Origin: Halomonas sp. I5-271120
GTDB lineage: Bacteria; Pseudomonadota; Gammaproteobacteria; Pseudomonadales; Halomonadaceae
Reading direction: 5' to 3'
DNA length: 64,000 nt
Assembly: GCF_030553075.1 (NCBI RefSeq)
Contig: NZ_CP130701.1
Span: 3,720,001-3,784,000, forward strand
The notes beneath the pieces were generated by a model. The model had not been told where the DNA came from. It ran no database searches and worked only from the letters and a program-made list of their open reading frames with translations. Made by a program: the position numbers and the translations under genes. Below are positions 1-64,000 of this stretch, one piece after another. Positions within the stretch are counted from its first letter, which is position 1. Every line of letters starts with the position of its first letter.

Positions 1-78
1 ACGGTGTCATGGGGAGGCTGCCCAGCTGATGATATGACTATCAGGGTAGCCCACGGTGATACTCGATCGCTTACCAAC

Positions 79-103
79 AAAAAAGCCGCCTCGATGGGCG
101 GCT
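79..103 (-). terminator. Rho-independent terminator of higBA
   Basis: A 7-bp perfect stem (agccgcc at 84-90, ggcggct at 97-103) with a 6-nt loop is followed, reading the minus strand, by a run of T (A-run at 79-84 on the plus strand). It lies 30 bp past the higA stop codon, so it most likely ends the higBA transcript. Confidence 0.8.
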
Positions 104-131
104 GTAGAAAGGATTCTGGAGAAGAGGAGGA

Positions 132-512
132 TCAGGTGCTCTTTGCATGGCGCGGAGGCTTGATCAAGCTCTCTGCCGGGATCCCGAACATTTCGTGGAG
201 CTTCCAGACCATGGCCAGGGTCAGGTTGCGCTTACCGTTGAGGATCTCGTAGACGCGGTTGCGCTTGCCGATAGCCGCCTCCAGATCCTTGGCGGTAAGA
301 CCTTCCTGCTCCATCCGAAACTTGATGGCCTCGATGGGGTCCGGCAGATCCACGGGGAATTGCTGCGCTTCGTAGTGCTCGATCAGAGTCAGCAGGATGT
401 CGAAGCGATCGCCGTCCTCGGTGCCGGGCTCAGGCTCGTTGTCGAAGTACGCAGATACCTCGCGCAGGGCGGCCTTGTAATCGACATCGGTGCGAATCGG
501 GCGAATATTCAT
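132..512 (-). CDS. higA: HigA-type antitoxin, Xre-family DNA-binding protein
   Basis: This 126-aa protein would neutralise the HigB toxin encoded just upstream and repress the operon. The C-terminal half (about residues 60-120) is a helix-turn-helix of the HigA type: the LTAKDLEAAIGKRNRVYEIL stretch is a scaffold and recognition helix pair, followed by NGKRNLTLAMVWKLHEMFG. The N-terminal half is acidic, as expected of the toxin-binding part. The gene starts 3 bp after the higB stop, so the two are co-transcribed in toxin-first order, typical of higBA. A perfect 15-bp palindrome in the operon promoter is the likely binding site. The family call is confident; activity is inferred. Confidence 0.88.
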   Translation of the reverse strand: MNIRPIRTDVDYKAALREVSAYFDNEPEPGTEDGDRFDILLTLIEHYEAQQFPVDLPDPIEAIKFRMEQEGLTAKDLEAAIGKRNRVYEILNGKRNLTLAMVWKLHEMFGIPAESLIKPPRHAKST

Positions 513-515
513 AGA

Positions 516-818
516 TCACTCCATCTCAACTGTCTCGGCGTCCACCTTGTCGTACTCCGCATGGGTGCCGATGAACTTGATATAGACTGCGCCGAACCGA
601 TACGCAACGCTCACGATAAGCCGGTAATCGTTGCCCTTGATGTCGAAAACGACGCGCTTGTTACCCAATATGCTGGCTCTTGGGTATCTCGCCTTGATGT
701 CATGCGAGCTCTGCCACTCCGAGTGCTTTACTTCGTCTGCCCAGGCCTCCAGCGGGCCCTTAGCGTCGGGATGCTGCTCCCAGAAATCCCTGAGGTTTTT
801 GATTGCTATTATTCTCAT
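516..818 (-). CDS. higB: HigB-type mRNA interferase toxin
   Basis: This 100-aa protein resembles the HigB toxin family of ribosome-dependent mRNA endonucleases in the RelE superfamily. Visible family features are the N-terminal LRDFWEQHPDAKGPLEAW helix region, the SILGNKRVVFDIKGNDYRL strand pair and the C-terminal YIKFIGTHAEYDKVDAETV segment, where the THAEYD stretch carries the conserved active-site surroundings. The start has a perfect Shine-Dalgarno (aaggaggt) 4 nt upstream of ATG. The toxin leads the operon and HigA follows 3 bp later. The length is normal and the gene appears intact. Confidence 0.9.
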   Translation of the reverse strand: MRIIAIKNLRDFWEQHPDAKGPLEAWADEVKHSEWQSSHDIKARYPRASILGNKRVVFDIKGNDYRLIVSVAYRFGAVYIKFIGTHAEYDKVDAETVEME

Positions 819-836
819 GCCACCTCCTTGTCAAGC

Positions 837-865
837 ATATTGTCCCAATTTGGGACTACTGTCAA
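837..865 (-). promoter_or_regulatory. higBA promoter with operator palindrome in the spacer
   Basis: On the minus strand a consensus -35 box TTGACA (860-865) is separated by 17 bp from a weak -10 box CAATAT (837-842). The spacer holds a perfect 15-bp palindrome, gtcccaa-t-ttgggac (842-856). A repressor bound there would block RNA polymerase, which fits HigA autoregulation. The palindrome and boxes are read directly; HigA as the binder is inference. Confidence 0.7.
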
Positions 866-875
866 ACCTTACAGT

Positions 876-1207
876 TCATTCCACCTCAGCGTTCGAACGA
901 CAAACGTGACAGCATGCCCGGCCAGGGCTTCGCCGGGGTCGCCTCAGGACAGAACTGTCCTCCGCCTTGGCCGCTCCGCCCTCGACCAGGGTGCGTCCCT
1001 TCGGGGTCAGGGTGCCGTCCACCTCGAACAGGCCGCTCTCCGCCCAGCTCTCCAGCGGCGTCGCCAGGTCATCGCGAGCCACAGCCAGACGCCACGCTGC
1101 CACGCGCTCGCCATCTTCCAGTCGGGCCAAGGCCTCCTCGCGTTTGCGAGCCTCTTCGGCCTCACGACGTTGCCAGCGGCACTTGCGGGCGTTGGCGGGC
1201 CACGCGT
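876..1207 (-). pseudogene. Fragment of an unrecognised charged protein
   Basis: One minus-strand frame stays open from about 1207 to 876 and reads like real protein at first: a K/R/E-rich helix, then a globular stretch with LARLEDGERVAAWRLAVA and LFEVDGTLTPKGRTLVEGG. There is no convincing start (TAG lies just before 1207), and past about 955 the translation turns to low-complexity arginine/serine. It appears to be the 3' part of a gene cut on its upstream side about 75 bp from the IS256 end. I do not recognise the family. Confidence 0.3.
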
Positions 1208-1284
1208 TCTAGAACCAGAACGATGGACCCGACCAACCGTGGCTGGCATTTGCCCTCACTCTGGGAATAAGCGTGAAAGTAGTG

Positions 1285-2674
1285 GGCGAGAGTTATCGTC
1301 AAATCTGGTGTACGGCGGTCAGGCCGCATTCCTGTCGGATTGATCGGTTACCTGCTCCCCGTCCTGGAACTTGACGTTGCTGACGACCAGTTCCAGCTTC
1401 TGGAAGTTGATGCGCCTCCATCGCTTTTGGGCGCTCTGAAGCAGCTTGAAGACCATCGCCAGAGTCATCGCCCGAGAGCCGCAGTTTCGGCTTCGCTTAC
1501 TGCGTAGGCGGACCGTGGCGAAGGTCGATTCGATCGGGTGGGTGGTGCGGATATGCACCCAATGTTCGGCCGGGTAGCCATAGAACGCCAGCATCTCTTC
1601 CTGATCCTTGGCCAGGCACTCCATCGCTTTTGGGTACTTGGCTTCGAAGCGTTTTAGCGTGCGATCAAAGGCCTTGAGGGCCTCGTCGCGGGTCTCGGCC
1701 ATCCAGATGTCATGCAGGTCGGCCTTGACCTTGGGCTGAACGGATTTCGGCAGCTTGTTCAGCACGTTAGCGGTCTTATGGACCTAGCAGCGCTGATGGT
1801 CAGTTTCTGGGCAGATCTTGCTCAGCGCCGCCCAGAACCCCATGGCGCCGTCACCTACTGCTAGCTTTGGGGCTTGCGTCAGGCCACGCTCTCGCAGCCC
1901 CGTCAGCAGCGTCTTCCAACTATCCGCCGACTCCCGGAAGCCATCCTCGACCGCCACCAGTTCCTTGCGGCCCTGCTCGGTGACGCCGATGATCACCAAC
2001 AAGCAGAGGCGATCATCCATTCTGACGTTGCTGTAAACACCATCGGCCCACCAGTAGACGTAGTGCTGGTGGGCCAGGTCCCGCTGTCGCCACTCAGCAT
2101 GTTCGTCTTCCCACCGCTTCTTGAGCCGTGACACCGTATTGGCCGACAGGCCCTTGGCCTGGTCGCCCAGCAACGCTGCCAAGGCTTCCTGATAGTCGCC
2201 GGTGGAGATCCCTTTCAGATAGAGCCACGGGATCAGCTCCTCGATGCTGCGAGCGCGCTTCAGGTAGGGCGGCAGCAGGCTACTGTTGAAGCGAACCCCG
2301 TCACCGCTGCGATCCCGAACCTTGGGCACCTTGACGGCGACATCACCGATACCTGTCTGAACGGTACGCTCCGGCAAATAGCCGTTGCGCACCACCGCCC
2401 GTCGGCCGTCTGCCATATTCGTGTCGGCATATTGGTCAAGGAAGGTAGCCAGCTCGGCCTCCACCGCCTTGGCAATCAGGTCTTGTGCCCCTTGGCGCAA
2501 CAGCTCGTGCAACGGGCCGGAGATCTCGGCTTCTGGCTGTGACAAAGCTCGGAGGGTAGAATCGGTCATGGCGTATCCGCTTTTGTTGATTGAGATCTTG
2601 GTCGTGATCAATCAACAGGATACGCCACCCTTCCTATCTCCTCCCGTACACCAGAAATCACCATAGCTCCCGCC
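1285..2674 (-). mobile_element. IS256-family insertion sequence
   Basis: About 1.39 kb bounded by imperfect inverted repeats of about 31 bp (1285-1315 and 2644-2674), both containing the core tctggtgtacgg. The length and the single transposase gene fit IS256-family elements. I see no 8-9 bp target duplication outside the repeats, so one flank may have been rearranged. The transposase carries a stop codon, so this copy should be non-autonomous. Confidence 0.85.
1319..2569 (-). pseudogene. IS256-family transposase, interrupted by an amber codon
   Basis: The reading frame encodes a full-length mutator-type DDE transposase (about 416 codons from the ATG at 2569). It is broken at 1784-1786, where TAG replaces what should be TGG in the family's QRCWVHKT motif. 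Both sides are in the same frame. The first D ([11 protein letters not shown]), second D ([10 protein letters not shown]) and C-terminal E (HPIESTFATVRLR) of the catalytic triad are all visible, with the triad E lying after the stop. Without suppression only a 261-aa fragment lacking the catalytic glutamate would be made. An in-frame start at 2611 is possible but has no clear ribosome site. Confidence 0.9.
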
Positions 2675-3056
2675 TGATCCCGAAAGACTACGTGCTAGGC
2701 ATCTACGAGGCGGCGTCGAGCGCCATTGAAACCATAGCGCTTGATGCACTGCCGGAAGGCTCGGATCGTCACCCTCCGAGGCATGATACGCGACGGATGG
2801 GAACGAATTTTCTGAAGGCCGGCAAACCCCTGATTCTCCTTGTACCCAGTACCGCGGCCGCAGGCCTCGATCAAATCGCCGTAGTGAATCCGCACCACCC
2901 CGACATCGGAAAGATATGCCTCATCAGCACCCAAAACCGGGTCTATAGCCCGAGGTTATTCCAAGGGATCAAATGAAGGGTTGGACGTAGGCTACCTGTA
3001 TGGCCATGATGCATTTATGTAGCACTTTCGCTGCATTCCTGTGGGGAGGTTAGGCT
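2675..3056. other. Intergenic, no recognisable gene
   Basis: Between the IS256 end and the antitoxin gene at 3057 there are short open frames on both strands (for example minus 2695-2934). None has a recognisable family, good ribosome site or neighbour support. The last 20 bases carry a strong Shine-Dalgarno (ggggaggtt) for the next gene. Confidence 0.4.
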
Positions 3057-3476
3057 ATGAGTGCTGAAGCAATCATCGAACCGTCCGACTATGATGCTCC
3101 CGACACCTTCGATCAGTTCATTTCTGATCTGAAAGCTCGCGCACGTCATGACAAGAGCCCTATCATCAGCCCTAGGATGTTTTGCCGTGCCATGGGCATG
3201 GACGTTCAGACGCTTGCTGCTCGTGCCCACGTCCACCGCGTAACAGTGAACCGTGCCCAAGGGTCTGAGAAGCTGCAGACCTATCTACGGGACGCAGTAC
3301 GAGTCATGGGCGCCGCGGCTGCTGTGAATGACAATTTACAGGATGCCGCGTTCTGGTTCCGCAATGAGCCGTTGAGCGCGTTCGATTTCAAGACACCTGA
3401 GCAGTTGGTAAGTGATGGACGAGCCGATGACCTATTGGGCTACGTCCAATCGCTTAGCGCTGGCGCTGCCGGATAA
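3057..3476 (+). CDS. Xre/MbcA/ParS-type antitoxin, apparently solitary
   Basis: This 139-aa protein matches the layout of antitoxins that pair with RES-domain toxins. The N-terminal half is an HTH-like region (about residues 30-75). The C-terminal half is a toxin-binding domain beginning AAFWFRNEPLSAFDFKTP and ending LVSDGRADDLLGYVQSLSAG, the DUF2384-type signature in which the protein's end inserts into the toxin. ATG is preceded by ggggaggtt at good spacing. The partner RES toxin normally follows directly, but nothing resembling it lies in the next 2 kb on either strand. This may be a toxin-less orphan or a regulator. Confidence 0.75.
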   Translation: MSAEAIIEPSDYDAPDTFDQFISDLKARARHDKSPIISPRMFCRAMGMDVQTLAARAHVHRVTVNRAQGSEKLQTYLRDAVRVMGAAAAVNDNLQDAAFWFRNEPLSAFDFKTPEQLVSDGRADDLLGYVQSLSAGAAG

Positions 3477-5031
3477 TCCTTATCAATTTGCCAGATCAAT
3501 CAGCATATTGTGTTCATGCCCCTCGTTGGGCGATCGCGCCAACCAGTGCATCCGGATTAGAGCTTCTGCGAGCCCCTTGCGCTGCTGGTAGTACAACGAA
3601 GAGATCAAAACGCTACACACGATAAGTGATTGTTATCGAAAAGCCCCAATCCGCCTACAGGCCCCGTGATAGAGCCTTCCGTGGATTTTGGCGCCGGTAA
3701 CGGCGTTTTGAGACCAAAACAAGACATTCGATTTCAAACCCCATCACGCGCCATTGACATGTCTTTGAAACCGAAGCCCGCCAGGTGCTCGCCTTTCAGA
3801 ATCAAAGCCGCAGATTCAGTTCCAAAGCTTCTGCCGCCCTATTGCCCTATTTTCGGTTTCAAAAAACAAGCCGGTTTGCCGGCAACGTTCGTATGCCATC
3901 AGGCATCTCCCACAAGCATAATCTCGAGATATTTATAACTAACCAGTATGAATGCGCGCCTTGCCACTTAATGTTAACCTGAATCAACCCCTAACGCGGC
4001 AATCGACAGATGCAGAGTTCCGTGTCGTCATTGGGAATATAGGGGGCATACCGAGACAATATAATAGGCCGGAGCATACTAAGGCATCTCGCCAACTGTA
4101 ATAAATGAGCGACTTATCCTTCATATACATAGTGCTGCTTCCGTCCAGAATGCAGAACATTACGCGCCGGATGATTTCCACGACATCGTAGTCACTGGTT
4201 TTGGCGTCGAGCACCTGTGCGACATAATGCAAGATTGCCGCTTTATATTTATGCTCGTCATAAGTAACCAAGATATACGCACAATATTTGATGCCTTTCA
4301 TTTTCTTGGCGAATACAGAACCAGATAAATAGACACCGTGGTGGCCAAGAAGCACGTCACGTTTCCATTGCCCTATTCGCTAAATCGCATGCCGGCATGC
4401 CTCAACCTGCAATCAGCGTAGCGAGAGTGCTCTCAGTACTTAACTCTCAGCACGCATAGGCGTTGGCACTCATCATGCATCACCTTGCTGCGCACTATAT
4501 TGGGTAGATGATACATACAGCTCGCTATGTGCCAGATGCATCATGGCAAGAAGTAACGATGTGTCTCACCGAGAATAACGGTACAAGTGTGGGCGTAATG
4601 GCCGAGGCCATCCCATCGCATAATGTGTACACCGGTAGTCTTTATCAAGACGGTCGTCTGGCAAGGCTTTACCTGGGCGCACTCAAGCAGGCGATCAATG
4701 CTCTTTTAGCTGATCGAGATGTATTTGTTCGTCTTCTCGTTGTTTAGTCCCGGCGTCCTGCCCCGGCAACGAGAATGGTATTACAGGCGCTTGACGGAAG
4801 TGCGTGCACCCGAGAGATCTCTGACTACGGACTCCTCCACTTCCATCAGCACGACAGCCACGAGGCGTTTTACTCCACAACGCCCGATGCCTGCCAAGCT
4901 TGTTGGCACTTTGAATAAGGCAACTTCTAATCCTTGATCGCGTTAATCAACGGGTCTTCCTGGTTCGGATACAGCCAGACCGCCCGGGGCAGCAATTAAT
5001 GGCAGGTGTCACTGCTCCAACGCCCAGGGTG
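3477..5031. other. Decayed accessory DNA, largely without genes
   Basis: About 1.5 kb with no convincing coding region. Short open frames exist (4508-4747 plus, 3630-3938 plus) but lack recognisable domains, and most lack ribosome sites. Composition drifts from GC-rich to AT-richer around 3.9-4.4 kb, suggesting mixed fragments. The one frame with protein-like composition, 3984-4355 minus, is listed separately. Confidence 0.4.
3984..4355 (-). CDS. Hypothetical protein, doubtful
   Basis: A 123-codon frame with ordinary amino-acid composition and alternating hydrophobic/charged stretches (for example YILVTYDEHKYKAAILHYVA). It is AT-richer than its surroundings. There is no obvious Shine-Dalgarno, no recognised domain and no partner gene. 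It could be a degenerate gene or a chance frame. Confidence 0.25.
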   Translation of the reverse strand: MLLGHHGVYLSGSVFAKKMKGIKYCAYILVTYDEHKYKAAILHYVAQVLDAKTSDYDVVEIIRRVMFCILDGSSTMYMKDKSLIYYSWRDALVCSGLLYCLGMPPIFPMTTRNSASVDCRVRG

Positions 5032-5290
5032 CTACCGACAGTCATTGGAGACCCGAGGGCGTCTGTATGACGGGGTGATATTCAGTCGCTGCAGTGTCGC
5101 CCGGCGCATCGACCCCTTCATGGCGGAGCCGTTATCTGCGTGCAATACCAGTGGCTGGTTAATGCAGCTGCGCAGCACGGCACGCTGGATCACTTCGCTG
5201 CTGTTGGGCATGGACTGCTGGTCGAACACCTCGGCCTCAACAATCTTGCGGCTGTAGATGTCGACGGTCATCAAGCAGCATCCGAGGAGG
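5032..5290 (-). pseudogene. IS3-family transposase (OrfB) remnant
   Basis: This is an internal piece of an rve-type DDE integrase. VDIYSRKIVEAEVFDQQ corresponds to the region after the first catalytic D, LVLHADNGSAMKGS holds the second catalytic D, and ITPSYRRPRVSND is the conserved IS3 segment just before the catalytic E. The frame breaks on both sides: the upstream part is missing and the sequence ends right after RPRVSND, before the E. It is not a copy of the IS3 element at 21.4 kb, since its residues differ. Confidence 0.75.
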
Positions 5291-6294
5291 CGTAATGGTT
5301 GAGGTCAGGAGTAGCAAACTATCGTGTAGCACGAGGCCGCCATCCACAGTTTCGGCGCCAGTGTGCAAAACCGCCCTCACTCGAATGCCATGGCCTTTCA
5401 CTACCCTTCAGCGTGGCACCGCCTGACAGGGCCCGACGTTAATGTCACGGCAATGTTCCATGCCACGGCGTTGACCTTACCGCTGAAATAGGTCTGCCAT
5501 CGATGTGAACACGCTTTCCTTATTGCACACCGCTGGGCATAGGCAACGAGTAGCAGATAGCCCAGCAAGCCGTAGGCCTGACATCATTGTGGTGGGCGCC
5601 CCGTTGGTCGATTTCCTGCCTTGCACCGGCAAGGCTCAGAAACCCGTCCTGGTTGGGACAACCGTAACGGCACGTGACGTTGAATCTGTCGATGGAAGCA
5701 TTCTGAGTAGATGTTGCCGGGTAGAGAAGGTCCCGCGTGACCTTTCATTCGCGTGACAAAACGCTGCCCGGTAGGGATGTCTCTTCCCGTGATCCGACGC
5801 GTTGCCGCTCGACGTCATACGCAATATTCAGCACACGCAACCGGTGACCTACGGCTCGCTGATCCAAGACAACGTCCTTCGACAGCACTGGTTGGGCCTC
5901 GTCGTTCTCGACCGCCCCCTAACTTGCGTCACTGGGCGCAGTTCTGCCGCCTTACCTCACCATAACGACAGTCAGTTCGTCGCCGATTGATCGCCAAGCC
6001 CTCCCTCCGCAACAGAAAACACCATCACGTCAAGACCGTTCCAGCGCAGATATAACGCCTTGGGTTAATGCTGAGCGGGCGTATGGAGTCCAGTATTTGA
6101 CGAAAGATTCGTTGTTCACTTCATCTTCTTGATCGCGCTACTGCCTCCTCTTCCAGCTGAAAGGGACCACTCAGACTGGTCCGGTAAACGCCGTCCGCAA
6201 AAAAATTCGCTCCCATTAGCGCAAAGATACCCGACTAGGCCCCTGTAAATAATCCGACGGCGGATGAACCGTCGATACATACAGGAAAAGCGAA
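5291..6294. other. Intergenic region before the recombinase trio
   Basis: About 1 kb with no recognisable gene on either strand. The last part holds a small inverted repeat (atccg/cggat at 6252-6265) and a Shine-Dalgarno (agga, 6282-6285) for the gene at 6295. If the recombinase trio marks one end of a mobile element, its boundary is probably here, but no attachment repeat could be identified by eye. Confidence 0.4.
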
Positions 6295-6837
6295 ATGAAA
6301 ACATCTGACCCACGCCTAGTATCACTGACACCAGAGAGCAATCTTTTGATTCCTATGCAGTCCACTACCCTCCACCTACGAGACCTCAACCAGGGTGACG
6401 CATCAGGCCTCCTCGATGACACACCGATCGATATCGGCGCACTCCGACCCACAGGATTTCTGCATCAGAGTGGGGAGATTGAGATCATCAATAGCGCGTT
6501 GTTGAACGACTGGGCGGACCGCCTGCATAGCGAACAGCAGGTGTGCTGTGACCTGATTGACCACAGCCGTCTGGATGCCTCTCTAGTGCTAGTGCTGAGG
6601 TTTTGGTTCGGAGAACGTGCCTGGTGCCAGCATCATCGCCACTCCCGTTACAATGCGAAGGGCAAAAGCTGGCACGAGGTGGTCGACGTGCTGCTAGAGA
6701 ATAGCGAGCTGGAACAGTCGGTTGCTCGTTGTCTGTTCGGTGTGAGCACCCTGACGCTGCATCACTATCGTTTTCTCTGCGCCGAGCGGGTCGTGGAGGG
6801 GACAATCTGTTCATACAGAAAATCACCTAACGCATAG
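6295..6837 (+). CDS. Unknown 180-aa protein, first gene of a recombinase operon
   Basis: I do not recognise this protein. It is soluble, with no signal peptide or membrane segment. The C-terminal third (SWHEVVDVLLENSELEQSVARCLFG and then LTLHHYRFLCAERV) looks helical and could be a helix-turn-helix, but this is a weak reading. The start has agga 9 nt upstream. The stop lies 64 bp before the next gene's probable ATG at 6902, on the same strand and in the same operon as two large recombinase-like proteins. By position it is likely their DNA-binding or accessory partner, comparable in layout to small third proteins of Tn554-like or trio-type elements. Confidence 0.7.
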   Translation: MKTSDPRLVSLTPESNLLIPMQSTTLHLRDLNQGDASGLLDDTPIDIGALRPTGFLHQSGEIEIINSALLNDWADRLHSEQQVCCDLIDHSRLDASLVLVLRFWFGERAWCQHHRHSRYNAKGKSWHEVVDVLLENSELEQSVARCLFGVSTLTLHHYRFLCAERVVEGTICSYRKSPNA

Positions 6838-6901
6838 CCATGCTAAGCAAGCTGCTGTGAGGCCAGCCTCAGAGCAGCTTGACTTGAGAGGACCACTGAC
6901 C

Positions 6902-9367
6902 ATGAGCCTGACCACAACCAAGCGCCATCGACTCCCAAACGAGATCATCAACGATTGGGATACGACACTAGACCAAGCCACGACATTGTCAGAAGGCCAG
7001 CGAAATTTGGTACGAGCTAGCATTAGCTATGCGCTGCCACCCCTCAGTCGATCGGATGTGCTGCAGGCACTGCAGTTTTATCTGAACGACCAAAACGTCC
7101 CTACGACATGGTCCGTCGAGACCCTTGTCGAACAACTGCCCGTCCAGGCCGAACAACGCCGTTACATCGCCACATCTCACCCGCTATACCTGGCGATGAC
7201 GAAGATCACAGGAAGCCACACGCTACATCACAGCTTCCGAAAGGCATGCCGACGCATGATGAGTACCTATTTCGCTCGCGTTTCTCAGGATGCTCACCCG
7301 CAAACACTGTACACCGACGTCGTGCAAACGCGGGATGTCCTGTCGAAAATCGCCAATCAGGATGATAACCAACCTGAAGAGGGTGAGGCGGAGGATCACT
7401 TCCTTATGGGGCGGATCAACTGGTATCTCGCCAACGCAGCTTCGGTACCTCAGAACTGGCGAGACAAGGCAGGCAGGTTCCAACGATTATTCCGTGGCAT
7501 GAACCGTATCGTGGGTGATGGCACTGCATGCAAACCTGGTGTTCGCCAGCAGAATCGCGCTGCCCAGCGTCGTCGTCGGCGAGGGGGGCAGCGTGATGAC
7601 GCCCTCGATAAGGAAATGCAGGAAAGCGTGCGCAAACGAGCGGCACGCCACCAGCAGCCAACATCTCGCCCGTCAATGGATCGACAGGACCAGCAGGAAG
7701 GAACGAGATCCAGTAGCGAATATAGTGGGCTCGTCGAACAGGGGCCCTATCGCCAGGTCCCATCCGCCAGGGCTTCGAACCATGGCGGGGAGGCAGATGA
7801 ACAAGAAGATCTTCTGCAGCGGACCACGCCAAGCACCATGAGTGTTGACGATGATCGACACGTCGTCCAATACGCTCAGCGGATGTCCTTGGTCGATACC
7901 CTGACATCGATGACCGACATTCATCGCCTGACCACTGGCCAGTTGATTGAAGCACTGACCAGTTGTCGACATGATCCCGCACAGTGGGCACTGAGTATTC
8001 TGCTGCTGTGCACCGGGATGCCCCTCGAGAGGCTGCAGTCGCTCACGGTCGATACGACACCGACATGGGAAAAAAGCGCGGATGCAGACGCCCCTCAGGT
8101 GGTCGCGGATAACACGTTATTGACTTATTGTCTGCTGGACGGTCCCAGCAGCACTCCAATGAGCCACGACCACCGCTGGGTCACGCTGGCACTGCCCGAC
8201 GTGCTAATACAAGCCATGCGGCAGGCTGTTGTTGAACAGGGGCGTCAGCCATTTAGGCGTACTGCAAAAACACTCAAACGCCACTGGACGCCAATGTCAC
8301 GCCGTACGGCTGGCCTACCACCGACGCCGAACCGACTGGCGGCTACCAGCTGGATGTTGAAACGCCCCGCGGCACAGGACGATGTGGCGGCCAGGGCGCT
8401 CAGCGGACGTTTCGGCATGGCCCTATCAGCACCGGCAGCTTACCGTGCTCTCGCCCCCGGCGAACTCGATGCCCTCTTCCACAAGGTAGTGTCATACCTC
8501 CTGCCCAGCCTGTCGCCTCGCCCTAGCTGGCTGACAGGGCCTCCCGTTGCCTGGGCTGACACACCGAACCCACGCGCGGCGAACTGGCAGACAGGTTCTC
8601 CACATGCCGTGCCTGTCGCCGAGTTCCGCCCATGGTTCCAGTGGCTACAAAAAGGGATGGGCCGAGCAGCACGGCAGTTCATCAATCCTCTGAACCCTCG
8701 TGAGCGTTCTCCGCAAGCCCTGCTCGAGGTCATTGCCATCTCCGCAGCGCACAGCTACCTCTTGATGTTGCTGACAACGGGTTGCCGTCCCCATGGGACT
8801 CGGGTTCGTTGTGAGCGAGTCGGTGACTACCTGTGGCTAGCTGACAAGAATTCGCCGCGGGCTCTTGAGAGTCGCTGGATTCCCGCAGCCAAAGAGCTAC
8901 AGGCAAGCCTGGATGCGCATCAGCGCCTCGTGGCGGACGCCACCGGCTGGTTAGAGCGCCAAGGTTATACAGTGAATGAGCACCGTCTCGCCGGGGAATT
9001 CTCCCTCTGCGCTGAGATCAATGAGACCCGCCGCACACAGATGGCGGTGGCTCCCATCACTCACCGGCGCTTTATTCAGCAGTTGACCACCCTACAGCCA
9101 AGCGACGCTGAACCACGTCTGGTGCCTGACGACGCCGTCCGCAATATCACCCGCCATAGTATGGCCACTTACTGTAGAGGGCTGTTATCAGAGACGCAGC
9201 TAGCGGCGTTGTTGGGCCATGTCAGCGGATTTCGCCAACAGGGGCCCGGGAGCGCCGCGGCAGGTCCCGCTCGTAGTGCTTGGCAAACCGTTATATCAGA
9301 CCTGCTGAAAGAAGCGGGACATCAAACACTGACCCGGAGCTCACTTCAGCATGCCCTCCGCCACTGA
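6902..9367 (+). CDS. Large tyrosine-recombinase-like protein lacking the nucleophile
   Basis: This protein has 821 aa from the ATG at 6902, which has gagagga 9 nt upstream; the frame also extends to a GTG at 6857. An arginine-rich linker (RRRRRGGQR near residue 227) separates an N-terminal helical region from a C-terminal half that follows a tyrosine-recombinase fold. R629 sits in LLTTGCRPHG, a K lies in ADKNS, NITRH stands in place of HxxRH (N748, R751), and LLGHVSG carries H773. No tyrosine occurs after H773, so the nucleophile is absent, and the motif histidine is asparagine. It is probably a structural or targeting partner of the intact recombinase that overlaps its 3' end by 17 bp. The fold call is moderately confident; the role is inferred. 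Confidence 0.75.
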   Translation: MSLTTTKRHRLPNEIINDWDTTLDQATTLSEGQRNLVRASISYALPPLSRSDVLQALQFYLNDQNVPTTWSVETLVEQLPVQAEQRRYIATSHPLYLAMTKITGSHTLHHSFRKACRRMMSTYFARVSQDAHPQTLYTDVVQTRDVLSKIANQDDNQPEEGEAEDHFLMGRINWYLANAASVPQNWRDKAGRFQRLFRGMNRIVGDGTACKPGVRQQNRAAQRRRRRGGQRDDALDKEMQESVRKRAARHQQPTSRPSMDRQDQQEGTRSSSEYSGLVEQGPYRQVPSARASNHGGEADEQEDLLQRTTPSTMSVDDDRHVVQYAQRMSLVDTLTSMTDIHRLTTGQLIEALTSCRHDPAQWALSILLLCTGMPLERLQSLTVDTTPTWEKSADADAPQVVADNTLLTYCLLDGPSSTPMSHDHRWVTLALPDVLIQAMRQAVVEQGRQPFRRTAKTLKRHWTPMSRRTAGLPPTPNRLAATSWMLKRPAAQDDVAARALSGRFGMALSAPAAYRALAPGELDALFHKVVSYLLPSLSPRPSWLTGPPVAWADTPNPRAANWQTGSPHAVPVAEFRPWFQWLQKGMGRAARQFINPLNPRERSPQALLEVIAISAAHSYLLMLLTTGCRPHGTRVRCERVGDYLWLADKNSPRALESRWIPAAKELQASLDAHQRLVADATGWLERQGYTVNEHRLAGEFSLCAEINETRRTQMAVAPITHRRFIQQLTTLQPSDAEPRLVPDDAVRNITRHSMATYCRGLLSETQLAALLGHVSGFRQQGPGSAAAGPARSAWQTVISDLLKEAGHQTLTRSSLQHALRH

Positions 9368-11963
9368 AAACATGTCACACCATATCTGGAGCTATCTGGA
9401 GGGCAACCACGTGAACCAAGACCGCCCTGATGACAGCGTTGCCTCCCCTCAGTCCGATCTGTGTCGAAAGGATCGCACGAGCCGTTCAGCATTGGTCTGG
9501 CAGATCAGCCAGCGCTTGCCTGCCCATGTCAACGCCGACGGCGTGGTAACGGATAAAGGGGTCCGCCAGATTACGGATGAGCTATACGAATGGCTGAAGG
9601 AGACCCAGCCTACACCGCCAAGGCGTCGCCACCACCAGCGCCGAGTCGAGGCGATAGTCGCCTCACTCAACGCCCTCCCCGAACTGACGATCCTGCTGCC
9701 TACCCGGGCAGTGCCGATGCCTCGCCCCAGCCACGCGCCGACGTCAATACAGGAAACACAAGGACTGGCCGCCATGCAGGTGGTAGATCGGCACCTCGAT
9801 GCCTGGCGTAAACAGACCCATCACCCAGACCGCTGGTTGCTGACCTTGGCGATCCGGATGGGCTGCCGGCTAGGGATGGGACCGAAGGTGCTGGTGGGTA
9901 CCCTGGCCTTGCTGGGTACGCGTCATGTCGATAAGGCCAATCGCAGGGTTAAGCTACCGTCACAGTTCCAGAATAACCAACCGCTCCAGGAGGCATGGGA
10001 GAACACGGGGACCCCTGGCGCCCCTACGGGAGGCAAGCAAGGAAGCAGGGGCCTCGAGAATGATCCGGCTCATCAATCGATGGGCTATTATACCCTCCAG
10101 CTGCCGCGGGCGGTGATGGACCCCCTCACCCATCTGCTGCATGTCGCATCAGGCCAGCGATGTGAGTGGTTGGCGCTGGAGCGCCCCGGCAAGACAGTGC
10201 CCAAGCCCCATACGCGTCAACAGCAGCTTCAAAAGCGACTGGATCACGCTGCGAAGACCTTGCTCAAAGAGATGAAACAGGCATACCCTCAGCACCGCTC
10301 AACGCTCAACCGGCTGTCGAGTTGGTCCACCATGGGCCGCTACGCGGCGCTTGTTGCGCAACACAAGGGAATCGCCTCTGTATGGCTGGACATCCTGTCA
10401 GACTATCCTCTGCCGACCGACTCAGGCGAACCGATCACCTGCGGGAATGGCCGAGACCGCTACGCACCTGGCGGCCGGGGCCACAGGCATGAGACAAGTC
10501 ACCAGCCCGAGGCATTGAATCACCATGTCAGCGACGCTGCTTTGCTCAGGCCGAAGGGGCGGGACAGTAGGCTCAAGACAGATGATCTCGCCGTCACGAC
10601 GCCAGGCGGAACCGATGGAGACGTGCAGCCTTTGTCCATCGATCAAAGCTATGCGCTTCGTCATGCCGTCTTAAGGTTTTCAGGTCAGCTACAGAGTCTC
10701 ACGACCGTCAACAAGCTGAAGGCTCAAAGGTACCAGGCTCCCCTTCGGCAACTGCGCCATGACACGATGAAAAAGCTCACCGAGATCGTGGGAACCGAAG
10801 ATAGCTTCGGGCACTGGCTGGTGGCTTTCGCCTGCAGCCAACTGGTCCACCATGAGAGTAAGATTTCGAGCGTTCGAACCTATCTGTCGCGCCTGATGCC
10901 GCCGCCTCTGCTGCTCCATGATGCCATTGCCGATGTCCCCGGTTGGGACCAGGACAGCGTTGATGAACTCTGCAATGAGGGACAATCCTATAAGCGCTGG
11001 GGGCATAACACTCGCCAGCATTTTTTGCGCACGATGGGAATGTTTATCCAATTCTGCCAGGACTACCACATCCTCGAGGACGTTAACCCCCCTTCTTCCT
11101 CAGAGGCACACCTCTCTACTCGTCGGACACGGATGGTCAATCCTTTGCAGATGGATCAGGCCTGGCGGTCATTGGTCGGACATACACATCCCAGCCAGAC
11201 CAACACCCAGTTTGCCTTGAGCCTTGCCCTGGGCTATTACGCGGGCCTGCGTGCCTCGGAAGTCTGTCAGCTGACACTGCGTGATATTCGGATCGAGCAA
11301 CCGGACCTGCATGGTGAATGGGCAGCACTTCATCAACACTTCGCCAAGGGATTACAGGCGTCAGCGACGCCCGACAGCAAGGTGATGCTTGAGTGCTGGG
11401 TCTATATCCGTTGCGGAAAGACGTCCTCGGCCCGCCGGCGGCTGCCACTCCACCTGTTGGCGCCACCCGAGGTCACGCAATGCCTGGTCCGCTGGTGGGA
11501 CACCCGCCGCGACGTCGCCCCGACACACGACCTGAAAGATATTGGGCTCTTTGGCCCGTTGTTCAGCCCACTGGCTTACCAACGTCAGGGCTTGATTGAT
11601 CCGCTGCTGGATTGGCTCCGTCAACGCTGGGGGAGCGGTATTGATTTCCACGGGCTCCGCCATAGCGCGGCTTCCTGGTGGCAATTGCGCCTGCATGCCG
11701 CCCAACATGCAGACTTTCGCGAATCACTGCACTATCGGTTCCACTGGATGTTCCAACCGGAAGCCCTGGAGCATTTCCTGGTCTATCTGTGTGGTGCCGA
11801 GGGAAGCGAGTCGATCGAGAAAGGCTCGCTGATCGGCCAGCTAGCCAAGTTGATCGGTCACCGGCACGTCAACACCTTGTTGCATACCTACAGCCATTCG
11901 CTGGGCTTGATTCACAGTCATGCCTTGGACATGACGTGGTCTAACCGACGTGCGACCTCTTGA
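9351..11963 (+). CDS. Large tyrosine recombinase with intact catalytic residues
   Basis: This is an 870-aa protein if started at ATG 9351, or 850 aa from GTG 9411. The GTG has the better Shine-Dalgarno (ggaggg, 8-nt gap). The C-terminal third is a full tyrosine-recombinase domain: R634 (GLRASEV), K690 (RCGKTSS), H767 and R770 (HGLRHSA), H837 (IGHRHV) and nucleophile Y847 (LLHTYSH). A SAM-like core-binding region precedes it (about 480-590). The first ~450 residues are unassigned and unusual in size, since ordinary integrases are 300-450 aa. Expected to act on DNA ends of the element that carries it, with the overlapping upstream gene as partner. Confidence 0.85.
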   Translation: MPSATENMSHHIWSYLEGNHVNQDRPDDSVASPQSDLCRKDRTSRSALVWQISQRLPAHVNADGVVTDKGVRQITDELYEWLKETQPTPPRRRHHQRRVEAIVASLNALPELTILLPTRAVPMPRPSHAPTSIQETQGLAAMQVVDRHLDAWRKQTHHPDRWLLTLAIRMGCRLGMGPKVLVGTLALLGTRHVDKANRRVKLPSQFQNNQPLQEAWENTGTPGAPTGGKQGSRGLENDPAHQSMGYYTLQLPRAVMDPLTHLLHVASGQRCEWLALERPGKTVPKPHTRQQQLQKRLDHAAKTLLKEMKQAYPQHRSTLNRLSSWSTMGRYAALVAQHKGIASVWLDILSDYPLPTDSGEPITCGNGRDRYAPGGRGHRHETSHQPEALNHHVSDAALLRPKGRDSRLKTDDLAVTTPGGTDGDVQPLSIDQSYALRHAVLRFSGQLQSLTTVNKLKAQRYQAPLRQLRHDTMKKLTEIVGTEDSFGHWLVAFACSQLVHHESKISSVRTYLSRLMPPPLLLHDAIADVPGWDQDSVDELCNEGQSYKRWGHNTRQHFLRTMGMFIQFCQDYHILEDVNPPSSSEAHLSTRRTRMVNPLQMDQAWRSLVGHTHPSQTNTQFALSLALGYYAGLRASEVCQLTLRDIRIEQPDLHGEWAALHQHFAKGLQASATPDSKVMLECWVYIRCGKTSSARRRLPLHLLAPPEVTQCLVRWWDTRRDVAPTHDLKDIGLFGPLFSPLAYQRQGLIDPLLDWLRQRWGSGIDFHGLRHSAASWWQLRLHAAQHADFRESLHYRFHWMFQPEALEHFLVYLCGAEGSESIEKGSLIGQLAKLIGHRHVNTLLHTYSHSLGLIHSHALDMTWSNRRATS

Positions 11964-12350
11964 TGCCGCTCGACGGGCCGCCATGCCGGCATCGCCAAGG
12001 CACGCAAGAAAGGTATCTGACGCGGGATGACCAGAAAAGCATGACAGGCATGGCGCCTGTCACCAAAATGCCATCAGCCTCACCGGAACTGAAGATGGGG
12101 TGATATCTGAATGACATACCTGATTACCCCCTTTAATCGACAAAGCGATAAAAGGGAATAATCTTTATGAATCATTCAGCTTACCCCAAGCCCAGGGCGT
12201 CCCAGCTCCCTGCAGCACGCCCACTCCTTTCCTTGTTAGTCGCACTGACAACAGCCTGAGAAAACGAGACAGCCAGCATGGTCGGCGGGTAGACCGATAT
12301 ATGTGCCATATCCCATTTACCGGGAAACAGCAATCTGCTAACTTATCTGT
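11964..12350. other. Intergenic, end of recombinase operon
   Basis: No gene is seen. An inverted repeat (gacaggc 12043-12049, gcctgtc 12055-12061) lacks a T-run and is a weak terminator at best. The stretch around 12110-12180 is AT-rich. The promoter of the C4-like leader that begins near 12350 is probably in the last 50-100 bases, but no clear -35/-10 pair stands out. Confidence 0.4.
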
Positions 12351-12352
12351 GT

Positions 12353-12400
12353 CGAGTCAAATTACTCGATCGGGTTTGGCGACCCGATTCAGGAAGGCGC
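12353..12400 (+). promoter_or_regulatory. Leader hairpins with first (a1/b1-like) C4 pairing sites
   Basis: Two hairpins sit here: cgagt/actcg (12353-12368) and atcgggt/acccgat (12369-12388). The loop of the second contains ttggcga (12376-12382), complementary to tcgccaa in the C4-like RNA (12503-12509). Just after it, tcaggaagg (12389-12397) pairs with the C4 loop, allowing one G-U. This mirrors the a1/b1 sites upstream of phage C4 RNAs. Confidence 0.6.
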
Positions 12401-12403
12401 ACA

Positions 12404-12432
12404 AGCGCCCTACCATGGTTGGCGCTTTTTTT
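12404..12432 (+). terminator. Intrinsic terminator inside the C4-like leader
   Basis: The stem agcgcc (12404-12409) / ggcgct (12421-12426) is followed by seven T. The left arm can instead pair with ggcgc at 12396-12400, giving a competing hairpin, so the leader has the layout of an attenuator. It lies between the upstream pairing sites and the C4-like body. Confidence 0.75.
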
Positions 12433-12450
12433 GTGTCTGCCATGCGTTAT

Positions 12451-12525
12451 GGCGGTCGTGCGTGGGAGACCTTCGGGTCTGCCGGTGTCCTTTCTGACCG
12501 GTTCGCCAACCTGCGTACGGCCGCC
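12451..12525 (+). ncRNA. C4-like antisense RNA
   Basis: A closing stem of 12 bp with two G-U pairs (12451-12462 with 12514-12525) encloses two hairpins. One is agacc-UUCG-ggtct (12467-12480). The other is ccggt/accgg with a 10-nt loop (12482-12501). The loop-side sequence tcctttctga (12488-12497) is perfectly complementary to tcagaaagga (12561-12570), which contains the Shine-Dalgarno of the following gene. The segment tcgccaa (12503-12509) is complementary to ttggcga at 12537-12543. This two-contact design is the hallmark of the C4 antisense RNAs of phages P1, P7 and P4. Translated in one frame the region gives the RTAAPITVWRQRG motif of proteins annotated as Icd-like in prophages, which supports family membership. 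Confidence 0.75.
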
Positions 12526-12534
12526 CCCATCACT

Positions 12535-12582
12535 GTTTGGCGACAGCGGGGACGGCTCCATCAGAAAGGAGCTTTACCCATG
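12535..12582 (+). promoter_or_regulatory. C4 target sites and ribosome-binding site of the helicase operon
   Basis: Contains ttggcga (12537-12543) and tcagaaagga (12561-12570), each complementary to unpaired parts of the C4-like RNA, followed by ATG at 12580. Pairing would bury the Shine-Dalgarno and stop translation of the first gene and, through the ATGA couplings, of the two genes behind it. Confidence 0.65.
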
Positions 12583-12786
12583 GTCAAGTTGACTGTGTCC
12601 CCTCATCGCAGCGATCGCCGTGCGCGTGCTGCCGCCCATCGCGCCATGGCCATGTCGGCCCTGGCTTCCAACTGCAGTGAATCCGTCCGCTACCGGCGCT
12701 ATCACGCTCATATGCGCAAGGCCCATACGCTGGCCCTGCTCGCCGACCAGGAAGGCAATGATGCCCTCTGGGAGGTGACATCATGA
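12580..12786 (+). CDS. Small basic protein, first gene of the C4-controlled operon
   Basis: A 68-aa protein rich in Arg, His and Ala (RRARAAAHRAMAMSALAS), with no recognised domain. The ATG at 12580 is chosen because aaagga lies 9 nt upstream; the longer frame back to 12301 runs through the structured leader and is not credible as a protein. The stop overlaps the next start as ATGA. Similar short proteins directly follow C4 RNAs in other integrated elements. The function is unknown; it may serve mainly to couple translation. Confidence 0.65.
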   Translation: MVKLTVSPHRSDRRARAAAHRAMAMSALASNCSESVRYRRYHAHMRKAHTLALLADQEGNDALWEVTS

Positions 12787-13394
12787 GCACGCTGCCTCCC
12801 TCTGTGCCCCAGGCATCACAAGCGCAATACGCCACCTCGATTGGCACGCGTATCAGTGTGCAGATGGACTGGCTCATCGCTGACTATGCCGCAAGCGGCG
12901 AGCGTTTCACGGTCTGTGAATGGCGTGACCGCTTGATCAAACTTCCAGAGCTGGCTCGCGCCTGTCCCAAGTCCTTGCGCTACCGCATCCGTGACCGGAT
13001 TAAGGCACTGCAACAGCAGGGGCTGGCCCATCAGGTGGACTTTCAGGGCAAGCGTCGCCCCGTCTTCGTGCTCGAGCCTGCGGCCTGTCCCGAGGATCAT
13101 GTGCCTGCCTCTGGTGATCTCGAGACACAGGCGTCGGTTGATGCCGCCCATCCTGCATCAGCGCTGCCCTTTGCCGAGTTTCTGAACCAGGAATGCCATC
13201 GCCTCAAGCTTGATATGCAAGCCGCGCTGGGTGAAGCAAGCCACTACGCCTACATCCTGCAGCAGTATCCCGACCAACGCACGGTGATCGAGCCGCTGCA
13301 TCAAGCGGCCTGCCAACGTGGCAGCGAGGCAAAAGGGGCGCTGGACGCTGTGGTGACCCTACGTCAGCAGATCGTTGAGGAGGCAACATCATGA
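12783..13394 (+). CDS. Unknown 203-aa protein, winged-helix-like, helicase partner
   Basis: The first ~100 residues read like a winged helix: RLIKLPELARACPKSLRYRI, RDRIKALQQQGLAHQV and a beta-wing FQGKRRPVFVLEP. A linker follows, then a helical and probably coiled-coil C-terminal half rich in Q, E and A (about 125-200). The gene is coupled on both sides by 4-bp ATGA overlaps, so it is made in step with the helicase behind it and probably acts with it. No family is recognised; a DNA-binding adaptor role is inferred from the fold guess and context. Confidence 0.65.
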   Translation: MSTLPPSVPQASQAQYATSIGTRISVQMDWLIADYAASGERFTVCEWRDRLIKLPELARACPKSLRYRIRDRIKALQQQGLAHQVDFQGKRRPVFVLEPAACPEDHVPASGDLETQASVDAAHPASALPFAEFLNQECHRLKLDMQAALGEASHYAYILQQYPDQRTVIEPLHQAACQRGSEAKGALDAVVTLRQQIVEEATS

Positions 13395-14938
13395 CCATCA
13401 GAAAAACCAACCGGTTGCTGCCATTGACCGATTGCCCAGCACTGCGGCCTTGGCAAGCTCGTTGTATCGAACAGGCCTTGCAGACCTTGTCGGATACGCA
13501 CCCCCACTTTCTGTGTCAGGCGACGCCGGGGGCCGGCAAGATGCTGATGGCGGCGGTGCTCGCCGATGAACTCATGCAAAGCGATGCCATCGACCTGGTG
13601 ATTTACCTGGGGCCCACCACCGCAGTGGTCGAGCGCGCCCAAATCATCTTCGAGCAGATAACAGGCCGGGCCATGCACGGACGTCTGGGCGCGGCCGGGG
13701 CGGCCTTTACCTACCATGCCTTGCATCATCGCCTGGCTGAACTTCAACAGCTCAGCCAGCAGGGACGCGTGCTGTTGGTCTGGGATGAAAGTCACCATGC
13801 GGCCAGTCATACGGGCAACATGGCCGGTGCCAACCAGTGGGGATTGGGATTGCTGGCACTGGAACGGCTGGTACGTTTTACCTTGGCGCTCTCGGGTACC
13901 CCATGGCGCTCGGATGGTAGCTGCCTGCCGTTGCTTCGCTATATGGAGAGCACCCGAGACGATGGCCCTTCAGAAGATGACCAGGATACAGCCACGCAGC
14001 AACATCAGCTGGTGCCGGATTTTGTCTACTCGTTACAAGAAGCAATTGTGGATCGGGTTTGCCGCTACCCACGTGTCCATTTGATCGACAATCGCGATAT
14101 TCAGCTATCGACGTTTCAGCCCAAAGAGCAGCAACGGGCGACGCATCACTACGCCAGCATCCCTCACCTGCTGCGTCACCCAGCCGTCAGTTACTCGGCA
14201 CTGCTCAGGCACACCGAGCCACTGGCGCATGTGCTGTCTTTGGGTTGCCAGCGGCTGGCGCAGCTGCGTCAGCACGATCCCGATGCGGCGGGGTTGGTGG
14301 TCGCGTCAGACATTGCGCATGCCGAAGACCTCGCGGAGCACCTGGAAGACCTTGGCCACACCGTGTGCCTGGTCACCAGCAAGTCACCGAATGCCCATGC
14401 ACGACTCAATGCCTTTCGAGACGCCCAGACCCCTTGGATTGTATCGGTTGGCATGGTCAGCGAGGGCGTCGACATACCCCGCCTTCGCGTCTGCTGCTAC
14501 TTGAGCCACGTCCGCACTGAGCAATATTTCCGTCAGGTGCTGGGACGCATCATTCGCCGAGAGGACACCGATGATGCCGACTGCTACCTCTATGCGCTCA
14601 ACGAACCTTACCTACGCCGTTATGCCCGTCGCATCACGGATGACCTGCCAGACGATCTGGCCTCGGTCACGCTTGGTCAGGCGTCTCACGGGGCGGATGC
14701 AAGGCGGGACTATCCTGGCCATCTCCCTGACGATGAGCCCGATGCCTCGCACCTCCCACCCGTGGGTGAAAACGATGACGTCTACGCCAACCCCGAGATA
14801 GAGGCCAATCCGAGCTCACCCGAGGTGCAGCTGAGTATGGGTGGTGATGGCAACCACTCCATCGCGACAGATCCCGACTTGGCCTTCTCGCAGGCGTTTA
14901 TCGCTCGGCTCGTTGCCCTCCGATTGCCCTCGTCTTAG
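13391..14938 (+). CDS. SF2 DEAD/DEAH-type helicase (ResIII-like)
   Basis: This 515-aa protein has the ordered SF2 motifs: Q-tip region LRPWQARCIEQAL, motif I ATPGAGKM (44-51), motif II DESH (132-135), motif III SGT (168-170), motif V GMVSEGVDI (354-362) and motif VI QVLGRIIRR (382-390). It resembles the helicase halves of type I/III restriction subunits, with no nuclease or methylase part visible. The C-terminal ~120 residues are acidic and unassigned. Motif I ends GKM where Ser or Thr normally coordinates Mg2+, an unusual substitution. It is coupled to the 203-aa gene by ATGA and controlled by the C4-like leader. A role in element maintenance or phage defence is plausible but inferred. Confidence 0.85.
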   Translation: MTIRKTNRLLPLTDCPALRPWQARCIEQALQTLSDTHPHFLCQATPGAGKMLMAAVLADELMQSDAIDLVIYLGPTTAVVERAQIIFEQITGRAMHGRLGAAGAAFTYHALHHRLAELQQLSQQGRVLLVWDESHHAASHTGNMAGANQWGLGLLALERLVRFTLALSGTPWRSDGSCLPLLRYMESTRDDGPSEDDQDTATQQHQLVPDFVYSLQEAIVDRVCRYPRVHLIDNRDIQLSTFQPKEQQRATHHYASIPHLLRHPAVSYSALLRHTEPLAHVLSLGCQRLAQLRQHDPDAAGLVVASDIAHAEDLAEHLEDLGHTVCLVTSKSPNAHARLNAFRDAQTPWIVSVGMVSEGVDIPRLRVCCYLSHVRTEQYFRQVLGRIIRREDTDDADCYLYALNEPYLRRYARRITDDLPDDLASVTLGQASHGADARRDYPGHLPDDEPDASHLPPVGENDDVYANPEIEANPSSPEVQLSMGGDGNHSIATDPDLAFSQAFIARLVALRLPSS

Positions 14939-15050
14939 CAAGGGCCATCCCGTGCCGCGTTCGACCTGGTACCTCCTGATGTAGTCAGCAGCAGGTATCC
15001 GTCATGGGCGTCAGGCGCACGGGAATCAGCCGGGCTAAAGGTTAATCCCC

Positions 15051-16100
15051 ATGCCTGCCATGCATGAGGGAGAAGCGACGTCATCGAATAAGCAGGTAGT
15101 AGCAACAGGGGTCAATATGAAACGGACATCACCGCAACATCAGACGACTAACCCGTACACAGCCAGCGACAGGAAAAGCGTAACCGCCCATCCTGAAGGG
15201 CTGACGTCGGAAGCACGACGGTTGCTGGCGGAAAGTGTGTCGCCCAACACCGTACGTGCCATGCGCGCCGACCTGCGGGTTTATCGTCAATCGGGGGGCC
15301 AACTGCCGGCCACCGAGACGCAAATTGCCAACTATCTCTCCAGCCAGAATGCATTGGGCAAAAAGCCGGCCACTCTTTCGCGCTATGCCAACTCGTTGCA
15401 TATGTGGCACCGGTATATGAACCTGCCGTCTCCGGTTAAGACCATGGCCGTGAGAAGCGTCTTGCGGGGAATCAACAAAACACGCGATCGCCGACAGGCT
15501 TCAGCGCCTGCCCTGCGGCTACGCGAGCTTCATACACTTCTCGATGCACTCGACCGGGGTACGCTACATGGTCTGAGAGACAGCGCCCTGTTCGCCCTTT
15601 GCTTCTATGGTGCCTTTCGCCGCAGCGAGATCGTTGCCATGGAACTTGACGATATTGAGTGGCGCCCGCAAGGCATTACCATCACGCTTCATCAGAGCAA
15701 GACCAACCAAGGGGGCAGAGTCGAGACCAAAAGCATCATGCGAGCACCGAGTGGCACTCGCTATTGCGCCGTCGCCCTGCTCGAGAAATGGCTCAGGGCA
15801 TCAGGTATCAAACGCAAGGCTGTCTTTCGAGGTATTAGCAGCAAGGGCCGACTGTCCTCGGGGCGCTTGTCCGATCATACCGTATACCTGCGGATGAAAC
15901 AGGGGCTTGAGAAGGCTGGCCTGTCGGAGATTGGCTATACACCCCACAGCTTTCGCGCTGGGTTTATCACGGAAGCGCATTTGAGGGGCAAAAGCGATAT
16001 ACAAATCAAGCGGGTCAGCGGGCATCGTAGCCAGAATACCTTCGAACGCTATATTCGCATTGCCGATGAATTCGAAGACAGTGCCGGTGATTTCTTTTAA
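15051..16100 (+). CDS. Tyrosine recombinase / integrase
   Basis: A 349-aa phage-integrase-type recombinase. The N-terminal core-binding domain spans about residues 50-150 (SPNTVRAMRADLRVYRQ onward). Catalytic residues are R190 or R191 (AFRRSEIV), a beta-hairpin K in HQSKTNQGG, H299 and R302 (HSFRAG), H325 (SGHRS) and Y334 (ERYIR). An alternative start at ATG 15117 has aggggt upstream and gives a 327-aa protein; both are plausible. The gene stands 110 bp after the helicase gene and is the last one before galE, so it probably drove insertion of the island or part of it next to the polysaccharide locus. Confidence 0.88.
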   Translation: MPAMHEGEATSSNKQVVATGVNMKRTSPQHQTTNPYTASDRKSVTAHPEGLTSEARRLLAESVSPNTVRAMRADLRVYRQSGGQLPATETQIANYLSSQNALGKKPATLSRYANSLHMWHRYMNLPSPVKTMAVRSVLRGINKTRDRRQASAPALRLRELHTLLDALDRGTLHGLRDSALFALCFYGAFRRSEIVAMELDDIEWRPQGITITLHQSKTNQGGRVETKSIMRAPSGTRYCAVALLEKWLRASGIKRKAVFRGISSKGRLSSGRLSDHTVYLRMKQGLEKAGLSEIGYTPHSFRAGFITEAHLRGKSDIQIKRVSGHRSQNTFERYIRIADEFEDSAGDFF

Positions 16101-16124
16101 CTGGAGTGGTTAAGCTCCAAAACG

Positions 16125-16154
16125 CAGTAGCCCGGCGCCAAGGCCGGGCTACTG
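16125..16154 (-). terminator. Strong terminator between integrase and galE
   Basis: A perfect 12-bp stem (16125-16136 with 16143-16154, arms cagtagcccggc) with a 6-nt loop. Reading the minus strand it is followed by cgtttt, so it mainly terminates the long polysaccharide operon after galE. It could also stop convergent transcription from the integrase. Confidence 0.8.
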
Positions 16155-16180
16155 AAATGATGGTATGAACTCAAGGCTCA

Positions 16181-17197
16181 CTATGAGCTGTAACCCTGCG
16201 GGTTCTGCTCCTGCCATCGCCATGTATCCTTCATCATGGCATCAAGGTCTCTTTGTGCTTTCCATCCTAATTCACGCTCAGCCTTGGAGGGATCAGCCCA
16301 GCACTCAGCAATATCACCTTCCCGACGAGGAGCAATGCGATATGGAACGTTACGACCTGAAGCCACCTCAAAAGCCTGAACCATGTTGAGTACGGAATAT
16401 CCTTGCCCTGTTCCCAAGTTCCAGATGCCGATCCCAGACTGCCGCGCAATGGCCTGCATGGCACATAGATGACCATCCACCAAATCACTCACATGAATAT
16501 AATCACGAACGCCAGTACCATCCGGCGTTGAGTAGTCGTTGCCATAAACAGAAAGCTCATCACGTCGACCGATAGCGACCTGAGAAATGAACGGAACAAG
16601 GTTGTTGGGAATATCGTTAGGATCTTCTCCGATCAAGCCACTCTCATGAGCTCCAACTGGATTAAAGTAACGCAACAAAGCAATCGACCAACGAGAATCT
16701 GCCTTGGCAAGATCCTTCAGCACCTCTTCCACCATTAGCTTGGAACGGCCATAGGGGTTGGTTGGGGTGCCGGTGGGCAATCCCTCGTGTATGGGCATCG
16801 TTGCCACCTCGCCATACACGGTGGCCGAAGAACTGAAGACCAGTCGTCTAACCCCCGCAGCGTCCATGGCCTGGCATAAGGTCAAGGTACCACTGACATT
16901 ATTTTCGAAGTAACGGAGAGGTTGCTCTACGCTTTGCCCAACCGCTTTCAGGCCAGCGAAGTGCAGTACATCTGAGATGTCATGCTCAGAAAATAGCTGA
17001 TCGAGCAATGCGCGATCACGGATATCGCCTTCGACAAAAATCACAGAATTGCCAGTAATACTTTCTACTCGACGTAGTGCCTCAAGAGAAGAATTCGCCA
17101 GATTATCCAGCACCATTACATCATGCTGATGCTCCAGTAGTGAAAGCACCATATGGGAGCCAATATAGCCAGCACCCCCAGTCACCAAAATGGACAT
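16181..17197 (-). CDS. galE: UDP-glucose 4-epimerase
   Basis: Interconverts UDP-glucose and UDP-galactose in the cytoplasm using bound NAD+, supplying galactose (and via Ugd possibly galacturonate precursors) for the polysaccharide. The 338-aa length is standard. Visible features are the Rossmann motif GGAGYIGS near the N-terminus, SSSATVYG and the catalytic NPYGRSK (Tyr-x3-Lys), then the family's LLRYFNPVGAH and VRDYIHVSDLVDGH. It is the last gene of the minus-strand locus, 31 bp after the initiating transferase and followed by a strong terminator. Confidence 0.96.
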   Translation of the reverse strand: MSILVTGGAGYIGSHMVLSLLEHQHDVMVLDNLANSSLEALRRVESITGNSVIFVEGDIRDRALLDQLFSEHDISDVLHFAGLKAVGQSVEQPLRYFENNVSGTLTLCQAMDAAGVRRLVFSSSATVYGEVATMPIHEGLPTGTPTNPYGRSKLMVEEVLKDLAKADSRWSIALLRYFNPVGAHESGLIGEDPNDIPNNLVPFISQVAIGRRDELSVYGNDYSTPDGTGVRDYIHVSDLVDGHLCAMQAIARQSGIGIWNLGTGQGYSVLNMVQAFEVASGRNVPYRIAPRREGDIAECWADPSKAERELGWKAQRDLDAMMKDTWRWQEQNPQGYSS

Positions 17198-17228
17198 ACA
17201 AACCGTCCTTGTTTAATTACATTGAGAA

Positions 17229-18512
17229 TCACTTGGCCCCGAAGCCAGTAACAATAGTTTTAATCGTTTTCAAAACAATCAAAATATCTATCCACAACGA
17301 AAAGTGCTTGATGTAATAAAAATCATGCTGAATTTTTATTCGCGTATCATCAGCATCGCTAGCATAGCCTTGTACAACTTGGGCCCAGCCAGTGATCCCC
17401 GGCTTAACAACATGGCGGTATATATAGAACGGTATCTCTTGATCAAACTGCTCAACGAAGGAACGCTGCTCCGGTCTCGGCCCAATCAGGCTCATATCGC
17501 CCTTGACGACATTGAAGAACTGAGGGAGCTCATCCAACCGTGTTTTGCGAATAATCTTGCCTACCCGGGTAACACGCATATCGCCGGATTGGGCCAGTTT
17601 TGCCCCATCTTTTTCAGAATCCTTGCACATGCTACGGAACTTGTAAATCTTATAATCCCGATTACCTTGCCCCACACGATTCTGAATAAACAAAGCTGGA
17701 CCGGGGCTGTCCAGTTTGACGGCAATGGCGGTTAGCGCCATGACAGGCATGGTAATCGGTGCCGTTATCAATATTGCCGCGATATCAAAGAAGCGCTTGA
17801 AAAAGCCGTAAACACCAGAAGGCAGCAACGAACCAAAGTCGTTTTCAGCCAGGTGCTCTATTTGCACCCTGCCCGTGATTGACTCGCTAATTTGCTTAAC
17901 GTGGTAGACAGGAATATGGCAAAGAGTACATCGGGCCAAGAACCGCTCCCACTCAGGTGTTAGTTCATCGGAACGCAGATCAGCCACGATGCCATCAAAG
18001 CGAACCCCGCTAAGGTCAGGCGAACTCAGCATTCGTAATTCAGTACCCTCGGCTGACAGAAGATCTTTTGCGGCTCCAAATGGTACGATGGCGAGCTTCA
18101 AACGGCGATACCGTATGCCGATAAAATAACCCGCGAAGCACCAAGCCAGCGTTAACAGATAACCAACAAATAACACTTGGCGAGAATAGCCTTCCCGTGT
18201 AAAGAACAACAAAGCAATCGCAACCAGAAAAACACTGGTCACGGTTGGCACAATGTACGAAACAATATGAGCACCCGGAAAACGGAGCAACCGTCTCTGG
18301 GTTAAAATAATGGTAATAAATGAAAGGGCGATCGCAAGCAGTGTATTACTACGAACCTCGTTCATTTCATACCAAAAGCCCCACCCCCAACGCTCAAGGC
18401 TGGGCAAAAGCAATACAAATAACAGCCCTACCAACAGGTGGAAGGGAAGCGCTAGTAGGGCCTTTTCGTACCACCGCGAGTGGCGACGTTCGTATGAGTA
18501 TGTCACTTCCAT
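17229..18512 (-). CDS. wcaJ: WcaJ-type undecaprenyl-phosphate sugar-1-phosphate transferase
   Basis: Transfers the first sugar phosphate, probably glucose-1-P or galactose-1-P, from a UDP-sugar to undecaprenyl phosphate at the inner membrane, starting each repeat unit. Of 427 aa, the N-terminal part holds about four or five membrane helices (about residues 15-140) and a central cytosolic domain. The C-terminal half is the bacterial sugar transferase domain: re-entrant helix [58 protein letters not shown] and PGITGWAQV. The start is set at 18512 because earlier codons run inside ugd; this overlaps the ugd end by 10 bp. Exact substrate unknown. Confidence 0.9.
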
Positions 18513-19846
18513 GCCTTTATCGATTCTCCGCGTCCAATTGCATAATACATGAGGCCAGCATCCTTGACGGCCTTCGGCGAGAACAGGTTGCGACCATCGA
18601 CCACCACCGGCATGGCGAGCTGCACCTTGAGCCAATCGAAATCAAGAACACGAAACTCCTTCCACTCGGTGCAGATGACCAACGCATCGGCGCCCTTCAC
18701 TGCTTGAATCCGGTCGGCCACCAGCACCAGGTCATCGCGATCGCCATAGATGCGCCGACACTCCTTCATGGCCTCAGGATCATAGGCCTGAACCCTGGCA
18801 CCAGCGGCCCACAGCGCTTCCATGACGTCGCGGCTCGGCGCGTCGCGCATGTCATCGGTGTTGGGCTTAAATGATAGTCCCCATAGGGCGATGGTCTTGC
18901 CGGCCAGGTCGCCGTCAAAGGCCTGATTGAGTTTGGCAAACAGCGTGCTCTTCTGGCGACGGTTGACGGTCTCGACGGCATGGAGAAGATCCGCGGGGTA
19001 GTCGACTTCACTGGCGGTACGCGCCAGCGCCTGGACGTCCTTGGGGAAGCAGGAGCCGCCGTAACCACACCCCGGGTAGATGAAGTGATAACCAATGCGC
19101 GGATCGCTACCGATGCCCTGGCGTACCTGTTCGACATCGGCGCCCAGCCGCTCGGCCAGATTGGCGATCTCGTTCATGAAGCTGATCTTGGTTGCCAGCA
19201 TGGCGTTAGCGGCGTACTTGGTCAGTTCGGCGGCCCGCACATCCATGAATATCATCTTTTCATGATTACGGTTGTAAGGGGCGTAGCATTCACGCATCCG
19301 CGTCTTGACGTGTTCGGCGTCGGTCCCCACCACGATGCGGGCGCCGCCGCTAAAGTCCTCAATGGCCGCGCCTTCCTTGAGAAACTCCGGATTCGAGCAG
19401 ACATCAAAGTCGATCTCCACGCCTCGCTCAGCCAAGGTATGGGCGACAGCGTCGCGGACACGGTCGGCGGTACCCACCGGCACGGTGGACTTATCGATGA
19501 TGATCTTGGACTCGTTCATGTGCTCGCCGATGGTCTTGGCCACCGACAGCACATACTTAAGATCGGCGCTGCCATCTTCGTCCGGCGGCGTGCCAACGGC
19601 AATGAACTGCAATTCCCCATGCGTCACAGCCGTCGCCGCGTCCGTGGTGAAGCGCAGCCGACCCGATGCCACGTTGGTTGATACCATCGCCTCAAGACCC
19701 GGCTCATAGATCGGAATGTCACCTTGATGGAGGCGCGCGATCTTGTCGGCATCCACGTCCATGCACATGACGTCATGGCCCACATCGGCCAGGCAGGTGC
19801 CGGTAACCAGGCCTACGTATCCTGTGCCAAATATAGTGATATTCAC
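18503..19846 (-). CDS. ugd: UDP-glucose 6-dehydrogenase
   Basis: Oxidises UDP-glucose to UDP-glucuronate with two NAD+, supplying an acidic sugar. The start is taken as GTG at 19846, where gaggg precedes and the protein begins [14 protein letters not shown], giving 447 aa. Motifs seen are the NAD-binding [10 protein letters not shown], substrate residues EFLKEG, catalytic cysteine in [13 protein letters not shown], and C-terminal [20 protein letters not shown]-rich relative to the glycosyltransferases nearby. It overlaps wcaJ and is separated by about 500 bp of AT-rich DNA from the glycosyltransferase upstream. Confidence 0.96.
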
Positions 19847-20363
19847 GCTATCCCTCTTCCTATTCCTTACGATGAGCTTGTGTCGTATCAAATGCTCTTG
19901 TTCTCAAGGTGGCCACATGCTGCTGGGGAGGATCTACACTCGACCACATGATTAAAGTCTACTACACCTTAGGTAGCCATACGATCGCTAGACAACTTAA
20001 ACTTTATACATGTCGCACTATATACTTCATTGATAACGACGCCTACAAATGAAATCGCACGACTGCTCTCCACATGGAGCAACTGCATCCACTTATTAAC
20101 CGAGCAGAATATCACGAAAACCTTCTATTTTCTGCAGAAAACCGTATTATTAAGCAAGCTATGCAAGCTCCCGCGCTGTCAGCAAATGAAATATACAATA
20201 TCATGACAAGCTAAAGGAAAGTCAAAAACAATCAAACAGCTAAGTCCCGGAGGAATGGAAGGCAAAGAGACTAACATATTCAGTAAGCGAGTAGCCCATC
20301 ACTCGAAACCATGGTGCGGAATTCAAAGACCTCTTCCGCTCAACCCAGAGCTCAAAGCATTTT
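19847..20363. other. AT-rich intergenic region upstream of ugd
   Basis: About 500 bp between the glycosyltransferase stop and ugd. It is AT-rich with no recognisable gene of normal size. One plus-strand frame at 20074-20214 is listed separately as doubtful. The region probably carries a local promoter for ugd-wcaJ-galE, but no clear hexamers stand out. Confidence 0.35.
20074..20214 (+). CDS. Possible 46-aa peptide or gene remnant, doubtful
   Basis: ATG at 20074 opens a 46-codon frame with quite protein-like composition (HPLINRAEYHENLLFSAENR). It has no Shine-Dalgarno, and the same frame is open only a few codons upstream. It runs against the direction of all neighbouring polysaccharide genes. 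It could be the tail of a lost gene or chance. Confidence 0.2.
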   Translation: MEQLHPLINRAEYHENLLFSAENRIIKQAMQAPALSANEIYNIMTS

Positions 20364-21161
20364 TTAATCTTGTACGTCGGGAAGCACACCTACTCTCCGT
20401 GCAACGCTAGGCATCTTACTTCGCAAGAGGCCGCGAACGGCATAGTTAGAAAAGAAATATAGAGACGAAAAAAAACTAAAACCCTCAATATTTCTGTAGA
20501 CATGCCAATTGCCAACTGACATTAAAATTTTATTAGAACTACCTTGGCCTTTATAAACCCTATAACAAGCAAGGCACTCATTTAGCCCATAAGAAAAATC
20601 TATTTCCTTAAGGATACTCAACCATGTAACAAAGTCTTCGCGAGAAGTATTGGTAGGCATTTTAACTTTTCCCAGCATTAAAGAATCATACATGGCTGTT
20701 AAGCAGCCAATATGGCAGGTTTTCAAAAGATCATTGTACGAGACCTTTTCTGGGACCCCTACCTCACCAGAAAAATTATCCCACTCATCAATTTTAGAAT
20801 ATGCAGAATAACATAAATACACGCCATTATTTTTCATGAAAAATACTTGCTTTTCCAACTTGCAAGGAAGCCATACATCATCACTATCTAAAAAAGCTAT
20901 ATATCTTCCAGATGCAGCTTCTATCGCAGTGTTCCGTGCTGTAGCCACGCCTGAATTTCTCTTTAGCTTTATCAAATTAATTCGACTGTCTTTAGCTAAA
21001 AAATCAGCCAAAAACTCAGCAGATCTATCAGTAGAACAGTCATCTACAACAATTAACTCCCAATCATGAAAACTTTGATCTATAACTGAACTAACGGCTG
21101 AAGAAATATATTCTTGCGAATTATATACCGGCATTATAACTGAAACTTCAGGGGAGCTCAT
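20364..21161 (-). CDS. GT2-family glycosyltransferase
   Basis: A 265-aa cytosolic, membrane-associated glycosyltransferase with the GT-A fold. The nucleotide-binding start is EVSVIMPVYNSQEYI, the first acidic motif is VVDDCSTD, and the metal-binding motif is FLDSDD near residue 92, followed by the DFVTWLSIL region. It adds one sugar of the repeat unit; donor and linkage cannot be told. AT-rich codon use contrasts with ugd and manC. An IS3 element lies about 190 bp upstream, between it and manC, so its expression may depend on read-through. Confidence 0.88.
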   Translation of the reverse strand: MSSPEVSVIMPVYNSQEYISSAVSSVIDQSFHDWELIVVDDCSTDRSAEFLADFLAKDSRINLIKLKRNSGVATARNTAIEAASGRYIAFLDSDDVWLPCKLEKQVFFMKNNGVYLCYSAYSKIDEWDNFSGEVGVPEKVSYNDLLKTCHIGCLTAMYDSLMLGKVKMPTNTSREDFVTWLSILKEIDFSYGLNECLACYRVYKGQGSSNKILMSVGNWHVYRNIEGFSFFSSLYFFSNYAVRGLLRSKMPSVARRVGVLPDVQD

Positions 21162-21409
21162 AAAAACCTACCAAAATAAATTAATTAACAATCAATAGCT
21201 AAAGGGTTGTAACAATATGTCATAGCATAGGTGGAGGTGATCCCTTAGCAAACACCTTGTACGTCATAGTTGTCATCTCTAAATTTCCCCGGTCTGGTCA
21301 GGATCCACTTGCGACTGGCTGCTAACAGAGGATAACTTCTATAGGCGATCTGATCTTGCCCAGCAACAGTGGACATCCCGTTAAGGAAGTACACTGAACG
21401 AGGTGTCCT

Positions 21410-21709
21410 ATGGCTAGGCAAGCTACTCCGATGAAGAAACAACGTACCCATTACTCCGATGCCTATCGCGAGGAGGCGCTTTCCCTCGCTGATCGCGTAG
21501 GCGTCACCGCCGCTGCTCGTGAGCTGGGTTTACAGCCCAGCCAGCTTTACCAGTGGCGCGCTAAGGTTCAGCAGAAAAAGAGCTCGTCTGAGCGTGAGCA
21601 ATCACTGGCGGATGAAAACGCCCGGTTGAAGCGACAACTCGCTGAAATGTCGGAGGAAATGGCCATCATAAAAAAAGCGGCGGTGTACTTCGCGAAAAAC
21701 CTGAAGTGA
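21410..21709 (+). CDS. IS3-family OrfA (HTH protein)
   Basis: A 99-aa protein with an N-terminal helix-turn-helix ([33 protein letters not shown]) and a C-terminal leucine-zipper-like coiled coil ([16 protein letters not shown]). The start is ATG 21410; ATG 21431 is an alternative. The sequence A AAA AAG at 21670-21677 is a -1 frameshift site. A ribosome slipping there continues without a stop into OrfB, making the OrfAB transposase. Confidence 0.92.
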
Positions 21710-22572
21710 AGTACACCTTCATCCACGGCCATCGCCAGACGTTCCACATCCAGCTTATGTGCAAGGCGCTTGGCGTCGTGCGCAGTGGCTACTACGCCTG
21801 GTGTAAACGTGGTGGCACACCCTCCCTGAGGCGCCGTCAGCAGGCCATTCTCGACCAGCGAGTGGCGCAGGCTTTCCAGCGGCGGAGGGGGCGCTCAGGC
21901 GCTCCCAGGTTGGTACTGGATCTCATCGACGATGGTCTGTCGGTGAATCGCAAGACAGTCGCCGCTAGCTTGCAACGCCAGGGACTTCGCGCCAAGGCGG
22001 CACGCAAGTTCAAGGCGACGACGAACTCGAGGCACTCTCTGCCGGTGGCACCCAACCTGCTGAAACAAGACTTTACCGCCAAGGCGCCCAACCAGAAATG
22101 GGTCGGCGACATCACGTACTTGGCGACCTCTGAGGGATGGCTCTACTTGGCGGTGCTGATTGATCTCTACTCGCGCAAAGTGATCGGGTGGGCCATGAGT
22201 GAACGGATGACGGCGGATCTGGCGAGTGATGCCCTCAAAATGGCGTTGTCGCGCCGAAAGTCGCCCCAGGGAGTGATTACCCATTCCGATCGTGGCAGCC
22301 AATATTGCTCAACTCTGTACCAGACACTGCTCATGAAATATGAGCTCATGTGCAGCATGAGCGCCAAAGGCAATTGCTATGATAACGCCTGTGCCGAGAG
22401 CTTCTTCCATAGCCTGAAGGTTGAGGCGATCCATGGTGAGCGTTTCGAAACCCGGAATGCCATGCGGCGGCAAGTGTTCGAGTACATCGAGATAGACTAC
22501 AACCGGCAGCGCCGGCACAGTGCAATTGGGATGATCAGCCCAGAGGCCTTCGAGGCCCGAATGATCGCTTAG
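21706..22572 (+). CDS. IS3-family OrfB transposase
   Basis: A 288-aa rve-type DDE integrase. The triad is visible as D in WVGDITYL, D in [10 protein letters not shown] and E in [12 protein letters not shown]; the family segment [17 protein letters not shown] closes the protein. The start is a GTG overlapping the OrfA stop (GTGA), but the functional enzyme is normally the OrfAB fusion made by -1 slippage. No damage is visible. Confidence 0.93.
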
Positions 22573-22629
22573 ATCGGTGTCCACGATTGCTGGGTAAGAT
22601 CAATCTGATCATCCGGGACCCTACACCTA

Positions 22630-23392
22630 GCCACTCGTAGCTAAACTGCTGAGAGTCTTCAGTAATTTCACTCACGATGTGGTAGCGAGTCTCTTACCAC
22701 ACCCAGCTCTTTTCATCTGTGACATAGGCATTTCCATCGATGTTGACCACCTTGGCCATGGGGAACGCCGCCTCAAAGGCATCTGCCAGGGCTGGCTGAT
22801 TTTCCTTCACCGAGAGTAGGTAATCCGCACCTTTCTGCAGGACCTGAGTGGCGATCTTCTTCTGGCAGCCCATGGCATCGATGGTCACCAGGCACCCTTG
22901 CAGGTTCAGTAGCTTGAGCAGCTCCGGAATGGCCGTTATCTCGTTGGACTTCTCCGCTGTCTTGACCTGACCCAAGACCACCCCATTTGCCGCGCTGAAG
23001 GCGCTGACCATATGGATGGCGCCCTTCCCCTTACCTCGGCAGTACGAGCCGCGCAGTGTCTTGCCATCAATGGCCACCACCGCCCCATCGGTGACGTCAT
23101 GGCAGGCCTTCATCCACTCGGCAAAGGCTGACTGCAACTGCTCGGCACTCACCAGGGACATCACCCGAGCCAACGTGTCGTGACTAGGAACTCCGGCACC
23201 AAAATCACCGTACTGGCTAAGAAAATCCAGTTTTGCATGGCCAAAATCCTCGATTTCGCCCCAGCCCTCGGCACCACAGATCACCGCACAGACGGTCAGA
23301 AACAAGATATCCGACAGCTGATGCTGCACTTTCCAAGCCTGGCGGAAGTCGGGAACGATCGATAAATGGTGCATGAGAGACGGTGTCAGCAT
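22630..23392 (-). pseudogene. ISAs1-family transposase, truncated
   Basis: The N-terminal ~230 residues of a DDE_Tnp_ISAs1 protein (H-repeat-associated type; normal length about 370). Seen are HHLSIVPDFRQAWKVQHQLSD, VVAIDGKTLRGSY with the first catalytic D, and VTIDAMGCQKKIA with the second. An in-frame TAA at 22694 follows DEKSWVW; beyond it the family sequence (RYHIVSEIT) continues in frame to about 22630 and then stops abruptly. The C-terminal part with the catalytic E is missing. A matching C-terminal fragment exists at 37.6-37.9 kb. Confidence 0.88.
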
Positions 23393-23492
23393 GGGTCATC
23401 CATGAGCAAAAGGCGTTAGATGACCACATTAGCTCCTACTGGTAAAGCGCTACGAAGCCCGTCGTAGAGCGGTTTTTCATGCGTTTTCCCTG
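22630..23492 (-). mobile_element. Truncated ISAs1-family element
   Basis: Only the upstream end is present: an ISAs1-type terminal repeat (tttttcatgcgttttccctg, ending at 23492). The other end and about a third of the transposase are missing, cut near 22630, shortly before the intact IS3. It was inserted into an older IS3 copy whose OrfB it interrupts at 23493. Confidence 0.75.
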
Positions 23493-23906
23493 CCTTACAC
23501 ATTAGCTGGATGTGGAACGTATGACGATGGCCGTGGATGAAGGTGTACTTCACTTCAGGTTTTTCGCGAAGTACACCGCCGCTTTTTTATGATGGCCATT
23601 TCCTCCGACATTTCAGCGAGTTGCCGCTTCAGCCGGGCGTTTTCATCCGCTAGTGATTGCTCACGCTCAGACGAGCTCTTTTTCTGCTGAACCTTAGCGC
23701 GCCACTGGTAAAGCTGGCTGGGTTGTAAACCCAGCTCACGAGCAGCGGCGGTGACGCCTACGCGATCAGCGAGGGAAAGTGCCTCCTCGCGATAGGCATC
23801 GGAGTAATGGGTACGCTGTTTCTTCATCGGAGTATTTGCCTAGCCATAGGACACCTCGTTCAGTGTACTTCCTTAACGGGATGTTCACTGTTGCTGGGCA
23901 AGATCA
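23493..23906 (-). pseudogene. Second IS3 copy, OrfA and start of OrfB only
   Basis: An inverted, truncated copy of the IS3 element at 21351. The terminal repeat ends at 23906 (gcaagatca) and OrfA is near identical. In the slippery run one A is lost (six instead of seven), so OrfA now ends in a garbled tail after AIIKK, at 23555. OrfB is cut after about 18 codons, where ISAs1 begins. Confidence 0.88.
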
Positions 23907-23949
23907 GTACAATGAACCATTACACTCCGAGACTAAACACCTAGGATAC

Positions 23950-25353
23950 TCAGCAACGACCATACCGATCATCAAAACGCACGACATCATCTTCACCCAG
24001 ATAAGGACCGCTCTGCACTTCAATGAGTTCCAGCGGAATCTTGCCAGGGTTTTCCAGCGCGTGAACGCTACCCACCGAAATGTAGATTGACTGGTTCTCG
24101 GTGAGCATTTGCGTCTTATCGTTTATCGTGACATTTGCAGTACCGGAGACCACAACCCAATGTTCAGCCCGGTGGTGGTGCATCTGGACAGAAAGCTTTT
24201 CTCCTGGCTTGACCGTGATGCGCTTAACCTGATAGCGCTTGCCGTTGTCAATGGAGTCATACTTGCCCCAAGGCCGATAGACTTCGCGATGCAGACGGCA
24301 TTCTTCCCTGCCTTGCGACTTGAGTTCACTCACAATGCGTTTGACGTCCTGTACTTGATGGATGTCAGCGACCAGAACAGCATCTTTGGTCTGGACAATC
24401 ACGAGATCTTTCACGCCCACCGTGGTTACTAAGGCATTTTCAGCGAGCACATAGGTGTTTTCAGTCTTGTAGTGGATTACATCCCCTTCACAGACGTTTC
24501 CGTATTCATCTTTTTCACCCAGTTCCCAAAGGGCCGACCAAGATCCGACATCATTCCATCCAGCATCCAAAGGTATCACCAGAGCCCGGCTAGTTTTTTC
24601 CATTACAGCGTAATCAACCGATTCCGAAGGGCACTGTTCAAACGCAACAGCATCGACGCGAATAAAGTCCAGGTCCGATTGGGTTGTCTTCATGGCAGTC
24701 TGGCATGCATCGAAGATATCCGGCCGATAAGCCTTCAGTTCTTCCAAGTAACGGTCAGCTCGGAAAAGGAACATGCCGCTGTTCCAGTAATATCCGCCAC
24801 TCGCCACATAATCGTTCGCTGTGACAATATTGGGCTTCTCGACAAACTGAGCCACCTTGAACAAAGTATCTACGGCCTCCCCACGGCGGATATAGCCATA
24901 ACCAGTCTCCGCATGGGTAGGTACGATACCAAAGGTAACCAGTTCACCAGCTTCAGCAAAGGGTTCTGCCTGGCGCACGGCTGCCCGAAAGGCTTCAGCA
25001 TCGGCGATGGCATGATCAGCCGCCAAGACCAGCAAGAGTGCATCAGCGTCAGACTCCAAGGCCGTTTGGGCGGCCAACGCAATAGCAGGTGCCGTATTGC
25101 GACCCACTGGCTCCAAGATGATGTTATGATCGAGAAGCCCAATCTGACGCAACTGCTCGGCAGCCAGAAAACGGTGATCTTCATTACAAATGAGCACAGG
25201 CGATGCCGTGCCTATGCCATTTAGGCGCTTAAGTGTTTCTTGCAGGAGCGTTTTCTCTCCTACCAAACTTAAAAATTGTTTAGGATATAGCTCGCGGGAC
25301 ATCGGCCACAACCTTGACCCAGTACCCCCTGCCATCACTACAGGATAAATCAT
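23950..25353 (-). CDS. manC: Mannose-1-phosphate guanylyltransferase / mannose-6-phosphate isomerase
   Basis: A bifunctional 467-aa enzyme giving mannose-6-P from fructose-6-P and GDP-mannose from mannose-1-P, the precursor used by Gmd for colitose. The N-terminal nucleotidyltransferase shows [22 protein letters not shown] and the FVEKP motif. The C-terminal cupin isomerase domain (about 320-467) shows [29 protein letters not shown] and the [15 protein letters not shown] end. The matching phosphomannomutase (manB) is not in this window and must be elsewhere. It lies directly downstream of the disrupted gmm. Confidence 0.95.
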
Positions 25354-25654
25354 GGTTTAGTTGCCACATTCAGTAAGAGAGTGAAGATAATCTTTAGTGT
25401 ATGAATGAACATCCAGAGATTCAAGAGTCTGATGGATAGACTACCAAGAAAAAGGGCATGCTGATCCTGGGGTAATTCATCAATAGATATAGACAGCTCC
25501 ATCAACAGACCAATGGGGATATAATGCGTAGAAGGCGTTGGACCAAATACACTGTCGCCGTAGAAGTGTTCGTACATACCCAGATGCTGGGTATCCTTAT
25601 ACTGCATTGCACGTCCTAGTTCAGCCATCACCAGGCGCATAAACGCTTGGCCGC

Positions 25655-26757
25655 AGAATCTGAGTGCAACACCTGATCTTTTAGGTAAGATGTTGTATCC
25701 ATGTCCTATTCTAAACTCAGCATTGAAGAGCGCGCCACGATCCACGTCAGCCTTGCTCAAGGCATGAGCATGCGACAGATCGCTCGAATGATAGAGCGCT
25801 CCCCCTCGCCGATCAGTCGAGAAATAAAACACAATCAAGAACTTGGTGGACGTTACGTTGTTCATCATGCCCAACGTCTCCGAAAGGCACGGCGAGTCGG
25901 GTGTCGTCCGAAGCACAAGTTGGTGCCCGGTAGCGGACGGTTTGAGCTGTTTCTTCACATGCTGCGGCAGCGCTTGTCACCTGAGCAGATCGCCGGCAAG
26001 CTCAAGAGGATGACGATACCAAGCCTCAGAGACGCCTACGTCTGCCGTGAAACGATCTACAACGCCATCTATGCACTGCCTGTCGGTTAGCTGCGAAAAC
26101 AGCTGATTCATTGCCTACGACAGGGAAAATCGATCCGTAAGCCTCGAAAAGGGCAAGTCGGCAGGCGCAATCAGATCCCCGATATGGTCAGCATCCACCT
26201 CCGTCCTCCTGAAGTTGATAAACGTGAGGTGCCCGGCCACTGGGAAGGTGATCTGATCAAGGGCAACGCCTCTGCTGTCGGCACCATTGTGGAACTCAAA
26301 AGTGGTTACCTGATCTTGGCAAAGATGAATGATGCTACCGCGACGTCAGCCGTGGAGGGCTTCAGTTCTGCTCTCAACCAGATGCCTCTGGCGGCACGCA
26401 AAAGCATGACGTATGACCAGGGTAGAGAAATGGCTAAGCATGCGAAGATCACTCAGGAAACGGGGGTGGCCATCTACTTATGTGACCCACACAGACCGTG
26501 GCAGCAGGGTGCCAAGAGGATGGCCGCACCCTCAATATCAATGGCTTAATCCGCCAGTATCTACCCAAAGGGACGGATTTATCCGTGCATAGTCAGGAAG
26601 AACTGGATGCCATTGCCTTGGAGCTGAATATGCGCCCACGTAAGCGTTTTGATTTCAAGTCCCCGATAGAGGTGATGGGTGAACTGCTGGCAAAATATCA
26701 AGAAGATCTATCATCTCTCCAATGCCGCTGTTGCACTCAGAGACTGCATCCGCCGGG
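25655..26757 (+). mobile_element. Degenerate IS30-family element
   Basis: Inverted ends with tctgagtgcaacacc on the left (about 25661) and gttgcactcagag on the right (about 26747). It lies inside gmm and opposite to the operon. Boundaries are good to about 10 bp. Its transposase is broken in several places. Confidence 0.8.
25701..26725 (+). pseudogene. IS30-family transposase, multiply disrupted
   Basis: Compared with the intact copy at 35123, this one has a TAG at 26088 (in ALPVGELRK the E codon is stop), loss of two codons in IKGKGNASAVG, and a frameshift near 26510 after CDPHRPWQQGA. The frame of the last 70 codons (INGLIRQYLPKGTDLS) resumes elsewhere and the original stop is lost. The N-terminal HTH (MSMRQIARMIERSPSPISREI) and parts of the rve domain are readable. 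Confidence 0.9.
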
Positions 26758-26829
26758 TAATATCGGCTATCTGCGAAAACTGTTCATCAGGCACATATGA
26801 AGTACCCTTATATTTTACAGACAAAGCAC

Positions 26830-28014
26830 TCATCGCCTAGCGCCTAGTTCGTCAACAACAGATTTCAAATGTCGGATTTCATCTTCCAATGGAACTTGAT
26901 GATTACCGACAAAAAGGCCGTGCTGGTCAATATAATCCGCAGCCTCAATATCACCAGAAACCTCATAATCAAAAAACTTCAGCACTTCTTCATTTTTCAG
27001 AAAATTACCTGTAACGATTGGCCGGCACTCAATCTCCGCCTCACGCAGTGCTGCCACCAGTTCTTGCCGACTAAACGGAGCATTCTCTTTGACAACTAAA
27101 GAGAAGCCAAACCAACTGCTCTTACCAACTTCTATTTGAATATTCAGGTAAGGATGGCCATCAAAAAGATCATTAAAAATGGTGGCATTACGGCGCCGTT
27201 GCTCAATAAAACCAGGCAATTTCTTCAGCTGCTCAATACCAATCGCGCCGCTCATTTCAAGCGGCCTAACATTGTAGCCGGGCAACACAAACTTGAACGA
27301 TTCTTCAAAGGGATCGTCGCTTTTCTTACCAGTCACCTGATTGTCGCTGGGTAAGTTTCGGGTCCACCCATGCGCTCGAATGCAAAGAAGTATGTGGTAA
27401 AGTTCTTCATCGTCTGTAATTACACAACCGCCTTCCATCGTGGCAATATGATGAGAGAAAAATGAGCTAAACGTGCCCATCAATCCAAACGTACCGGTTT
27501 TTTTAGAACCAAACTCGGCACCCATGGATTCACAATTATCCTCGAGCACCACGATATCCTTTCCTGCTACCATCTCTTGGATAGCATAAAAATCGTTAGA
27601 ATTTCCGAGTAGATTAACTAGTAGAATAGCTTTTGTTTTATCTGTAATGGCTGCTTCTAGCTTACCCAAATCAACATTAAGAGTCTCGGGATCAATATCA
27701 ACAAACTTTACTTTTAGACCGTATTGCTGAAGGGGAAAGTAGGTAGTTGACCAAGATACTACTGGCACAACCACCTCATCCCCACGCTGCAGGCGTGGTA
27801 GTTTGGTAAAAAAAAGAGCGGCAATCATCAACAAGTTCGCCGTTGAGCCAGAACTTGTCATGACGGCATATTTAGTCTCAAAAAAACTGGCAAATTGCCG
27901 CTCGTACTCAGCGACATTTTCCCCCATGCTATACATGTCAGAGTCAACCACGCGCTGAATAGCGTCTATCTCATGCTGATCCCATGTGCTGGAAGCAAGG
28001 GAATATTTAGCCAT
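26830..28014 (-). CDS. colD: GDP-4-keto-6-deoxy-D-mannose 3-dehydratase (ColD)
   Basis: A 394-aa PLP/PMP enzyme of the DegT/DnrJ aminotransferase family that removes the 3-OH of GDP-4-keto-6-deoxymannose, using glutamate to regenerate PMP. This is the committed step to GDP-colitose. The decisive residue is visible: the PLP-lysine of aminotransferases is replaced by histidine, in SSFFSHHIATMEGG with H188 at the ColD position. Other family stretches are SSGSTANLLMIAALFF, LEDNCESMGAEFGSKKTGTFG, RAHGWTRNLPSDNQVTG and ECRPIVTGNFLKNEEVLKFFDY. The start overlaps the colC end by 8 bp. Perosamine synthase, a close relative, keeps the lysine and is excluded. Confidence 0.92.
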   Translation of the reverse strand: MAKYSLASSTWDQHEIDAIQRVVDSDMYSMGENVAEYERQFASFFETKYAVMTSSGSTANLLMIAALFFTKLPRLQRGDEVVVPVVSWSTTYFPLQQYGLKVKFVDIDPETLNVDLGKLEAAITDKTKAILLVNLLGNSNDFYAIQEMVAGKDIVVLEDNCESMGAEFGSKKTGTFGLMGTFSSFFSHHIATMEGGCVITDDEELYHILLCIRAHGWTRNLPSDNQVTGKKSDDPFEESFKFVLPGYNVRPLEMSGAIGIEQLKKLPGFIEQRRRNATIFNDLFDGHPYLNIQIEVGKSSWFGFSLVVKENAPFSRQELVAALREAEIECRPIVTGNFLKNEEVLKFFDYEVSGDIEAADYIDQHGLFVGNHQVPLEDEIRHLKSVVDELGARR

Positions 28015-28942
28015 TAGTAACTTCCTCTAAAAAAAAGCGATATGTCTTTTCGATACCCACTGAAAGCTCAGTACTAGGCATCCATCCAAGCTGGTTTATC
28101 TTCGTACTATCAATCAATTTTTGACGCATACCTACCGGCTTAGACAAATTATGCACAAACTCACCTTCGAACCCGATAACGCTTGCTACAGCCTGATAAT
28201 ATTCATTGACGCTATAATCACGCCCAATCCCAACATTCATCACGTCAGGCACTTCATCACCAATGCGCATTTTTTCGGCAACGGAAAAGACACAATCAGC
28301 TAGATCCTCAACGTACATAAATTCACGCTGAGCTTCTCCATCTCCCCAGATTTCAACACTAGATGCGTTTGACTGGCGGGCTTCATGAATTTTTCGGATC
28401 ACCGCAGGAATCATGTGCGAATTGGCAGGATCAAATTTGTCGTGACGTCCATACAAATTGCAGGGAATGAGCGTTGTATAATGCGCACTTCCACTGATCT
28501 GTGAAATGTATTGACATAAGCGCATAGCAGTTATCTTGGCAAGAGCATAACCTTCATTTGTCGGCTCAAGCTCCCCCGTCAATATCTGATCTTCGCTTAA
28601 AGGGTTAGGGGCATTGCGCGGGTATACGCATGAACTTGACAGATTGATACAGTGGCTTATACCTGCCCGGTAGGCTTCATTGATGACATGGACACCCATT
28701 TGGGTATTTTCCACTAAGAAGCCGACCGGATCAGCCATGTTAGCTTGGATGCCACCGACCCGACCTGCTGCATGAATTAGCAAGTCTGGCTTATTCTCTC
28801 GAAGATATTCCGCGACAGCCTCTCTATCGAGCAAGTTTAATTCTCGACTGCGAGGTGCCAGTATCTCATACTCTCTTGCAGAAGCATGGTCCAGAAGGTT
28901 TCTACCAACCATACCGGAACCACCCGTTAATAGAATGCGCAT
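28007..28942 (-). CDS. colC: GDP-L-colitose synthase (ColC) / Fcl-type epimerase-reductase
   Basis: An NAD(P)H-dependent short-chain dehydrogenase of the GDP-fucose synthase family. It would epimerise C-5 and reduce C-4 of the ColD product to GDP-L-colitose. MRILLTGGSGMVGRN is the cofactor site, SSSCVYP and the YALAKITAMR segment carry the Ser/Tyr/Lys triad, and IPCNLYGRHDKFD and MYVEDLADC are family marks. It sits directly between gmd and colD, as in colitose clusters. Sequence alone does not separate ColC from Fcl, but Fcl would compete for the same intermediate and colD is present. Start: ATG 28942 with ggag 11 nt upstream; a GTG at 28954 overlapping the gmd stop is the alternative. Confidence 0.85.
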   Translation of the reverse strand: MRILLTGGSGMVGRNLLDHASAREYEILAPRSRELNLLDREAVAEYLRENKPDLLIHAAGRVGGIQANMADPVGFLVENTQMGVHVINEAYRAGISHCINLSSSCVYPRNAPNPLSEDQILTGELEPTNEGYALAKITAMRLCQYISQISGSAHYTTLIPCNLYGRHDKFDPANSHMIPAVIRKIHEARQSNASSVEIWGDGEAQREFMYVEDLADCVFSVAEKMRIGDEVPDVMNVGIGRDYSVNEYYQAVASVIGFEGEFVHNLSKPVGMRQKLIDSTKINQLGWMPSTELSVGIEKTYRFFLEEVTNG

Positions 28943-28950
28943 GCCTTTAC

Positions 28951-30066
28951 TCACTCCGTGGATACAGGTACATGATGGCCATGTTCCTTGAGAAGCGCAT
29001 AACGCTGAGCGACTTTCAAATCCTCAGCCACCATTTCTGCACACATATCTTGCGTGGAAATTTCCGGCTCCCAACCCAGCTGCTTTTTAGCGTAAGAAGG
29101 ATCGCCCAGCAACGTTTCTACTTCCGCAGGGCGGAAGTAGCGCGGATCAACACGGACAAGCACATCCCCCACGCTGACGGCAGGGGCTTTATCTCCTTCC
29201 ACTGCCTTTACAATCGCCACTTCATCGGTGCCCTTCCCTTCAAACTTCAAGGTGATTCCTAACTCACGAGCTGTCCATTCAATGAACTGACGCACCGAAT
29301 ACTGCTTTCCGGTAGCAATCACAAAATCTTCAGGCTTGTCTTGTTGTAGCATCATCCACTGCATGCACACATAGTCCTTAGCATGGCCCCAATCGCGAAG
29401 AGCATCCATGTTACCCATGTAAATGCAGTCTTCGAGACCCTGAGCAATATTAGAAAAACCACGGGTTATCTTGCGGGTAACAAAGGTTTCCCCGCGCCGG
29501 GGGCTTTCATGATTGAAAAGAATGCCATTACAGGCATACATGCCATACGCTTCACGGTAGTTCACTGTGATCCAGTAAGCATAAAGCTTAGCTACAGCAT
29601 AAGGGGAGCGCGGATAAAAAGGCGTAATTTCTTTTTGAGGGGTTTCTTGAACTAAGCCATACAGTTCTGATGTAGAAGCCTGATAAAAGCGAACTTTGTT
29701 CTCCAGACCACAAATCCGAATAGCCTCTAACAGGCGTAGTGCCCCCATAGCATCCACATCGGCGGTGTACTCAGGCGACTCGAATGAAACGGCAACGTGA
29801 GACTGGGCACCAAGATTATAGACCTCATCAGGCTTTACCTCCTGAATGATACGAATCAGGTTGGTTGAGTCTGTCAAGTCGCCATAATGTAGAATAAATC
29901 TCTGGTTATCAACGTGGGGGTCTTCATAAATGTGGTCTATACGCTGAGTATTAAAAAGAGAGCTTCGACGCTTTAACCCGTGGACTTCATAGCCCTTTTC
30001 GAGAAGAAACTCAGCCAAATAAGATCCATCTTGACCGGTAACACCAGTAATTAATGCTTTTTTCAT
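28951..30066 (-). CDS. gmd: GDP-mannose 4,6-dehydratase
   Basis: Makes GDP-4-keto-6-deoxy-D-mannose from GDP-mannose, the branch-point substrate for ColD. The 371-aa length is normal. Visible are the NADP site [36 protein letters not shown] with catalytic Thr, the [11 protein letters not shown]yr-x3-Lys, [17 protein letters not shown] and [16 protein letters not shown]. It is followed at once by colC. GC content is higher than in the adjacent glycosyltransferase, suggesting the nucleotide-sugar block travels separately. Confidence 0.97.
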
Positions 30067-30237
30067 TTCGACTCCACTTCTTGCATAAGAATTTTTGGGA
30101 GAATATGACGCTCAGTGATTCGAATCTAAACTATCATCGGTGATCTCAACAACCAAGTGCAACACGTAACCCATCATAGTACTGCCATGATCATATCGGT
30201 TGAATACAGGATTTGTGGGAGCAAAAAAGATACAATA

Positions 30238-31359
30238 TCAAATTTTATTATCAATCATCCTAATAAATGCATCTTGAGAAAATTTCTCGCTTACATAATC
30301 CATCCTTCTCTTCTTGCACGATGAGGATGAAAGCTGGCGAAAGTCAAAATTTTTCAAAATATAATAAAGATGCTCTTCACCTTCGCCAAAATAATCTTCA
30401 TCATATTGCATAGAAAGATCGGGGACTGGGAACAAAGCTCCGTTTGAATTATAGGAAAAATCAGAGGCACCAACAGATCCCGAAATTATTTCAGATGGAC
30501 CAGTATTACAGTTGCTTGAAATAACATATATACCATGGAATAGAGCTTCAACCAAAACAGAAGGAAAACCTTCAAAACCACTACATAGAAGTAAAGCATC
30601 TGGTGAAACTGGAAACTCATCTTCTATAAATGGATTTTCAGAGTACCCCATAAAAAAAACCTGGCTTTCAACTCCAAGCTTTTTGCTATAATCTTTCAAC
30701 TCTCCAAGCTCCGGCCCGCTCCCATAAACATATAAAAAACATTGTTCTTCTGAGGATTTTAGTTTTTTTATAACTTTCAAAATAACACCCACACCCTTAC
30801 CCTGATGCAACCTCCCAATGTATACAAAAATCTTAATGTTATTGTTTTTATTATTTATAAATACAGGCGAGTAATGCTTCGAATAATTGCACACCACTGG
30901 ATTATAAATGTATCCAGACCTAGACTCGCTTTTAGCATATCTCAAAAGTGCAGACTTTGAGACAAACGTAGCGTCTTGTTCACGCACAAAATAAAGTAGG
31001 GACCTTATAAGAATTCTTTTTTTTGAATTTATGTTTTCTAGGTATCCATGCAAATCTGTATGAAAAACAAACAAAACCTTTCTAGCAGAAACCAACCTTG
31101 CAATGAAATAATAAGGGAAAGATTCAAAATGATTTAATATTATTACTCCTTTCCTATGACTAAAAATATCCCACCCAATGGAAAGGAAATTTTTCAACAA
31201 GAAGGTAAGCTTTGCTAAAACCCCACCCTTCTCAGAAATTAATACATGCTTAACCTTATAAGTCTTATTTGATAAAGCGATACCGTATGCTTCAGATGAG
31301 CTCTTAACACCCCCAAGTGGGGTATAAATTATTAAAACACTATCAACCATCATGCACAC
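30238..31359 (-). CDS. GT4-family glycosyltransferase
   Basis: A 373-aa retaining glycosyltransferase of GT-B fold. The N-terminal half ends near residue 170. The C-terminal donor-binding half has FVYIGRLHQGKGVGVILKV, LYVYGSGPELGELK, VFFMGYSENP and the E-x7-E motif in CSGFEGFPSVLVEAL. Very AT-rich. Several Met codons (31359, 31353, 31350) are possible starts; none has a clear ribosome site. It adds one sugar to the repeat unit; specificity cannot be read. A truncated IS30 lies directly upstream, separating it from the wzy-like gene. Confidence 0.88.
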   Translation of the reverse strand: MCMMVDSVLIIYTPLGGVKSSSEAYGIALSNKTYKVKHVLISEKGGVLAKLTFLLKNFLSIGWDIFSHRKGVIILNHFESFPYYFIARLVSARKVLFVFHTDLHGYLENINSKKRILIRSLLYFVREQDATFVSKSALLRYAKSESRSGYIYNPVVCNYSKHYSPVFINNKNNNIKIFVYIGRLHQGKGVGVILKVIKKLKSSEEQCFLYVYGSGPELGELKDYSKKLGVESQVFFMGYSENPFIEDEFPVSPDALLLCSGFEGFPSVLVEALFHGIYVISSNCNTGPSEIISGSVGASDFSYNSNGALFPVPDLSMQYDEDYFGEGEEHLYYILKNFDFRQLSSSSCKKRRMDYVSEKFSQDAFIRMIDNKI

Positions 31360-31480
31360 TCTGCTTTATAATTAACACGATTAAAATTGCTTTTCTAATC
31401 TATTAATAGGAAGGTGAAGTTATCCACTACTAGTCAAGGCTTTGTAATGACCCCCTGTTTTCTGCACATGGCGGATGCAG

Positions 31481-32178
31481 CTTCTGAGTGCAACACCGTC
31501 AATGCGTTGATGCCGGAGCTTCATGGTACTGCGCCATCAGTTCGCTCATCATTTCAATGGGGCACTTGAAATCGAAGCGCTTTCGCGGGCGCATGTTCAG
31601 CTCAAGCGCGATTTCATCTAGTTCTTGCTGGCTATAGACCGATAGGTCCGTTCCCTTGGGCAGATATTGCCGTATGAGCCCATTGATATTTTCGTTGGCA
31701 CCTCTCTGCCACGGGCTATGCGGGTCACAGAAATAGATGGCAACACCGGTATTCTGGGTGATCTGGGCATGCTGCGTCATCTCGCGTCCCTGGTCATATG
31801 TCATGCTCTTCCGTGCAGCCAATGGCATTCGGTTCAGCGCAGCGCTAAAGCCTTCCACGGCAGCGGTCGCGGTTGCATCGTTCATCTTCGCCAGAATCAG
31901 GTAACCGCTTTTCAATTCGACGAGGGTGCCGACAGCTGATGCATTGCCCTTGCCTTCGATCAGGTCGCCTTCCCAGTGCCCGGGGAGTTCACGCTTTTGC
32001 ACCTCGGGAGGACGGAGGTGAATGCTGACCATATCAGGGATCTGGTTGCGCCGATCGACTTGCCCTCGCCGCGGCTTGCGAGTCGCTTTTCCTTGCCGCA
32101 AGCAGTGGATCAGCTCTTTTCGTAGCTCTCCGACGGGCAACGCATAGATAGCGCTGTAGCTCGTTTCACGGCTGACAG
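31481..32178 (-). pseudogene. IS30-family transposase, C-terminal two-thirds only
   Basis: The outer end (ttctgagtgcaacac, from 31482) is intact. The frame reads from the stop at 31499 back through CDPHSPWQRGANENINGL, MTYDQGREMTQHAQI and SRETSYSAIYALPVGELRK, and then breaks off at about 32178 where IS3 sequence starts. The HTH region and the upstream IS end are missing. A plain frame continues across the junction for 40 codons but is chimeric. Confidence 0.88.
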
Positions 32179-32185
32179 AGGGGGC

Positions 32186-32743
32186 AGCCGGAAAATCGTT
32201 GGATATGAGGTCTATGAAGCCGAGACGGGCGAGCTGGCGGCAGAGCTGATTCAGAAGACCTGTTGGCGAGAGCGTCTGACGGATCGCCACAAGCCTTTGA
32301 TATTGCACTCAGATAACGGCAGTCCGATGAGAGCATCGACCTTCCTGGAAAAACTGTACGACCTGGGTATTACTTCATCGTACAGCCGACCGCGCGTTAG
32401 CAACGACAACGCCTTTGCAGAGTCGGCCTTCAAGACGATGAAATACCGGCCGGGGTTCCCCGCCGACGGCTTTGCCACCTTGGTTGAGGCCCAAGCGTGG
32501 GTTCAGCAATTCATCGTATGGTACAACCACGAACACCGGCACAGCGCCCTTCGTTATGTCACGCCTGGTCAGCGTCACAACGGTGAAGCAAGGGAAATTC
32601 TGGCACAGCGCCGGGAGATCTTCGAAGCAGCAAAGCAGCGTCACCCAGAGCGTTGGTCGGGTGGCATCCGCAACCTCAGCCTGCCAGAGGTGGTGCACCT
32701 GAATCCCGAGAGAAATCAGGTGTCGCGGGCTGAAGGATTTTAA
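32186..32743 (+). pseudogene. IS3-family OrfB, 5'-truncated
   Basis: The frame opens at the IS30 junction with SRKIVGYEVYEAETGELAAE and is continuous to the stop at 32743. It shows the second catalytic D (LILHSDNGSPM), the E region (NAFAESAFKTMKYRP) and WYNHEHRHSALRYVTPGQRH, followed by a C-terminal extension. The first catalytic D and OrfA are lost. This is a different IS3 subgroup from the element at 21351. Confidence 0.88.
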
Positions 32744-32779
32744 AGAATCAGCGCCATGTCATACGACATCTATGTTGAC

Positions 32780-32880
32780 AGGCTCCGTTGCCGACACAAT
32801 GCAATTGGGATAATCAGCCCTGAGGCCTTTAAGGCCCAACGATCGCTTAGATAGATGTCGACGATTACTGGATAAGATCA
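32780..32880 (+). repeat. IS3 right-end remnant
   Basis: Reads NAIGIISPEAFKA and then an inverted end finishing in ggataagatca at 32880. It corresponds to the last ~100 bp of the IS3 element at 21351-22602 with many substitutions. It is an older insertion scar. Confidence 0.75.
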
Positions 32881-32990
32881 GGATCTTCTTCTTGTTTTGG
32901 AGCTCTACTTGGGCGGACGATATCTGCTTCATCAGATGGCTCTGTCAGGAGGCGGTAGGATTATTCAGCATTTCCTTCTTCAGAGCCTCA

Positions 32991-34067
32991 CTAACCGAGA
33001 CTTATATAGAAGCCTGAAAATAAGTAAAAAGCTGCCATCACGCCAATCAAAAGGTATGTAGAAGAAATAATTTTCATACATATGTTACTCAACATCATAA
33101 GGATAGGAAAAAAAATACAAAAGGAAAGGTATGAAAAATGCATAATCCTGAATGAATCTTGATAGTTTCTTGCACCTAATATTGAGACTATCAAACTAAA
33201 CAAGAAAAACATTAATATAGAAAATAAAAAACTATATAGATAGTTAGAGAAACTAGATCTCAAAGAACTCAGCATTAAATAGTAAACAACCACCCCGAAA
33301 AAGAAATAAAGCAAAATAATATAGCGGAGATAATAATCACCGCCCCACTTAGCAGATCCTGAAGACACATATTGCTTGATAAAAACATAAAGAAAAGAGA
33401 TGCAAATTGAAAACACAACCACAACTAAAGCCTTGACGCCAGAAGAACCATTTTTAAAGTGAAAGACAAATATATGAAAAAACAATATGACCGCTATTAT
33501 TGGAAAGCTCGAATAATGGGTTAAGGTTGCAGCTATAGAAAAAAACGCAGAGTAATATAATCTACCACTTAAAAACAAAAACAAACTTAACAGTGCGAAG
33601 GTGTAGGCGATATCAGCGCGCCACAACCACAACATATTCAAATAAGATGGAAACCAAAAAAAAGAAAGAAGTATGGAAAAAAAAATGGCCATGTGTTTTT
33701 TGGAAGGAACAAACATCTTAGAGAATAGCGAGATAATGCAAACTGTTAAAAGCCCAATCACCACATAATTGTAAAAAACAAACCAGTAGAACTTATCCGT
33801 ATGAACCAGCGAACCAAATAAAATAGCATACAATTTGTAAAAAACTAGAATTACAGGCTCAAATTTACCACTGCCATCATAATTCTTCCAGGCAGAGCTA
33901 ATAAAACCATTGTCTAGAATATCATTGTAATAGTAGAAGTAATTTCTTGCATCAACAATAGTCTCATTACTACTAACTAAAAAAGAATAAAAAAGCACCA
34001 CGCCTAACAAAAAAAACAAGCTGAGTAAATTCCATGCAAGGTGCTTCCTGTTAAGAAAAAGTCTCAT
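32991..34067 (-). CDS. wzy: Wzy-like polysaccharide polymerase (EpsG-type membrane protein)
   Basis: A 358-aa integral membrane protein with about ten hydrophobic segments along its whole length and a larger polar loop in the first third (ETIVDARNYFYYYNDILDNG, DGSGKFEPVILVFYK). This topology and the D-x-x-N-Y / FEP pattern are typical of EpsG/Wzy-type polymerases, which join lipid-linked repeat units at the periplasmic face. Strongly AT-rich. The start at ATG 34067 is preferred over an upstream TTG at 34082. No other polymerase candidate exists in the locus, which supports the call. Family sequences are very divergent, so the symbol is by role. Confidence 0.75.
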   Translation of the reverse strand: MRLFLNRKHLAWNLLSLFFLLGVVLFYSFLVSSNETIVDARNYFYYYNDILDNGFISSAWKNYDGSGKFEPVILVFYKLYAILFGSLVHTDKFYWFVFYNYVVIGLLTVCIISLFSKMFVPSKKHMAIFFSILLSFFWFPSYLNMLWLWRADIAYTFALLSLFLFLSGRLYYSAFFSIAATLTHYSSFPIIAVILFFHIFVFHFKNGSSGVKALVVVVFSICISFLYVFIKQYVSSGSAKWGGDYYLRYIILLYFFFGVVVYYLMLSSLRSSFSNYLYSFLFSILMFFLFSLIVSILGARNYQDSFRIMHFSYLSFCIFFPILMMLSNICMKIISSTYLLIGVMAAFYLFSGFYISLG

Positions 34068-34094
34068 ATTACACCAGCGCAAGTTGACGACATG

Positions 34095-34991
34095 CTAAAC
34101 AAACTTCCTTATTAGCTTTATAAGCTTACTTGGGGTCATGGCTTTTATTATTATTATCAACCCATGCTTATTAAAAACTCGCTCTTTAAACACTAGCTTA
34201 AAAGGCTCTTTGAATTCCTCGCTAGCTATTGCTTTAGCGCCTAAAACAATGGCATTTTTCCTAGCTTCGCCATATTCCGAGCTAGTGCAAAATAAATCTA
34301 GAACCTTAACCCTTTGCTCGTGCATAAATTTAAATTTTTTTATCGTGTTGCTTGGATGATCTCTATACTTAACAACAACTTCTGGAAAGGAGTACATCTT
34401 CTCTCCACATGAAGTAATTTTAAGCCAAAGATAAAGATCCTCCAAAGCAATATCCTCTTTAAAACCACCCATTCCGCGTATAACATCAGTTCTGATCATG
34501 CTAGCAGGTGCAAAAGGAATATTCTTAATAAACAAAAGGTCTTTAAACAAATGCTCACAGTTCAAGATTAAATCTTGACTTTCCGCATTGCTTTTGATTT
34601 TTTTTACGGACCCAAAAATCACCGCAGCACTAAGCTGGTGATGCTTACTGATTAGAAAGCTAGTTTTATGCGGCAAAGCCATATCATCTGAAGCTAAAGG
34701 AGAAAAGTACTCCCCCTTACACCACGCTAGTGCTTCATTTAAAGTAGCACTCAACCCTTTATTGGGCCGACTTCTGAAGTCAAATCGTTGAAACCTCTTT
34801 TCACACAACGGTATCATCTCTTTGACAATTTCTACCGTTTTATCTTTTGACCCGTCGTCGATTATTATTAGCTCTATATTATCATAGTCTTGACATATAA
34901 CACTTTGGATAGAGTCTTTTACAAACTGGGCGTGGTTGTAACAAGGTATTACTACGCTAACTAAAGGTTTTTCATGGCTTATGCTTTTCAC
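34095..34991 (-). CDS. GT2-family glycosyltransferase
   Basis: A 298-aa GT-A enzyme. PLVSVVIPCYNHAQFVKDSI opens the nucleotide-binding fold, LIIIDDGSKDKT is the first acidic motif, and PLASDDMAL is the metal-binding region, in which DDM stands where DxD is usual. IALEDLYLWLKI carries the ED motif. AT-rich, 27 bp upstream of the wzy-like gene and co-directional. It transfers one sugar of the repeat unit; the donor is unknown. An intact IS30 element begins about 90 bp beyond its start, separating it from the GT11 gene. Confidence 0.9.
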   Translation of the reverse strand: MKSISHEKPLVSVVIPCYNHAQFVKDSIQSVICQDYDNIELIIIDDGSKDKTVEIVKEMIPLCEKRFQRFDFRSRPNKGLSATLNEALAWCKGEYFSPLASDDMALPHKTSFLISKHHQLSAAVIFGSVKKIKSNAESQDLILNCEHLFKDLLFIKNIPFAPASMIRTDVIRGMGGFKEDIALEDLYLWLKITSCGEKMYSFPEVVVKYRDHPSNTIKKFKFMHEQRVKVLDLFCTSSEYGEARKNAIVLGAKAIASEEFKEPFKLVFKERVFNKHGLIIIIKAMTPSKLIKLIRKFV

Positions 34992-35078
34992 TGCCTTACT
35001 CCGAAGTGCATCTTGTTACTGTGATTCGTTTCAAGAAAAACAAGAAATTCGTCACATGGCGAGAATCCTTGACCGCAA

Positions 35079-36157
35079 ATTCTGAGTGCAACACCTGATC
35101 AAATCGGTAAGGTGTTGTATCCATGTCATATTCAGAACTCTGCATCGAAGAACGTGCAACGATCCAGGTCAGCCTCCAGCAAGGCCTGAGCATCAGGAAG
35201 GTGGCGGCTCTGCTTGAGCGGTCACCGTCGACAATCAGTCGAGAGATACGGCGCAATGGATCCCCTGGTAGCAGATACCGAGTATCACACGCGCAACAGC
35301 GTCGCCTTGGCCGTCGAGCCGTCTGTCGGCCAAGGCGCAAGCTGCTTCCTGGCAGTCCTCAGTTTGCCTTGATTCAGCATATGCTGCGTCGGCGCTTGTC
35401 CCCCGAGCAGATCAGCGGCAAGCTCAAGCATATGAATATTCCTGACCTTCGAGACGCCTACGTCTGCCGTGAAACGATCTACAGTGCCATCTACGCATTG
35501 CCCGTCGGTGAGCTGCGAAAAGAGTTGATACACTGCTTACGGCAAGGAAAATCCACTCGAAAGCCCCGGCGTGGGCAAGTTGATCGGCGCGGTCAGATCC
35601 CTGATATGGTCAGCATTCATCTCCGCCCTCCCGAGGTGGAAAAACGGGAATTTCCCGGGCACTGGGAAGGCGACCTGATCAAAGGCAAGGGCAACGCATC
35701 GGCTGTCGGTACCCTCGTTGAACTGAAAAGCGGTTACCTGATCCTGGCGAAGAAGAACGATGCGACCGCCACCTCGGCAGTGGAAGGCTTTAGCGCTGCG
35801 CTAAACCGCATGCCGTTGGCCGCGCGGAAGAGTATGACGTATGACCAAGGGCGCGAGATGACGCAGCACGCCAAGATTACCCAGAATACCGGTGTTGCCA
35901 TCTACTTTTGTGATCCGCATAGCCCGTGGCAGAGAGGCGCCAATGAAAATATCAATGGCCTGATACGGCAATACTTGCCCAAAGGAACGGACCTATCGGT
36001 CTACAGCCAGAAGGAACTGGATGACATAGCGTTTGAGTTGAACATGCGCCCGCGAAAGCGCTTCGACTTCAAGTGTACCATTGAGGTGATGAGCGAACTG
36101 ATGGCGAAGTACCATGAAGCTCCGTCATCGATTCATTGACCGTGTTGCACTCAGAAG
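35079..36157 (+). mobile_element. Intact IS30-family insertion sequence
   Basis: About 1.08 kb with inverted ends ttctgagtgcaacac (35080-35094) and gtgttgcactcagaa (36142-36156). It carries one undamaged transposase gene and lies antisense to the polysaccharide genes. Three broken relatives lie at 25.7, 31.5 and 39.5 kb, and this copy may be their source. End positions are good to within about 10 bp. Confidence 0.88.
35123..36139 (+). CDS. IS30-family transposase
   Basis: A 338-aa DDE transposase, full length for the family. The N-terminal HTH is ERATIQVSLQQGLSIRKVAA / RSPSTISREIRRN. The rve domain has the first D in HWEGDLIKGKGNASAVG, the second D in TYDQGREMTQHAKI and the E in WQRGANENINGLIRQYLPKG. 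The start ATG at 35123 is shared by all copies. No damage is seen, so it is probably active. Confidence 0.95.
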   Translation: MSYSELCIEERATIQVSLQQGLSIRKVAALLERSPSTISREIRRNGSPGSRYRVSHAQQRRLGRRAVCRPRRKLLPGSPQFALIQHMLRRRLSPEQISGKLKHMNIPDLRDAYVCRETIYSAIYALPVGELRKELIHCLRQGKSTRKPRRGQVDRRGQIPDMVSIHLRPPEVEKREFPGHWEGDLIKGKGNASAVGTLVELKSGYLILAKKNDATATSAVEGFSAALNRMPLAARKSMTYDQGREMTQHAKITQNTGVAIYFCDPHSPWQRGANENINGLIRQYLPKGTDLSVYSQKELDDIAFELNMRPRKRFDFKCTIEVMSELMAKYHEAPSSIH

Positions 36158-36208
36158 CTGCATCCGCCGAGGGATAACACAATTTTCTCTTTACCTATAG
36201 TGTCTTCA

Positions 36209-37192
36209 TCACATATAATTCCATTTTTTTGGCAGCATCTTTAATTGATTAGTATTGGCGCTTTCATTTAAAAACCAATTTGATGGACTAAAAACATTAA
36301 ACTCTGGAACCTGACTCAACCAAGCAGCAAAACCACTAAAACCACTATTAGCAATCACATGAAAAGAACAGTGCGTCATCAGCGAAAAGTCTTCATGCGC
36401 ATTATTACCTTCGACAAAATATGAATTATCAGGAATAAAAGAGGAAAATTCTTTTTTGACCCATTCTATATCGTCAGAGAAAAATAAATATAAACCATCT
36501 ATATTTCTATCCTCCAACTCCCTCATACACTTCCTATAGTACTCTACATTACATGTGCCATGGAAGTCATTTGTAGATGCGTTATCAACATAGTCGCCTC
36601 TTCTCACATGAACGGCGACTGAATTATTTTTATTCTGCTTTATTAAGTTAAGAATCTCTCCAGCTTGCTTAGAAATTTTGCAACTTTTGACACGAGCTGA
36701 AACCTCATCTCTAACATCTTCAATAATGTCAAAATTCATCCCAAACTCACCCGAAATGTATATACTGTCCTCATATTTAGATATTAAGTCATCCCTCCAC
36801 TCCTTACTTTTAACGTCCGAAATATCTACATTATAAACACCCTTATCAAGCATCCCGGATACATAGAGCTTTCTTTCATAATAGCTAAAAAGTCGCTTCA
36901 GACTTCCCTGTGAAATACTATCAAGACAAGTAGAGTTACTGATCTTATAAATGCAGCTATTAAATGTGCTGTATCCTTTTGCCTTACATATATCATCATC
37001 GCTTGCGATACTTGGCTCAAAGCCCAAGCTAGGCAAATTATAATACATTATGGGGTTAAATCTCAACTGCCTCTTATCAAAGAAAGAGCAATCAACTTTT
37101 AAATCACATCCAATTTCTTTGCTGATAGAAAGTGCTACTGAATATTTATGTAACTGGCTTGCCAGCCCACCAACTAGTTTGATAACCAACAT
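36209..37192 (-). CDS. GT11-family alpha-1,2-fucosyl/colitosyltransferase
   Basis: A 327-aa inverting glycosyltransferase. The GDP-sugar-binding motif VAVHVRRGDYVDN (HxRRxD) is near residue 193, the N-terminal motif is KLVGGLASQLHKY, and the C-terminal LFFSDDIEWVKK and ANSGFSGFAAWLS are GT11 conserved regions. GT11 enzymes use GDP-L-fucose. In colitose-containing O-antigens homologues transfer L-colitose, which has the same configuration but lacks the 3-OH. As the locus makes GDP-colitose, that donor is the best guess. AT-rich; isolated between two insertion sequences. Confidence 0.87.
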   Translation of the reverse strand: MLVIKLVGGLASQLHKYSVALSISKEIGCDLKVDCSFFDKRQLRFNPIMYYNLPSLGFEPSIASDDDICKAKGYSTFNSCIYKISNSTCLDSISQGSLKRLFSYYERKLYVSGMLDKGVYNVDISDVKSKEWRDDLISKYEDSIYISGEFGMNFDIIEDVRDEVSARVKSCKISKQAGEILNLIKQNKNNSVAVHVRRGDYVDNASTNDFHGTCNVEYYRKCMRELEDRNIDGLYLFFSDDIEWVKKEFSSFIPDNSYFVEGNNAHEDFSLMTHCSFHVIANSGFSGFAAWLSQVPEFNVFSPSNWFLNESANTNQLKMLPKKWNYM

Positions 37193-37412
37193 TACGCAAA
37201 AACCTTTTAATATATTTTGCCCGCCTGTAAAAACCGAACAACATAATGAAACACGTCTTTGTTTGAAAATAAACCATGTTTACATGGCGTTATTCCTGGA
37301 ATTTTAGATCATATAATCAACCGATTACTATAAATATTTACTCGCTTTTTCCTTTCGCACTTTTCCCTGTCAGTGACTCTAGCTGTACCACTTACGCTCC
37401 CCAATGCTCAGC
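37193..37412. other. AT-rich intergenic region
   Basis: No gene is seen. The AT-rich stretch upstream of the GT11 start precedes the ISAs1 end at about 37413. Confidence 0.4.
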
Positions 37413-37909
37413 CCAGGGAAAACGCATGAAAAAATTCACACCGCGAGAACATCTGCAAGGTACGTCTCATCCAGCGCCGCTTTCTTCTGTTTTCGCCGAA
37501 TTCCGCCCTTGAAACGCTTCTTCCCTTTCAGGTAATTCAGCAATATGCCGGACCCTCGCAAGGTTTTCCGCCGCCTGTCCGCGGTGGATTTTCAGGCATC
37601 TTCACGGAGAGCAACGTCCAGGGACCAGTGAAGCTTGTTCTCGACAAACCAGTGCTGGCGAGCCGCTTCCGCCAGCTTTTTGGCGCTAAGCTCGGCTGAG
37701 CTGATGTAGTAACAGATCATCGGCATCTCTGGCGTTTCGTCACCTTCCTGACGGAAACTCATGACCATGCCTACCGTTTTTAACCCTGGCCACTCATATC
37801 TAAGCTCATGAAATTCTTCAGTAAGATCGCTCACAATGTGATAACACGTCGCTTGCCTGCCCCGGTTCTTCTCATCCGTGACATAGGCATCCCCTTCGAA
37901 GTTGACCAC
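37413..37909 (-). pseudogene. ISAs1-family transposase, C-terminal fragment
   Basis: The terminal repeat cagggaaaacgcatgaaaa at 37415 marks the downstream end. The frame from 37909 to 37592 gives GRQATCYHIVSDLTEEFHEL, WPGLKTVGMVMSFR and HWFVENKLHWSLDVALREDA, the last carrying the catalytic glutamate region. Everything before VVNFEGDAYVTDEK is missing because an IS110 gene has been joined there. It complements the N-terminal ISAs1 fragment at 22.6-23.4 kb, but small differences suggest a separate copy. Confidence 0.88.
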
Positions 37910-38903
37910 CTCCAGCTTCTACCTGGTGACACTCAACTCGCAGGGCAAGCGTGAAGGAAAGACCAAACTCACTCGTCCCAAGCTACTGAATTTCATGGTT
38001 CAACAACCCGCGTGCACGGTAGCCATGGAAGCCTGTGCTTCCTCTCACCACTGGGCTCGCGAGATTCAAAAGCTCGGCCATCGTGTCCAGCTCCTACCGG
38101 CTCAACATGTCAAGGGGTACCTTCGCGGCCAGAAAAACGATTACAACGATGCTCAAGCGATAGCCGAAGCCTGCCAGCACGGCGCCATCCGGCCCGTGGC
38201 TATCAAGTCTATCGAGCATCAAGATGAGCAGACCTTTTTGCAGATGCGCAGGCACCTGTCGGCAGAGCGCACGCGATTGATCAATCACGTGCGCGGGCTA
38301 CTCGCAGAATATGGCTTGGTGCTGAAACAAGGACATAGCGTCTTGAGAAAGGCACTACCCGATATCCTGGAAGATACGCGCAATGATTTGACCGATAGAA
38401 TGCGCACCTTGCTGCATCGCCAGCATTCACGGCTGATCGCTGTGGACGAGGAGTTAGCTTGGTATGATGATCAACTGAAGCATGACACCCGACAGGACGC
38501 CGTCTGCCAGCGATTACTAAAAATTCCCGGATTTGGCCCCATTGTAAGCAAAGCGGTCAAAAGCTGGATGGGCGATGGCAAACAGTTTGCTCGCGGACGT
38601 GATGCATCGGCCGCCTTGGGGTTGGTGCCCAAGCAATTCAGTACGGGCGGCCGGAATGTACTACTAGGCATCACGAAACGGGGCGACTCTTACGTTCGAG
38701 GCCTAGTTATTCATGGCGCCAGGGCTGCTGTCAGGTGTGCTGCAGGAAAAGACGACGCTCTTCATCAGTGGATCAATCGTCTCGTGGCTACCCGCGGCGT
38801 TAACAAGGCCACTGTCGCCTTGGCCAACAAGTTAATTCGGATCGCTTGGGTGATCATCACTCGTGGTGAGAATTACTGTGTGAGACCATCCAGCGCAGCA
38901 TAA
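37910..38903 (+). pseudogene. IS110-family transposase, N-terminally clipped
   Basis: About 330 residues of an IS110-family recombinase. The frame begins inside the protein with FYLVTLNSQGKREGKTKLTR; the usual first dozen residues with GIDLAK, and so the first acidic residue of the DEDD site, are absent. Present are VAMEACASSHHWAREI, QKNDYNDAQAIAEA, LKIPGFGPIVSKAV, ALGLVPKQFSTGGRNVLLGITKRGD and the C-terminal ARAAVRCA region that holds the catalytic serine zone in the family. Annotation pipelines may call a start at 37902, but that codon belongs to ISAs1 sequence. Confidence 0.85.
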
Positions 38904-39230
38904 AACCAAACTAGATCGGAGCATTAGCTGGTCATGGTGAGGTAAGACTCACCAATCTCAAGGTTGCGAAGTCACCAGGCACGATGAAAAACAGGTCAGA
39001 CCGGCATACTGAAAACCTGGCAAGTGCAGTGGCAGCCAATGCCGAAGTGTTGATAAGGACGGTATGCGCGAATGTCTCATCAAGGCCAGAAGCCTCGGGC
39101 TTCAACAACAGGCCGGATATATGAAAGCCAACCTGTCCCTTTCTTCAGCCTGAGGCCTTGCAAGCCGGGAGGAGACCATATATGCACTTGGTAGACCGCC
39201 CACCCTGAGTTATTTACCAAGTGGGTGGTC
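38904..39230 (+). other. IS110 3' noncoding end, possible bridge-RNA region
   Basis: About 300 bp of GC-moderate sequence with no open frame follows the transposase stop and closes with gggaggagaccatatatg near 39168-39185. Members of the IS1111 subgroup have a long noncoding right end thought to encode the guide (bridge) RNA. The length and position fit, but the RNA itself cannot be confirmed by eye. Confidence 0.35.
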
Positions 39231-39239
39231 AATCACACG

Positions 39240-39480
39240 GGACACGACACCTACTGCTAATTCGCTACGAAGTCCGTCGTAGAGCGGTTTTTCATGCGTT
39301 TTCCTACCCCCTCAATAGCTTTGCACTTGGAACTTGAGACCATCCTTTCAGTATATGCAATTCTTTCTGTTTACGATATTAAATACATCAACAGGAAAAA
39401 ATCATAAACCCCTCCCCCTACACCGAGAGAATGCCTTCCAGATATATTTCATCCAGAGCCGTTTTTCTGCTCCTGCCAAA
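39240..39480. repeat. ISAs1 end remnants
   Basis: At 39257-39303 the sequence repeats the outer end of the ISAs1 copy at 23450-23488 (gctacgaag, gtcgtagagcggtttttcat). At 39430-39480 a decayed version of the opposite ISAs1 end occurs (compare 37455-37510). No coding sequence survives. Confidence 0.65.
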
Positions 39481-39490
39481 TTCAGCCTTT

Positions 39491-39609
39491 AAGAGCTGGA
39501 TACCATCGCCTTGGAGCTGATCATGCGCCCACGCAAACGCTTTGATTTCAAATATCCAATAGAGGTGATGGATGAACTATATCAAGAAGGTCCATCATCT
39601 ATACAATGA
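39491..39609 (+). pseudogene. IS30-family transposase, last 38 codons
   Basis: Reads LDTIALELIMRPRKRFDFKY, then PIEVMDELYQEGPSSIQ and stop, followed by the IS30 end gcactcagaatctgcaac. It is the fourth IS30 trace in the locus, adjacent to the wzx stop. Confidence 0.85.
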
Positions 39610-39642
39610 CACTGCTGCACTCAGAATCTGCAACAGCCGGTA

Positions 39643-40920
39643 TTATTCGTATATATCTCTATTTTTATAAAATGAATACTTATTGCTTAAAAAGAAAATA
39701 TACACCATTGAAATGAGATAAATCAGACCAGAAAACGCATATGACATTGCCGCACCAACAAGACCATAGCTATCAACAAAGACAATCGTCAAAACAAAAT
39801 AAAGCGCATTGAATATCACTTCCGTTTTTATAAAGATCATTAACATTGATTTGCTTATCATCACAAAAGCCAAGATCCATGCTGTAAGTCTAAGCACCTC
39901 GCCTGCAAAATGCCAAATAAACAAATCCCCCATCTTCATAAAATCATCACTGAAAAGAAGAAGAATCAAATTGTCGCGTATTAAGTATACAAAAACTGCA
40001 GCACCAACCGAGACAGGGACCAGCAGATACCAGGCATTCACCACCTCATTAACAATCAACTTAACATTCTTTGTCTCGGAAAGCTTTGGCAAAAGATAAA
40101 CTGAAAGTACAGAGGTGAAAAACATTATATATGCACCACCAAGCCTCTGCATGGCCTCCCACAAACCTGCGCTATCAACGCCAACATTTTCAAAAATATA
40201 AGTGCGGATTAAAAAGTTCACAGCTGGCCCTACAGCCACACTAACCAATGACATCAAGGAGTATCGAAAGAGATTTTTTAATACAAAACTGTCAATAGTA
40301 CCAATGAAATTTCTTAAGCTAAACCAGCTTGATTTATATGTTATCGCCAGAGTGGCGAAGAACGTCAGTGACTGGTAGATCGCCAAGGCAACCAGCGCTC
40401 CATAAAGACCTAATTTGACAGTCATAACGGTGGTGACCGCCAGCGCAAATAGGCTACCGGATATGTTGGCCATCACATAGCGGTGAATTTCTTTTTTTCC
40501 GTTAAGAATAGCAAGTAACAAGGTGTTGAATACAAATAGGACAAGTGTTGTGGCAAACCAGATAAATATACTGCCGAGACTTTCATCTTTGAGGAACCAG
40601 CCCGCCAAGAATTTGTTAAACGTGATTAAGCCAATAGCAACTATAACTGACCCGATTATCGAAATCGTTCCTGCTGTGCGCCAGACTGCATATTGCTTAA
40701 CTTCGTCTCCGTGATATTCGGCCGTATATTTAGTTACACCTTTGCCGATTGCACCACTGGCCAGAGCTGTGCAAATTTGTACGGCATTTTGAAAATTACC
40801 AATAGCTGCATAACCTGATGGACCAACATAAATAGCGAGTATTTTATTAATACTCAACATTGTTAGCATTTTGATTATGACTGCAATCCCATTCAGAAAG
40901 CTGGTTTTTAGCAGCGTCAC
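39643..40920 (-). CDS. wzx: Wzx-type lipid-linked oligosaccharide flippase
   Basis: A 425-aa integral membrane protein with about twelve hydrophobic helices spread evenly, of the polysaccharide transporter / MOP superfamily and close in style to O-antigen and WzxE translocases. The N-terminal KTSFLNGIAVIIKMLTMLSI and IYVGPSGYAAIGNFQN are characteristic. It moves undecaprenyl-PP-linked repeat units to the periplasmic face for Wzy. It is downstream of fdtB with a 154-bp gap. Moderately AT-rich. It appears intact although IS debris touches its 3' end. Confidence 0.9.
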   Translation of the reverse strand: MTLLKTSFLNGIAVIIKMLTMLSINKILAIYVGPSGYAAIGNFQNAVQICTALASGAIGKGVTKYTAEYHGDEVKQYAVWRTAGTISIIGSVIVAIGLITFNKFLAGWFLKDESLGSIFIWFATTLVLFVFNTLLLAILNGKKEIHRYVMANISGSLFALAVTTVMTVKLGLYGALVALAIYQSLTFFATLAITYKSSWFSLRNFIGTIDSFVLKNLFRYSLMSLVSVAVGPAVNFLIRTYIFENVGVDSAGLWEAMQRLGGAYIMFFTSVLSVYLLPKLSETKNVKLIVNEVVNAWYLLVPVSVGAAVFVYLIRDNLILLLFSDDFMKMGDLFIWHFAGEVLRLTAWILAFVMISKSMLMIFIKTEVIFNALYFVLTIVFVDSYGLVGAAMSYAFSGLIYLISMVYIFFLSNKYSFYKNRDIYE

Positions 40921-41074
40921 AGATTAACCCTTTCGTGCATGTAAGTGCTTATTCTTAAGTTTTGCGTATTATCTGTATAAAACCTAGTGGATCGGATAAT
41001 AACATTGCATAGCGTCGCTTCTTTTCAGAGGAAACGCATAAAGCTTTCACACACGGGACCCGACACATAGGAAA

Positions 41075-42169
41075 TTAAGCTGAGCGCTTGACCGCCTCGA
41101 CCACTTGCTTGGCCTGTTCCGGGTACAAATGAGGGCCCATCGGCAGGCTAAGGACCTCGCCGGCAAGTTGGTCGGCCAGAGGCAGCACCTCCTGAGCGAC
41201 GCTATGGCCGGCATAGGCCCGCTGGCGGTGTGGCGGAATCGGATAGTGAATCAGCGTCGCGACCCCCGACTCCTTGAGGTCGGCCTGAAGCGCATCGCGC
41301 CGCTGACTGCGCACCACATAGAGATGCCATGCCGGGTCTGCCCATTTGGGTACATAGGGGAGTACCAAACCGGTGCCGGAAAGCGCATCAGAATACACAG
41401 CGGCGATAGCACGGCGGCGTTCGGTCCATTCATCCAGCACCTGCAGCTTAACGCGCAACACAGCAGCCTGAAGCGGATCGAGGCGAGAATTGAGTCCCTG
41501 CACTTCGTGGACATATTTCTCCCGCGAGCCGTAGTTGCGCAACATTGCCACGCGGTCGGCTAGCTCGGCAACATGGGTAGTGATGGCGCCGGCATCGCCC
41601 ATGCCACCCAGGTTCTTGCCGGGGTAGAAGCTCCAGCAAACGATATCGCCATGGCCCCCGATGCGTTGCCCTTTGTAGCGAGCACCGTGAGCCTGGGCGG
41701 CGTCCTCCACCACCCTTACGTCATGGCGTTTTGCTAGAGCAAGGATGGGATCCAGGTCAGCCGGCTGACCGTAAAGATGCACCGGCAATAGCACCTTCGT
41801 GCGAGAGGTGATCGCCGCTTCAATGCGGGCAGGGTCGATATTATGAGTGGCGGGGTCTGGTTCTACAGGCACCGGGGTGGCACCCACGGTGGATACCGCC
41901 AGCCAAGTAGCGATGTAGGTGTTCGAGGGGACGATCACTTCGTCATCCGGGCCCACCTCTAGGGAGCGCAACGCCAGTATCAGCGCATCCAAGCCGTTGG
42001 CCACGCCCACACAGTGATCGACGCCGCAGTAGTCGGCAAACTCGGCCTCAAAGGCTTCGACCTCAGGGCCGAGCACATACCACCCGCTAGTGAGCACTCG
42101 AGAAACAGCATCGTTGATAGGTTGTTTCAAGTCCAGGTAAGGGGCCTGGAGATCAAGAAAAGGAATCAT
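41075..42169 (-). CDS. fdtB: dTDP-3-keto-6-deoxyhexose 3-aminotransferase (FdtB/QdtB type)
   Basis: A 364-aa PLP aminotransferase of the DegT/DnrJ/EryC1 family. The PLP lysine is present in SFYPGKNLGGMGDAGAI, and VVEDAAQAHGARYKG is the cofactor-ring segment. It would transaminate the FdtA product to dTDP-3-amino-3,6-dideoxyhexose. Context is decisive: it follows a 3,4-ketoisomerase and a hexapeptide acetyltransferase, with an ATGA overlap on the latter. Whether the sugar is Fuc3N or Qui3N depends on the isomerase's stereochemistry and cannot be read. Confidence 0.9.
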   Translation of the reverse strand: MIPFLDLQAPYLDLKQPINDAVSRVLTSGWYVLGPEVEAFEAEFADYCGVDHCVGVANGLDALILALRSLEVGPDDEVIVPSNTYIATWLAVSTVGATPVPVEPDPATHNIDPARIEAAITSRTKVLLPVHLYGQPADLDPILALAKRHDVRVVEDAAQAHGARYKGQRIGGHGDIVCWSFYPGKNLGGMGDAGAITTHVAELADRVAMLRNYGSREKYVHEVQGLNSRLDPLQAAVLRVKLQVLDEWTERRRAIAAVYSDALSGTGLVLPYVPKWADPAWHLYVVRSQRRDALQADLKESGVATLIHYPIPPHRQRAYAGHSVAQEVLPLADQLAGEVLSLPMGPHLYPEQAKQVVEAVKRSA

Positions 42170-42630
42170 ATTTCAATATACCGAATCACTTTGGCGGGAT
42201 TGCCCACGACAAGCGCGCGCTCGGGAACATCTTTAATCACAACAGCACCAGCCCCAACCATGGCATTAGCGCCGATGGTGATACCAGGGAGCAGCGTCAC
42301 ATTGGCACCAATGCTAGCCCCCTGTTTTATTGTTATGCCGCTGAATGAGTCAGGGTACTCTTTTGACCGAGGAAACGGATCGTTGGTAAACGTAGCATTG
42401 GGCCCAACAAACACATGATTCTCGAGTCGGGTCCCGTCCCAGAGAAATACGCCAGACTTGACCGTCACATAGTCACCAATAATGACGTCGGCTTCAATAA
42501 GTGTGTGCGCACAAATGTTGCAATTCTTGCCAATTCGCGCACCTGACAACACGATGCTGTATTGCCAAATACGTGTATGACTGCCAATTTCTGTAGTATG
42601 TACGTCAGCGAGAGGGTGTATGGTGGACAT
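42166..42630 (-). CDS. fdtC: dTDP-3-aminohexose N-acetyltransferase, hexapeptide-repeat
   Basis: A 154-aa left-handed beta-helix acyltransferase with hexad repeats throughout (ARIGKNCNICAHTLIEADVIIGD, GASIGANVTLLPGITIGANAMVGAGAVV) and the C-terminal VVGNPAKVIRYIE typical of the family. It probably acetylates the amino group made by FdtB. It is shorter than usual FdtC or QdtC and resembles the N-terminal half of fused acetyltransferase-ketoisomerases. Here the isomerase is a separate gene overlapping its start by 26 bp, suggesting a split or unfused version. Confidence 0.85.
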   Translation of the reverse strand: MSTIHPLADVHTTEIGSHTRIWQYSIVLSGARIGKNCNICAHTLIEADVIIGDYVTVKSGVFLWDGTRLENHVFVGPNATFTNDPFPRSKEYPDSFSGITIKQGASIGANVTLLPGITIGANAMVGAGAVVIKDVPERALVVGNPAKVIRYIEI

Positions 42631-43027
42631 TGCGGCTCAGCTTAAGGAAGTCTTCATAATTACGGATATAGTCGCGTTCATCATAATGCTCGCTTGCCAG
42701 CACCAGCAGCACGCAGTCCCCGCTGAAGTCATGCATTTCTCGCCAGATCATGCTTTCTATCTGCAAGCCTTTGGTTGGGCGGTCGAGCCAAGTCTCTTCA
42801 CGGGTATCGCCATCGTCGAGCACCATGCGGCAACGCCCTGCCAAACAAATGGCCACCTGCTTAAGATCCTTATGGGCATGATAGCCACGACTCACATTCT
42901 GCCCAGTGTGATAAATGTAGTACACCCTCTTGATCTCGAACGGGACCGTCTTATTGGCTTCCAACGCAATCAGGGAGCCACGTTCGTCACCTAAATGAGG
43001 AAAATCAACCCACTGAACTAGACTCAT
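42605..43027 (-). CDS. fdtA: dTDP-4-oxo-6-deoxyglucose 3,4-ketoisomerase
   Basis: A 140-aa single-domain cupin of the WxcM/FdtA family. It begins [20 protein letters not shown], with [24 protein letters not shown] holding the active-site histidines and [20 protein letters not shown] in the barrel. It moves the keto group from C-4 to C-3 of the RmlB product, giving the substrate for FdtB. It overlaps rmlA by 4 bp (ATGA) and the acetyltransferase by 26 bp. FdtA and QdtA differ only in C-4 stereochemistry, which the sequence does not show by eye. Confidence 0.9.
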
Positions 43028-43902
43028 AACTTTTCCTCAGCAATCGCCAGTAAATACTGCCCATATCCATTCTTCTTTAACTTCCCCCCCAAGCGCTGTA
43101 GAACTTCAGTGTTTAGCCACCCCTTGCTAAAGGCAATTTCTTCCAAACAGGCGATTTTATATCCCTGCCGCTTTTCAATGGTTTCGACAAACTGAGCAGC
43201 TTCTAGCAGGCTCTCATGGGTCCCAGTATCCAGCCAGGCAAACCCGCGCCCCAGCAGCTCCACATTGAGATCACCGCGCTCCAGGTACGCTTGGTTGACG
43301 CTGGTAATCTCCAGTTCTCCACGATGGGATGGTTCGACCTGCTTGGCGATCTCCACCACGTCATTGTCGTAGAAGTAGAGCCCCGTCACCGCGAAGTGCG
43401 ACTTAGGTTTGGATGGTTTTTCATCGATAGAAATGGCCCGGTGGTTGGCGTCGAACTCCACCACACCGAAACGTTCTGGATCCTTGACCTGATAGCCGAA
43501 TACTGTAGCACCGCTGTGCTGTGCCGCCGCCTGCAGCAGTTTCGGGGTAAAACCTTGACCATAGAAGATGTTATCACCCAGCACCAAGCAGACACTGTCG
43601 GTACCGATAAAGTCCTGACCAATGATAAAGGCCTGGGCCAGGCCATCAGGGCTGGGTTGCTCGGCATAACTCAGCTCGATCCCAAACTGACTGCCGTCAC
43701 CCAGCAAACGCTCGAAGCTGGGCCTGTCTTCCGGGGTCGTGATGATCAGCACCTCACGAATCCCGGCCAGCATCAGTACCGACAGCGGGTAATAGATCAT
43801 CGGCTTGTCGTAGATGGGCAGGAGTTGCTTGGAGACGCCCATGGTGATGGGGTACAGGCGCGTGCCAGAGCCGCCAGCGAGGATGATGCCTTTGCGTGTC
43901 AT
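43024..43902 (-). CDS. rmlA: Glucose-1-phosphate thymidylyltransferase
   Basis: Forms dTDP-glucose from glucose-1-P and dTTP. The start is set at ATG 43902 (aagga 7 nt upstream), giving 292 aa beginning [20 protein letters not shown]; upstream codons are not conserved. Other motifs are [51 protein letters not shown] and [19 protein letters not shown]. It supplies the dTDP branch together with rmlB. No rmlC or rmlD is present, so the product is not rhamnose. Confidence 0.96.
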
Positions 43903-43976
43903 GTGGAATCCTTGTCTGAATCTGCGATGGCTGCGTGGAGCTTCTCGCAGTGAAGAAGGCTGCGCTCCCATATTTT

Positions 43977-45035
43977 TTAAGCTGTGGTGACACCCAGGCG
44001 TTCACGCTGGTAGCTGCCATCCTGCACTCGGCGACACCATTCGAAGTTGTCGAGGTACCACTTCACGGTCTTGCGGATGCCGGATTCGAAGGTTTCTTGC
44101 GGGTGCCAGCCGAGTTCGCGTTCGATCTTGCCCGCGTCGATGGCGTACCGGAGGTCGTGGCCCGGGCGGTCGGGGACGTAGGTTATGAGTGAGGCATGAG
44201 AAGTGAAGTGTGAAGGGGCCAGTTCGTCCAGCAGCGAACAGATGGCCTCTACGACTTCGATGTTCTGCTTCTCGTTACGACCGCCGATGTTGTAGGTCTC
44301 CCCCACCCTACCCTCGGTCGCCACCTTGTAGAGCGCGCGAGCATGATCCTCAACATGAAGCCAATCGCGAATCTGCTCGCCCTTGCCGTAGACCGGCAGC
44401 GCCTTGCCTTCCAACGCATTAAGGATCACCAGCGGGATCAGCTTCTCGGGGAAGTGATAGGGCCCGTAGTTGTTGGAGCAATTAGAGATCAGGGTGGGCA
44501 GGCCATAGGTCCGGTGCCAAGCGCGTACAAGATGATCTGAGCTAGCCTTGCTGGCGGAGTATGGGGAGCTTGGTGCGTAGGAGGTCTCTTCCGTAAATAA
44601 TCCCTCTGGCCCCTCCAGATCACCATAGACCTCGTCGGTGGAAATATGGTGCAAGCGAAAGGCTTGCTGACCTTCGCTATCCAAGTCGTTCCAGTAGGAG
44701 CGCGTCACTTCCAGCAACGTGTAGGTGCCGATGATATTGGTTTCGATAAACGCTGCCGGGCCATCGATGGAACGGTCAACATGGCTCTCTGCTGCCAGGT
44801 GCATCACCGCATCTGGCTGATGCACACTGAAAACCCGCTCGAGCTCATTTCGGTCACAGATATCCACCCGCTCAAAGGCATAGCGATCACTGTCGCTCAC
44901 CTCGGCCAACGACTCCAAATTTCCGGCGTAGGTCAGCTTATCAACGTTAACCACGCTGTCGGCAGTGTTAGCGATGATATGGCGAATCACTGCTGAGCCG
45001 ATGAAGCCCGCGCCACCGGTAACCAATAACTTCAT
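43977..45035 (-). CDS. rmlB: dTDP-glucose 4,6-dehydratase
   Basis: Converts dTDP-glucose to dTDP-4-oxo-6-deoxyglucose with bound NAD+. The start at ATG 45035 (aggaa just upstream) gives 352 aa. [20 protein letters not shown] is the cofactor site, [26 protein letters not shown] and [16 protein letters not shown] carry the catalytic Thr-Asp-Glu/Tyr-Lys set, and [21 protein letters not shown] is typical. It is the second gene of the long minus-strand operon, 210 bp after wzz, and feeds FdtA. Confidence 0.96.
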
Positions 45036-45247
45036 AGGTTTCCTATTCATTAAAGATGCTGTTTGGCTAATCAAAAAAATCACAAAAATGTGAGCAGACA
45101 CCTGCGGCACTTCACATTTTTGTGAGCTTTAGCATTTCGCTGAATCAGCCACATTTCTATAAAAAAGCCCAACATCTCTGTGAGGCATCATCCATAACCT
45201 ACTGATTTCATTGGCCACGACTGATAAGGGAGCGGTTATCAGTGACA

Positions 45248-46027
45248 TTAGGATTCCTGTTCTTTGAGGCTGCTGCAGACAAGACCCGCAAACTGCAGAA
45301 GAAACACGCCCATCACAGAAAGCATGCCCCCCAACACCACGGCCAGCGCCATGATCAGCGTACGGCTCGTACCCGCTTTTTCCAAGCTCTGGACAGCCGT
45401 CTGAGCGATTCGACCATCCTGGAGTAGGCCAAGCCGGTCTTTGGTCATCGCAATCTGCTCGGTATAGCTGGCCAGAAGATCTGCTGCACCAGACGATGTG
45501 GATTGCTCGGCGGCAGCGAGTGAGGCTTGTAGGCTTTCCAGGCGACTCTCGAGGCTCGCCCGCTGCCGATCGACCAAGGCTTGTTGGTTGCTGGCAATGC
45601 TCGTCAACAGAGCACTGTGCATTTTCTCCACCAAAGACGCCCTGTCTTCCGAGGCCTCAGAGGTAATTTTCACCAGCTGGGTATCTTCAGGCGTAGATAG
45701 ATTCACAGAAAATGGTAAGGACTCAAGCCCTCCCTGTTTGAGAAGCTCACGCGTGGTGGGAGCAATATAAAGGCTCTGCGCCTTGGCGATGACGGTATTT
45801 GCCGACTCTAGAGCTCGGTCGGCATTGCCCTCCCCTCCCGGCGCTTGTTCAGCGACTTCATACACTGACACATAGCTATAGGTCGGCGTCATCGTAAGCA
45901 CATAGGCTAGTGCAGCCAGTACCACCACGGCGAATATAATGGCCAGGGCCTTCCAGCGGCGCACCAGAATGGCCGCGAGGTCGACCAGGGAAATTTCGTC
46001 ATCGTAGGAGGAGCGCTGCTCGGTCAT
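45248..46027 (-). CDS. wzz: Wzz-type chain-length determinant
   Basis: A 259-aa polysaccharide co-polymerase of the inner membrane. TM1 is at about residues 32-52 (ALAIIFAVVVLAALAYVL) after a cytosolic start with DEISLVDLAAILVRRWK. The periplasmic part is helical (about 55-225), and TM2 is at about 228-250, rich in G and M. No tyrosine-kinase domain follows, so it is the class 1 (Wzz) rather than the Wzc type. It governs polymer length made by the Wzy-like protein. It is the first gene of the operon, 48 bp downstream of a perfect ops element. Confidence 0.85.
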   Translation of the reverse strand: MTEQRSSYDDEISLVDLAAILVRRWKALAIIFAVVVLAALAYVLTMTPTYSYVSVYEVAEQAPGGEGNADRALESANTVIAKAQSLYIAPTTRELLKQGGLESLPFSVNLSTPEDTQLVKITSEASEDRASLVEKMHSALLTSIASNQQALVDRQRASLESRLESLQASLAAAEQSTSSGAADLLASYTEQIAMTKDRLGLLQDGRIAQTAVQSLEKAGTSRTLIMALAVVLGGMLSVMGVFLLQFAGLVCSSLKEQES

Positions 46028-46302
46028 TGAATCTGTTATCCGTTGATTAGCTTTTTATTCACGCGGCGAGCAGGCACGCTACCGCCCGGGGATTACCTGG
46101 GCGTGTTCCCTAACCCTATGTTTCGCATTGGCTTACGCAAAACTGCCGCAGCCCTCGCATTGTATGCCCATTGTCCACGAAGCTCTAGCCGTCAATGGTG
46201 AGAAAAGGTAGCGGATGGGGTTGCTAATCGGCGACATATGGTTGAAACATCAATCAGTTATGATTGTTATGTTACCTCTTGCCCTTCTACCACGATTCCT
46301 GG
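46028..46302. other. Leader region between wzz and the phosphatase gene
   Basis: Holds the ops element (46075-46086). The 46200-46290 part is AT-rich and is the likely promoter area of the polysaccharide operon, but no confident -35/-10 pair can be assigned. The phosphatase gene ends at 46303 on the same strand. Confidence 0.5.
46075..46086 (-). promoter_or_regulatory. ops element (RfaH recruitment site)
   Basis: The minus strand reads GGCGGTAGCGTG, identical to the 12-bp operon polarity suppressor at which RfaH loads onto paused RNA polymerase. It lies 48 bp upstream of wzz, in the sense orientation and in the untranslated leader, the expected place at the head of a ~30-kb polysaccharide operon. 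Only the sequence is seen here; that this organism has RfaH is inferred. Confidence 0.85.
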
Positions 46303-46737
46303 CTAGAGCTTGCCGGCCCATGCCTTAGCGGCATGCCACAGCTGTTGATGAACGTGCTGATAGGCTTCCTCGCTCTTGCGGTAGGGGTCAGGGATCTCCG
46401 TCGCATTGCTGTCTAGCCAGTGCCCGAACAGCATCGTCTTGCCGAGTGCTGCCAGTGACAGCTCGCCCACGGCTAGTCGCTGGCCATGGCTCATCACCAG
46501 CACCAAATCCGCCTGCTGCAGCATTTCATGGCTTAGCTGGCGTGCCATATGGCCCGTCACGTCTAGCCCTTCGGCCTCCGCCAGGCGCCTTGCCACGGGG
46601 TCGACTCCTTGACCGGTCATTGCTCCCAACCCTGCCGATTCTACCCGCTTGCCTGGGCATAGCTGCTTGAGCATGGCGGCGGCCACCGGGCTACGGCAGA
46701 TATTGCCGCGGCATACCACCAGAACCTGCTCGATCAT
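46303..46737 (-). CDS. wzb: Low-molecular-weight protein-tyrosine phosphatase (Wzb type)
   Basis: A 144-aa phosphatase with the P-loop VCRGNICRSP (C9, R15) at the N-terminus and the general-acid DP in IPDPYRKSEEAY near the end. In polysaccharide loci such enzymes dephosphorylate the Wzc kinase. No wzc or wza gene is present here, so its target may be encoded elsewhere. It lies upstream of wzz on the same strand with a 275-bp gap containing the ops element, so it is probably transcribed separately or as the operon's first gene. Confidence 0.88.
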   Translation of the reverse strand: MIEQVLVVCRGNICRSPVAAAMLKQLCPGKRVESAGLGAMTGQGVDPVARRLAEAEGLDVTGHMARQLSHEMLQQADLVLVMSHGQRLAVGELSLAALGKTMLFGHWLDSNATEIPDPYRKSEEAYQHVHQQLWHAAKAWAGKL

Positions 46738-46931
46738 GACCTGAGCTCCCGGGCAGTGTTAGACGATGCTATCAACATTCACGGCACTCCCGTCAGCAAT
46801 GCGCCAGATGGCGGCTGTCTCGTAACTGGATTATAGCGAGCCCAATGGGCGGCCATGTCTGCTTGAGGGCGGGCGAAAATGGAGACACTTGGAGCACGAA
46901 ACCCAACTTGCGCTTTACCCCTGAACATGAC

Positions 46932-46965
46932 GCATAAACCCCGGCTCTTGGGCCGGGGTTTATGC
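46932..46965 (-). terminator. Terminator after sthA
   Basis: A perfect 14-bp stem (46932-46945 with 46952-46965, arms gcataaaccccggc) with a 6-nt loop, 37 bp past the sthA stop. No long T-run follows, but the stem is very stable and the stem end itself is T-rich. Confidence 0.65.
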
Positions 46966-47001
46966 CTGAGGGCAATTAGAGGCCTCGCCCTTGAGGTTCG
47001 C

Positions 47002-48393
47002 TCAAAACAGGCGGTTCAGGCCGTTCTGGGCAGCTACCCGGTAGGCTTCGGCCATGGTCGGATAGTTGAAGGTGGTATTGATGAAGTACTTGAGGGTGTT
47101 GGCCCCGCCTTCCTGCTGCATGATCGCCTGGCCGATGTGCACGATCTCGGAGGCCTGGTCGCCGAAGCAGTGGATGCCGAGAATCTCGAGGCTCTCGCGG
47201 TGGAAGAGGATCTTGAGCATACCAACGGTGTCGCCGGTGATCTGCGCGCGGGCGGTGTCCTTGAAGAAGGCCTGCGCCACTTCGTAGGGTACCTTGGCGC
47301 CGGTCAGCTCGCGCTCGGTCTTGCCCACCGAGCTGATCTCGGGAATGGTGTAGATGCCGGTCGGGACATCATCAACGAAGCGGAAGTCCTCATCGAGCAG
47401 GTCGTCGCTTGCGTTGCGCCCCTGGTCGTAGGCGGCACTGGCGAGGCTCGGCCAGCCAATCACGTCGCCCACCGCATAAATATGCGGAATCGCGGTACGG
47501 TAGTGGTTGTCGACCTGCAGCTGGCCGCGGCCATTGGCCTCCAGGCCGATGTTCTCAAGCCCCAGCTGGTCGGTATTGCCGGTGCGGCCGTTGGCCCACA
47601 GGAAGGCATCGGCGCGCAGCTTCTTGCCGGACTTGAGATGCACGACGACGCCAGACTCGTCGCCCTCTACCCGTTCATAGTCTTCGTTGTGACGGATCAA
47701 CGCCCCGTGGTGGCGCAGGTGATAGGACAGCGCGTCGCTGATTTCGTCATCGAGGAAGGACAGCAGGCGGTCACGGGAGTCGAGCAGGTCGACCTTGACG
47801 CCGAGGCCGGAGAAGATCGAGGCATACTCGCTGCCGATCACGCCGGCACCGAAGATGATCAGGGTCCGCGGCGTGTGTGACAGCCCGAGAACGGTGTCAG
47901 AGCAGTAGATACGCGGGTGACGGAAGTCGATATCTGCCGGGCGATATGGGCGCGAGCCGGTCGCGATGACGATCTTCTGGGCGTTGATTTCTTCGACGCC
48001 TTCGTGGTTATCGCGCACCAACAGGGTGTGCTCATCCTTGAAGCGGGCCACGCCGAAGAACACGTCGATACGATTACGGGCATAGAAGGTGGTGCGCATT
48101 TCGACCTGCTGGTCGATGGTTACCTGAGAACGCTGCAGCACCTTGGGAAACGAGAACCACCGTGGCTCGCCGATATCGCGAAACATGCGGTTGGTGTTGA
48201 AGGCCATGATCTGCTTGACCTGATGGCGCAGCGCCTTGGAGGGGATGGTCCCCCAGTGGGTGCAGTTGCCACCCACGGACTGCTGCTTCTCGATGATTGC
48301 CACTCGTTTGCCATGCTTCGCGGCGTTGATCGCGGCGCTTTCGCCGGAGGGACCGGTACCGATCACCACCACGTCGTAATTATGAACTGCCAT
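47002..48393 (-). CDS. sthA: Soluble pyridine nucleotide transhydrogenase
   Basis: A 463-aa FAD flavoprotein that transfers hydride between NADPH and NAD+ in the cytosol. The FAD motif is [40 protein letters not shown] shows the SthA hallmark: the second cysteine of the disulfide-reductase CxxxxC pair is replaced by Thr. Then come the NAD motif [20 protein letters not shown], the second FAD motif [18 protein letters not shown] and a dimerisation domain ending [21 protein letters not shown]. Intact, GC-rich and followed by its own terminator. Confidence 0.96.
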
Positions 48394-48456
48394 CGTTTCT
48401 CCTAGTGCTATGGGTCCCGTCTATGTCTGTCTTGTGCGGCTGAATGCGGCCGTGGC

Positions 48457-48711
48457 TCAGCGCCGGGTGGCGTCATAGCCAAGGTCCGCGCCACGGCTCT
48501 CGTCGCTGGCACGGCGGGCACTGGTGGCCTTTTTGTTCTCTTCTTCGCAGGTCTTGTCGTTGCCGCCGCAGATATCGCAGCCATTCTTGAGGCCCAGGTT
48601 ATTGAGCCCGCCACAGGAACCGGCAATAGGCTTGCGACCGAGTATAACGCCGACAGCCATGGCGGCCATCAGCAGCAGCATGAAACCAAATACCAAAAAC
48701 CAGATAGTCAT
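48457..48711 (-). CDS. nqrM: NqrM, Na+-NQR maturation protein
   Basis: An 84-aa protein with one N-terminal membrane helix (WFLVFGFMLLLMAAMAVGVIL) and a cysteine cluster: SCGGL, CDICGGNDKTC. The NqrM/DUF539 family is required for assembly of the Na+-NQR complex, probably delivering iron for the Cys4 site between NqrD and NqrE. It follows the nqr operon by about 230 bp and a terminator, so it has some independence. The apbE gene often found next to it is absent here. Confidence 0.9.
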   Translation of the reverse strand: MTIWFLVFGFMLLLMAAMAVGVILGRKPIAGSCGGLNNLGLKNGCDICGGNDKTCEEENKKATSARRASDESRGADLGYDATRR

Positions 48712-48860
48712 GGGAGTCTCCTGGACTGCCTCTTCTCTCTTCTAACGTGAGGCAGGCGATGGGGAGTGAATGGATGTCACTATCACTGCGACCTCGGCTG
48801 GCGGCATATAATTCCTGCTGTCGACAGGCGAGGTAACAGTTGATCAAAGAGCGGCTGATA

Positions 48861-48895
48861 AAAAGGAGCAGGGCCGGCCCAGTGGGCCAGCCCTG
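48861..48895 (-). terminator. Terminator of the nqr operon
   Basis: An inverted repeat with cagggc-c-ggccc at 48869-48880 and gggcc-a-gccctg at 48884-48895 (one mismatch). Reading the minus strand it is followed by gctcctttt. It lies 47 bp after the nqrF stop. Confidence 0.7.
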
Positions 48896-48941
48896 TATCG
48901 CAATGGCCTGTTTCGTTAGCGGGCCTCTTTATTGAAGAGTC

Positions 48942-50174
48942 TTAGCCACCGAAATCATCCAAGGCGATGTTCTCGGGTTCGACGCCCATATCCAGCAGCA
49001 TCTTGATCACCGAGGCGTTCATCATGGGCGGCCCGCACATGTAGAACTCGCAGTCCTCGGGAGCCGGATGGTCCTTGAGGTACTTGTCAAAGAGCACGTT
49101 GTGGATGAAGCCGGTCGGGCCTTCCCAGTTGTCTTCGGGCAGCGGATCCGACAGCGCCAGATGCCACTCGAAGTTGTCGTTTTCTTCGGCAAGCTGGTCG
49201 AACTCTTCATTGTAGAAGGTCTCGCGCCAGGAGCGCGCACCGTACCAGAACGAGATCTTGCGTTTGGAGTTCAGACGCTTGAGCTGGTCGAAGATATGGC
49301 TGCGCATCGGCGCCATGCCGGCACCACCGCCGACGAAGACCATTTCGGCATCGGTGTCTTTGGCGAAGAACTCACCGAAGGGACCCATCACCTGCACCTT
49401 GTCGCCCGGCTTCAGGTTGAAGACGTAGGTCGACATCAGGCCCGGAGGATGATCGGTGCCGGGCGGCGGCGTAGCGATACGAATGTTGAACTTGAGCAGG
49501 CCGTACTCTTCCGGGTAGTTGGCCATCGAGTAGGCACGGATGACCTCCTCTTCGCTCTTGTGGGAGACGTTGAACAGCTCGAACTTCTCCCAGTCGCCCC
49601 GGTACTCTTCTTCGATATCGAAGTCGGAGAACTTGATGTCATAGGGCGGCGCCACCAGCTGCACATAACCGCCAGCGCGGAAGTCGACTTCCTCGCCGTC
49701 GGGCAGCTTGAGGTTGAGCTCCTTGATGAAGGTCGCGACGTTGGGGTTGGAGGTGACCTCGCACTCCCACTGCTTGACGCCGAAAACCTCTTCGGGAACT
49801 TCGATCTTCATGTCCTGCTTCACCGGCACCTGGCAAGAAAGGCGCCAGCCTTCCTTCTTTTCACGCATGGTGAAAGCGGATTCCTCGGTCGGCAGGATCC
49901 CCCCGCCGCCGTCGGCGACACGGCACTTGCACTGAGCACAGGAGCCGCCGCCGCCACAGGCGGAAGACAGGAAAATGCCGTTGGCCGCCAGGGTCTGCAG
50001 CAGTTTGCCGCCTGCCTGTGTGCTCAGGGTGTAATCGGGATCGCCATTGATCTCGATGGTCACGTCGCCGCTGCTGACGAGGCGGCTACGCGCGGCCAGG
50101 ATGATCCCCACCAGGCCGATAACGACCACGGTGAACATGACCACGCCGAGCAAGATGATATTTGTATCAACCAT
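48942..50174 (-). CDS. nqrF: Na+-NQR subunit F, NADH dehydrogenase
   Basis: The entry subunit of the Na+-pumping NADH:quinone reductase; it oxidises NADH and passes electrons FAD to 2Fe-2S. Of 410 aa, a membrane anchor spans about 5-27. A ferredoxin domain carries cysteines C73, C79, C82 and C114 ([14 protein letters not shown]). The FAD domain has [11 protein letters not shown], and the NADH domain has [24 protein letters not shown] and the C-terminal [17 protein letters not shown]. It is the last gene of the nqrABCDEF operon, 38 bp after nqrE. Confidence 0.97.
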
Positions 50175-50212
50175 GTCGGTTTCCTATTGGTGTTCGTTGC
50201 CTGAGGCGGGCC

Positions 50213-50833
50213 TCAGAGCTGGATACCGGAGAAGGACATGAAGCCAAGCGACATCAGACCCACGGTGATGAAGGTGATGCCCAGGCCCTGAAGACCGGCC
50301 GGCACATCGCTGTACTTGAGCTTCTCGCGAATCCCGGCCAGCGCCGCAATCGCCAGCGCCCAGCCGAAACCAGCGCCTACGCCATACACCACGGATTCAC
50401 CGAAGTTGTAGTTACGCTCGGACATGAACAGTGTGGCGCCGAGGATTGCGCAGTTCACCGTGATCAGCGGCAGGAACACGCCGAGGGCGTTGTAAAGAGC
50501 CGGCACGTACTTGTCGAGAAACATCTCGAGAATCTGCACGATAGCCGCGATCACCCCGATGTAGCTCAGGTAACCGAGGAACGACAGGTCGATGTTCTCG
50601 GCCCCACTGACACCGGTCCAGGACAGCGCCCCTTCGTCGAGCAGATAGGTGAGGATCAGGTTATTGACCGGCACGGTGATCGCGAGCACCGCGATAACGG
50701 CAATGCCCAGGCCCAGCGCAGATGAGACCTTCTTGGAAACCGCCATGAAGGTGCACATGCCCAGGAAGAAGGCCAGGGCCATGTTTTCGACAAAGACCGA
50801 GGCAACGAACAGGCTGAGATAATGTTCGATCAT
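50213..50833 (-). CDS. nqrE: Na+-NQR subunit E
   Basis: A 206-aa membrane protein with six transmembrane helices, homologous to NqrD in inverted topology. Together they form the Na+/electron path and hold an Fe site through conserved cysteines (seen here in [14 protein letters not shown] and [15 protein letters not shown]). The start directly abuts the nqrD stop. The length is slightly above the usual 198-202 aa because of the C-terminus (SFSGIQL). Confidence 0.96.
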
Positions 50834-51502
50834 TTACACGGCCTCCTTCGGCTGTGTGTTGTGCTTCATCTGGAACTGATTCTCTTCAATCTGTTCCGGC
50901 TGCAAGCTACGCATCACCCAGATGATCAGGCCGATGACGAAGAACGCCGACGGCGGCAGCAGCATCAGGCCGTTGGGCACGTACCAGCCGCCGTCCTGAA
51001 CGGGCGTCAGTACAGTCATACCGAACAGGCTGCCCGAACCGAGCAGTTCGCGGAAGAAGGCCACCACCATCAGGATGAAGCCATAGCCCAGACCGTTACC
51101 CACGCCGTCGAGGAACGACAGCACCGGGCCATTCTGCATGGCAAAGCCCTCGGCACGGCCCATCACGATGCAGTTGGTGATGATCAGGCCAACGAACACC
51201 GACAGCTGCTTGGACATCTCATAGGCGTAAGCCTTCAGCACCTGATCGACCACGATCACCAGCGAGGCGATGATGGTCATCTGCACGATGATGCGGATCG
51301 AGGACGGAATGTGATTGCGGATCAGTGAAACGAACATGCTCGAAAATGCCGTGACCGCGATCACTGCCAATGCCATGACCAGCGACACGCTCATGCTGCT
51401 GGTCACCGCCAGCGCCGAGCAGATCCCGAGGATCTGCAGCGCGATCGGGTTATTCTTGAAGATCGGCGTGATCAGCACGCCTTTGGGGGTTGCAGCTGAC
51501 AT
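50834..51502 (-). CDS. nqrD: Na+-NQR subunit D
   Basis: A 222-aa membrane protein with six predicted helices. It starts [27 protein letters not shown] and contains [18 protein letters not shown]; the cysteines in LGICSAL and ITNCIVMG are the conserved metal-site ligands. It works as a pair with NqrE. It is 2 bp from nqrC upstream and directly adjoins nqrE. Confidence 0.96.
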
Positions 51503-51504
51503 GC

Positions 51505-52284
51505 TCAGGCTCCTTCTTCAGAAGAATCGCGGTACTTGGCGAGATACTGGCCGAAGCCTTGCTCGCTAAGCCAGAACTGCACCAGGTTGGTCACGCCCTT
51601 GCTGGTCAGGGAAGCCCCTGACAGCGCATCGACCTCGGTGGGTTTGCTGGCACCACCTTTGACGAGTGCGATTTCCGGGCGGCCCTGGCCCACTTCACCA
51701 TCGGCGTAGACTTGCTTGCCATCCCACTGGGCCTTCCATTTCGGGTTATCGACTTCGCCGCCCAGCCCCGGTGTCTCGGAGTGAGAATAGAAGGTGATTC
51801 CCTCGATGGTGTTGCCATCGCCTTTCAGCGCCAGATAACCGCGCATCAGCCCCCAAAGGCCCTGGCCACGAATGGGCAGGATAATCTTCTCGGGATCGGC
51901 CGGATCCCCGACCAGGTAAACCACCGAAAAGTTTTCCTGACGCGACAGACCGGCGATATCCTTCTCGCCAGACAGGGTCCGCGACTGAGCAGGATCACGA
52001 GCGGCACTGAAGCCGTCGTAACGCTCAGGGTCAACCTCATCGGTATATTCACCGGTGCGCAGATCGACAGCACGCGCGGTCACCTGTTCGAACTGCTTGG
52101 TGATCGACTCGCCTTCCTCATAGAGGCCCGCTACCTGGAGGATATTCGACTTGCGGTCGGCCTCCTGGTTGAACGCTTGCAGCGGACGCAGTGCAACCGC
52201 GGCAGTAGACACGATTACCGAGCAGACGATGCACAGCGCGAAGGCGACGATCAGCGTCTTCTTGATGGAGTTGTTACTCGCCAT
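51505..52284 (-). CDS. nqrC: Na+-NQR subunit C, flavoprotein
   Basis: A 259-aa subunit with one N-terminal membrane helix ([26 protein letters not shown]) and a periplasmic FMN domain. FMN is bound covalently to a threonine in [12 protein letters not shown] (about T227, matching T225 of Vibrio), a bond made by ApbE flavin transferase, which must be encoded elsewhere. [19 protein letters not shown] and [15 protein letters not shown] are conserved. Overlaps nqrB by 1 bp. Confidence 0.96.
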
Positions 52285-53510
52285 CAGGCACTCTCCTCAG
52301 CCATGGCACCAGTACGCTGCTGGCGGCGCTTGATGTTGGCCTGGACAAAGAAATGGTCAATCAGCGGGGCGAACAGGTTGGCGAACAGAATGGCCAGCAT
52401 GATGCCCTCGGGGAAGGCCGGGTTCACGACACGGATCAGTACCGTCATCACGCCGATCAGCGCGCCGAAGGCGAAGCGACCCTTGTTGGTCATGGAGGCG
52501 GAGACCGGGTCGGTCGCCATGAACACCATGCCGAAGGCGAAGCCGCCCACTACCAGGTGCCAGTACCAGGGCATGGCGAACATGGCATTGGTATCGGAGC
52601 CGATGGCATTGAACAGGAAACTGGTGGCTACCATGCCGAGAAATACGCCCAGCATGATTCGCCAGGAGGCGATGCGAGTCCATAGCAGCACCGCGGCACC
52701 AATGAGGATCGCCAGCGTCGACGTCTCACCGATGGAGCCCGGGATGTAACCGAGGAAGGCATCCCACCAGCTGAACTGACTCGTCAGTGCCGACATGCCG
52801 CTCTGGAAAGCGGTGGACAGCGCCGTGGCACCTGTATAACCGTCAGCCGCGACCCAGACGTTTTCGCCCGAGATCTGCGCCGGATAGGCGAAATACAGGA
52901 AAGCACGGGCGGTAAGTGCCGGGTTCAGGAAGTTCTTGCCGGTGCCGCCGAAGATCTCCTTGCCGATCACGATGCCGAAGGTGATACCCAGCGCGACCTG
53001 CCACAGCGGAATGGTCGCCGGCAGAATCAACGCGAACAGCACCGAGGAGACGAAGAAGCCTTCGTTGACCTCATGACCGCGCTTGATGGCGAACAATACT
53101 TCCCAGAAACCGCCAACCACGAAGGTTACCAGATAGATCGGCAGGAAGTAGGTCGCGCCCAGCACGAAGTTGGACCAGACGTTGCTTACATCATGGCCAC
53201 CGGCCAGCAGCATCAGGATGGCTTCGCGCCAGCCGCCCATGGAAGCATAACCATCGGCGATGGCGGCATTGGCCTGCCAGCCGGCGTTCCACATACCGAA
53301 GAACATCGCCGGGAAGGTACACATCCAGACGGTGATCATGATGCGTTTGAGATCGACACCATCACGGATGTGAGCCGTGGTCTTGGTGACGCTGGGCGGC
53401 GCATAGAAGATCGTGTCGACGGCTTCGAAGAGCGGATAGAACTGCTCGTACTTACCACCCTTGTGAAAGTGCGGCTCGAGATTATCGAGTGTCTGTCGGA
53501 TTCCCATCAT
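52284..53510 (-). CDS. nqrB: Na+-NQR subunit B
   Basis: The largest membrane subunit (408 aa, about ten helices), carrying a covalent FMN on a threonine in GYTGATALS (about T229) and riboflavin/quinone sites shared with Nqr[45 protein letters not shown] and the C-terminal [25 protein letters not shown] are conserved. Na+ is moved across this subunit. It overlaps nqrA by 1 bp and nqrC by 1 bp, so translation is coupled. Confidence 0.97.
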
Positions 53511-54862
53511 CAGGCCTCTTTCTCGATGGTAGTGAGGTTGTCACGCAGGATGGGACCGTACTCATATTTGCCCGGGCACACGTAGGTGCACAGCGCCAGG
53601 TCCTCTTCATCCAACTCCAGACACCCCAACTGCATGGCGGACTCAATGTCGCCGACGATCAGCGAACGCAGCAGCTGGGTAGGCAGGATATCCAGCGGCA
53701 TGACGGTCTCGTAGTTGCCAACCGGCACCATGGCACGCTCGGAGCCGTTGGTAGAGGTGTCGGGGGCGTACTTCTTGAGGCCGAGGATCTTCGACAGATA
53801 GATACCCATGACCGAGTGCCGGTTGGCACCGGGCGACAGCCAGCCCATGAAGGCGCGCTTGTTGCCCTCTTCCAACAGGCTCAGCTGGTTGTGGAAGCGA
53901 CCCACATAACGCAGCGCGCCTTCGGCGATCGCGCCAGCGAATACTGAGCCAGAGATCACGCGCGTATCGTCAGGCGCCTTGACCTCGCCGGCCAGCAGCT
54001 CATCGGTGCTGGCACCGATGCGAGTGCGCAGCAGGCGCGGATTCTCGGCCCGCGGCCCGCCAATCGCGATCACGCGGCTGACGTCCAGCGTGCCCTCTGC
54101 GAACATCTTGCCGAAGGCGATCACATCCTGATAGCCGATGTGCCAGACCTTCTTGTTCAGCGCCACCGGTGACAGGTAATGGATATGGGTCCCCACCAGG
54201 CCGGCCGGATGCGGGCCGCCAAAGCTCTCGACCTGGACCTGGTCCACGTTGCTGCCCGGAAGCTTGGCGTCAGGTGCCTGGCAAAGGAAGACCTTACCTT
54301 CGGTGAGCCTTGACAGCACCTTGAGACCGTTCTCGAACGCCTCGGGTGCCTCATTGATAATGACGGCAGGATCCGGGCTGAGCGGATGGGTGTCGACGGC
54401 AGTGACAAAAATGCTTTCCGGCACGGCGTCGAGTGCTGGCGTGCGAGAGAACGGGCGCGTGCGCAGTGCCGTCCAGAGACCCGACTCGACGAGCTGGTCA
54501 ACCACCACCTGACGGTCGAGGCTGGCGAGCTTACCGGCGTCATGGGCGGTGAACTCGACGGCCTCTTCGGTTTTTTCATCAACCTTGATCACCACAGACA
54601 GCAGCTTGCGCTTCTCCCCGCGGTTGATCGCTACGACTTCACCTGCCGCCGGCGCAGTAAAACGCACGCCGTCGATTTTCTTATCGGTGAAGAGCAGCTG
54701 GCCTAGTTTGACGCTATCCCCCTCCCGGACCTCCATGGTCGGCTTCATGCCAACATAGTCGGTGCCCAGGATGGCCACGTGACGAACCGGGCGCGCATCC
54801 TCGATGCGCTGCTCGGGCGCCCCCGCGATGGGGAGATCCAGGCCTCGTTTGACTTCGATCAT
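53510..54862 (-). CDS. nqrA: Na+-NQR subunit A
   Basis: A 450-aa soluble cytoplasmic subunit that contributes to the ubiquinone site. The start [20 protein letters not shown] is typical; [26 protein letters not shown] is a biotinyl-lipoyl-like domain, and the C-terminal [21 protein letters not shown] is conserved. First gene of the operon. Upstream sequence (54863-55100) must hold the promoter, though no clear boxes are assigned. Confidence 0.97.
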
Positions 54863-55306
54863 AGACTCGCCCAGTTATCGGCTCTGATGTGTCAGGAAAG
54901 AGGTTCGAAACACGCGTTAGCCCCGGGCCAGTGGATTGGCGCCAAGGATTACGGTCACGGCGTTCGAATTCTTTTCTTATCAGAAGGTTGTCAGTTCGGC
55001 CCGCGACGCACGGACCGCCCCTAAAATCTCGGTCATTATAATGACATGCGAAACGAAAGGCCACACGACCTAAGGTAGCAGCCAGACAGGGGGCAGCAAC
55101 GCAGACGGCCTTCAAGGCAGGGAAAAAGGCTTCTGTGTCAGATAGTTAGGCGAAATAGCTAGAGGAGAAAAATCAGGCAAGATAGCGAATTGAGCAAGAC
55201 AGTCGATCAAAACAGGCGAGCAAAGCAGGCGAACGAGAGAGGCGCTATAGCCAGTGGTGGTTGCCGGGCGACGCAGAAGCCACCGGCATATGCGTCGATG
55301 AAGAAA
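54863..55306. other. Intergenic region between nqrA and the gap terminator
   Basis: About 440 bp with no credible gene; small frames on both strands lack ribosome sites. It must contain the nqrA promoter. Reading from 55040 toward nqrA, AT-rich patches occur near 54970-54985 and 55030-55045 but no convincing hexamer pair stands out. Confidence 0.45.
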
Positions 55307-55331
55307 GCGCCCGAGCGCTGGGCTCGGGCGC
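55307..55331 (-). terminator. Rho-independent terminator of gap
   Basis: A perfect 9-bp stem (gcgcccgag 55307-55315, ctcgggcgc 55323-55331) followed on the minus strand by tttctt. It lies 70 bp after the gap stop codon, beyond the tandem repeat. Confidence 0.8.
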
Positions 55332-55340
55332 AGGGTGCTC

Positions 55341-55415
55341 TTAACCCCGTTTCACTCAGTTCCGGTGCGCTTAATCCCGGTTCGTTTAATCTCGGTTCGT
55401 TTAATCCCGGTTCAT
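55341..55415 (-). repeat. Five 15-bp tandem repeats across the gap stop codon
   Basis: The consensus unit is ttaatcccggttcgt (plus strand). Units are at 55401-55415, 55386-55400 and 55371-55385 (near identical) and two decayed ones at 55356-55370 and 55341-55355. On the coding strand each unit is four codons plus an in-frame stop (NRD-stop type), so gap is followed by four further in-frame stop codons. Confidence 0.9.
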
Positions 55416-56864
55416 CGGAAAAGCCAGGAAGCTGACGTTGGACATGTGCTGCAGAATGCGCACCACCTGGCAGCTGTAGCCGAACTCGTTGTCGTACCAC
55501 ACGTAGACCACGGCATTCTTGCCATCGGCGATGGTGGCCTTGGCGTCGACGATACCGGCGTGACGATTGCCCACGAAGTCGGACGAGACCACTTCCGTGG
55601 AGTCAACGAAGTCGATCTGCTTCTGCATCGGCGAGTGAATCGCCATGCGCCGCAGGTAATCGTTGAGTGCCTGAGCGTCGGTTTCCTGATGAAGATTCAG
55701 ATTGAGAATCGCCATCGAGACGTTGGGGGTCGGAACACGAATGGCATTGCCGGTCAGCTTGCCCGTCAGCTCCGGCAGCGCCTTGGCCACGGCCTTGGCG
55801 GCACCGGTCTCGGTAAGCACCATGTTGAGCGGTGCACTGCGGCCGCGACGATCACCCTTGTGATAATTGTCGATCAGGTTCTGATCGTTGGTGTAGGAGT
55901 GCACCGTCTCGACATGGCCATGCTCGATGCCAAACTTGTCATTGAGCGCCTTGAGCACCGGCACGATGGCGTTGGTGGTACAGGACGCCGCAGACACGAT
56001 GCGATCTTCACGCGCGATATCGGTATGGTTGATGCCATATACCACGTTCTTGACATCACCCTTGCCCGGCGCGGTCAGCAGCGCCTTGGACACACCCTTG
56101 CAGGCCAGGTGCTGCCCCAGGCCTTCTTCGTCGCGCCACATGCCGGTGTTATCCACCACGATGGCATTGTCGATGCCGTAGGTGGTGTAATCGATTTCGC
56201 TGGGCTCGTTGGCGTAAATCACCTTGATGTAGTTGCCATTGACGATCATGGCGCTGTTGTCGTGATCGACGCTGATGGTGCCGGAGAAAGGCCCGTGCAC
56301 GGAGTCACGGCGCAGCAGACTGGCGCGTTTCTCCAGATCCTTGGCCAGATCACCCCGACCCCGTACCACGATGGCCCGCAGCCTCAGCAGGTTACCGCCG
56401 CCGGCCTTCTCGACCAGGATGCGTGCCAGGATGCGGCCGATGCGACCGAAGCCGTACAGCACCACGTCCTTGGGCTCGCCATTGCCCTTCACCTTACAGT
56501 GAGCGCCGACGATCTCGGCAAGCTCCTGCTCGAGAAAAGCAGTGACATCATCAATCTCGCTATGCTTGAAGGCCACGGCCAACTTGCCGATATCAACGTG
56601 GGCCGGCCCCAGGTTCAGCTCGGTCATCGCCTTGACCAGCGGGAAGGTATCCCGCACGGAAAGCTCGGTACCCTCGACCTTCTTGACGAAGCGATGGTCC
56701 TTGAGGATGCGAATCACCGACTGGTTGATCAGCGAACGGCCGAACAGCGAAGTAACGATGTTGTACTGACGATACAGCTTGCCCAGCAGCGGAATCATTT
56801 CCTCGGCCAGGGCTTCGTTGTTCTGCCATTCCTCAAAGACGGTATCGAGCATCTGCTGACTCAC
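55401..56864 (-). CDS. gap: Glyceraldehyde-3-phosphate dehydrogenase, long form
   Basis: A 487-aa protein: a ~125-residue N-terminal helical extension (MSQQMLDTVFEEWQNNEAL onward) followed by a complete GAPDH. The NAD motif is LYGFGRIGRILARIL, the catalytic cysteine is in SAASCTTNAIVPVL (about residue 295), and HSYTNDQNLIDNYHKGDRRGRSAPLNM and the C-terminal VWYDNEFGYSCQVVRIL are all present. The long class occurs in Pseudomonas and relatives and is often linked to gluconeogenic or NADP-type use; cofactor preference is not readable here. It is divergent from mfd. The last four codons are part of a tandem repeat. Confidence 0.93.
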   Translation of the reverse strand: MSQQMLDTVFEEWQNNEALAEEMIPLLGKLYRQYNIVTSLFGRSLINQSVIRILKDHRFVKKVEGTELSVRDTFPLVKAMTELNLGPAHVDIGKLAVAFKHSEIDDVTAFLEQELAEIVGAHCKVKGNGEPKDVVLYGFGRIGRILARILVEKAGGGNLLRLRAIVVRGRGDLAKDLEKRASLLRRDSVHGPFSGTISVDHDNSAMIVNGNYIKVIYANEPSEIDYTTYGIDNAIVVDNTGMWRDEEGLGQHLACKGVSKALLTAPGKGDVKNVVYGINHTDIAREDRIVSAASCTTNAIVPVLKALNDKFGIEHGHVETVHSYTNDQNLIDNYHKGDRRGRSAPLNMVLTETGAAKAVAKALPELTGKLTGNAIRVPTPNVSMAILNLNLHQETDAQALNDYLRRMAIHSPMQKQIDFVDSTEVVSSDFVGNRHAGIVDAKATIADGKNAVVYVWYDNEFGYSCQVVRILQHMSNVSFLAFPMNRD

Positions 56865-57244
56865 GTAGGGCCTCTCTTGATGAGCATGGCGGTGAGATGG
56901 CGTGTGGCATGCCTCTCATCGCCGGTAGCCGTCGCTGTCTGTAGCAGCTGTGTATAGCTGCTAAACAACGACTGATGATTAGGTGGGCGAAATGCCGATA
57001 CGAAAGACGTATCGACATGAAAGCTGATGGTATTATCCGAGTCGGCGGTAATGACCGCAATTACTGGATAGTCGCAGGCGCTGTAAGGCAATTACAGGAA
57101 TGGCGACTTGACTACAAACACGAAATCGGCGGGTAACCGACTCCCCTTCCGAAGTCGCGCCTGGCCCGCTAGAGTGGAGCGCCTACAGACACGCTCCACG
57201 AGCCTTCATCCATTCCGCTTCCCGGTTGCCATCAAGACGACACC
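56865..57244. other. Divergent promoter region of gap and mfd
   Basis: 380 bp between the divergent starts with no gene. It contains two inverted repeats: agcagct/agctgct (56943-56962) and cgatacg/cgtatcg (56996-57014). No sure -35/-10 hexamers were assigned for either gene. Confidence 0.5.
56996..57014. promoter_or_regulatory. Operator-like palindrome upstream of gap
   Basis: A perfect 7-bp inverted repeat, cgatacg-aaaga-cgtatcg, lies 132 bp upstream of the gap start. Its shape suits a dimeric repressor. The regulator is unknown; a LacI- or RpiR-type sugar regulator would be a reasonable guess only. Confidence 0.4.
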
Positions 57245-60691
<3,447 letters not shown>

Positions 60692-60713
60692 GCACTCCTG
60701 CCCGGCCGAAATC

Positions 60714-61871
60714 ATGATGAGCAACGTAACGATGGCAAGATCACACCACCCCGGCGCCGCAGAATCTGAGCGCACCGCCCACTGGCGACTGACACTGGCA
60801 GGCATGCTGCTGGCTCTACCGCTGACGCTGCTGGCGTTTGACGCCGAGGCCGCGGACAAGACCACCGCCAGCGATGAAATCGCCACCGAGGCCGAATGGC
60901 CCCAGGGCCACTATCCGCTGCCTGAAGAGGGCGACATTATCGGCGAGACCACTACGGTGGTCACCGAGAAGTCAGACACCCTGCTCGACATCGGCCGACG
61001 CCATGGCATCGGCTATGAGGAGATGCGCCGCGCCAACCCGGACGTCAACGTCTGGTACCCCGGAGAAGGCACCGAGCTGGTGATTCCCTCTCGCTTCATC
61101 CTGCCGCCCGGCCCCCGCGACGGCGTAGTGGTGAACGTTGCCGAAATGCGTATCTACTTCTTCCCGAAGCCCAAGGACGGCGAAACGCCTCATGTCGAAA
61201 CCTACCCGGTTAGCGTGGGCCGGATGGACTGGAAGACGCCGCTGGGCACCACCTCGATCACCCAGATGATCAAGAATCCGGCCTGGTATCCGCCCCAGTC
61301 GATCATCAAGGAGCATGCCGAGGACGGCCGCGGCAAGCTGCCAAGCGTGGTACCAGCGGGCCCTGACAACCCGCTGGGCTCGCGCAAGATGCGCCTCAAC
61401 ATTCCAGGCTATCTGATCCACGGCACCAACCGTCCTGACGGTATTGGCATGCGCGTCACCCATGGCTGCATTCGCATGCTGCCGGAAGACGTGGAAGCGC
61501 TCTTCGAGAAGGTCGGCGTAGGCACCAAGGTCCGCCTGATCAACGAGCCCTTCAAGCTGGGCTGGTCTGACGGCACACTCTACGTACAGGCTTACCCGTA
61601 CCTGGATGAAGAGGACGGCACTACCGTCGAGCGCATCACCAATGCGCTGTCCCAGGTAGACCAGGCGGTGGAAGGGCTCGACTACCCCGTCGACTATGCC
61701 CGTCTGCGCGACGTGGTCGAAGTGCCCGGCGGCCTGCCGGTGGCCCTTGAATACACGGCTCCCCCCGAGCATGAGCGCACTCCGAAGACGCTCTACGACC
61801 GCCTGGAGCTGATTGCGGCCGAGACGACCGTCAATGTGCAAGCGGCACGAGCCCTGGTCGAGCAAAGCTGA
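60714..61871 (+). CDS. LysM and YkuD L,D-transpeptidase, periplasmic
   Basis: About 385 aa. The start at 60714 (ATGATG) is preferred; ATG 60732 is also possible. A signal peptide (WRLTLAGMLLALPLTLLAFDAEA) precedes a LysM-like domain (VTEKSDTLLDIGRRHGI, NPDVNVWYPGEGTELVIPS). The YkuD catalytic domain (about 145-275) has LNIPGYLIHGTNRPDGIGMRV and THGCIRM with the catalytic Cys; Thr replaces the more usual Ser before HGC. Such enzymes cross-link peptidoglycan 3-3 or attach Lpp to it. An lpp-like gene lies nearby on the opposite strand. Confidence 0.92.
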   Translation: MMSNVTMARSHHPGAAESERTAHWRLTLAGMLLALPLTLLAFDAEAADKTTASDEIATEAEWPQGHYPLPEEGDIIGETTTVVTEKSDTLLDIGRRHGIGYEEMRRANPDVNVWYPGEGTELVIPSRFILPPGPRDGVVVNVAEMRIYFFPKPKDGETPHVETYPVSVGRMDWKTPLGTTSITQMIKNPAWYPPQSIIKEHAEDGRGKLPSVVPAGPDNPLGSRKMRLNIPGYLIHGTNRPDGIGMRVTHGCIRMLPEDVEALFEKVGVGTKVRLINEPFKLGWSDGTLYVQAYPYLDEEDGTTVERITNALSQVDQAVEGLDYPVDYARLRDVVEVPGGLPVALEYTAPPEHERTPKTLYDRLELIAAETTVNVQAARALVEQS

Positions 61872-61951
61872 CGCCATGGGGCAAGGCGGCCGATGGTGGC
61901 CTTGCCCCGAAGCACCATTCGACACACCTAAAACGCCCCCCCATAAACGAC

Positions 61952-61979
61952 AAAGGCCCTGCCGAATGGCAGGGCCTTT
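61952..61979. terminator. Bidirectional terminator between ldt and lpp-like gene
   Basis: A perfect 12-bp stem (aaaggccctgcc / ggcagggccttt) with loop gaat. A- and T-rich arm ends serve both directions: plus for the transpeptidase gene and minus for the lipoprotein gene ending at 62028. Confidence 0.85.
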
Positions 61980-62027
61980 GCGTTGCGAACGGTGCCGCCT
62001 AGGCGTCTCCGTTCTGCGACTGCATGC

Positions 62028-62298
62028 TTATTTGCGCATGTTGCGCTCGAACATGCGGTCCATAGCCTGACGGTTTTCCTGGGCCATCTGCATGGCAGCC
62101 TGGGCGTCGCGCTGGGCTTGGTTGGCAGTGTTCAGTGCACGGTTAGCAGTGCTGTTGGCCTGAGCGGCATCCGCCTTGGCTTCCTGCGCAGTCGTACGTA
62201 CTTCTTCCAGAGCACCCGGTAGAGGCACAACCGGCCAGCACGGCCAGAGAGGCAGCAGCGGCGGTCAGCTTCAGGGTGTTAGTGATGGACTTCGACAT
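62028..62298 (-). pseudogene. lpp: Lpp/OprI-type murein lipoprotein, frameshifted
   Basis: The start at 62298 has aaggaga upstream and encodes a lipoprotein signal: MSKSITNTLKLTAAAASLAV, LAGC lipobox, ASTG. Immediately after, an extra G (ccggg where ccgg is expected, near 62220) shifts the frame. In the +1 frame the mature part continues as ALEEVRTTAQEAKADAAQ, NRALNTANQAQRDAQAAMQM and ends MFERNMRK, a long alanine-rich coiled coil with the terminal lysine that is attached to peptidoglycan. Corrected length is 89 aa, normal for the family. Either a real mutation or a sequencing error. Confidence 0.85.
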
Positions 62299-62497
62299 GG
62301 TGTTCTCCTTGAGGGTCTTCCTTGGTTCGATCGGGCATACCTGATGTTACTCAGGCCCCTGCTCGTTTCTGTTTCGATGCAGGGCACTGCCGCGACAGGT
62401 CGACTTTGGCAAGCCAGAGCCGTTAGGTCAATCGCCATTTCATTATAGACACAACTTGTTGTCTATACAGAAGAACAGCGACTTCCGTTCATGAAGA

Positions 62498-63076
62498 TTA
62501 GCGGATCACTACGCGCGTGCCAATCGTCACCATGTCGGCAAGGTGATCAATTTGCGAATTGGTGACCGCCACGCAGCCCTGCGTCCAGTTGAATCGTCGA
62601 TGAATCTCGGGATCCGCCTCCCCAAGACCATGGATACCGATATAGCCGCCCAGCACAGTATTCTGCGGGGGTTCTCCCGTTCGACGAAGATCGCTCATGA
62701 AGTCACCATATTCACGAGCCGACATCATACCGGCTTCCCAAGCTTCACGGGCATGCTCTGCGGTGGGAAAGTCAATCCCCAGAAAAATGTGAAAATCACT
62801 GTCAAACTTGACGCGGTTGATGTGAAACACGCCTGACGGGGTCGAGCTGTCCCCCCGGTGACGAAGCCGCTTCACGCCACCCCGCCCCACCGATACCGGC
62901 GCGAATCGCTCTAGCATCTGCTCACCGCGGTAGATGCGTAGACTCGACGAGGACTGGTCGATCAGGAGCCACAGCTCATGTGGCCCGGGATTGAGAAACA
63001 CCGGGCTCTGCGCGGCCCCCAAGGCAGTACTGAGCGGCAGCAGTATCAGAACAAGGAGGAAAATCAATCGGGGCAT
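62498..63076 (-). CDS. Small YkuD L,D-transpeptidase, exported
   Basis: A 192-aa protein with a signal peptide (LIFLLVLILLPLSTALGAAQ) and a single YkuD domain. LWLLIDQSSSSLRIYRGEQM opens the domain, TPSGVFHINRVKFDSDFHIF is the substrate side, and GYIGIHGLG with NWTQGCVAVTNSQIDHL holds the catalytic His and Cys (motif TQGC instead of SHGC, as in the ErfK/YafK-like subfamily). It probably modifies peptidoglycan or acts as a hydrolase of Lpp links. A stand-alone gene between the lipoprotein gene and the EAL gene, on the minus strand. Confidence 0.88.
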   Translation of the reverse strand: MPRLIFLLVLILLPLSTALGAAQSPVFLNPGPHELWLLIDQSSSSLRIYRGEQMLERFAPVSVGRGGVKRLRHRGDSSTPSGVFHINRVKFDSDFHIFLGIDFPTAEHAREAWEAGMMSAREYGDFMSDLRRTGEPPQNTVLGGYIGIHGLGEADPEIHRRFNWTQGCVAVTNSQIDHLADMVTIGTRVVIR

Positions 63077-63113
63077 AAGGAGGCTCGTGATACGAATGGC
63101 TGAAGAACCGGAA

Positions 63114-64000
63114 TCACAGGGTTCTACCGGATTCTAGCTCTAATGACAACGCCGACCGCTCGCCGTGCATAAAATCATCACACCAGCGCTCATAATCGCC
63201 GATAGCCAGTGCCGGCGAATACAGGAACCCCTGAGCCTGATCGCAGCCCAGCTGGACAAGAATATCGTGCTGCCCGCGCGTTTCCACGCCTTCGGCCGTC
63301 ACCACCAAGCCAAGGGCATGGCCCATATCGATCATGCAACCCAACAACTTTCGCGCATGGGCGTCACTTTCTAGATCCATGACAAAAACACGATCGAGCT
63401 TTAGACCGCTTAGAGGCAGATGGCGCAGATACTGGAAGGAAGAAAAGCCGGTGCCAAAGTCATCGATACTGACCCCCACGCCCAAGTCACGAATGGCACG
63501 GATCGCCCTGCTACCATCCTTGATGTCAGCCATGAGGGCACTCTCGGTAATCTCGACTTCCAGCCGCGAGGCAGGGACCTCCTCCTTGCTGATCAACATC
63601 CTCAGCATTTCGATGAAGTCGTTATCAAGCAGGTTGCGCGCCGACACATTGATGCTGACCCCGCCGGGCACGTTAGCCGCCATGGTCAGCGCCTGCTCGG
63701 TGACAAAGCGCGTTACCGGCGTGATCAAAGTGGTTTTCTCAACCTTGGGCATGAAGTGCCCAGGATAGATCAGTTGGCCATCCTCCTGCCTCCAGCGAAT
63801 CAGCCCCTCGCAGCCACAAACGGTATTGTCGGCCAGAGAAATCTTGGGCTGAAAATGGAGCTCAAACTGATTGGCTTCCAGGCCGTGACGCACCTGGGAG
63901 ATCAGCCATATCGCCTGCATCGTCCGCTTACGGTAGGCCGGCACATAGGCGCTGTAACTCCGCTGCTGATTGGAAGCCTCAAACATGGCTACCCGCGCTT
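63114..64000 (-). CDS. EAL-domain cyclic-di-GMP phosphodiesterase, 5' part outside window
   Basis: The frame is open to the window edge at 64000, so the N-terminus is missing. The first visible residues (RVAMFEASNQQRSYSAYVPAYRKR) match the C-terminal end of a GGDEF domain, suggesting a GGDEF-EAL protein. The EAL domain is nearly complete: CEGLIRW (EGL for EAL), VSINVSARNLLD, LEVEITESALM, VSIDDFGTGFSSFQYLRHLP, LKLDRVFV and VTAEGVETRGQ. Metal and catalytic residues E, N, E, D-D, K and E appear present, so c-di-GMP hydrolysis is expected. It ends 37 bp before the YkuD gene start. Confidence 0.9.
   Translation of the reverse strand, partial: ARVAMFEASNQQRSYSAYVPAYRKRTMQAIWLISQVRHGLEANQFELHFQPKISLADNTVCGCEGLIRWRQEDGQLIYPGHFMPKVEKTTLITPVTRFVTEQALTMAANVPGGVSINVSARNLLDNDFIEMLRMLISKEEVPASRLEVEITESALMADIKDGSRAIRAIRDLGVGVSIDDFGTGFSSFQYLRHLPLSGLKLDRVFVMDLESDAHARKLLGCMIDMGHALGLVVTAEGVETRGQHDILVQLGCDQAQGFLYSPALAIGDYERWCDDFMHGERSALSLELESGRTL

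Follow-up and report, generated by a model that had tools for sequence, protein, structure and literature searches.

Accounts of C4 antisense RNAs concern phages and also Acinetobacter chromosomes, where the RNAs are considered to derive from phages. In P1 and P7, the RNA is processed by RNase P, and its segments a' and b' act on target sequences and ribosome-binding sites (PMC5320573); the C4 of P1 shares an operon with icd and ant (PMC8198154). The CI RNA of phage P4 (seqA/seqC) is an antisense RNA derived from its own leader, with targets on both sides and termination within the leader, and the genes under its control are replication genes (PMC4825925). In the same source, IsrK of Gifsy-1 acts on orf45/anrP, and its account suggests that STnc1160 of Gifsy-1 may be regarded as C4-like (PMC4825925). 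In Rfam, the family c4-a1b1 (RF03163) represents a1 and b1 as targets of C4.

The locus considered here lies in a 64-kb window, the term used below for the whole stretch of DNA that was analyzed. In our reading, the segment serves as control region for a cassette built around a C4-type antisense RNA, which would act on a downstream operon through the leader and the Shine-Dalgarno region; from the sequence, we give this a probability of about 0.8. The features of the control region and of the operon are as follows.

12316-12344, + strand: promoter-like pair TTTACC - 17 nt - TAACTT, a possible start of the leader/C4/operon transcript (conservation of position)
12351-12432, + strand: IsrK-like leader with a1/b1 and a terminator (RF01394 match below cut-off)
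12376-12382, + strand: target a1, partner of a' (12503-12509), a 7-nt exact complement that co-varies with a' in relatives
12389-12397, + strand: target b1, partner of the b' loop by way of one G-U pair (co-variation in relatives)
12403-12432, + strand: intrinsic terminator between b1 and the C4 body, stem 12403-12409/12421-12427, T-run 12426-12432 (fold)
12445-12531, + strand: C4 antisense RNA (RF01695, 77.1 bits; stem covariation)
12488-12497, + strand: b' loop segment, complementary to the Shine-Dalgarno region (exact pairing and co-variation)
12503-12509, + strand: a' segment (exact pairing and co-variation)
12537-12543, + strand: target a2, 7 nt exactly complementary to a' (co-variation)
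12561-12570, + strand: target b2 over the Shine-Dalgarno region of the 68-aa gene, a 10-nt exact complement of the loop
12580-12786, + strand: 68-aa gene, the first in the operon and the first frame after b2
12783-13394, + strand: gene for a 203-aa winged-helix protein, overlapping the 68-aa gene by 4 nt
13391-14938, + strand: gene for a 515-aa SF2 helicase (ResIII, Helicase_C), overlapping the 203-aa gene by 4 nt

This arrangement resembles that of the P1/P7 C4 (RF01695) in the structure of the RNA body, the a' and b' segments, the positions of a1/b1 upstream and a2/b2 downstream, and the location of b2 on a ribosome-binding site, but it differs from P1 in that the genes beside it encode a 68-aa protein, a winged-helix protein, and an SF2 helicase close to recombinase genes rather than icd and ant. 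As in P4, the RNA would derive from its own leader, with targets on both sides and a terminator in the leader, and would control replication genes. It also resembles the IsrK/STnc1160 region of Gifsy-1 (RF01394) in having an IsrK-like leader and terminator directly before a C4-like RNA, although neither orf45 nor anrP is among the operon genes here and the match to the isrK model is below its cut-off. In the proposed mechanism, a transcript probably starting near 12350 would carry, in order, the leader with a1 and b1, the intrinsic terminator, the C4 RNA, a2 and b2, and the operon. The C4 RNA would be freed from its own transcript, presumably by RNase P, and would pair in trans by way of a' and the b' loop, either with a1/b1 of nascent leaders, which is expected to favor termination, or with a2/b2 on longer transcripts, which would mask the Shine-Dalgarno region of the first frame. 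The operon would be silenced as a result, and because the genes overlap by 4 nt at both junctions, blocking the first start is expected to lower the expression of all three. By analogy with immunity in P1, P7, and P4, and in view of the diversity of specificities described below, the operon may be released when the element enters a cell without a matching C4.

The presence of a C4-type RNA, which the original prediction had claimed from the letters alone, was confirmed with the Rfam model: RF01695 matches 12445-12531 (+) at 77.1 bits against a curated cut-off of 45 (E 2.4e-13). This is the sole match when the whole 64-kb window is scanned with Rfam at curated cut-offs, and the genome (4.04 Mb) carries only this one C4. 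The closing stem, which had been put at 12 bp (12451-12462/12514-12525), exists but is longer; the Rfam alignment and the MFE fold both give 16 pairs, 12451-12466 with 12510-12525, enclosing a UUCG hairpin at 12467-12480. One extra outer pair of the C4 model is unformed in all 22 distinct aligned sequences, including that of the window. In the three-helix body, 96.3% of the alignment cells are paired. Covariation of the stems in homologues, which had been proposed as a check, was found, with changes on both sides in 11 of 27 pairs and 0 of 500 shuffles scoring as high, but it should be noted that, as the tool itself warns, such scores can rise through relatedness alone. The covariation is located in helices 1 and 2, and none of the 11 double-changed pairs falls in the near-invariant helix 3. 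The RNA of the window belongs to the C4 family by each testable feature.

Within the bacterial family to which the window belongs, C4 matches are present in 112 of 275 genomes. Of the 147 C4 places, 101 including the window were examined, mostly the higher scoring ones, to which the census is biased; removal of duplicates leaves 95 distinct loci. By cargo, the 101 loci comprise 23 of helicase type (22 distinct), 2 in which the 203-aa gene is followed by the end of the contig, 54 assigned to replicase-type genes (Toprim, DUF927, and DUF3987), 7 in a cluster whose representative is a P22_AR_N antirepressor, and 15 that are unassigned. These classes are single-linkage clusters of downstream frames, and the Pfam scans behind them covered representatives of several clusters, chiefly 0, 5, 27, and 37; one locus, L139, is placed only by its membership of cluster 47. 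Unlike P4, the window operon has no Toprim, DUF927, or DUF3987 replicase detectable with Pfam, whereas such genes account for the 54 loci of the largest class. The cargo is indeed a 68-aa/203-aa/SF2-helicase operon rather than an antirepressor, as had been proposed, but a cargo other than an antirepressor is common in this family, with 54 of the 101 loci assigned to replicase genes and 7 to the antirepressor cluster.

Read in reverse complement, the loop segment 12488-12497 (UCCUUUCUGA) is identical with 12561-12570, and a' (UCGCCAA) is identical with both 12537-12543 and 12376-12382. The 10-nt complement of the ribosome-binding site and the 7-nt match between 12503-12509 and 12537-12543, both claimed in the original prediction, are thus exact when read at their coordinates. 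It had also described weaker copies of both targets upstream. Both are present, but only one of them is weaker: 12389-12397 (UCAGGAAGG) has a single base changed relative to 12561-12569, and the changed base can still form a G-U pair with the loop, so that b1 of the window pairs over 9 nt with one G-U and with just 4 exact consecutive pairs, whereas 12376-12382 is an exact complement of a'. Target b2 ends 9 nt ahead of the ATG at 12580.

These complementarities persist while the sequences themselves vary: across the 95 distinct loci of the family, the loop and a' segments change in step with all four of their targets. An RNA matches its own target over 7 nt or more in 91 of these loci for b2, 93 for a2, 92 for a1, and 80 for b1, compared with 521/8310, 408/7400, 485/7400, and 231/8310, respectively, in mismatched pairs, and at no site was the observed mean match reached by any of 1000 permutations. 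The window is one of the 15 distinct loci with a b1 match of fewer than 7 exact nt. In the 22 distinct helicase-type loci, the corresponding numbers are 22 (b2), 21 (a2), 22 (a1), and 21 (b1), again with 0 of 1000 permutations, but the test of a' is weak in this subset because one a' is common to most of its members and mismatched pairs reach at least 7 nt in 149/268 and 148/268 cases. At a threshold of at least 9 nt, the loop matches the Shine-Dalgarno region in 75 of 101 own pairs and in 86 of 9406 mismatched pairs. All four sites are matched over at least 7 nt in 80 of the 101 loci and in 20 of the 23 helicase-type loci, the exceptions in the latter being the window (b1) and L080 and L081 (a2). 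The distinct loci contain 39 loop variants and 15 a' variants in 60 combinations, counts that use fixed positions and are inflated by loci with an indel. The model match, the stem covariation, and the co-variation of loop and targets support the original proposal that the C4 RNA is aimed at the ribosome-binding site of the 68-aa/203-aa/SF2-helicase operon, and C4-type silencing of this operon is, as a prediction, well supported.

The 68-aa protein belongs to no Pfam or NCBIfam family. Of the 23 helicase-type loci, 16 have a first frame downstream of b2 that the 68-aa profile recognizes; the remaining 7 have an unrelated frame there, which in three cases ends after 42 codons. The 7 loci (L062, L069, L071, L072, L074, L075, and L077) retain both the C4 and b2. 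Because every one of the 23 helicase-type loci keeps b2, with matches of 7 to 11 nt, although the first frame is not conserved, control may be directed at the two later genes and not at the 68-aa protein. A profile built from 15 helicase-type copies of the 68-aa protein finds 42 of the other 45 proteins in its cluster, 40 of which come from loci without the 203-aa gene, in a test that is partly circular in that the cluster was itself built by BLAST. This fits a cassette of small gene and C4 that is set before different operons, an association that is not universal. In the AlphaFold2 model of the 203-aa protein (mean pLDDT 79.1, pTM 0.41), a winged helix is accompanied by a helical hairpin at the C terminus; the model gives weak matches to PadR/MarR-like folds, none of them at E <= 0.001 in the fold search. 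Homologues of this protein, P0001-P0009, carry a precomputed Pfam label, PF27192, that is absent from the Pfam scan of the window protein. The helicase has Pfam matches to ResIII (46 bits) and Helicase_C (27.1 bits), both over the cut-off and the only families above cut-off in the Pfam scan of the operon proteins, and it is assigned to phrog_16 (DNA helicase). A sequence search of the PDB with the helicase gave two weak matches of the XPB type, and PADLOC gave only partial helicase matches. A phage origin of the helicase was considered and rejected: a phage collection yielded five distant records, none covering 80%, and viral contigs yielded none.

The leader is of a kind described previously. 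In a sensitive scan of 12200-12700, the isrK model (RF01394) matches 12351-12432 at 44.7 bits (E 1.7e-8 in 501 nt; cut-off 50), and c4-a1b1 (RF03163) matches 12338-12390 at 33.7 bits (E 7.7e-7; cut-off 46.7). The isrK cut-off is reached in 4 of the 20 helicase orthologue loci L003-L022 and also in L184, which appears to be the same place as L005. All 23 helicase-type loci have a pair resembling a promoter (TTTACN, a spacing of 16-18 nt, and a loose -10 element) at a similar position, as against 2 of the 78 remaining C4 loci and 24 of 2020 shuffles, but it should be recognized that the pattern was picked only after inspection of the helicase-type loci, and the candidate promoter rests on the conservation of its position; a generic sigma-70 scan of 12100-12700 found no promoter. 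The intrinsic terminator that had been placed between the upstream targets and the RNA body is present in the fold, as a 7-bp stem followed by a run of seven T, whereas a generic terminator scan restricted to loops of 3-8 nt found none. A T-run of at least 4 is present in 20 of the 23 helicase-type loci. The further claim that the terminator adds an attenuation step does not hold as a novelty, since the second set of targets and the terminator are part of an arrangement already described, resembling the IsrK/seqA-type leader and the c4-a1b1 targets (PMC4825925), and the T-run is missing in 3 of the 23 loci.

This leader raises the question of whether the RNA acts chiefly by terminating transcription there, as the P4 CI RNA does, with the translational block being secondary. 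The order of a1/b1, terminator, and C4 is like that of an IsrK/seqA-type leader, premature termination is used by P4 (PMC4825925), a1 and b2 are matched equally often (each in all 22 distinct helicase-type loci), and 7 of 23 loci lack the conserved first gene. However, the longest match in the helicase-type set is that to the Shine-Dalgarno region, with a mean of 8.8 nt as compared with 7.1 for a1 and 8.0 for b1, and the T-run has been lost in some loci, as noted above. A mechanism dominated by termination is therefore a possible but tentative alternative to action at both the leader and the Shine-Dalgarno region.

Comparison of the helicase module across the family indicates that the C4 is one of two regulators associated with it. 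Helicase orthologues were found across the family, and in 18 of the 20 loci L003-L022 a C4 lies about 1 kb upstream of the helicase gene; the other two, L003 and L008, end at contig ends. Among L023-L031, a C4 is present in L023, L024, and L026, L025 ends at a contig end, L029-L031 fall in a more distant class, and in the helicase fragments L027 and L028 neither a C4, an HTH gene, nor a match to the 203-aa protein was found. The more distant relatives that were read comprise 20 chromosomal loci (41-48% identity), which are a subset of the lower-identity helicase places, and 10 of the 66 plasmid records matched (35-47% identity). A small divergent helix-turn-helix (HTH) gene stands immediately ahead of the 203-aa homologue in all 10 plasmid loci and 19 of the 20 chromosomal ones, the exception being L200, where the contig ends. 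No C4 reaches the cut-off in the 29 of these 30 loci that were scanned (all but L194). Conversely, the HTH gene has no match in positions 9000-17000 of the window, and in 22 relatives of the C4 class no HTH gene adjoins the operon, the one match (L062) being about 5 kb off. The 203-aa protein and its partner in the HTH class are related by profile comparison (99.1%, E 7.8e-19), and its profile finds 10 of 10 partners. A tree of 52 helicases falls into two parts on a single branch with 100/100 support, the 23 members of the C4 class on one side and the 28 of the HTH class, together with L200, on the other; L187, in which the helicase frame was found only in part, was left out, long branches among the plasmid sequences were flagged by the tool, and the root is a midpoint only, such that the tree shows one change but does not give its direction.

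These comparisons point to a clean exchange of regulators, C4 versus a divergent HTH gene, on one winged-helix/helicase module. The HTH gene, presumably a repressor as predicted, occupies the position of the C4 in the relatives, and the two therefore most likely fill the same role. The plasmid modules (L192 and L187 among them) have a homologous winged-helix protein and helicase in the same order as in the window, but differ in having the divergent HTH gene in place of the C4, and those of their recombination proteins that were tested are not convincingly related to the 836-, 870-, and 349-aa proteins of the window. One genome, G165, holds both versions of the module, HTH-headed (L204) and C4-headed (L062). 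The two classes allow control by an RNA and control by a protein to be compared on one operon as they occur in nature, and suggest a shared need to hold the helicase off in a resident element. What is new here is the cargo, in that a C4 heads a winged-helix and SF2-helicase pair near recombinase genes, along with the carrier and the exchange between C4 and an HTH gene. No title or abstract beginning in the literature search showed a C4 before this helicase pair, a weak result in that the search was mostly without subscription papers.

Several observations count against the C4 cassette as the best explanation: the 4 exact pairs of b1 in the window, the unmatched a2 of L080 and L081, the isrK and c4-a1b1 scores below their cut-offs, the T-run missing in 3 of 23 loci, the unrelated first frame in 7 of 23, and the lack of both a C4 and an HTH gene in L027 and L028.

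The genes flanking the operon that are thought to serve recombination, together with the recombinase gene downstream, are the following.

6295-6837, + strand: 180-aa gene, upstream, thought to serve recombination
6857-9367, + strand: 836-aa gene, upstream, thought to serve recombination
9351-11963, + strand: 870-aa gene with an integrase domain, upstream, thought to serve recombination
15051-16100, + strand: 349-aa tyrosine recombinase gene, downstream of the operon (Phage_integrase, 57.5 bits)

The 870-aa protein matches Phage_integrase at 26.6 bits, slightly below the cut-off of 27.1, and is assigned to phrog_1 (integrase). The 180- and 836-aa proteins have no convincing family match, the latter giving no match in Pfam, NCBIfam, or PADLOC; PADLOC also gave nothing for the 68-, 203-, and 870-aa proteins. 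In the 20 helicase-type loci L062-L081, a homologue of the 349-aa recombinase follows the helicase in 15, and homologues of the 836- and 870-aa proteins are found in 14 and 13, respectively. The latter two stand before or after the C4 module, always on its strand. In some loci the 836- and 870-aa genes precede the module and in others they follow it (window 6295-16100, L062, L065, L066, and L069), as if the island were circularly permuted. The DNA around the operon looks like a mobile island. Assignment to the gamma-mobile-trio (GMT) islands, which are marked by a gmtY recombinase together with gmtX and a protein of GmtZ type, was rejected, as the 349-aa recombinase scores 19.8 against a GmtY cut-off of 340 and the 836- and 870-aa proteins match no Gmt family; the 180-aa protein was covered in this test by the Pfam scan only.

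In the HTH class, the modules have different neighbors: recombinase sets in L185, L190, and L194, an annotated gamma-mobile-trio in L192, and, in L187, an element with TnsA, TniB, TniQ, and type I-F Cas genes. When the recombination proteins of the window were compared one by one with L185, L188, L190, and L192, at most a weak similarity at the level of integrases was found, and profile searches of all frames of L185-L214 gave only weak signals of the same kind, the best being that of the 870-aa profile with the gmtY frame of L192 (E 0.0068; hhalign probability 30%). Because the winged-helix/helicase module sits beside dissimilar recombination machinery, it looks portable. In L187 (5043-7377, a Vibrio penaeicida plasmid), the HTH/winged-helix/helicase module lies between genes of TniB and TniQ type, and the helicase there corresponds to no listed gene.

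A broader, tentative interpretation, which we consider conceivable although somewhat less probable than its converse, is that the C4 RNA constitutes an immunity (exclusion) system of non-phage integrative islands, with RNA and protein immunity being interchangeable parts of one module. Were this so, the resident C4 would silence the winged-helix/helicase operon of incoming islands of the same specificity, entry into a cell without a matching C4 would allow the operon to drive excision, copying, or establishment, and the HTH-headed versions would act alike through a protein repressor. Exclusion of matching islands is suggested by the immunity of P1, P7, and P4 and by the diversity of specificities, and the many C4 specificities with matched targets are material for exclusion tests between islands. 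The rival proposal that the targets of the C4 lie mainly in trans on other elements, incoming relatives being excluded, and not in its own operon, could draw on the 60 loop/a' combinations among 95 distinct loci (with the inflation by indels noted above), but the large majority of C4 RNAs match their own adjacent targets, which makes it unlikely.

It is more improbable still that the C4 is a remnant of a decayed prophage with no present function. The b1 match of the window is weakened by one G-U pair, G167, which is called the same species, has neither a C4 match nor a helicase match, and no phage structural gene is present among the proteins scanned in the annotated part of the window. Against this, the three operon genes and the neighboring recombinase genes are open frames, the 10-nt exact match persists in the window, and a'/b' and their targets stay matched while both vary across the family. 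That the segment is instead coding, with the 161-aa frame 12301-12786 representing one protein and the C4-like pattern its by-product, is extremely improbable, for although the frame set by the first ATG downstream of b2 runs uninterrupted across the C4 in 14 of the 23 helicase-type loci, including the window, it is closed in the other 9, the C4-to-ATG distance varies from 44 to 53 nt such that the frame shifts relative to the C4, and the stems and target sites co-vary; the closed frames and varying spacing are the grounds on which the leader was rejected as coding sequence.

Some minor observations concern the surroundings of these modules. In L178, from the genome G163 of the same genus, positions 6632-6841 are 84% identical with 15978-16188 of the window, corresponding to the last ~120 bp of the 349-aa gene and the stretch following it; this segment adjoins polysaccharide genes that are also related, the stretch fetched does not contain the remainder of the island, and the segment may mark an attachment site or a deletion scar. 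Elsewhere in the window, 132-512 encodes an HTH_3 protein, which we take to be HigA-like from its appearance, and a Mutator-family transposase at 1319-2611 seems to be split over two frames (with 1322-1765 being the part scanned). Near the HTH-headed module of L196, positions 7499-7535 match the abiF RNA at 47.3 bits, over its cut-off of 37.
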